Part shown: one piece after another, positions 1 through 25,149 of the stretch
Layout of the letters: the number at the start of each line of letters is the position of its first letter
Numbering within the stretch: the first letter of the stretch is position 1
Virus record (IMG/VR): IMGVR_UViG_3300048996_000027
Location: 1-25,149 of that record
Length of the DNA stretch: 25,149 nucleotides
Direction: 5' to 3' (one strand)
Source of the DNA: a virus
Translations under genes and position numbers: made by a program
The notes under the pieces: model-generated
Seen by the model: only the letters and a program-made list of their open reading frames with translations
Databases searched by the model: none
Told to the model about the DNA's origin: nothing

Positions 1-1188
1 ATGAACCTTGCAGTTGCGAATAAGCTGAATACCTTGGGAGCTTACAGGTCCCCAAAGCAGGTCATGGATGTTACATTCGGTAAAGAAACACTGCTGGCCG
101 AAACCCTCGATATAATTGAGCGCGTTGATGTTGTAGCGGCCGGTACTCGAGAATATCTCGCAGCCATCAAACCATATGGCGTGCTGAGTGGCGACGCTCT
201 CGGTTGCGATGCTGCCGAAGTTCGCCATGTCGATACGGCAGCCCCGGAAGGTAAGGCCGGTGCGCTTAGGCCTGATCGCGCCGCCAGTCGCGAACGAAGC
301 ATGTGCGATTGTCGCCGTAATCCCCGGTGCGGGGTGTACGACCATGCGGCCCTTGTCGAGACCGTCGTAAGGGAAGTTCTCAACCGGCGTTCCCGGCGCA
401 TTGACAGCTACGTCATACGCACTTGACGTCTCGGTCAGCACGATCTCGCCGTTTACGACGCTGTTGGTCCGCATGTAGCCCAGCGCGGCGGTGAGGGTCT
501 TGTAGTTCGGAAAGGCGTCGGCGATCACGCGCGAAGGCGTGACATAGGTGACGACGGGCCGGAGAACCGCCTGGCGGCCATACCAATGCGGGCCGATAAC
601 GGTCTTCTCCGCAGGGGCGTCCGTGGGGATAATCTCCCAATACATGTTCGCTGGGCCATTTGCGGTATAGACCGTAGGGTCCAGCTTGACCCAGTAGCCC
701 CACGCTCCAACCACGGTCACACCGTCGTAGGCGCTGGTCCAGGTCTGGAAGGTGAGCGGCACGTTCGCGTAAACGTTACCCTCGAAGTAGCAGTTGACGG
801 TGACCGAAGCTGCGCCGCCCGAGCCGTCCGCCTTGGAAGCCCAGCCATGGACCCCGACAATCATCCCGGTCGGATCATCCGCCCCGATGAAGCCGCCATC
901 GGGGTTGAGGCGCTTGAGCGTAGCCTTGCCAGTGACGACAGTAGGGGGAGACCCGGAATAGCCAGATCCTGCGGTGCCGTTATAGGCGGGTCCAGTAGCT
1001 ACGAAGGGCGCTGTTGGCGTTGGCGTGGGGGTGCCGCCCTGGACGATAAACGGCGCGCCTCGGTCGCTGAATACGATCGGCATGCCATAGCCGCTCGCGG
1101 CGATCGTCATCACCGATGCACCGCTCGTCACTTGCCTGACCGGTATTCCGCGGCCATTGGCGGCGATGACGACGGGGATGCCGGCCAT
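1..1188 (-). CDS. tailspike / receptor-binding beta-helix protein (partial, C-terminus beyond window)
   Basis: The frame is open from an ATG at 1188 to the left edge (396 codons), so the C-terminus lies outside the window. Its start overlaps the stop of the tail-fibre gene as TGATG. The N-terminus (MAGIPVVIAANG..., residues 1-60) is a short Gly/Ala/Val-rich segment followed by a TPTPTPTAP linker, as in phage adhesin N-termini. Residues 85-260 look like a beta-sandwich. From about residue 310 there are repeated short strands with turn residues (GLTFRGCRID, AIWFDGCEIF, CFFTECNIHD, IQLIRNCKVH), the rung pattern of a right-handed parallel beta-helix. Family knowledge: such proteins bind or degrade surface glycan during adsorption. 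No catalytic residues can be assigned. Tailspike is an inference from fold pattern and position as the most distal virion gene. Confidence 0.7.
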   Translation of the reverse strand, partial: MAGIPVVIAANGRGIPVRQVTSGASVMTIAASGYGMPIVFSDRGAPFIVQGGTPTPTPTAPFVATGPAYNGTAGSGYSGSPPTVVTGKATLKRLNPDGGFIGADDPTGMIVGVHGWASKADGSGGAASVTVNCYFEGNVYANVPLTFQTWTSAYDGVTVVGAWGYWVKLDPTVYTANGPANMYWEIIPTDAPAEKTVIGPHWYGRQAVLRPVVTYVTPSRVIADAFPNYKTLTAALGYMRTNSVVNGEIVLTETSSAYDVAVNAPGTPVENFPYDGLDKGRMVVHPAPGITATIAHASFATGGAIRPKRTGLTFRGCRIDMANFGSIATESVATQHAIWFDGCEIFSSTGRYNINALNYIEGFGQQCFFTECNIHDLLWGPVSSQGIQLIRNCKVH

Positions 1189-2051
1189 CAGATTGCCTCA
1201 AGCGCGGCAAGGCGGGCATGAATGGAGGCGCCCAAGAACATCGACAGTTCGTCGGGCCGGATGCCGAAGCGACCGTCAGGTATTTCCTCGCCCTCGTCGT
1301 AGCAAAGGAAGGCGTACTTGGAGCTGTTGGGGCCGCCGTTCTCGATGGGATCGATCAGACCTTCGCCGGCCATCACGGCCCAGACGCGTTGGGCGCGCGG
1401 CCCAAAGTGGAAGCGCGCCGCCGAGCCTTTCTCGGCTATGGAATCATTCCACTGGTAGAAGCCGAGTTCGTCGAAAATCCGCTTGGCGGCCCTGTGCTCG
1501 GCCGCATTCATGGCGCCGCGCCAGGTCTTGTCCCGCTCGTCCGACGTGTTGATCGCGCCCGTCACCGCATAGACGGTGTTCCAGCGATTTGAAGGGAGCC
1601 CGCAGCCAAACACGGCGTCGAGTTCGGGGCAGATGTTTCCAGAGAAGGCCATGGTGCCGCTTGAGAATCGGATGAAGGCGTACTGAGTGACGCCATCGTT
1701 CGTCGTGGCCTGAAGGTATACGGAGCCGGGGTTCCCCAGCGCATCCCGCAGCACGACGGCACCGGCAGTCAGGAAATTGGGGCTGGTAAACGCCGTGCCG
1801 ACGAGGCCGTTCAATTGCCCGAATGCGACTGCATCGTTTGCCGCTGTCGCATTGCCGAGGCCGGTAATTTTGAAGTTACCGAGCGAAAGGTCGGCGCGCA
1901 TCCCGCCCAGGCCATCGCGACTGAGCGAACCCGACAGTGCGTCCGCCACGTCGTTGAATGGCGGGTTGTGCTGGCCGGGGATGATCGTATCGCCGGTGTT
2001 TACGATTGTGCCGTTAGGCAGAGAATACGCACCGTTGAGATCGCGTGGCAT
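1188..2051 (-). CDS. tail fibre protein with C-terminal S74 self-cleaving chaperone domain
   Basis: The product is 287 aa. The N-terminus (MPRDLNGAYSLPNGT..., residues 1-85) matches the short fibre start common in phage side fibres, including the ITGLGNATAANDAV segment that links to the shaft. A short beta-rich region follows (90-165). From about 155 (GLPSNRWNTVYA) to the end lies an intramolecular chaperone of the S74 / endosialidase type. The self-cleavage site is Ser170-Asp171 and the partner Lys175 (SDERDK) gives the expected Ser/Lys dyad at +5. In this family the chaperone drives trimer folding and is then released. The ATG at 2051 has GGAG at 2057-2060, just after a hairpin and a 19-bp element shared with the leader of the gene starting at 7480. 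Its stop overlaps the tailspike start. Confidence 0.85.
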   Translation of the reverse strand: MPRDLNGAYSLPNGTIVNTGDTIIPGQHNPPFNDVADALSGSLSRDGLGGMRADLSLGNFKITGLGNATAANDAVAFGQLNGLVGTAFTSPNFLTAGAVVLRDALGNPGSVYLQATTNDGVTQYAFIRFSSGTMAFSGNICPELDAVFGCGLPSNRWNTVYAVTGAINTSDERDKTWRGAMNAAEHRAAKRIFDELGFYQWNDSIAEKGSAARFHFGPRAQRVWAVMAGEGLIDPIENGGPNSSKYAFLCYDEGEEIPDGRFGIRPDELSMFLGASIHARLAALEAI

Positions 2052-2101
2052 CAGAACTCCGCATCCATGCTGGTGGATGCAGGTGAAGTGGAGTCCAGCC
2101 C
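2052..2101 (-). promoter_or_regulatory. candidate late promoter/leader: 19-bp element plus hairpin
   Basis: Read on the minus strand, the element GGGCTGGACTCCACTTCAC (2101 to 2083) is followed after 2 nt by a hairpin (GCATCC 2080-2075, 8-nt loop, GGATGC 2066-2061), then GGAG and the ATG at 2051. The same 19 bp occurs at 7528-7510, again followed by a different hairpin and a start codon. The element is seen directly. Its role as a phage promoter with a structured 5' leader is inference, and it does not resemble a sigma70 promoter. Confidence 0.5.
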
Positions 2102-2282
2102 TGCGTGATGCCCTGTTCTAGCACGGTCGGAGGCTGGATAAAAGGGTGGACTAGCGCCTATCGTGCCAATGCTGTAGCATTGCTAAATGCTGAGCATCGG
2201 GTGGATCATCTTCTGGAAGTCGCTCATCGTGGCGGTTTGGATTGCACTGAAAGACGCCAGTGATGACGGCAAGTTCGCCGCA
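2102..2282. other. intergenic gap with interlocking inverted repeats
   Basis: This stretch between the tail-fibre leader and the stop of the large ejection gene has no convincing minus-strand gene. It is locally AT-rich and holds alternating copies of AATGCT and its complement AGCAT(T) at 2168-2173, 2176-2181, 2186-2191 and 2193-2197. These can form several competing small hairpins. No clear T-tract follows on either strand, so a terminator is not established. A plus-strand frame beginning at 2187 encodes a hydrophobic start but has no ribosome binding site. Confidence 0.4.
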
Positions 2283-5213
2283 CTACTCGCCTGCTTTCAG
2301 CGCGAGTGGAACCGCCGCACTGCCGAGCAACCCAGAATGCTGCCCTATTTTCCGTCCGAGGGACTTGACGGCATCGGGCCTGCCGGTGAGCGCCTTGACG
2401 ATCAGGTCTTGCCCCTTACGGGTTCCACCGATAGCCAGTAGAGCGCCGGTTACGGCCCCCGTGAGCGCGCCCTGCTGCGTATCCCCGGCAACATAGCCCA
2501 CACCCGCGCCAGTCCCGCCCAATGCGCCAGGAACGACAAGCATCTGCGCAACGCGGCGGCCGGTCCCACTGTCGGGGATTTTCGACGGCAGCACCTCCTG
2601 CCCGGCATCAGCCAGATCAGCGAAGGGGCGCTCGCCGCGGAACTTCTTGGCGGTAGCATAGGCAGCGGTGTTGAGCTGGGCAGGCGAGAAGGTTTGTAAT
2701 TCGCCTGTGCTTGCCCCGTTCTTTGCCGCACCAGATGCAGCCGCAAGCGTCTTGGCGAGGCGGTTAGCCTTATCCGCATCAGCGAGCGCCTTCACTACTG
2801 AACTGCCGCCACCCCGCTGCATTTGCCCCTTGAGGGCATCCATAGCACCGGTTACGGCATCGCGATATTCCTGCTCAAAGCCAGGCGCTGCGCCACCAGC
2901 ACTGGCCCTAGACGCCTTAAAGCCGCGCATTGCTTGTTGATAATCGCCACCCGTGAGCTCCGGGGGGGGGGCGCCGGCCGCAGGCCTTACACGTGCCTGC
3001 TCGCGATAATCCAGCGAGTCCAGCTGGCCGCCCATATTTTCGGAAGGGCGCACGGCATCTCCGTTGCTGTTCACATAATCAAGCGCTTCCTCTCGGTTGA
3101 GATATCGCCCCTCAGGGGAGACAAAGCCGGTGGCCCCCCCGAACTGCACGTCTGGATACTTCTCGGTGACATGGAAATGGGACGTGCCAGGATCGCCGAT
3201 ATACACCTTGCCGTCCGCCCCGATGTTGGCAGGAACCACGCCCTTTTGCGGAAGGCCCCCCACCATGTTGGGGGGCGTGGGCGTATAGTCGCCGATAATC
3301 GGACCAAGTCGATTACGGCCTAGAACATCGAACCGAGCGGCGTAATCAGCGGGCAGCTTACTCTGCAACTGCGCAACGCCTTGCATGTCAGCAAAGAATT
3401 GCGGATCGAGCGGAACGGTTACTCCCGCTGTGGCAGCGTCATAGGCCTTGGGAATTGCGCCTGTGGAGGGGTCCAGAAGTTGGTTGATGCCCTCCTCACG
3501 AATGCCCGTAACATTGGCCCCGATAGGGGCGCCAGCTTCCTGGAACGCTGCGCGATTGAAGTCCTGGAAACCCTCCAAGCGCCGCGCATTGACCAGATCA
3601 CCCACGCCCGGGAGGCTGGTCATGCCATCTTCGATAGACTTCGGCAGGCCGCCGAGCGTTTGCCCAGCCGTCATGCGGACGCCGCGATCCCTGAGGGCCT
3701 GGACAACCGGCGAGACGCTAGCCCCGCGCAGGCCAGCCCCAATCGCTCCGCCCACGCCTTGGCCTGCGCCGCTGCCAATCGCTCCCAGCGCAGCGCTGGT
3801 CAGCGGGTCTTGCCCTGTGTTACCACCATAGACGCCGGAATAGATAGCATCGGTAGCCAGATTGCGACCCGCTTGCGCCATCTTGCCGCCGCGCATCAAT
3901 GCAGGCGCGACGCGACCAAAAGTCTCCTTACCCAATTTGCCGAGCATAGCGGTTCCGCCGATGCTTCCGCCAATCTGGCCAAGCGCCATGGGGAGCGCGT
4001 ATTCATCGCCCATTGCCGCCATCTTATCAGGCGCAAGGGCTGATACACCGCCGAAGCCGCCGGTATCGAGAGCCCCCAGCAAAGCCGCGACCTCCGGGTT
4101 GCTCACCAAATTATTGCGCTGCTGCTCATTCGACGACAGCGGCCGAGAGGTACTAGGAATGGACGTATTGATCGTGCCGCCCTGCTGACCTTTGGCGCGC
4201 GCGCGCTCCGCATATGAGCGATACTCGTCAGCCTTGGCAGCGTCTGCAGGATAGCCGTACTTTTGATCCAGTCCGATGCGGAAACGAACATAGTCATTAG
4301 GATCGAGGTTGCGGGCATTCTGCGCCATATAGGCGTCGTATTCCGCCTGCATTGGCTTCGGGGTAGCAACAGCTCCGGTCGTTGCCATGTTCCCTGCGGC
4401 CTGCATTGGATCGCCGTGGGACAGATAGGTGGCGCTCATAGCGTTCTGCGCGGGCTGAGCGGGCATGGGCGTTACAACGCCGTTGGCATCGGGAATGCCC
4501 CCAAGGATCGCGACTGATCGCGACCGGGCATCATTTGCGATTGCGGACAGCCGGTTGATTTTGTCGGCAATTACGTCATCACGATCCCCAGCCTGAGGCA
4601 AGTAAGGCCCGACAGACGCTTCCGATTCCGTCGCGGTATTGAGCTGACCTCCGGTGAAGCCGAGCGCTGTCCCGACGATACCCCGCGCAGCGTTAGCTGC
4701 GGAATCGAATTGCTTGTTGGCCTCGGTGGGAAAGTAATCCTGAACGCCATAGACGCCTTTGGTCGCACCAGGCCCTGCCGCATACTTTGCACGCAGATCC
4801 GCAACGAGGCGGTCAAGGGATGCACCGCTCTGATAGCCCTGGATGGCATCGGCACGCTCTTTAGCGGTCACTGTCGGCTTGGTCGCGGCCTGTAACGTCC
4901 TGGGGTCAGCAGGTCCGCCCGGGATGGGCTCAAGACTTTTCCCATCAGCAGCAAGCCGATACCCGGCAGGAGGCTTGTTTGCCTGCTGAGCCGCGAGCGC
5001 CGCCTGCTGCTGAGCGAGGCGAAGCCGCTCCATCTCCATCTGAAGGCCGGCGTCCTTGCGGCCTTCATCGCGCTGCGCTTGGGGCGACTGCGGCAAGGTA
5101 TACACGCCACCAGGAGCAGGGGACGATGGCGGCGTTTGCCCCGAGAGAACCCAAGGTTCGCCCGGCGCATTGCGCGTGTAAACATGGCCCTGATAGTTGC
5201 GCTGCTCAGCCAT
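2283..5213 (-). CDS. large internal virion (DNA ejection) protein
   Basis: The product is 976 aa and begins at an ATG overlapping the upstream stop as TGATG. Residues 40-80 are charged and Gln/Ala-rich (coiled-coil-like). Around 170-210 lies a GFTGGQLNTATE...GPYLPQAGDRDD stretch that I recognise from other podoviral ejection proteins. Gly/Ala-rich segments that could insert in membranes lie near 405-430, 455-500 and 895-940 (GTGAGVGYVAGD...). A TAGQTLGGLPKSIEDG / SLPGVGDLVNARR region sits near 510-550. Residues about 635-720 hold a small insert (GTSHFHV ... GFVSPEGRYLNREEAL) resembling a module recurrent in large phage proteins. No transglycosylase catalytic motif is clear. Size, composition and position fit the largest ejection protein. 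The gene contains a run of ten G/C pairs at 2962-2971 and a C6/G6 hairpin at 3255-3276. Confidence 0.7.
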   Translation of the reverse strand: MAEQRNYQGHVYTRNAPGEPWVLSGQTPPSSPAPGGVYTLPQSPQAQRDEGRKDAGLQMEMERLRLAQQQAALAAQQANKPPAGYRLAADGKSLEPIPGGPADPRTLQAATKPTVTAKERADAIQGYQSGASLDRLVADLRAKYAAGPGATKGVYGVQDYFPTEANKQFDSAANAARGIVGTALGFTGGQLNTATESEASVGPYLPQAGDRDDVIADKINRLSAIANDARSRSVAILGGIPDANGVVTPMPAQPAQNAMSATYLSHGDPMQAAGNMATTGAVATPKPMQAEYDAYMAQNARNLDPNDYVRFRIGLDQKYGYPADAAKADEYRSYAERARAKGQQGGTINTSIPSTSRPLSSNEQQRNNLVSNPEVAALLGALDTGGFGGVSALAPDKMAAMGDEYALPMALGQIGGSIGGTAMLGKLGKETFGRVAPALMRGGKMAQAGRNLATDAIYSGVYGGNTGQDPLTSAALGAIGSGAGQGVGGAIGAGLRGASVSPVVQALRDRGVRMTAGQTLGGLPKSIEDGMTSLPGVGDLVNARRLEGFQDFNRAAFQEAGAPIGANVTGIREEGINQLLDPSTGAIPKAYDAATAGVTVPLDPQFFADMQGVAQLQSKLPADYAARFDVLGRNRLGPIIGDYTPTPPNMVGGLPQKGVVPANIGADGKVYIGDPGTSHFHVTEKYPDVQFGGATGFVSPEGRYLNREEALDYVNSNGDAVRPSENMGGQLDSLDYREQARVRPAAGAPPPELTGGDYQQAMRGFKASRASAGGAAPGFEQEYRDAVTGAMDALKGQMQRGGGSSVVKALADADKANRLAKTLAAASGAAKNGASTGELQTFSPAQLNTAAYATAKKFRGERPFADLADAGQEVLPSKIPDSGTGRRVAQMLVVPGALGGTGAGVGYVAGDTQQGALTGAVTGALLAIGGTRKGQDLIVKALTGRPDAVKSLGRKIGQHSGLLGSAAVPLALKAGE

Positions 5214-5749
5214 CAGCGGGTTCCGTTCCTGCCAAAAAATGGGACGCGGCCATATCCCGGCAACGTCACGTGGACGTGATCGCCCTCATTGAGATAGCGC
5301 GCGCGGCTGCCGAAGTAGGCGCGCAACGCGTCCTCACTGACGCCGGCATAATCGGCCGCATCGCCGTTGAGGTGGTGGCTGTTCGACTTGCCTCCCACGA
5401 TGCGATTGCCCTCGATGGTGCGGCGGCCACTGGTCATCGTGCCAGGCGCCTTCATGGGATCGGGAAACATCCCGCCTACTTGCGGCAGATATTCAGCCGC
5501 TTGCTGGTTGTGTAGGTTTTTCGCATAGGCCGTTGCTGCGCCGGGTGTGTCAAAGATCCCCAGATGCCTGCCGGTGCGGCGATAAGTTTCAATGGCCTCG
5601 CGTTCAGACATAATCCGGCCATCGTCCGAGACAGTCGGAATCAGTACTTCGCCCTGATTCGTCCCGATGCTGATTGAGCGAACGGTTGAAATGCTGCCGT
5701 CACGGTTGCGAACGATAGGGCGGCTGTGAAGATCGATGTTACCCTGCAT
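5213..5749 (-). CDS. virion-associated protein with M15-type peptidase domain
   Basis: I take the ATG at 5749, one base after the upstream stop (TAA-G-ATG), not the longer frame to 5890 whose first 47 residues are Arg/Ser-rich and only shadow the upstream gene. The product is 178 aa. Residues 1-87 form a small module ([17 protein letters not shown] ... [13 protein letters not shown]...A..YA..LH) often seen inside phage internal proteins. Residues 105-165 fit peptidase M15 of the D-Ala-D-Ala carboxypeptidase / endolysin type: SxHxxGxAxD at 124-133 gives zinc ligands His126 and Asp133, and DHVH at 157-160 gives the third His. In this family the enzyme cleaves peptide bonds of peptidoglycan. Inference: it opens the wall during DNA ejection. 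It lies between two ejection genes, not in a holin cassette. Confidence 0.75.
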
Positions 5750-5750
5750 C

Positions 5751-6485
5751 TTAAGGCCCTGGATCGAGGGGGTTGCCTGAGGGGCGAAAGTTACCCGCCG
5801 CGGGCTGCGACGGACCTCCCGCGTCGAAGTCGAAGTCAGGCGGTAAAGTCGCCGGTGGCGGCTGTGCGCCGCCCTGCTGACCCCCGCCAATGATCCCCGG
5901 AATCATAGACCGCGGCCCACTGATGAACCGGTCGCCCCCCAGCGACATATTGACCATCGGGTCACCAAGGTTGCGCAGGTAGTTGTTCGCCGCCTCGGGA
6001 CCAAGCGTTTGGGCAATGAAGTTGTAGTCGTTGATCGTATCATTGTTCGCCGGCTTCGGATTCGCCCGCTCCCACTGCATTTTGGCAAGGCCGCGGGTAT
6101 TCTCGTCCAGATACGGATCAACAAGCGCCTGCGCCGCGACATCACCGCCGCCCTTGCCAAGCAACGCCTGCGCCACCGCATTCGAGCGCGACGCTGCGGC
6201 ATCGGATTGCTTGTCGAGCTGCCGCGCATCGATCGCACCGAGCACATTGTCGGCCACGCGGCCAAGCCCCTGCCAGACGCTCGAAACCGGCGAATAGTCG
6301 GACTTCATCAGCGATTGCGCGATTGCGCGCCGGTTCGCCAGTTCATCCGGCGTCAAACGCTGTCCGCCCTCAGCCCAGGTGAAGGCATCAGGCGGCGCAA
6401 TGTTCTGCACGGGCGCAACCGTAGGATCGGCTGCAACCGACATCTGGTTGCCGTAGAACTGCGGTTTGGGTCCGAGCCACGCCAT
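5751..6485 (-). CDS. internal virion / ejection protein (hypothetical)
   Basis: The product is 244 aa, starting at an ATG that overlaps the stop of the upstream S74-domain gene. Residues 40-85 form an amphipathic region ([36 protein letters not shown]) I recognise from small ejection proteins of podoviruses. The middle is Ala/Gln-rich and helical. Residues 195-244 are Gly/Pro-rich and probably disordered. There is no signal peptide or catalytic motif. Placement between two other ejection proteins suggests it is packaged inside the head and delivered with the DNA. This is inference from context and composition. Confidence 0.6.
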
Positions 6486-7480
6486 CAGTGCACCGCCGTC
6501 GAATAGTCGACCATGAGATATCCGCTGGCATCGTCGATCATCACCGCTTCTGGCCTGATCTGCGCCACTTCCTGCGCCATGACGCCGATCTGCATTGGGC
6601 CGCCAGCCTTATAGCGGTAGGCATAGACTGGCAGGCCGTTATCGAGCGTGCCGACGCGGGTAATATCGGTCTTGAGACGGATATCGGAGAACATTCCGGC
6701 CTTAATTCCGGCGCTGCCCAGCGAGCCAGCAAGGCCGAACAAGCCACCCAGCGCCCCGCCGGCATTCGCCGCCTCCGTCTGGTAGTTCTGGCTTACGAGC
6801 CCGGTATAATCCACGCCGCCGACTTGAGCCTGCGGTGTGGGCGAAGACACAGCGCCGGGGTTGGACACCTGCGACCCGGAAAGCAGCGCGGTAATCTCAT
6901 TAAGTGGCTGATTCCGCGTCGCCAGCGCCTCGCCGAACGCCTGCCCGCGGCTTGTCAGTGCAAGCTGGTTGTTCTGATCATTGTTCGCCTGCGACAGGCG
7001 CGTCATCTCGCTGTCCCAAGCCTGAGTGCCAGGGCGCAGGCCCGAATTGATCAACTGCGTGCGTAGTGCATCCTGTGCCTGCTGCTGCTGCGGTGCAATG
7101 CGCTGTTGCGCGAGGTCATAGGCCCAATTCGCAGCGTCCTGGTTATCGAACTGGAACGGGGTGTTGAGGTACTGCCCGAGCTTCGCGGACTGATCCTGCG
7201 CAATGCCGGCGATATTGGTCTGAGCCTGCGTCGTCTTGTCAAAGATCGCCTGCTGCTCGGGATTGTACGTCGTGGTCTGGGTGAACTGGGGGATCTCGCG
7301 ATATCGGCCGGTGCTGTCCGTGAAACCGGTCGTTCCGTTTTGGCTGTAGCCGACGCTGCCCCACGGGTTATTTTGGTCCACCATGTTGGTGAGTTGCTGA
7401 GTCAAGGCCGTGTCGGTATTTAAACCGCTCTGGGCCTGGGCCGTCTGCATCGGATCTGGTGGCTTGGGGGTTGAGACCAC
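6485..7480 (-). CDS. internal virion protein with short C-terminal S74-like domain
   Basis: The product is 331 aa, initiated at GTG (7480) with AAGGAAG upstream, and this SD lies within a hairpin arm. Residues 1-240 are Gln/Asn/Thr-rich and helical (for example QQRIAPQQQQAQDAL and a NQPLNEITALLSGSQV segment) and resemble podoviral internal proteins, not a fibre shaft. A glycine-rich hydrophobic stretch spans 240-262. Residues 263-331 carry an S74-like domain with SDIRLK, giving Ser265, Asp266 and Lys270 in the self-cleavage arrangement, plus the conserved GVMAQEV motif. The domain stops after about 67 residues and lacks the long C-terminal helices of classical chaperone domains. It is preceded by the same 19-bp element as the tail-fibre gene. 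Confidence 0.7.
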   Translation of the reverse strand: MVSTPKPPDPMQTAQAQSGLNTDTALTQQLTNMVDQNNPWGSVGYSQNGTTGFTDSTGRYREIPQFTQTTTYNPEQQAIFDKTTQAQTNIAGIAQDQSAKLGQYLNTPFQFDNQDAANWAYDLAQQRIAPQQQQAQDALRTQLINSGLRPGTQAWDSEMTRLSQANNDQNNQLALTSRGQAFGEALATRNQPLNEITALLSGSQVSNPGAVSSPTPQAQVGGVDYTGLVSQNYQTEAANAGGALGGLFGLAGSLGSAGIKAGMFSDIRLKTDITRVGTLDNGLPVYAYRYKAGGPMQIGVMAQEVAQIRPEAVMIDDASGYLMVDYSTAVH

Positions 7481-7528
7481 TTTTCAACGCTTCCTTGTGT
7501 GGAAGCGCAGTGAAGTGGAGTCCAGCCC
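7481..7528 (-). promoter_or_regulatory. second copy of the 19-bp element plus hairpin; SD in stem
   Basis: The minus strand holds GGGCTGGACTCCACTTCAC (7528-7510), 2 nt, then a hairpin CGCTTCC (7507-7501), loop ACACAA, GGAAGCG (7494-7488), then the GTG at 7480. The only Shine-Dalgarno-like sequence (AAGGAAG) is in the loop and 3' arm, so folding would mask it. The 19 bases are identical to those at 2101-2083, and the geometry (2 nt, then hairpin, then start) is conserved although the hairpin sequences differ. Promoter function is inferred. Confidence 0.5.
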
Positions 7529-7545
7529 GCGCGAGATGAGGAACA

Positions 7546-7567
7546 ATAGCCCGAAGGCGCTGCTAAT
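7546..7567 (-). terminator. weak hairpin after the GNAT-like gene
   Basis: Just after the stop at 7568, the minus strand reads AGCGCCTTCGGGCT, which can fold as a short stem closed by a stable C(UUCG)G tetraloop and is followed by ATTGTT. It sits directly before the 19-bp element, as a terminator upstream of a new promoter would. The stem is short and the T-tract is poor, so this is tentative. Confidence 0.25.
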
Positions 7568-7945
7568 TCAATAGCGGTACTCAGACCGAAGAATACCCAG
7601 CACAATCCCGTCATGCCCGGCTCCGAAGTGTGACCGCATCCGCCCCTCCACCTGTCCGCCAAGCCGCCGCCCTATCGCCGCGACATCCTCGCAGCGCGTC
7701 ACCGCGGTAATCCGCTCGCAACCGAGCTGATCGAACACATAGCTGCCGATCGCGCGCAGCAGGCCCTTAGTCCAGCCCTTGCCGGCAACCGTGGCATGCA
7801 GATCGGCGCCTTCGAAGTGGTTCAGCAACACGCCGGCCACGATCTCTCCATCGCGCTCGATGCCGATGGCGGCATATGGCGGGCACAGGCCGAAGCCCAA
7901 TTGCTCAGACACAAACCGAGCCACGCGTTCATCGGCGACGATCAC
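7568..7945 (-). CDS. GNAT-like acetyltransferase-fold protein in the virion cluster
   Basis: The product is 125 aa, initiated at GTG and overlapping the upstream stop as GTGA. The pattern fits a GNAT fold: strands around AAIGIERDGEIVAGVLLNHF (25-44), an LHATVAGKGWTKGLLRAI segment (49-66) where the acetyl-CoA loop normally lies, and a C-terminal ITAVTR...AIGRRLGGQVEGRMRSHF followed by a GIVLGIL strand. The canonical Q/RxxGxG/A loop is not clear, so activity is uncertain. Similar small GNAT-like genes are common between tail and ejection genes of podoviruses. A structural role or modification of a virion or host protein are both possible. Confidence 0.6.
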   Translation of the reverse strand: MIVADERVARFVSEQLGFGLCPPYAAIGIERDGEIVAGVLLNHFEGADLHATVAGKGWTKGLLRAIGSYVFDQLGCERITAVTRCEDVAAIGRRLGGQVEGRMRSHFGAGHDGIVLGILRSEYRY

Positions 7946-9525
7946 GTCACCGCCTCACCAACGGTATAGGTCATGTCCAGCCTGATCAGCTCGTCATCGA
8001 CCGGACCAACGCTGCCCGAGGTAACTTGGTAGACCAGCGATAACGCATAGCCTGTGCCGCCGATAGAAGCCCAACCCTGGTTGATGACCGACGAATTGAA
8101 GCCACCCCAGATCGAGGTTCCCCAAACTCCGGTTCCCCACACGCTCGGCACCACCACATTCGAAGCGTTCGGCGGCGCCGGCACGGTCTTGCTGAAGTCG
8201 GATGTCATCGTGACTCGGGCGTTTACCGAAACGCTGGATCGGCTGACCCCGCGTGCCATCTTGCCGACCTTCAGGCTGGCAGGAGAACCCAGGTCGTTGA
8301 ACAGCGGCACTATAACGCCGGTATAGGTGACGCCCTCATCGCTGCCGCCCACGTTCGCCAGGAATATCTCGCCATTCTCCGACCCGACGTAGAGGCGCCC
8401 TTCGAACACTTCCATGGACCGCGCCGTCCAATTGGTGAATCGGCACCAAGCGCCCGTCTCGGCATTCACCACGAAGAGCACCGGCATATTGATCCCGGCG
8501 GGATTGGGCGGCGCAACGATAGCCATCTTCTCTTCAGGCCATAGCGCGCACTGCCAATCGATCATGCCGCGCTCGCGAATGGCCTCTTGCCAGGCGTCCG
8601 AGATGTTGAACGACACCGACGCCGCGGTCAGCGCCGTGATGTCCAGCGATATCGCTTTCGACAGCGGGATGAGCCCTACGCTGGTAGCAATAGCAAGGTC
8701 GCCACCGCCACGGAAGAACGCGCGCTTACCGACAGGCCTGCCGATCCGGTATACGCCCACCTTCTGCCAAGTTGCCGCTGCTGCGGGATCATCGCCCTGG
8801 TAGACTGCCACCTCGCCTTCGGATGAGACGAAGATGCATTGTTCCGAAAGGCCGCCTTCCGCGCCGCCCTCCAGGCTCCAGGTCTGACCGAACATCATGG
8901 AACCGCCCAACGGGAGGACGCCGGCAAGCGGGAATATCGTCGCGGCCCCCGCTATGGCATCGACAGCCATGTACCAGACGTTCAGGCTGTCTTTCTCGAC
9001 GAACCACAGGCGGTTCTTGTAGACCCAGACATGCGACATATCGGCCGTCGTCACGCCGCCGCTGAACGTAACCGCCAGCGCGGCCCACGTCGTGCCGTCG
9101 TAGAGAAACCCGGTATCGAGCCCGTTCACGCCGACGAGGAACACGCCGCCCGTCGTCGCGAATTGTGTCGTGGACCAATCGCCGCCGGTCTTGCCTGTCA
9201 CGACAGAGGTAGCAACCGAGGTCACGCGGTAGATCTTGGTGTCGTTCGCCGCGAAAATGTCGCGATTGTTGCCGTTGCGATAGGAGAACATCGAAGCCAC
9301 GTCCTGCGTGGTCTCCGCTAGAGTCACATGCGTCTGCCGGCCGCGGCGAAGCTTCACCGAAGACGACAGCGGAAAGTAGTTGTCCAGCACTGCGGCGCCA
9401 GGGCCTTGCTGAGCCGACTGCGGAATGGCCAGCGCACGATTGGCGATCCATCCTGCGATCGGGGCTGCAAAACTGGTGACCTGTGCCGTGCGGGGGCGGG
9501 GCTTGTTGGCGGTGCGGGCGTACAT
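7942..9525 (-). CDS. tail nozzle-like / DNA-stabilisation protein (beta-propeller-like)
   Basis: The product is 527 aa, nearly all predicted beta, with start and stop overlapping both neighbours (TGATG and GTGA). Repeated strand motifs (ASMFSYRNGN, TGFLYDGTTWAAL, HVWVYKNRLWFVE, RLYVGSENGEIFLA) give a propeller-like pattern. In P22-type particles the protein after the adaptor is the nozzle (gp10) that plugs the portal, and size and position match. Near residues 450-465 there is a small WGT repeat (VWGTGVWGTSIWGG). The N-terminus PIAGWIANRALA...GAAVLDNYFP is typical of the family as I know it. I could not confirm homology to gp10 itself, only the same place and fold type. Confidence 0.65.
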   Translation of the reverse strand: MYARTANKPRPRTAQVTSFAAPIAGWIANRALAIPQSAQQGPGAAVLDNYFPLSSSVKLRRGRQTHVTLAETTQDVASMFSYRNGNNRDIFAANDTKIYRVTSVATSVVTGKTGGDWSTTQFATTGGVFLVGVNGLDTGFLYDGTTWAALAVTFSGGVTTADMSHVWVYKNRLWFVEKDSLNVWYMAVDAIAGAATIFPLAGVLPLGGSMMFGQTWSLEGGAEGGLSEQCIFVSSEGEVAVYQGDDPAAAATWQKVGVYRIGRPVGKRAFFRGGGDLAIATSVGLIPLSKAISLDITALTAASVSFNISDAWQEAIRERGMIDWQCALWPEEKMAIVAPPNPAGINMPVLFVVNAETGAWCRFTNWTARSMEVFEGRLYVGSENGEIFLANVGGSDEGVTYTGVIVPLFNDLGSPASLKVGKMARGVSRSSVSVNARVTMTSDFSKTVPAPPNASNVVVPSVWGTGVWGTSIWGGFNSSVINQGWASIGGTGYALSLVYQVTSGSVGPVDDELIRLDMTYTVGEAVT

Positions 9526-10208
9526 CAGGACGCTATGCCGCTATACGCCACCCGCGTGCGGCTGAAGACGGTTCGGCCGCCATAACGTTGGATGCGTGAT
9601 CCGCCGTCCTTTGCTGCATACTGATCAAGCGCCAGCGCAAAGGCCTCCATATCGCCGGTGGAGTCCTGCTTCTTGTTCTCTCGCCAGCGCCAGACCAGCC
9701 ACAGCGTCAATAGGCGCTCGGGCAAAAGGAATGAATCGGAATCGTTGTCGAACGCGGCCTTGCGTGTGCCGCTCGAGGATGCCGCCCAGGTGTTAACGAT
9801 ATAGGGATACGTCGCGGTCTGCGATGGGGCTGGCGAGAAATGCAGCGCATTGCCATAGATCGCCCATGCGCCGGGCATTATCGGGAAGTCGGCAATTGCG
9901 GCAAATTCGTTGAGATCGATGAAGCGTTGGTAACCCCAGAATGGCGCCGCCGAGTTCTGTACGCCCGCGTTGAGCATCATCCGGTCATAGTCGGCCGGTA
10001 GCGGGAACGCAGCCGTCGACCCATCCGAGGCGATGGTCGCAGACGACACCAGGGCTTGCCAGTCGCGATACTTAGCGATGTCCTGCGCAGCCTCATTTAC
10101 GAGATCGCATAGCTCGATCTGGAACGTATCGGTCGACCCGAAAAACGTGGTCAGCTTCTGGCCGAGCAGGCGCGTACTCGCCGATTGAAGCGCGGCGAGG
10201 ATCGCCAT
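9525..10208 (-). CDS. head-tail adaptor protein (tail accessory factor-like)
   Basis: The product is 227 aa. The N-terminal helical region (SASTRLLGQKLTTFFGS ... ELCDLVNEAAQDIAKYRDWQALV, residues 8-50) and the FPLPADYDRMM motif (about 68-78) are features of podoviral adaptor proteins that bind the portal ring, like P22 gp4 in role. The middle is mixed alpha/beta and residues 165-210 include a tryptophan-rich helix (LLTLWLVWRWRENKKQD). It starts one base after the upstream stop (TAA-C-ATG) and its own stop overlaps the nozzle gene start, so adaptor and nozzle are translationally coupled. Confidence 0.7.
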   Translation of the reverse strand: MAILAALQSASTRLLGQKLTTFFGSTDTFQIELCDLVNEAAQDIAKYRDWQALVSSATIASDGSTAAFPLPADYDRMMLNAGVQNSAAPFWGYQRFIDLNEFAAIADFPIMPGAWAIYGNALHFSPAPSQTATYPYIVNTWAASSSGTRKAAFDNDSDSFLLPERLLTLWLVWRWRENKKQDSTGDMEAFALALDQYAAKDGGSRIQRYGGRTVFSRTRVAYSGIAS

Positions 10209-10209
10209 G

Positions 10210-10959
10210 TTACTCGGCCTTCAGCGCGGACAGCATCGATTCCAGGGTGGCCCGCGAGGGATTGCCTTGCGGCCGCTTCCCGTCGTTCAGCAGCGCGATT
10301 TCGTCTTTGAGGTCGGCGTCGCTGCGATCGGCGAATTGATCTGCCGCATCGTCGGCATCTTCGTCGTCCTCGGCCACTTCAGTAACGTCGGGCGCACCGC
10401 CCATCGCGGCAATCTGCCGCTTGAGTTCGTTGATCTCGCGCTGTGCCTGGGAGCCGTCGTTCCGCGCATCCATGAAACGCTTTGCCATGGGCTTGATGTC
10501 GTTGCCGACCTGGCCAAGCCGTTTCATGGCAGGGCCTTCGAGATGGCATAGCGCTTCGATCGAATTGATGTCGAGCGCGCGGCACATGGAGAGCTGCGCT
10601 TGGCTGATGCCGTAGGGCAGAAGCTCTTCCAGCGGCGTGCCCTCAGCTTCCTGCGCGGCACCGGCAACGAATGCCTGATACTGATCCTTGAACTTCTCGG
10701 CCCAGGTCACGATCCGACCGTTATCGTCCATCTCCGCCTGCTCATCGACCCCCATCATGGGCCGATACTGCGGATTGCCCGCAAAGCGGATTTCGACCAT
10801 CGCTTTCAGTTCGTAGACGGGCTTTCCGGCAAGGCGCGATTGCACCTCGTTGAATACGTTCTGGTAGCTGAAAAACGGCGTCATGGTGTGGCGCCGGCTG
10901 TCACCGATATCGTAACGGTTGAGCTGGTCGCGCGGGATCTCGGAGAACTGAAGCGACAT
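10210..10959 (-). CDS. structural-region protein with C-terminal HeH/LEM-like motif (hypothetical)
   Basis: The product is 249 aa. Residues 1-110 contain MVEIRFAGNPQYRPMM and ETWAEKFKDQYQAF-like segments that I recognise only as conserved in related phages. Residues about 112-160 (LPYGISQAQLSMCRALDINSIEALCHLE...RLGQ) look like a helix-hairpin-helix repeat. A coiled coil and acidic linker (EVAEDDEDADDAADQ) follow, and the last 35 residues (DLKDEIALLNDGKRPQGNPSRATLESML) resemble the HeH/LEM fold found in phage head-completion proteins. The ATG at 10959 has AGAGG 7 nt upstream. Placement between capsid and adaptor suggests a head-completion or minor head role, which is inference. Confidence 0.55.
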   Translation of the reverse strand: MSLQFSEIPRDQLNRYDIGDSRRHTMTPFFSYQNVFNEVQSRLAGKPVYELKAMVEIRFAGNPQYRPMMGVDEQAEMDDNGRIVTWAEKFKDQYQAFVAGAAQEAEGTPLEELLPYGISQAQLSMCRALDINSIEALCHLEGPAMKRLGQVGNDIKPMAKRFMDARNDGSQAQREINELKRQIAAMGGAPDVTEVAEDDEDADDAADQFADRSDADLKDEIALLNDGKRPQGNPSRATLESMLSALKAE

Positions 10960-10978
10960 ATGGGAGCCTCTGGAAGTG

Positions 10979-11000
10979 GGGCCGGGTGTTACCCCGGCCC
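10979..11000 (-). terminator. GC-rich hairpin downstream of the capsid genes
   Basis: A perfect 8-bp inverted repeat (GGGCCGGG 10979-10986 and CCCGGCCC 10993-11000, 6-nt loop) lies six bases after the stop at 11007. There is no T-tract, so it is not a classical intrinsic terminator. It could stabilise the 3' end of capsid mRNA or partly attenuate transcription, as hairpins after phage capsid genes often do. Confidence 0.5.
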
Positions 11001-11006
11001 GGTGGA

Positions 11007-11336
11007 TTAGATGGTTCCCTTGCGGGCCCAGAAGAACCCGCCCGAGGGGACGCCGCTGGGGGCCAAGGTGCTGTTCGGCGCATAGAAGCCGCCAGCGCCA
11101 GCAGCCGCGGTGAAGGCCGGTTCGGTGATCGTCACCTGCGTGCCCGGCGCAGCCGCAGCAGCGATAAGCGCGGAGGCCTGGACGAGCACATAGTCATGCC
11201 CATCGGAGCCGACGACCTTGGAGCCAAGACGCGGGCTGATGAGGCCCATCGCGCCAGGGATATCGAACCAGACGCCGCCCGCGGGAATGACGGTCTCGAT
11301 GCCCGGCCCGAGCGAGGGAGTGATACGAAAAGCCAT
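11007..11336 (-). CDS. probable capsid decoration / head protein
   Basis: The product is 109 aa, preceded by a strong AAGGAG ribosome site that overlaps the stop of the capsid gene. It is small, Gly/Ala/Pro-rich and beta-like, with short strands (YVLVQASALI, TQVTITEPAF) and a terminal GGFFWARKGTI. It has no enzyme motif. Its position immediately after the major capsid gene and its strong start signal imply abundant synthesis, as for decoration or cement proteins. The assignment rests on position and composition only. Confidence 0.5.
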   Translation of the reverse strand: MAFRITPSLGPGIETVIPAGGVWFDIPGAMGLISPRLGSKVVGSDGHDYVLVQASALIAAAAAPGTQVTITEPAFTAAAGAGGFYAPNSTLAPSGVPSGGFFWARKGTI

Positions 11337-11348
11337 GATTGCGTCTCC

Positions 11349-12365
11349 TTACGCCGTGCGAAGCCGCCACTGGAAGCGGGGGTTCTTGTTTACGAGTTCA
11401 CCGTTCCAGACGAGGAACTGCGCGATGGCGTCCTGATTGATCGGCTGCGCACCGTCGCCAGGGAACAAGGGGACCATGTTCCGGCTCGGGTGATACATCA
11501 CGTTCAGGCCTTCAAGATCGAGGCCGTAGATCGTGTTGGCCGGCATGACGTTGCCGACGCCGGTGGCGCAGAACAGTTCGATGTTGCCGGCGGGCGTCGC
11601 GACTTCGAGCCCGTTGAACCCCAGCGTCGCATCGCCGCCGTCCGAGCGCTGGATGCGCTGGTGGGCGACCATCGAGGCGGAAACCGCTTGGTAGGAGATG
11701 AGATCGGCAACTGCGACCGATGCGTGGCGACGGCCCTTCGAACGCTGCGCAACGATGCGTTCCAGGATCGGACGGCAAGTCGTGCTGTCCCAGGTCGTGC
11801 CGATATCGGGGAAATCGCCGCCGGGGACGTTGTAGTAGGAAGTGCGCCAGATCGGATAGAGCGCGCGGTCGATGCCACCGTAAGTGCCGGTGGCGGGGTT
11901 GATCGGGATGGCGCCGCCAAAACCAATCATCTGGCGGCCAGCGTCGCCGGTGCCGTCGCCGTGGAGCGCAGCTTCCCAGAGATCGGCCATCGAGTTCTCG
12001 GCCGTCTCCATGTACTCGTCGAGCAGATTGCGAATGCGCGTCTTGCCCTCGTTCGCCAGCAGCTCGGTGCCGGTCAGCGAGAAACCAACCGCCAGGTTCT
12101 TCGGCGTGAAGACCGCGTCGTTCAGCAACTCTTTCGGCTGTGCGTCGAGATAATCGTAGCCGGTGAACCACTGACCGCCGAGCTTGTCGATCTGCAGCGA
12201 GACGCGAATCTCCGGGCCGGAATAGGTCTTGAACTTGCCGCGACGCTTGAGTAGCGCGGAAACGGGATCGCTGTTGAAGACCAGATCCTGAATGTCGGGC
12301 GAGCGATACGCCAGCGACGTGGACAGAACCTGGCGATACTGGCGGTCACTGGTGACGAAAGCCAT
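11349..12365 (-). CDS. major capsid protein (HK97-fold type)
   Basis: The product is 338 aa, following the scaffold gene with only 12 bases between them (AAAGG upstream of the ATG). Features expected of this capsid group are present: an N-terminal arm with DPVSALLKRRGKFKTYSG (33-50), an E-loop-like region (EIRVSLQ...GGQWFTGYDYLDAQ, 52-75), the spine helix TRIRNLLDEYMETAENSMADLWEAALHGDGTG (109-140) and the A-domain with GGIDRALYPIWRTSYYN (164-180). The role is supported by gene order (terminase, portal, scaffold, capsid). The exact capsid family cannot be fixed by eye. Confidence 0.85.
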   Translation of the reverse strand: MAFVTSDRQYRQVLSTSLAYRSPDIQDLVFNSDPVSALLKRRGKFKTYSGPEIRVSLQIDKLGGQWFTGYDYLDAQPKELLNDAVFTPKNLAVGFSLTGTELLANEGKTRIRNLLDEYMETAENSMADLWEAALHGDGTGDAGRQMIGFGGAIPINPATGTYGGIDRALYPIWRTSYYNVPGGDFPDIGTTWDSTTCRPILERIVAQRSKGRRHASVAVADLISYQAVSASMVAHQRIQRSDGGDATLGFNGLEVATPAGNIELFCATGVGNVMPANTIYGLDLEGLNVMYHPSRNMVPLFPGDGAQPINQDAIAQFLVWNGELVNKNPRFQWRLRTA

Positions 12366-12377
12366 TGCCTGAAACCT

Positions 12378-13577
12378 TTACTGGAAGCCCAAGTCCGCGA
12401 GCGCGGCATCGATGGCCTCGGTGCGTGACATCTTGCCCCTGCGACGGTTCGAAACATCGACACCGGAAGCTGGAGCACCTTTTACGGAGCGGGAGCCGCT
12501 GAAGTCGGGGTCAGCGCGGCCGAGATCGCTGGAGAGGTCAACGCGATCAGGTGAGGCGGGCGGTTGGCGGTCGGAGCGGGAAGACTGTGAAGACGCGCCG
12601 TGTACGCGTTCAGCCATGTCATAAGCCGCTTGGAGCTTGCCAATTTCGTCCAGGCTCGGCTCTAGATTACCATGTTGCAGAAAATACGCAATAGTGCCCT
12701 CCATCTCGGAGTAGCGCGGATGAGAGGCGATGAACGGGTCGATGACGAACCGCTGCAGCGCCTGCTCTTCGGCCTGCGCCTTGACTGACATGGCTTGTTG
12801 CTGGGCGGTCTGCTGCTGCTGCTCCTGAGCGCGCATCTGCTGCTGCGCCTGGGTCATGGCCTGCTGGTATCCCTGCGGCCCGAGGCTGACGATGTGATGC
12901 GCCACATCTTCGATGGAGAGCGGGGAACCATCCGCCTTGCGCGGGCCGGATTCCTGCAATGCCATGTTGAGCGCGGCTATGGGATTGGCGCGCATCATGT
13001 TCTCGAAGCGGTGAACCGTGGCCAGGCTGTCGCGCAGGTCGCGCCCATTGGAGGTCGCGAGTTCATCGAAATCGCGCAGCCGGTCGTACCGCTTGGTGAC
13101 CTCGGCCACTTGCGCCTCTCGCTTCTCGAAGTCGCGACGCACGGCGTGCGGGACGTTGCTCCACCGCTTCTTGCTGTCGTCGGACATGTAAGGCGGTGGC
13201 TTGATTTCGTCGCCGTTGGCCTGGCGCACCTTCTCGGCACGCTGTTCTGCATCAGCCTCTCGCGCTTCAGAGGCCTGATCCGTGGTGGGTTCGCCGTCCT
13301 GGCTCTCGGGTTCGGGCTTGGGCTTGGCCGCTTCCACCTCGGGGGCTGTCTTGGCATCGGCCTCAGCAACGGGCTCTGCGGCCTTATTTGCCTTCTCCAC
13401 ATCAGCCATTGCCCGGTCGATCGCATCGATACGAGTTGCGGGGCGCTTTGGCTCAGGCTTTGGCTCGGGCGCCTCAACCTTCGTTGGTTGCCCGACATCT
13501 GCGCGATCCGGGTCGTTCAACTGCGTCGAAAGCTGGGGAGTTTCAGCCGGCGTGAGGTTGGTGCTCAGATCTTCCAT
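12378..13577 (-). CDS. capsid scaffolding protein
   Basis: I take the ATG at 13577, with GAGGA 8 nt upstream, not the longer frame to 13763 whose first 62 residues only mirror the upstream gene. The product is 399 aa. Residues 1-130 are Pro/Glu/Lys/Ala-rich and disordered (repeated PKPEP). Residues about 135-275 form a charged helical region (KRYDRLRDFDELATSNG). A Gln-rich coiled coil (QQQMRAQEQQQQTAQQQ) follows near 250-275. The basic C-terminus (NRRRGKMSRTEAIDAALADLGF) resembles capsid-binding tails of scaffolds. Composition and location just before the capsid gene support the role. Scaffold proteins are usually released from the procapsid. Confidence 0.75.
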   Translation of the reverse strand: MEDLSTNLTPAETPQLSTQLNDPDRADVGQPTKVEAPEPKPEPKRPATRIDAIDRAMADVEKANKAAEPVAEADAKTAPEVEAAKPKPEPESQDGEPTTDQASEAREADAEQRAEKVRQANGDEIKPPPYMSDDSKKRWSNVPHAVRRDFEKREAQVAEVTKRYDRLRDFDELATSNGRDLRDSLATVHRFENMMRANPIAALNMALQESGPRKADGSPLSIEDVAHHIVSLGPQGYQQAMTQAQQQMRAQEQQQQTAQQQAMSVKAQAEEQALQRFVIDPFIASHPRYSEMEGTIAYFLQHGNLEPSLDEIGKLQAAYDMAERVHGASSQSSRSDRQPPASPDRVDLSSDLGRADPDFSGSRSVKGAPASGVDVSNRRRGKMSRTEAIDAALADLGFQ

Positions 13578-13587
13578 CGTGTTGTCC

Positions 13588-13929
13588 TCAAAGATCGCCC
13601 ATGGCGCGCTTGATCGCCTCCATGGATTTCGCCTTGTCGCGCTTAGGTCGCTCGAACTTGGTGGTGTCCTCGTTGCCTGTGCATTCGTAGGACACGCCCT
13701 GTGGATTGCCGTCCGCTCGATATGTGCGGAAGAGTGCGGACTTGCTGTCGTAAGTCTGCCCATCCGCCATCGACATCACTGGGGAAATGCTATCACCAAT
13801 GATCATTGGGCCTCGCGGCGTGGGTTCCGGCTGTTCGCGCTTGCGCAAGTACCTGCGCCCATCGTCGAACACGAACCATGCCTCGTCCGCATTGAACAGC
13901 GCGGGCTCTATACGGACGAGGCTGGCCAT
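13588..13929 (-). CDS. hypothetical protein in the head operon
   Basis: The product is 113 aa, starting at an ATG that overlaps the upstream stop as TAATG. The first part is beta-like (PALFNADEAWFVFDDGRRYLRK, 9-30) with a middle GPMIIGDSISPVMSMADGQTYDSKSALFRTYRA typical of a small conserved head-operon protein seen in related phages. The C-terminus is basic. Its function is not known to me. The position between portal and scaffold implies a structural or assembly role. Confidence 0.55.
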   Translation of the reverse strand: MASLVRIEPALFNADEAWFVFDDGRRYLRKREQPEPTPRGPMIIGDSISPVMSMADGQTYDSKSALFRTYRADGNPQGVSYECTGNEDTTKFERPKRDKAKSMEAIKRAMGDL

Positions 13930-14162
13930 TATTCGGGCTGCTTCGGCTTCTTGCCGTCCTGATAGGCGGCGTGACTGCCGGCAGGATTGTTCGCGTCGAT
14001 CGAGGCCTTCACCTCGTCTTTGGAAAGGTCGCGCGTGCGGTGAAGCAGGCCTTCGTTTGACTGCGCCGCGTCGCTCAGATTGGAGCCGTCCTTTTCCTGG
14101 AGCTTTTCCAAGGCTTCGCGGGCCTTCTTGCCCTCTTCGGTTTCCTTGATTTCCTTGTTCAT
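13929..14162 (-). CDS. small hydrophilic hypothetical protein
   Basis: The product is 77 aa and begins at an ATG with AAGGAG seven bases upstream. It is rich in Lys, Glu, Asp, Asn and Ser, with an N-terminal helix (KEIKETEEGKKAREALEKLQEKDG) and no hydrophobic core, so it is probably helical at the start and disordered later. No family is recognised. The good ribosome site and coupling to the next gene support that it is translated. Confidence 0.5.
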   Translation of the reverse strand: MNKEIKETEEGKKAREALEKLQEKDGSNLSDAAQSNEGLLHRTRDLSKDEVKASIDANNPAGSHAAYQDGKKPKQPE

Positions 14163-14186
14163 CGTCTTTCTCCTTTTCCCCCGCTT

Positions 14187-14435
14187 TTAAGACGCGATCT
14201 GAGCCGCGAATTCCTTGGCCTCGACAGGCGCGACACCGGCCTCGGTCAGAGCCTTTAGGCTGACCGTATGTGAGACGACCGACGCCGCCATGACGCGCGC
14301 AGCGCGGCTCTGGATGCCCAATTCTTGCAAGCGGCGGATATTGCCGGTGCTGGCCGTGATTTGGGCCGCCAGCTCTCTTGCCAGTGGGCCGACGACGCCC
14401 AGTTCTTGAAAGCGGCGCGCGTTACCTGTTGCCAT
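14187..14435 (-). CDS. small protein made of three 27-residue repeats
   Basis: The product is 82 aa and overlaps the end of the portal gene by 14 bp, with CAGGAG upstream of the ATG. The protein is almost entirely three repeats with an exact 27-residue period starting at residues 3, 30 and 57: TGNARRFQELG, TGNIRRLQELG and TVSLKALTEAG, each followed by a helical A-R-x-x-AAQI-like half. The third copy is the most diverged. The pattern resembles a helical-hairpin solenoid. No known family is assigned. Its place beside the portal suggests an assembly factor or a minor head component. Confidence 0.6.
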   Translation of the reverse strand: MATGNARRFQELGVVGPLARELAAQITASTGNIRRLQELGIQSRAARVMAASVVSHTVSLKALTEAGVAPVEAKEFAAQIAS

Positions 14436-16851
14436 CTGGGGTCTCCTGTTGTGCCTGCTGCTCAGCCAAGGTCATCTGTCGGTCGCCAGACTGCTCGCTG
14501 AAATCCTGCTGCCGATCCGCGCGGTCCTCGCCGCGTTCGGCGCGCTGCAGTTCGGCGCCGCGGAACTCAGCATCCTGCTGCATGCCTTCGGCCTGCATGG
14601 CTTGGTCCACCTGAGTGGTCTGCGACTGCTCAGCCGCCTGATATTCGCTGAGTTGCTGCTTGCGCTCGTTGAGGCCAATGGAATGTAGGATTTCCGCAGT
14701 CTTGGCCGTCAGGTTGTCGATCTTGGCCTGTTGTTCGGCAGCATCGTCGGTCTGCTTCTGAAGCTGAAGCTGAAGTTTCGCCATATCGGCCTGAGACTTC
14801 TGCTGCTGGGCCTGAGCGTCCTGCTGCATCTGCATGAGCTTGCGCTGCATTTCGGCCTTATCGAGCGCGGACTTGGCCTCCACGCCTGCCATCGCAGCCT
14901 TGGCCTTGATCGTCTCTGCTTCAGCCAGCTTGTTGTTGGCTTCGGCAAGACCCTGGTCATCGCCCTTGTCGTTCTGCGCAGCCATCTTCTGCGCGATCTC
15001 GGGAGCCTGCTCGATCAATTCATCGAGCTGCGCCTGGATCTGGCGATTGCCACGGGTGTAGGGCTGCAACGTGAAGCCGAGCATCGTCACGGCCAATTTT
15101 ACGCCAGGCTCGCCGATCTGGAACAACGGCAGAAGCGCAGAGATCGCAGACGAGAAAGCCGTCAACAGCTCATTGCGGGCCTGCTTCTCGGCCATCTCGT
15201 CGACCATCACCGTGGAATCGGTCTCGATGTCGATGACAAGCCCTCGCTCGCGGCGATCCTTGATCAACTCCATCACGTCCTCGACGACGACGGTGTTCTG
15301 CAACTGCTCGAACTGCGGGCGATACTTCTCGGCAATCTGCGCTTGGGCCTGTGTGAGCATCTGCTGCGCCTGGGCCGGATCGATCTGCTGCCCCGACTGC
15401 CGGGCCTGTTCCGCGGCCTCCTTGGCCTTCTTGTCGAGCGCCTCGAGCTCTTCCTTCGCGGCCTTTGTGAGCGCGTCGATATCGCGCTTCACATCGGCAC
15501 TGGTCGGAATTTCCATCTGGGCGATATCAAGCAGGGTATCTTGATCGAAGCGCACGCAAACCAGTTCGGTGGCGATGCGCGCGGCATCGCGCGAGACCCG
15601 TACGATCTCATCGGTCTTGTCCTTGACCCTGATCGAACCGTACTGCGTCTTGATGCGTTGGGCGCCAAGGGTTTCGTTTGCCTCGGTCTCGCCGCGCATG
15701 ATGTCGGAGATTCCCGACAGGCGATCGAAGTCGGCAAAGAGCTGTGTGCGCGCTTCGATGAGCCCCTGGATGGTTGTGGCGACCATATCGAGCGGCACCC
15801 ACTGGATGTAATCGCCCGTGCCAGTCATGGCGGCGCTAGGTACCGGGATGAACATGGCGTCGACATTCTCGCTCATCGCGGTTTCGAGCGCGTCGCCAAT
15901 GTCACCGCCCGCCGGCAACAGGCCAACGAGCCGAATGCGGTCCAGCAGCGTGTAAATCCTCGCCGTGACGAGGTTGATCTGACCGAGAACCGACTGATAC
16001 CGCACGTAATCCGGGATCGGCACCAGGGTCCGGCGCTTCAGCGTGCCATAGGCTGGCCGTGGGCATGGAAAGAAGTCGCGCAGATCCATGTGGGGCGCGC
16101 CTTCGTCGAGCATGACATCGACGCCCTCGCTGACCCAGAACACGCGGTTCAGAGTCTTGGACCAGACCTCCCAGACCGCAGCCTTCTGGCTATCGTCCTG
16201 CGCCCCGTCGTCGAAGTCGCGCCGGGCCGATTCATAGCCCGCGGACTTGTATGCATCGCCAGAATGCGGCTCGAACCGCTCCTTCATTTCGTCTTCGGTC
16301 AGCCACGCCCGGCGCGCCACCCAACCAACCTCGCTCCAATACCGCGACGGCTCATGCATGAAGTCACGGCGGTCGATGTGATCGACACAGATGCGCTTGC
16401 CATCGTCGCTCTCGTAGGTGGTCCACAGTACGCCGCGGTTCGACAGAGCCAGATCGTCGCGGACCTCGCGCAACGCCAAGTCGACATTGCCGCGCTCGAA
16501 TTCACTGTTGATGACGCGCTCGATGACTTCCGCCGCGACTTTCTGGGCTGGCGTGGCGTCCGAGTACCGCGGCTTAGCCACCACCTGCGGCGGTTTCGCG
16601 TAGATCGCTGGCTTGAGCACCTCCATCGCGGCCCAAAACGTCTCGTATTCGTCGTCCGACAGCCCCAGATTGTCGATGCTGACGACAAGGCCGGCGCGGC
16701 CGGAATAGACAAGATCGACCTGCCGCGCGTTCTCGTCGAAGCTGCGCATTTCGCGCTGCGCCTGAAGGATCGCATCGATGATGTCGGCGCTGCTCTTCGC
16801 GGCACCTGGCGCACTGATGGGAAGCAGGCGCTCGCTTGCTGTGCCTATCAT
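14422..16851 (-). CDS. portal protein
   Basis: The product is 809 aa, and its ATG overlaps the terminase stop as ATGA. The core (residues 20-420) has portal features: DDEYETFWAAMEVLKPAIYAKPPQVV (65-92), the DPLALSNRG-like DDLALSNRGVLWTTY (129-143), DRRDFMHEPSRYW and a long clip/stem region with SGISDIMRGETEANETLGAQ (about 378-397). Residues 430-530 are helical. The last 170 residues form a Gln/Ala/Lys-rich coiled coil resembling the internal barrel of P22-type portals, with an even longer Gln/Asp-rich tail. Its length is in the range of podoviral portals with a barrel. In the virion it forms the dodecameric DNA channel and binds terminase and adaptor. Confidence 0.85.
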   Translation of the reverse strand: MIGTASERLLPISAPGAAKSSADIIDAILQAQREMRSFDENARQVDLVYSGRAGLVVSIDNLGLSDDEYETFWAAMEVLKPAIYAKPPQVVAKPRYSDATPAQKVAAEVIERVINSEFERGNVDLALREVRDDLALSNRGVLWTTYESDDGKRICVDHIDRRDFMHEPSRYWSEVGWVARRAWLTEDEMKERFEPHSGDAYKSAGYESARRDFDDGAQDDSQKAAVWEVWSKTLNRVFWVSEGVDVMLDEGAPHMDLRDFFPCPRPAYGTLKRRTLVPIPDYVRYQSVLGQINLVTARIYTLLDRIRLVGLLPAGGDIGDALETAMSENVDAMFIPVPSAAMTGTGDYIQWVPLDMVATTIQGLIEARTQLFADFDRLSGISDIMRGETEANETLGAQRIKTQYGSIRVKDKTDEIVRVSRDAARIATELVCVRFDQDTLLDIAQMEIPTSADVKRDIDALTKAAKEELEALDKKAKEAAEQARQSGQQIDPAQAQQMLTQAQAQIAEKYRPQFEQLQNTVVVEDVMELIKDRRERGLVIDIETDSTVMVDEMAEKQARNELLTAFSSAISALLPLFQIGEPGVKLAVTMLGFTLQPYTRGNRQIQAQLDELIEQAPEIAQKMAAQNDKGDDQGLAEANNKLAEAETIKAKAAMAGVEAKSALDKAEMQRKLMQMQQDAQAQQQKSQADMAKLQLQLQKQTDDAAEQQAKIDNLTAKTAEILHSIGLNERKQQLSEYQAAEQSQTTQVDQAMQAEGMQQDAEFRGAELQRAERGEDRADRQQDFSEQSGDRQMTLAEQQAQQETPDGNR

Positions 16852-18392
16852 CTCCGCCTCCCGCCCAGCTTCGGCACAGGCAGCATCCCGCGGGGTATCT
16901 GAGGCTGCTCTTCCTTGGGCTTTGCGCCCGTCGCCATCCGATCCAGCAACTGACCCACCAGCCCGAGCGCATCGACCTGATCGTCATGCACCCCGACCGG
17001 GAAGCTCATCAGCTCGGAAACAAGGTCCGACAGCCAGGGCGCGTCCTTGGGCACATGCAGGCCCATCATCGACATGCGGGCGCGGATCGACTGGGCGCGG
17101 ATTGCCTTGTCCCCGCGGGTCGGAAATTGCTCGCGGACCGTGTAGCTCTCGGTCTCGATCATGCGCTTGACGAGGAATGGCCCAACGCCAGACTTGATCT
17201 GCCCCGTTTCCTCAGCCCAACCGATCGGGTGCCATTTGCGGACCAAGGCGCAGAACTGATCAACCCAGACATCGGACGCCGCCTGAGCGCGCCAAAGGTC
17301 GAGCAGATACATCCGCCCGTCATGCGCAACGCCGATCACGGCATGGACGGTGTAGTCCCCGCCGTCTGCGGTCACAGCATAGTCAGAGCCGCCGTAGATC
17401 GCCATCTGCGCGCGCGGCGGGATGACATCGACAGGGATGAGCCATTCGCGCTTGAAGTAGTCGCCGGTGTCTGGGGAGGGTACCTGTTGGTACAGGGCCG
17501 ACCATGTGCGCGGCAGGCGTTCAAACGGCGCCCAATGATCGCGACCGAACCATTCAGGCCAGATGTACTCGCCTGGCAGTCGGCCCAACGGATCATCGGC
17601 GCGGGTCGCCTTTGCGGGAATGCAAATCACTTCCCACGTCTCGCCGTCGCGGCAATGGATCATGCCACTTTCGCCAGCCCAGCCTTCAGGAAGGATAGAC
17701 CCCGCCAGATCGCCTTCGTGCCAGCGGGTCTGCGTGATCATCAGCGAGCCGCCCGGCTTCAGGCGGGTGAGAACGTCCTCCTGGTAGGCGTCGATCGTGC
17801 TTTTGCGAGTGACCTCAGAATCGGCTTCCTGACGGCCCTTGATCGGATCATCGATCGCAATGAAATCCGCGCGGTTGCCGGTGATGCCAGAGAGCATACC
17901 GCCGCCCATGAATTCGGAGCCGTTCTCAAGCGCCCATTCATGAGCTGCGCTGCTCTCCAGGCTCAGGCCTGTGTCAAACAGCGTGTTGAAAGCTGGCTGC
18001 TTGGTGATGGACCGCATGCGGCGGCCGAACTTGCGGGCCAGATCCGTGCCATAACTGACCGCGATCACCTTGAAGCCAGGCTTGCGGCCCATAGCCCACG
18101 TAGGAGCCACCACAGTCGCATAGGTGGACTTTGCAGAGCCTGGAGGCAGGAACAGCATCGTGCGCCCGCGGTGACGCTCTATGCAGCGCTGCGTGGCATT
18201 CAGGATGATCTCGTGGTGCTCGGCGAGAACCGTCTCGACCGGGTTGAAATCCTCGGTGTCTTCGTCTTCTTCGGTGACAGGCGCACCCGGCACGTCGATG
18301 TAACGAGCATAATCCACCAGCGAGGCGCGAGCGCGGCGGCGGCGCAATAGCTCGCTCGCTGCATACTGAGGGGTGATGCGCTCCATGAGCAT
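16848..18392 (-). CDS. terminase large subunit (ATPase and nuclease)
   Basis: The product is 514 aa. The ATPase half shows a variant Walker A PPGSAKST (83-90), Walker B FIAIDD (Asp181/Asp182) and the coupling motif SLMITQTRWHEGD (216-228). The nuclease half has the RNase H-like acidic residues YGGSDYAV (Asp337), AEET (394-395) and GVHDDQVDA (470-475). Together these are the motor that packages DNA into the procapsid and cuts it. The ATG overlaps the small-subunit stop as TGATG, and an in-frame ATG two codons downstream (18386) could also serve. Confidence 0.95.
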   Translation of the reverse strand: MLMERITPQYAASELLRRRRARASLVDYARYIDVPGAPVTEEDEDTEDFNPVETVLAEHHEIILNATQRCIERHRGRTMLFLPPGSAKSTYATVVAPTWAMGRKPGFKVIAVSYGTDLARKFGRRMRSITKQPAFNTLFDTGLSLESSAAHEWALENGSEFMGGGMLSGITGNRADFIAIDDPIKGRQEADSEVTRKSTIDAYQEDVLTRLKPGGSLMITQTRWHEGDLAGSILPEGWAGESGMIHCRDGETWEVICIPAKATRADDPLGRLPGEYIWPEWFGRDHWAPFERLPRTWSALYQQVPSPDTGDYFKREWLIPVDVIPPRAQMAIYGGSDYAVTADGGDYTVHAVIGVAHDGRMYLLDLWRAQAASDVWVDQFCALVRKWHPIGWAEETGQIKSGVGPFLVKRMIETESYTVREQFPTRGDKAIRAQSIRARMSMMGLHVPKDAPWLSDLVSELMSFPVGVHDDQVDALGLVGQLLDRMATGAKPKEEQPQIPRGMLPVPKLGGRRR

Positions 18393-18871
18393 CAGGATTT
18401 GCCCATCGCGATTTTGGCGAGCGCTTCGTCGGTCAGGCCGTGGCTGTGATTGACCGAGCCCTTATGATCGTGATCGACCTTCTCGCGCCAGCTATCGCCC
18501 CGCCGGTTCTTTAACCAGCTCATCGCCGCGCCAGGATCGGGCGGGACATGCTCGACAGTCTCGGCCCTTGTGATAAGGCCTTGAAAATGAAATAGCTTCT
18601 CGCTGTTGAAGCTGTAGCCGACTGCGCGCTGGTACAGGCCGCGCTCTACCCGGTCGTCGAGAGCTTCCTTGCCAACCCTAAGTGCCTGACAAAATTCGTC
18701 GTGCTTGTGTTTCCAGCGATAGACGGTCCGAACGTCGACGCCGAAGAAATCGGCCAGTTCGAGGTCGGTGGCGCCAAGTAAGCACAGTTTCTCGGCCTGA
18801 GCCGCAAACTCATCGCGGTATGCGGAGGGGCGTCCGCTTTCTGAGGTGGAAGTTTGGTCTTCGCCGTCCAT
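18392..18871 (-). CDS. terminase small subunit
   Basis: The product is 159 aa from the ATG at 18871. A TTG at 18883, overlapping an upstream out-of-frame stop, is possible but neither has a clear ribosome site. Residues 12-70 hold a helix-turn-helix (GRPSAYRDEF ... TDLELADFFGVDVRTVYRWKHKH) used to recognise viral DNA. Residues 65-95 form an oligomerisation helix (ALDDRVERGLYQRAVGYSF) and the C-terminal region (GAAMSWLKNRRGDSWRE) is the conserved end of this family. It lies directly before the large subunit, as expected. Confidence 0.9.
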   Translation of the reverse strand: MDGEDQTSTSESGRPSAYRDEFAAQAEKLCLLGATDLELADFFGVDVRTVYRWKHKHDEFCQALRVGKEALDDRVERGLYQRAVGYSFNSEKLFHFQGLITRAETVEHVPPDPGAAMSWLKNRRGDSWREKVDHDHKGSVNHSHGLTDEALAKIAMGKS

Positions 18872-18906
18872 GCGGCAGACCAATTACAGGCCGTGAATCC
18901 CCCTGC

Positions 18907-19077
18907 CTATGCGGCAAAAATCATCCCGTGCGATTTTTCTGCCGCCCGCATCATCCGCTGCACATGCCGCCTGTCCGCCCCAGTCCCCCGCACGATCTGC
19001 ATGATCGAGCAGCCAGGATGCTCGGCAAGGTAATTCAACACCCGCGCCCTGGTCGCTGGCGGCCGGCCACGCATCAT
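18907..19077 (-). CDS. small helix-turn-helix protein
   Basis: The product is 56 aa, starting MMRGRPPATR at an ATG that overlaps the upstream stop as ATGA. Most of the protein is one winged-helix-like DNA-binding domain: helix 1 RARVLNYLAEHPG, helix 2 SIMQIVRGTG and recognition helix DRRHVQRMMRAAEKSH. Its role is unknown, possibly a regulator of the late operon since it lies immediately before the terminase genes. A longer overlapping frame (18884-19120) is a shadow. Confidence 0.6.
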   Translation of the reverse strand: MMRGRPPATRARVLNYLAEHPGCSIMQIVRGTGADRRHVQRMMRAAEKSHGMIFAA

Positions 19078-19265
19078 TCGCTCTCCGGTGTGATGTTCTC
19101 GCGGACGCCCCAAACGCCATTCTCGAGAATCCATGCGACCTTGTTGAGCGCGTGGATCACATCCCTGTTTCGCATGGGAGCAGTGAGGTTGATGATCTCG
19201 CTGTGTGTTTCCGGTTCCCGCAGCCAGGCCACGATCTGCGCTCGCTCCTGCTCAGCGGTCATCAT
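19074..19265 (-). CDS. small hypothetical protein
   Basis: The product is 63 aa from MMTAEQERAQ. AGGAG sits 5 to 8 bases before two adjacent ATGs (19265, 19262). A longer reading to 19352 would add an Arg/Pro-rich N-terminus that merely mirrors the preceding gene. The visible protein has an N-terminal helix (AQIVAWLREPET) and a LNKVAWILENGVWGV segment. No family is recognised. It lies in the chain of coupled early genes. Confidence 0.5.
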   Translation of the reverse strand: MMTAEQERAQIVAWLREPETHSEIINLTAPMRNRDVIHALNKVAWILENGVWGVRENITPESE

Positions 19266-19300
19266 CCATTCTCCTGTTCGGCTTGGGGGTGGGGGTTCAT
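19262..19300 (-). CDS. possible 12-codon bridging ORF
   Basis: An ATG at 19300 overlaps the stop of the preceding gene as ATGA and is preceded by GGAGGC. It reads MNPHPQAEQENG and stops at a TGA that overlaps the two ATGs of the next gene. It may only keep ribosomes on the message between two genes, with no function as a peptide. Chance is possible, but start and stop are both fused to neighbours. Confidence 0.25.
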   Translation of the reverse strand: MNPHPQAEQENG

Positions 19301-19698
19301 GCTGCCTCCTTCGCCTTGCAGTGCGCAGACTTGCAGCCAACAGCCTGGCCAACCGTCACGCGGGACTCACACTGCTCGCACCAGATTTTCTCATCGCGCG
19401 GTGGCGTGAACTCGACGACGGCCTTGGGTTTGGCTGGGGGTTCAGGCTCGGCTTGTGTGAGCTGAGGTGGCGTCTCACGATCATCAACGCTGCTTGTGAT
19501 AAGCATATCACCGACAACGGGCTCACCGAGCTCCTTGAGCCTGATCTTGGTCTGTACCTCGGTCGACATCGACTGGTTGATCTGGGCTGCGACCTTAGAA
19601 ATCGCGTTGGCCTTGTTCGCGTCGATCTCGCCGGATTTGATCCCGACCAGCACTTCAGCCAGGAAACCCCGCAAATCGCTCGCCGTCTTAAGCTGCAT
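19297..19698 (-). CDS. hypothetical protein with C-terminal zinc-ribbon-like motif
   Basis: The product is 133 aa from an ATG at 19698, chosen because GGGAGG lies 6 bases upstream. The longer frame to 19725 overlaps the previous gene more. Residues 1-60 are helical (SDLRGFLAEVLVGIKSGEIDANKANAISKVAAQINQSM). A Pro/Glu-rich linker follows (about 75-95). The end carries CEQCESR...GCKSAHC, a plausible zinc-binding cluster. The N-terminal part resembles small phage proteins found near replication genes, but I assign no function. Confidence 0.55.
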   Translation of the reverse strand: MQLKTASDLRGFLAEVLVGIKSGEIDANKANAISKVAAQINQSMSTEVQTKIRLKELGEPVVGDMLITSSVDDRETPPQLTQAEPEPPAKPKAVVEFTPPRDEKIWCEQCESRVTVGQAVGCKSAHCKAKEAA

Positions 19699-20164
19699 GT
19701 CGAACCTCCCTCTGAATCCGCCCAATCATCAGACGGGCCTCGTTGATCTCTTGAGCCCGCTTAAGGGCGGGGCGAACGCGGTTGAAGCAGGCCAGGCATA
19801 CCCAGCGCCCTTTGACCCAGCCCTCCCGTGTCGGATCACACTTCGATGGATTGCCGGTCAGCCATCGCGGATCGTAGTTGAACCCGTCGCCACCACAGTC
19901 CCGGCGATCAAGGAGGATGCCGCCGCAATCGTCACAGCGCCGATCGATCCGGCTCACAGGCCAATGGATCACGATCCAGCCTCTGTGGCCTTTCCAGCGG
20001 ATCCAGAAACCATCCGGCTGCTCACGCTCGGCGCACTGCCAGCGCGTTGCCTTGATCGCCTCGACGCAGCCAAACGGGCGAACCTCCTTCGCAGCCGTGA
20101 TCCAGCGCAGCATCGAAGCCACATGCGCCTCGGCCTCTCGCAAGGTCGGTTGCAGGCGGCTCAT
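19688..20164 (-). CDS. hypothetical protein with paired cysteine motifs
   Basis: The product is 158 aa, starting at an ATG that overlaps the replication ATPase stop as ATGA, with GGAGG upstream. Two CxxC motifs (CDDCGG near 77-82 and CLAC near 122-125) with other cysteines between them suggest a zinc-stabilised fold. Other parts are Trp/Arg-rich (WIRWKGHRGWIVIHWPVSRIDRR). No catalytic signature is recognised. It could be a DNA-binding accessory of replication given its position. Confidence 0.5.
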   Translation of the reverse strand: MSRLQPTLREAEAHVASMLRWITAAKEVRPFGCVEAIKATRWQCAEREQPDGFWIRWKGHRGWIVIHWPVSRIDRRCDDCGGILLDRRDCGGDGFNYDPRWLTGNPSKCDPTREGWVKGRWVCLACFNRVRPALKRAQEINEARLMIGRIQREVRHAA

Positions 20165-21603
20165 TCTTCGCCTCCATCGTCGGAGGGTTCCCCGCCCTCA
20201 GCGGGGGAACCCTTATGGTACGTAGTACCTAGGGGTGTGTTTGGAGAGGTTTCCGGTAGGTTATCGGTAGGTTTCCGGAGGTGTTTCCGGTAGGTTTCCG
20301 GAGATTTGGGGTAGGTTTCCGGAATGTTTCCGGAGCCCTCGCTATGGGTTTCCGGGGCTCCGGCGACACGATCGGGGACACCTTTTCCGATCTCCCTGAG
20401 ACCGAAAACGGGTTTGCCTTCGCCCTTCTGCACCCACAAATATCCCCGCTCGATCGCGTTGATACGGAACAGTCGGTCCATGGCTTGCTCCAACCGATCC
20501 TTGCCGATCTTCTTGCTCTCAGGCATCTTCTCGAAGACCCTGGGGGCGTAATTCTGGCCATAGTTGCTCTCCGAAACTGCGCGGCGTTGACGCAGTCGCT
20601 CGGTGAGGCAGGTGAGGAAAATCTTGTTTTCGGCAGACGCGCGGATGCTCTCATTGATCTCGCGGGCGGTGTCCTCGCCAAGATCCTCATCACGAACGAA
20701 GCCGCCTTTGAACCAGCGAAAACTGATTGTCCCGCCCGCTGCGCCATAGTTGGCTTTGGGGTTTTCTATGACGCGGCCATCGGGATCGCCATCGGTCTCC
20801 GAATGCTTCATGATCCAGCGTGAGCGGACCTTATTGTGCCATGCGACCGAGCCTAGCCAGTCGTCGCCGGCCTTGTTGGGATGGTGGACGATCATGGCGA
20901 CGCCATCGAGGCGCAGCGCCAGGCCAGTGAGCAAGTTGATGAAGGCCGCCACCATATGGATGTCGTTGAGGTCGCCGCCCATGGCATCCGTGGCGTTGTC
21001 GAAGGCGTAGAGCCTGATTTGCATCTCGATGCAGGTGTGGACCAACTGGTTCCACCTATCGGTCGGGAGAAGCTTTCCGGTGTCATCGAACGTTGCCAGT
21101 TCAGTGCCCGCTTCGCCGCATAGCGAAACGAGATGAAGCCGGTCCGTGAGATCGGTGACGGGCACGTCCAGCACCTTGCATATCGCGACCTGACGGCGCC
21201 ACAATTCCTCTGCATCGTCCTCGCAGGTGACGTAGAGCGTGTTCATCTGCTCGGTTTCCATGCCCAGAAATGGAAGCCCTAGCGCGATGCAGGTACAGAG
21301 CATTTGTTCGAACAAGCTCTTGCCGGTACCGCCCGGAGCCGTGAGCATCGTCGTGACGCCGATCGGCAGCCAGTCACCCCAGGCGAACCTACGGGCCGGG
21401 GGATCCTTGCCCTCCCATGCTGCGAAGTCGATGACAGGCAGGAAAGTCGGCGGGGGCGCGGGTTCAACCTCCACCCCAGCGCGGATCGGCTTGACGTTGT
21501 TCGCAAGCTCCTCGCGCGCGAGTTCGGCGGCACGTGCATCCCACAGCGCTTCTGCTTTCGCCGCGTCCTCCTCGATATCACCCCAATCATTCACCCGGCT
21601 CAT
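20161..21603 (-). CDS. replicative RecA-fold ATPase (RepA/AAA_25-type helicase-like)
   Basis: The product is 480 aa. Walker A is PGGTGKS (90-96), followed by the LYVTCEDD strand (123-130) with an acidic pair. Walker B is at RLYAFDN (Asp202) and the IVHHPNK motif (238-244) is the sensor loop typical of RepA-like hexameric helicases and their phage relatives. SVAWHNKVRSRWIM (253-266) fits the arginine-finger region. The last 75 residues are low-complexity (PET, RK, GN repeats) because the DNA there is a repeat array. Family knowledge: such ATPases unwind or load at origins. It is the only replication ATPase in the window, so it probably initiates phage replication. The start overlaps the upstream gene as ATGA. 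Confidence 0.85.
   Translation of the reverse strand: MSRVNDWGDIEEDAAKAEALWDARAAELAREELANNVKPIRAGVEVEPAPPPTFLPVIDFAAWEGKDPPARRFAWGDWLPIGVTTMLTAPGGTGKSLFEQMLCTCIALGLPFLGMETEQMNTLYVTCEDDAEELWRRQVAICKVLDVPVTDLTDRLHLVSLCGEAGTELATFDDTGKLLPTDRWNQLVHTCIEMQIRLYAFDNATDAMGGDLNDIHMVAAFINLLTGLALRLDGVAMIVHHPNKAGDDWLGSVAWHNKVRSRWIMKHSETDGDPDGRVIENPKANYGAAGGTISFRWFKGGFVRDEDLGEDTAREINESIRASAENKIFLTCLTERLRQRRAVSESNYGQNYAPRVFEKMPESKKIGKDRLEQAMDRLFRINAIERGYLWVQKGEGKPVFGLREIGKGVPDRVAGAPETHSEGSGNIPETYPKSPETYRKHLRKPTDNLPETSPNTPLGTTYHKGSPAEGGEPSDDGGEE
20184..20213. other. strong GC-rich stem-loop inside the 3' end of the ATPase gene
   Basis: GGGTTCCCCGC (20185-20195) pairs with GCGGGGGAACCC (20201-20212) with one bulged base, loop CCTCA, extended by an A-T pair on the outside. 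It lies within the last codons of the gene, 35 bases from the repeat array, next to a short inverted repeat GGTAC-GTA-GTACC (20217-20229). It could be an origin hairpin or an mRNA structure. No T-tract follows on the minus strand. Confidence 0.5.
20249..20355 (-). repeat. helically phased iteron-like array (CCGGAAAC), candidate origin
   Basis: On the plus strand the octamer GTTTCCGG occurs exactly seven times, starting at 20249, 20271, 20283, 20294, 20315, 20326 and 20348, with one variant (GTTATCGG) at 20260. Spacings are 11, 11, 12, 11, 21, 11 and 22, all near multiples of 11, or about one helical turn. On the coding strand the unit is read as PET, as GN and as RK, so the DNA is kept in all three frames. 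Lambda O shows that origin iterons can lie inside an initiator gene. An 11-bp minisatellite expansion is the alternative. Confidence 0.65.
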
Positions 21604-21911
21604 CCCGCACCTAGATTTTCAGCTTGATTGGCCATCGCCAGAAGGCTGCGGCAGTATTTCGCGACACTGGCTAGCCAGTCGACATCGGCCGGCGCGTAGA
21701 CCCACTGCGTCGCGGCCTCGGAGCACATCCAGAGCAGTTGCCGGGCATGTGGTGATTCCGCAGACGTGACGCGCCACGACGACGCGTTGCGAGCAGTCCG
21801 CAGGGCAGAACGCGCCGCATACTCATCGTCCGGGATCGACCCCAGGTAGATGCGGATGTCGTCCAGCGCTGAAGCATCGGGCGGTTTCTCGATGGTGGTC
21901 TCGGCGCCCAT
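21600..21911 (-). CDS. hypothetical protein
   Basis: The product is 103 aa, overlapping the next gene as ATGA. It appears all-helical (DDIRIYLGSIPDDEYAARSALRTARNASS, WLASVAKYCRSLLAMANQAE) with several Trp and Cys residues and no catalytic motif. Its immediate linkage to the replication ATPase suggests a helper role, but I do not recognise a family. Confidence 0.5.
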   Translation of the reverse strand: MGAETTIEKPPDASALDDIRIYLGSIPDDEYAARSALRTARNASSWRVTSAESPHARQLLWMCSEAATQWVYAPADVDWLASVAKYCRSLLAMANQAENLGAG

Positions 21912-22147
21912 CAGGCCATCCCGAGCGCGATCTGGTAGGTTTCAAGCACGTCGTCGAAGTAGCGGCGATCGTCGGGGCTCATCTTCCGACGCTTGATCAC
22001 TTCCTTCATGATCTTCGTGTCGTAGCCCTCACCCTTGGCCTCAGCCATGACGTCCTTTTGGTCGTCGCTGATGCCCTTTTTCTCTTCTTCCAGGCGCTCG
22101 TAACGCTCGATGAGCAGGCGCAGCTTGTCGTCGGTGCTGTTGGACAT
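21911..22147 (-). CDS. GapR-like (DUF2312) nucleoid-associated protein
   Basis: The product is 78 aa with GGAGG upstream of the ATG. It matches the DUF2312/GapR pattern: DDKLRLLIERYERLEEEKKGI (6-26), then DQKDVMAEAKGEGYDTKIMKEVIKRRKM (29-56). In Caulobacter GapR is a dimeric coiled-coil protein that encircles overtwisted DNA ahead of forks and helps topoisomerases. The phage copy lacks only a few residues compared with the host protein (about 90 aa). It lies two genes upstream of the replication ATPase, so a role in phage replication is likely, though interference with host GapR is possible. Confidence 0.85.
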   Translation of the reverse strand: MSNSTDDKLRLLIERYERLEEEKKGISDDQKDVMAEAKGEGYDTKIMKEVIKRRKMSPDDRRYFDDVLETYQIALGMA

Positions 22148-22497
22148 CAGAACTCCTCCACAGTGAAGCCGCCACCATCGCGCTTCGGAGCCTTTTTCAC
22201 GGCGATGAAGCGAAACGGGTACATGTCGGCGGCGATCTTGATTTTGGCGCGCGCGTCGTCCTGCCAGAAGCCTTTGACCTCATGACATTCCATCTCGCCT
22301 GTGCTGAGCATCACGGCGAAATCGGGCGTGTAGAACGTGTTGTCGGCGAGCCTGAGCTTCAGGCCCTCGAATTTGTACCAGGCGATCTCGCCATGGTGCT
22401 TCCGGCCGTCGAGCAGCTCGTCATACTCTCGCTCGGTCTGATTCATGGCGCCGGTCTTGAGGCGGCCGAGCGCAAAGGATTTGTTCGGTTGCTTCAT
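22147..22497 (-). CDS. DUF1064-type PD-(D/E)XK endonuclease-like protein
   Basis: The product is 116 aa with GGGAGGG before the ATG. The order of motifs fits DUF1064: QTEREYDELL (20-29), GEIAWYKFEGLKLRL (36-50), YTPDF (56-60) and ECHEVKGFWQDDARAKIKIA (70-89). PD at 58-59 with ExK at 73-75 forms a PD-(D/E)XK active site. Phage members are thought to act in recombination or as resolvase-like nucleases, but their substrate is not firmly known. It overlaps the GapR gene start as TGATG. Confidence 0.8.
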   Translation of the reverse strand: MKQPNKSFALGRLKTGAMNQTEREYDELLDGRKHHGEIAWYKFEGLKLRLADNTFYTPDFAVMLSTGEMECHEVKGFWQDDARAKIKIAADMYPFRFIAVKKAPKRDGGGFTVEEF

Positions 22498-22703
22498 TGC
22501 ACGCCCTCCCGCTGCCGGCGTTCGCCGAGCCGCTCCTGTAGCTCTGCGACCGGTATCCGGTGCGTCCGAGCGATGCTTTCGACCATGGCGGCCGTCAGCG
22601 TGTGCAACGGTGCGGTAGCGATTTTCATGAAAGCTTGGGTACGGTTGTAGTCAGCCGTCATCTTGTCGGCATGGCGCGGCTGCTGGCGGTATCGGGGCTT
22701 CAT
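22494..22703 (-). CDS. small basic hypothetical protein
   Basis: The product is 69 aa, coupled at both ends by ATGA overlaps. It is helical and basic (MTADYNRTQAFMKI, AAMVESIARTHRIPVAELQERLGERRQRE). The second half resembles a helix-turn-helix (ARTHRIPVAELQERLG), so DNA binding is conceivable but not shown. Confidence 0.45.
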   Translation of the reverse strand: MKPRYRQQPRHADKMTADYNRTQAFMKIATAPLHTLTAAMVESIARTHRIPVAELQERLGERRQREGVQ

Positions 22704-22933
22704 GCCGCACCCCCAAACGTAACGACATTCCCGGGCGCGGACAGGCTCCGCAGCAATCGGCCATGCCGAACAATAAACCCGCGCTCGATCAAGATCTTGA
22801 TATGCTTGCGCGGCGTGTCAGAGCGCTGGCCAAGGTGCGCCGCGATCACTTTTGCTGTGGTGACACCCTCAGCGTCGATAAACCGCAGCACGGTGCGGCA
22901 CTGCTCTGTCAGCGCGGATCGGCCCTGGATCAT
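22700..22933 (-). CDS. small winged-helix regulator-like protein
   Basis: The product is 77 aa with GGGAGG upstream of the ATG. The pattern is a winged helix: TEQCRTVLRFIDAEG, TTAKVIAAHLGQ (HTH helix 2), DTPRKHIKILIERGFI (recognition helix) and a wing RHGRLLRSLS. This resembles small MarR/ArsR-like modules used by phages. The target is unknown. It is tightly coupled to neighbours by ATGA. Confidence 0.6.
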   Translation of the reverse strand: MIQGRSALTEQCRTVLRFIDAEGVTTAKVIAAHLGQRSDTPRKHIKILIERGFIVRHGRLLRSLSAPGNVVTFGGAA

Positions 22934-23196
22934 GCCTGCCTCCCAGCGAGATCGCGCAGGCCAAGGCGCGCGGCCTCATTGCGCAGCATGGCAAGCTTGT
23001 GCTCCGTCGCCTCGATCTGGCGCGGGAGGTAATTGATCCGATAGCGGCTATGACGCTCTGCCGGGCTTTCGTCGTCGCGGCGTCGCTTGTCCCATGCGCG
23101 ATGGTAGGCGTTGAAGCATGTCCGACACTTGCCGACCGGCGTGGTGTTCTCGCGCGTCTCGGGATGGCCGCAGCGCCAGGCGGGGCTCTCGCTCAT
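22930..23196 (-). CDS. small zinc-finger-like protein
   Basis: The product is 88 aa, starting at an ATG at 23196 that overlaps the HTH gene stop as ATGA. The longer frame to 23322 only mirrors that gene. CGHPETRENTTPVGKCRTCF (9-28) gives C-x-H ... CxxC, a compact zinc site like those of phage HNH-linked or zinc-knuckle proteins. No HNH catalytic residues follow. The rest is a basic helix (RRRDDESPAERHSRY) and a coiled coil. DNA binding is probable. Confidence 0.55.
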   Translation of the reverse strand: MSESPAWRCGHPETRENTTPVGKCRTCFNAYHRAWDKRRRDDESPAERHSRYRINYLPRQIEATEHKLAMLRNEAARLGLRDLAGRQA

Positions 23197-23609
23197 GCCG
23201 CCACCGCCTTCAGCTTCGCAGCCTTTTCCAGCAGCACGACATTCTCGCAGTCGCTGATCTCGCGTGCGCCGGGTGAATTGGGATGATGCGCAGCGGCCTT
23301 CGCTTTCAGGTATTCCCGGCACGCGGCATCCAGTTCGTCGTGGTCGATACCGTCCGGCACGACGACGATCAGATGGCGCTCGGGCAGCAGCAGGCTCAGC
23401 AGCTCGTTAGGGATGATGCCACATAGCGCGTTCAGCGCCGACAATGGCATCTGCGTATCGCCCTTGGCGTAGTTGCAGACGCTATCGTAGTCGATGCCGC
23501 TATCCAGGCTGATGGCCTTGAGTGTCAGACCGTGATCGCGTTTGGCGAGGCGGAATACCCGCTCCTGCGACGACTTCACGATTTGGATGATCTTCGGGTC
23601 AAGCGGCAT
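23193..23609 (-). CDS. helix-turn-helix transcription regulator (CII-like)
   Basis: The product is 138 aa from the ATG at 23609, with AGGAGG 12 bases upstream. The N-terminal extension to 23693 crosses an inverted repeat and lacks a ribosome site. Residues 20-55 hold an HTH (LAKRDHGLTLKAISLDSGIDYDSVCNYAKGDTQM), and LSALNALCGIIPNELLSLLLPE (56-77) is the continuation seen in phage CII/Cro-like regulators of Alphaproteobacteria. The C-terminal part is helical. It may control the early operon or lysogeny, but no target is proven. Confidence 0.7.
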   Translation of the reverse strand: MPLDPKIIQIVKSSQERVFRLAKRDHGLTLKAISLDSGIDYDSVCNYAKGDTQMPLSALNALCGIIPNELLSLLLPERHLIVVVPDGIDHDELDAACREYLKAKAAAHHPNSPGAREISDCENVVLLEKAAKLKAVAA

Positions 23610-23817
23610 GATCTTCGCGAGCCTCCTGCATAATAGAACCGTTATGAATGCTTTTGAACACAAAGGGGGCGGCCGAGCCGGGTTGACGCCCATGCGAATG
23701 AGACTCGCTGGCTCGGCCGCCCAGGTGTCCGACGCCCTGAGGATAAGGGGCTACGCAGGCGTCGGGAGCCATGGAGCGGTTGAGAGCGGCGGTGAGGGTG
23801 GCGAAATAGGGGTGCAT
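23599..23817 (-). CDS. possible 72-residue gene spanning the inverted repeat
   Basis: The frame starts at an ATG directly after the upstream TAG (TAG-ATG) with GGGAGGCC before it, the same start signal that opens two other genes nearby. It ends 11 bases inside the next gene. The protein (MHPYFATLTAALNRSMAPD...) has a short helix and then a Gly/Ser/His-rich tail. It has no known family, and its middle is dictated by the 13-bp inverted repeat, so it may be only a non-coding leader. Confidence 0.35.
   Translation of the reverse strand: MHPYFATLTAALNRSMAPDACVAPYPQGVGHLGGRASESHSHGRQPGSAAPFVFKSIHNGSIMQEAREDHAA
23630..23658 (-). promoter_or_regulatory. possible sigma70-type promoter before the HTH gene
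   Basis: On the minus strand TTCAAA (23658-23653, four of six consensus bases) is separated by 17 bases from TATTAT (23635-23630, five of six). The area is AT-rich for this genome. A start point 7 bases downstream would fall in the ribosome site of the HTH gene, which argues against it. The call is weak. Confidence 0.25.
23667..23722. ncRNA. 13-bp inverted repeat with nested hairpins (structured RNA or operator)
   Basis: GGGCGGCCGAGCC (23667-23679) and its exact complement GGCTCGGCCGCCC (23710-23722) flank 30 bases that can form two small stems (GGG..CCC and GCGA..TCGC), giving a three-way-junction-like fold. Strand and function are unknown. On the minus strand it is followed by CCTTTGTGTT, which could make it a terminator ahead of the HTH gene. 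Confidence 0.4.
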
Positions 23818-24642
23818 CTAGGCCTCCCGCGCTGCGAGCAGAACGACGTCGTCGAGAGCCTTGCGGGCTTTGTCCAAGGCGGCCTCGACCTTGGCGACGC
23901 GGGTGTCTGCGTGGAGGTTGGCGGCGGCCTCACGGATGCGGCGGGCCACTTCCCATTCGCTCACGTCGGCGGGGATGCCGAGCGCGACGAGGATGGGCTC
24001 AAGCGCGCTACGTGCGCGTACGGCCTCCGCCTGGGCGGCAGCGATGATCGTGTCGGCTTGCTCTCTGGCCCGTTCGGCCGGGTCTTTGCCCTCAGCAACG
24101 TCCGCAGCCAGTCGGGCAAGGGCATGGCCGAGCTTTTGACCCGCTTCGCGCCGGAAGTTATCAATGCAGTGCCGAGCCTCGCTGTCTTGCATATGACGAG
24201 GCAGACCGGGGTAGGGCTCGCGGGTAGGATGGCAGGTCAGCAACTTCGCCATCGCCTGGATCGAACAGGCCGAGCCCATGTTGGTTGGCCGGCGCTCGGT
24301 GCGCCATCCGCGGCCAGTACGGAACATGACGCCGCATTCGCCGGGAATCTCGTCCTTGGTTGCCAGCCCGTGCGGCATCGCGAATGTTACCGACTGGCAG
24401 TGTTCGAGATATTTCCGCCACTTGCCGCTGTTGAGGTCAGACAGGAGATCGCCGCGGCCGACCTTAATTTCGTAGGCGTGGATCTGAGGCACATCATAGC
24501 GCCAACGCGGGAAGGCCATGACGTCGGGGCGAGCGCCGGACCATGCGCCGATTGCGATGTCCAGCCACGTCCATTGCTTGCCATCGGTACGGAGGCGCCG
24601 GGCGAGATCGGCGGCGAGCGCGTCATGGTTCCAATCAACCAT
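23818..24642 (-). CDS. MmcB-like PD-(D/E)XK nuclease with C-terminal helical extension
   Basis: The product is 274 aa. It starts with ATG immediately after TAG of the small membrane peptide, with GGGAGGCC upstream. Residues 36-125 follow the MmcB-type pattern: RPDVMAF (38-44, Asp40), AYEIKVGRGDLLSDL (56-70, Glu58 and Lys60), KWRKYLEHCQSVTFAMP (74-90) and RRPTNMG. PD...ExK is the nuclease signature. MmcB in Caulobacter belongs to a DNA-damage-induced set, and the phage protein may act in repair or recombination. Residues 160-274 are Ala/Arg/Glu-rich helices (AERAREQADTIIAAAQAEAVRAR) absent from ordinary MmcB, probably a coiled coil. Confidence 0.75.
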   Translation of the reverse strand: MVDWNHDALAADLARRLRTDGKQWTWLDIAIGAWSGARPDVMAFPRWRYDVPQIHAYEIKVGRGDLLSDLNSGKWRKYLEHCQSVTFAMPHGLATKDEIPGECGVMFRTGRGWRTERRPTNMGSACSIQAMAKLLTCHPTREPYPGLPRHMQDSEARHCIDNFRREAGQKLGHALARLAADVAEGKDPAERAREQADTIIAAAQAEAVRARSALEPILVALGIPADVSEWEVARRIREAAANLHADTRVAKVEAALDKARKALDDVVLLAAREA

Positions 24643-24729
24643 CTAGGCCTCCCTCTCGCGCAGCCAGCGGCCGATGATGATGCCGGCGATCAGGCTGCCT
24701 ATGGGCCAGAGGACGAGGGCGGTGGTCAT
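24643..24729 (-). CDS. 28-residue single-span membrane peptide
   Basis: The ATG at 24729 directly follows the TAG of the preceding gene, with GGAGGC upstream, and the stop TAG at 24643 directly precedes the next ATG. The peptide reads MTTALVLWPIGSLIAGIIIG then RWLREREA: about 18 hydrophobic residues and a short basic/acidic tail, so one membrane span with the charged end probably in the cytoplasm. It is too short for standard gene callers. It may be a small regulator or an exclusion or lysis-related peptide, but function is unknown. Confidence 0.55.
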   Translation of the reverse strand: MTTALVLWPIGSLIAGIIIGRWLREREA

Positions 24730-25029
24730 CTATGCCTCCACGTGAACGGGCCTACCGTTCAGAAGGGCGATGGTCTCGCGGTCGAATTCGTCTTGGGCGA
24801 GCGGCGTAATCTTGCGGAAGACGCAGGCATGCCAGCCGCCGAGCAGGCCTTTCGACCGCGCTTCGTTCAACCCGAGCGCGACACATTGATGGCCGGTGGA
24901 CCAACGGACAGAGTTGACCGTGTAGACTGCGCCGACGCGGAGCTTTTTGGTGGGCGTCGTATCGTAGGGGGGCGGCAAACGGTTAGCGATGCACAGCGCC
25001 AGATCGCCGATTTCCCAACCGCCGCTCAT
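24730..25029 (-). CDS. conserved small phage protein (hypothetical)
   Basis: The product is 99 aa with GGGAGG 8 bases before the ATG. The pattern GDLALCIANRLPPPYDTTPTK / LRVGAVYTVNSVRW ... LGLNEAR ... GWHACVFRKITPL is one I recognise from many small proteins of alphaproteobacterial phages. It is a beta-rich, SH3-like fold by appearance. The function is unknown. It is the first gene of the minus-strand operon in this window and likely follows the main early promoter. Confidence 0.65.
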   Translation of the reverse strand: MSGGWEIGDLALCIANRLPPPYDTTPTKKLRVGAVYTVNSVRWSTGHQCVALGLNEARSKGLLGGWHACVFRKITPLAQDEFDRETIALLNGRPVHVEA

Positions 25030-25133
25030 GCCGCCAGCCTCCCGGTTAACCCCAGCGAAGGCACGTTTGTGAACACCTCAGTCAGACCACAGGCGGACAC
25101 TCGGTCCCTGACTACACTGGGGAGTGAGATGTC
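25030..25133. promoter_or_regulatory. divergent control region with inverted repeat
   Basis: This gap separates the minus-strand operon from a plus-strand gene start. It holds an inverted repeat AGTCAGACC ... GGT-CC-CTGACT (25080-25113) that could be an operator. A weak minus-strand promoter may be TTGCCA (25140-25135), 18 bases, TGTAGT (25116-25111). A minus-strand frame is open from the edge to an ATGA overlap with the next gene (FPICHDISLP...), so a gene entering from the right cannot be excluded. Confidence 0.35.
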
Positions 25134-25149
25134 ATGGCAAATCGGAAAA
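25134..25149 (+). CDS. start of a plus-strand gene (partial)
   Basis: An ATG at 25134 with GGGGAG nine bases upstream begins MANRK before the window ends. It would be the only plus-strand gene here. Too little is visible to name it. In many phages the gene divergent from the early operon is a repressor, integrase or HNH gene, but this is only context. Confidence 0.4.

Follow-up and report, generated by a model that had tools for sequence, protein, structure and literature searches.

Two genes of a phage fragment are preceded by the same 19-nt sequence, which raises the question of what this element does and whether it is tied to the proteins encoded behind it. The window, i.e. the whole 25,149 bases that make up the source record, contains both exact copies of the element, GGGCTGGACTCCACTTCAC, on the minus strand (2101-2083 and 7528-7510), which is the strand of all leader features and genes described for it below. 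No further match was present in the window when up to three mismatches were allowed, and the chance expectation of such a repeat was 0 in 100 dinucleotide shuffles. Two nucleotides after each copy is a hairpin with a 7-bp stem and a 6-nt loop, and a start codon lies 29-31 nt beyond the 19-mer. The copy at 7528-7510 precedes a gene for a virion structural or DNA-ejection-like protein with a C-terminal S74 domain (ej, 6485..7480; phrog_6121 at 3.6e-94, phrog_4287, Pfam S74), and the other precedes a gene for a tail-fibre protein with an MPRDxNG N-terminus and an S74 domain (fib, 1188..2051; phrog_7121, Pfam S74, N-terminal module alignment). Peptidase_S74 scored above the Pfam cut-off of 22 bits in both products (31.2 and 38.3 bits). 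The first-pass annotation of an identical 19-mer, hairpin, and start codon ahead of both S74 genes was therefore confirmed. The reading developed here, considered likely on the basis of comparative sequence data, is that the 19-mer forms the core of a 5' leader RNA of approximately 55 nt, transcribed from its own sigma70-like promoter, whose fold hides the ribosome-binding site and keeps translation low or conditional.

Distribution of the leader among related phages

Searching IMG/VR for the exact word was uninformative by itself, as the 19-mer or a 16-mer of it occurred at 7 unrelated loci, none of which had the hairpin. The search of relatives proposed in the first-pass annotation succeeded with diverged copies, approximately 45 of which were found in IMG/VR phages ahead of homologues of ej and fib. 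Upstream of ej homologues the diverged version reads GCGCG-g[C/T]TGAAC-yy-CTTCA-CGCGC, then TTTCC-loop-GGAAA, then the start codon, and the leader was also present ahead of fib homologues, which were located via alignment of the N-terminal MPRDxNG module. Copies were positioned directly before the ej or fib homologue starts or before genes inserted there. For example, a gene that appears by eye to be HNH endonuclease-like lies between the leader and ej in L199 (leader at L199:3941-3996) and has taken over the leader, as have other inserted genes in L164 and L207. Covariance model R1 scored the window copies, both of which belong to the set from which the model was built, at 39.2 bits before ej (7478..7535) and 49.9 bits before fib (2050..2107). 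Rfam yielded no match for the window (E<=5), for the flanks of both copies (E<=10), or for seven leader-bearing loci (gathering score).

Both places were readable in 29 phages, with both copies present in 16, only the ej copy in three, only the fib copy in none, and neither in ten. The two copies therefore co-occur (p=1.4e-5, counted by hand among related phages and uncorrected for kinship). In a set of 13 related virus records, the majority 34-45 kb long, strong covariance matches were confined to the ej and fib sites, with two in most records; L189, L161, and L144 had one, L140 had none, and one 80-kb record had four. The single or zero strong matches in L189, L161, L144, and L140 are attributed to the low scores of divergent copies. 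The two-site arrangement is therefore recurrent across the phage group rather than the result of one recent copy event, while gene conversion may account for the two 19-mers of the window phage being perfectly identical.

The first-pass annotation had also considered the shared S74 domain meaningful, such that the leader may have been copied along with a module. This link was not borne out. The domain was missing from the leader-bearing ej of L202, L188, and L161, and the leader-bearing fibres of L150, L158, L139, and L202 carried a Collar domain in its place. Because several leader-bearing ej and fib genes are without S74, the domain is incidental to the leader.

A position-free regular-expression scan for motif plus hairpin gave no excess over reversed controls (113 vs 121), so only copies before ej or fib starts, or covariance-model matches, were used. 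Another 43 near-identical matches to TGAACN{2,6}TTCACGCGCTTYC shared one common, unrelated sequence context and were set aside. A covariance search of 385 alphaproteobacterial genomes returned seven weak matches (25-32 bits), none in the leader's gene context; most overlapped long open frames, and they were taken as chance. A hairpin before every gene as a general rule was also rejected, with no clear genome-wide enrichment. Elsewhere in the window, a strong hairpin, GGGCCGGG-GTAACA-CCCGGCCC, occupies 10960-11006 (minus strand) in the gap before a 249-aa gene (10210-10959) and is outside the leader family, and short degenerate GGTAGGTTTCCGG repeats occur at 20243-20333 within the 3' end of a primase/helicase-like gene.

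Paired elements and covariation in the leader

Three helices were identified in the leader. P1 is formed by the flanks of the 19-mer and is additional to the hairpins of the first-pass annotation, which correspond to P2, while P3 joins part of the 19-mer to the Shine-Dalgarno (SD) or start region. At ej, the P1 5' strand GCGCGG (7527..7532) pairs with CTGCGC (7505..7510), and P2 is CGCTTCC-ACACAA-GGAAGCG (7488..7507) with the SD AGGAAG in its 3' arm, followed by GTG at 7480. The ej 19-mer (7510..7528) comprises the end of the P1 5' strand and the P1 loop, and holds the P3 5' strand. At fib, the P1 strands are GCAGG (2100..2104) and CCTGC (2079..2083), and P2 is GCATCCA-CCAGCA-TGGATGC (2061..2080), followed by ATG at 2051; here the 19-mer (2083..2101), likewise an exact match, was placed by pairing analysis. 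The same 19-mer is put to two P3 uses in the window: GGACTCC (2090..2096) pairs at fib with GGAGTTC (2054..2060), which includes the SD GGAG, and CCACTT (7513..7518) pairs at ej with AAGTGG (7477..7482), which includes the GTG start codon.

In 33 aligned copies, 95.3% of P1 and P2 cells held standard pairs, compared to 77.3% when shuffled and 41-57% when slid. Two-sided changes were present in eight of the nine P1 and P2 pairs, amounting to 42 such cells vs 8.2 in shuffles, a value that none of 500 shuffles reached. RNAalifold recovered P1 and P2 with no structure supplied. The register of P3 shifts among copies, and this helix was therefore tested by permuting partners, with the best helix re-chosen each time. 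Among 41 non-redundant copies, P1 reached z=8.05 and P3 z=7.47, neither of which was attained in 5000 permutations; since the copies are related, these values, like the Fisher value above, overstate independence. Two control pairings showed no such signal (z=-0.75 and -1.63), and both the P1 and the P3 signal held in the ej set and the fib set taken separately. Compensated P1 variants included GAGCG/CGCTC, GTGCG/CGCAC, GCACA/TGTGC, and GCTCG/CGAGC, and differing P3 solutions included GGACCTACT/AGTAGGTCC, TTGAAC/GTTCAA, CTGACTT/AAGTCAG, CCTTCG/CGAAGG, and GGCTGGCTC/GAGCCAGCC. In a few copies (e.g. fib_L216 and ej_L150), P3 was only 4 bp long.

On the sense strand, G-U pairs (16 cells in 33 copies) were more numerous than A-C mismatches, which identifies mRNA, rather than its complementary strand or a DNA duplex, as the structured molecule. 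This observation bears upon the alternative that the 19-mer is a protein-binding DNA site, for instance of a GcrA/CcrM-type regulator. Both 19-mer copies do contain GACTC, an instance of GANTC, a GcrA-like gene is encoded by some relatives, and GANTC is depleted in the window (35 vs approximately 116 expected). However, GANTC is lost from most diverged copies, and a duplex DNA site leaves the covariation with sense-strand G-U pairs unexplained, making this alternative very improbable. Depletion of GANTC in its own right was 3-6 fold in the window and in relatives L026, L027, and L029-L039, in line with hosts among the CcrM-bearing alphaproteobacteria. Among named phages, Rhizobium RHph_I3_18 and Microcystis Mwe-JY13 are capsid-protein relatives of the window phage. 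The latter (L026, PP438406) is labelled cyanobacterial. Its GANTC sites are nevertheless depleted, it carries a GcrA-like gene, and alphaproteobacterial phages are among its relatives, so that an associated alphaproteobacterium may be the actual host.

P1 and P3 cross, and each covaries as in an H-type pseudoknot. The leader would thus adopt either a pseudoknot, with P2 in the third loop, or two alternating states. Loop lengths look permissive for simultaneous P1 and P3 in ej-type copies and tight in some fib copies. Where a long P3 adjoins P1 (e.g. L256), there seems to be little steric room for both helices at full length, and P1 and P3 may not coexist as a pseudoknot in such fib copies.

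Pairing of the SD or start codon within a conserved, covarying structure is the arrangement of leaders that sequester the ribosome-binding site. Folding predictions, which were restricted to nested structures and left pseudoknots out, gave an unpaired probability at -16..+3 of 0.27 with the leader, compared to 0.46 for the same sequences shuffled and 0.54 for leaderless homologues (p=6e-14). The GC content of the leader set was 0.58 and that of the comparison set 0.48, and composition was preserved in the shuffled control. The lowered predicted accessibility also informs another alternative, in which the structure, like the 5' hairpin of the T7 gene 10 leader, stabilises the mRNA by protecting it from RNase and does not repress translation. 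A stable structure close to the predicted 5' end is consistent with such a function, but a stabiliser has no need of base pairs with the SD or start codon, P3 covaries, and the predicted accessibility of the start region is well below that in homologues. Stabilisation as the whole explanation is accordingly regarded as quite unlikely.

Promoter-like sites upstream of P1

A sigma70-like site, TTGnnn-17-(TGn)TAnnnT, was found upstream of P1 and was absent before homologues without the leader. The distance from the end of the -10 box to P1 was 10-14 nt in 40 of 43 copies, so that the hexamers, with the 16-18 nt separation of sigma70 promoters, stand at a fixed distance from the leader. The mean promoter score before fib was z=3.1 with the leader and 0.25 without it (p=1e-6), and that before ej was z=2.0 and -0.19 (p=7e-11), scores without the leader being taken at the matched place in homologues and both p values overstating independence because the copies are related. 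In the window, the putative ej promoter has a -35 box TTGAAT (7566..7571), overlapping the stop codon of a GNAT gene, and a -10 box TATTGT (7543..7548) after a 17-nt spacer, with a predicted start near 7536. The putative fib promoter has a weak -35 box TTTATC (2137..2142) and an extended -10 box TGC-TAGAAC (2115..2120), with a predicted start near 2108. Both predicted starts fall a few bases before P1. The -35 box before ej usually falls within the final codons of the GNAT gene upstream, in which the Leu codon at the box was TTG in 17 of 19 cases with the leader vs 5 of 14 without it (p=0.002). Given this overlap with GNAT codons, conservation of the ej promoter may be partly protein-driven.

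The proposal that a promoter and a structured leader precede both genes therefore stands in outline, in that a promoter-like site and a leader are present. The assignment of the 19-mer itself as the promoter does not, since the 19-mer lies inside the predicted leader RNA and the promoter-like sites, enriched with the leader, lie farther upstream. More specifically, the 19-mer had been likened to late promoters of T7-type phages, which would be read by a phage single-subunit RNA polymerase. T7 class III promoters with a structured leader do share a repeated element and hairpin before virion genes, and identical sequences at equal spacing before two late genes favour such a reading. However, the repeated element here is predicted to be transcribed RNA, and it diverges among relatives with compensating partners. 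T7-type promoters occur as many near-identical copies genome-wide, whereas most near-complete relatives have two strong copies and no further sites. In addition, neither the window nor the relatives searched for such a gene beyond it, several near-complete leader carriers among them, gave a PF00940 (RNA_pol) match that passed the cut-off; one sub-cut-off match (E 0.002) occurred in RHph_I3_18, and the T7 positive control was detected at 9.9e-110. The polymerase-promoter reading is scarcely credible and is already largely refuted.

The location of two hairpins at the very start of the predicted transcript is also compatible with a leader that acts mainly on transcription, either as a cis antitermination RNA or as a pause or attenuation device at the promoter-proximal 5' end. 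The HK022 put antitermination RNA has two stem-loops right after its promoter, an arrangement resembling that of P1 and P2 after the predicted promoter. Furthermore, distant relatives without the leader have intrinsic-terminator-like hairpins (GCCGCC..GGCGGCTTTTT) at the same place before fib. In the leader, however, P3 pairs with and covaries specifically with the ribosome-binding and start region, which antitermination does not need. A single gene follows each site, near the operon end, in contrast to put and its operon-wide downstream terminators, and P2 is followed by no U-tract (no T run, as in a G+C-rich intrinsic terminator, follows it in either window copy). A principal role in transcription is hence unlikely. 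Among the leaderless relatives, L243, L249, L253, L257-L259, L261, and L262 have the terminator-like hairpin and a T run directly before the fibre SD, before position 1501, which suggests that fibre expression is restrained at this location by a different means. As a separate observation, ATT (Ile) in place of ATG apparently starts the tail-fibre genes at L010:20693, L011:20281, L012:20775, L222:1501, and L228:1501, with an SD closely before; such rare start codons may add to low fibre expression.

Proposed mechanism and relation to known leaders

The best reading of the sequence comparisons is that the leader is a new phage cis-regulatory RNA outside Rfam that restrains translation and is transcribed from host-type internal promoters. 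A short transcript would begin a few bases before P1, from the sigma70-like promoter just upstream of ej or fib. P1 and P2, the latter usually carrying the SD in or beside its 3' arm, would form first in the emerging RNA. The start region would emerge next and be hidden by P3, which would either coexist with P1 in a pseudoknot or displace it. As the ribosome-binding site would be hidden in the pseudoknot and in the alternating states alike, translation of the minor virion protein and the tail fibre would be low or conditional. Relief could come from the kinetics of folding during transcription, from a phage protein, or from a ligand, and in a conditional version a factor would stabilise P1 or open P3. 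We infer use of the promoters, translational repression, and its relief by some factor from the conserved arrangement.

The preQ1-II and SAM-II riboswitches hide the SD by crossing stems, as proposed here, and the position of P2 in the third loop recalls preQ1-II. Unlike these riboswitches, the leader has no Rfam counterpart and is found in the context of phage virion genes.

A literature search, conducted largely among openly accessible papers, returned no related phage leader closer than the T4 cases, in which the ribosome sites of e, soc, 49, and I-TevI are hidden in helices and gene 32 has a leader pseudoknot (PMC3014915). The autoregulatory pseudoknot of gene 32 in T4, T2, and RB69 is similarly located in a phage mRNA leader, with pseudoknot topology near the ribosome-binding site (PMC3014915, PMC535899). 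In T4 it lies approximately 67 nt upstream and nucleates gp32 on an A+U-rich ribosome-binding site (PMC3014915, PMC535899), whereas in the present leader it is the second stem that pairs directly with the SD or start codon, the genes encode virion components, and sequence and Rfam status differ. The T4 e, soc, 49, and I-TevI hairpins likewise lock the SD and/or start codon in an RNA helix (PMC3014915). These hairpins are on long early transcripts, the I-TevI late promoter being close to the 5' portion of its hairpin (PMC3014915). In contrast, the predicted promoter of the leader is upstream of the whole fold, such that its own transcript would contain the complete structure, and crossing helices that reach the start codon covary across a phage group ahead of two virion genes.

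The leader thus probably limits or switches the production of two low-copy phage parts. A broader and more tentative proposal is that it represents a hitherto undescribed family of phage riboregulators. In such a family one core, pseudoknotted or bistable, would gate two low-copy virion proteins, each expressed from an internal promoter of its own, until folding kinetics or a phage factor lifted the block; RNA structure would thereby set part ratios.

To our knowledge, the mechanism by which the copy number of minor virion proteins is set within the long late operons of tailed phages is mostly unexplained. With a small covarying cassette of promoter and leader recurring ahead of this gene pair in many phages, the question becomes accessible to simple reporter tests, and a new RNA family becomes available for probing.
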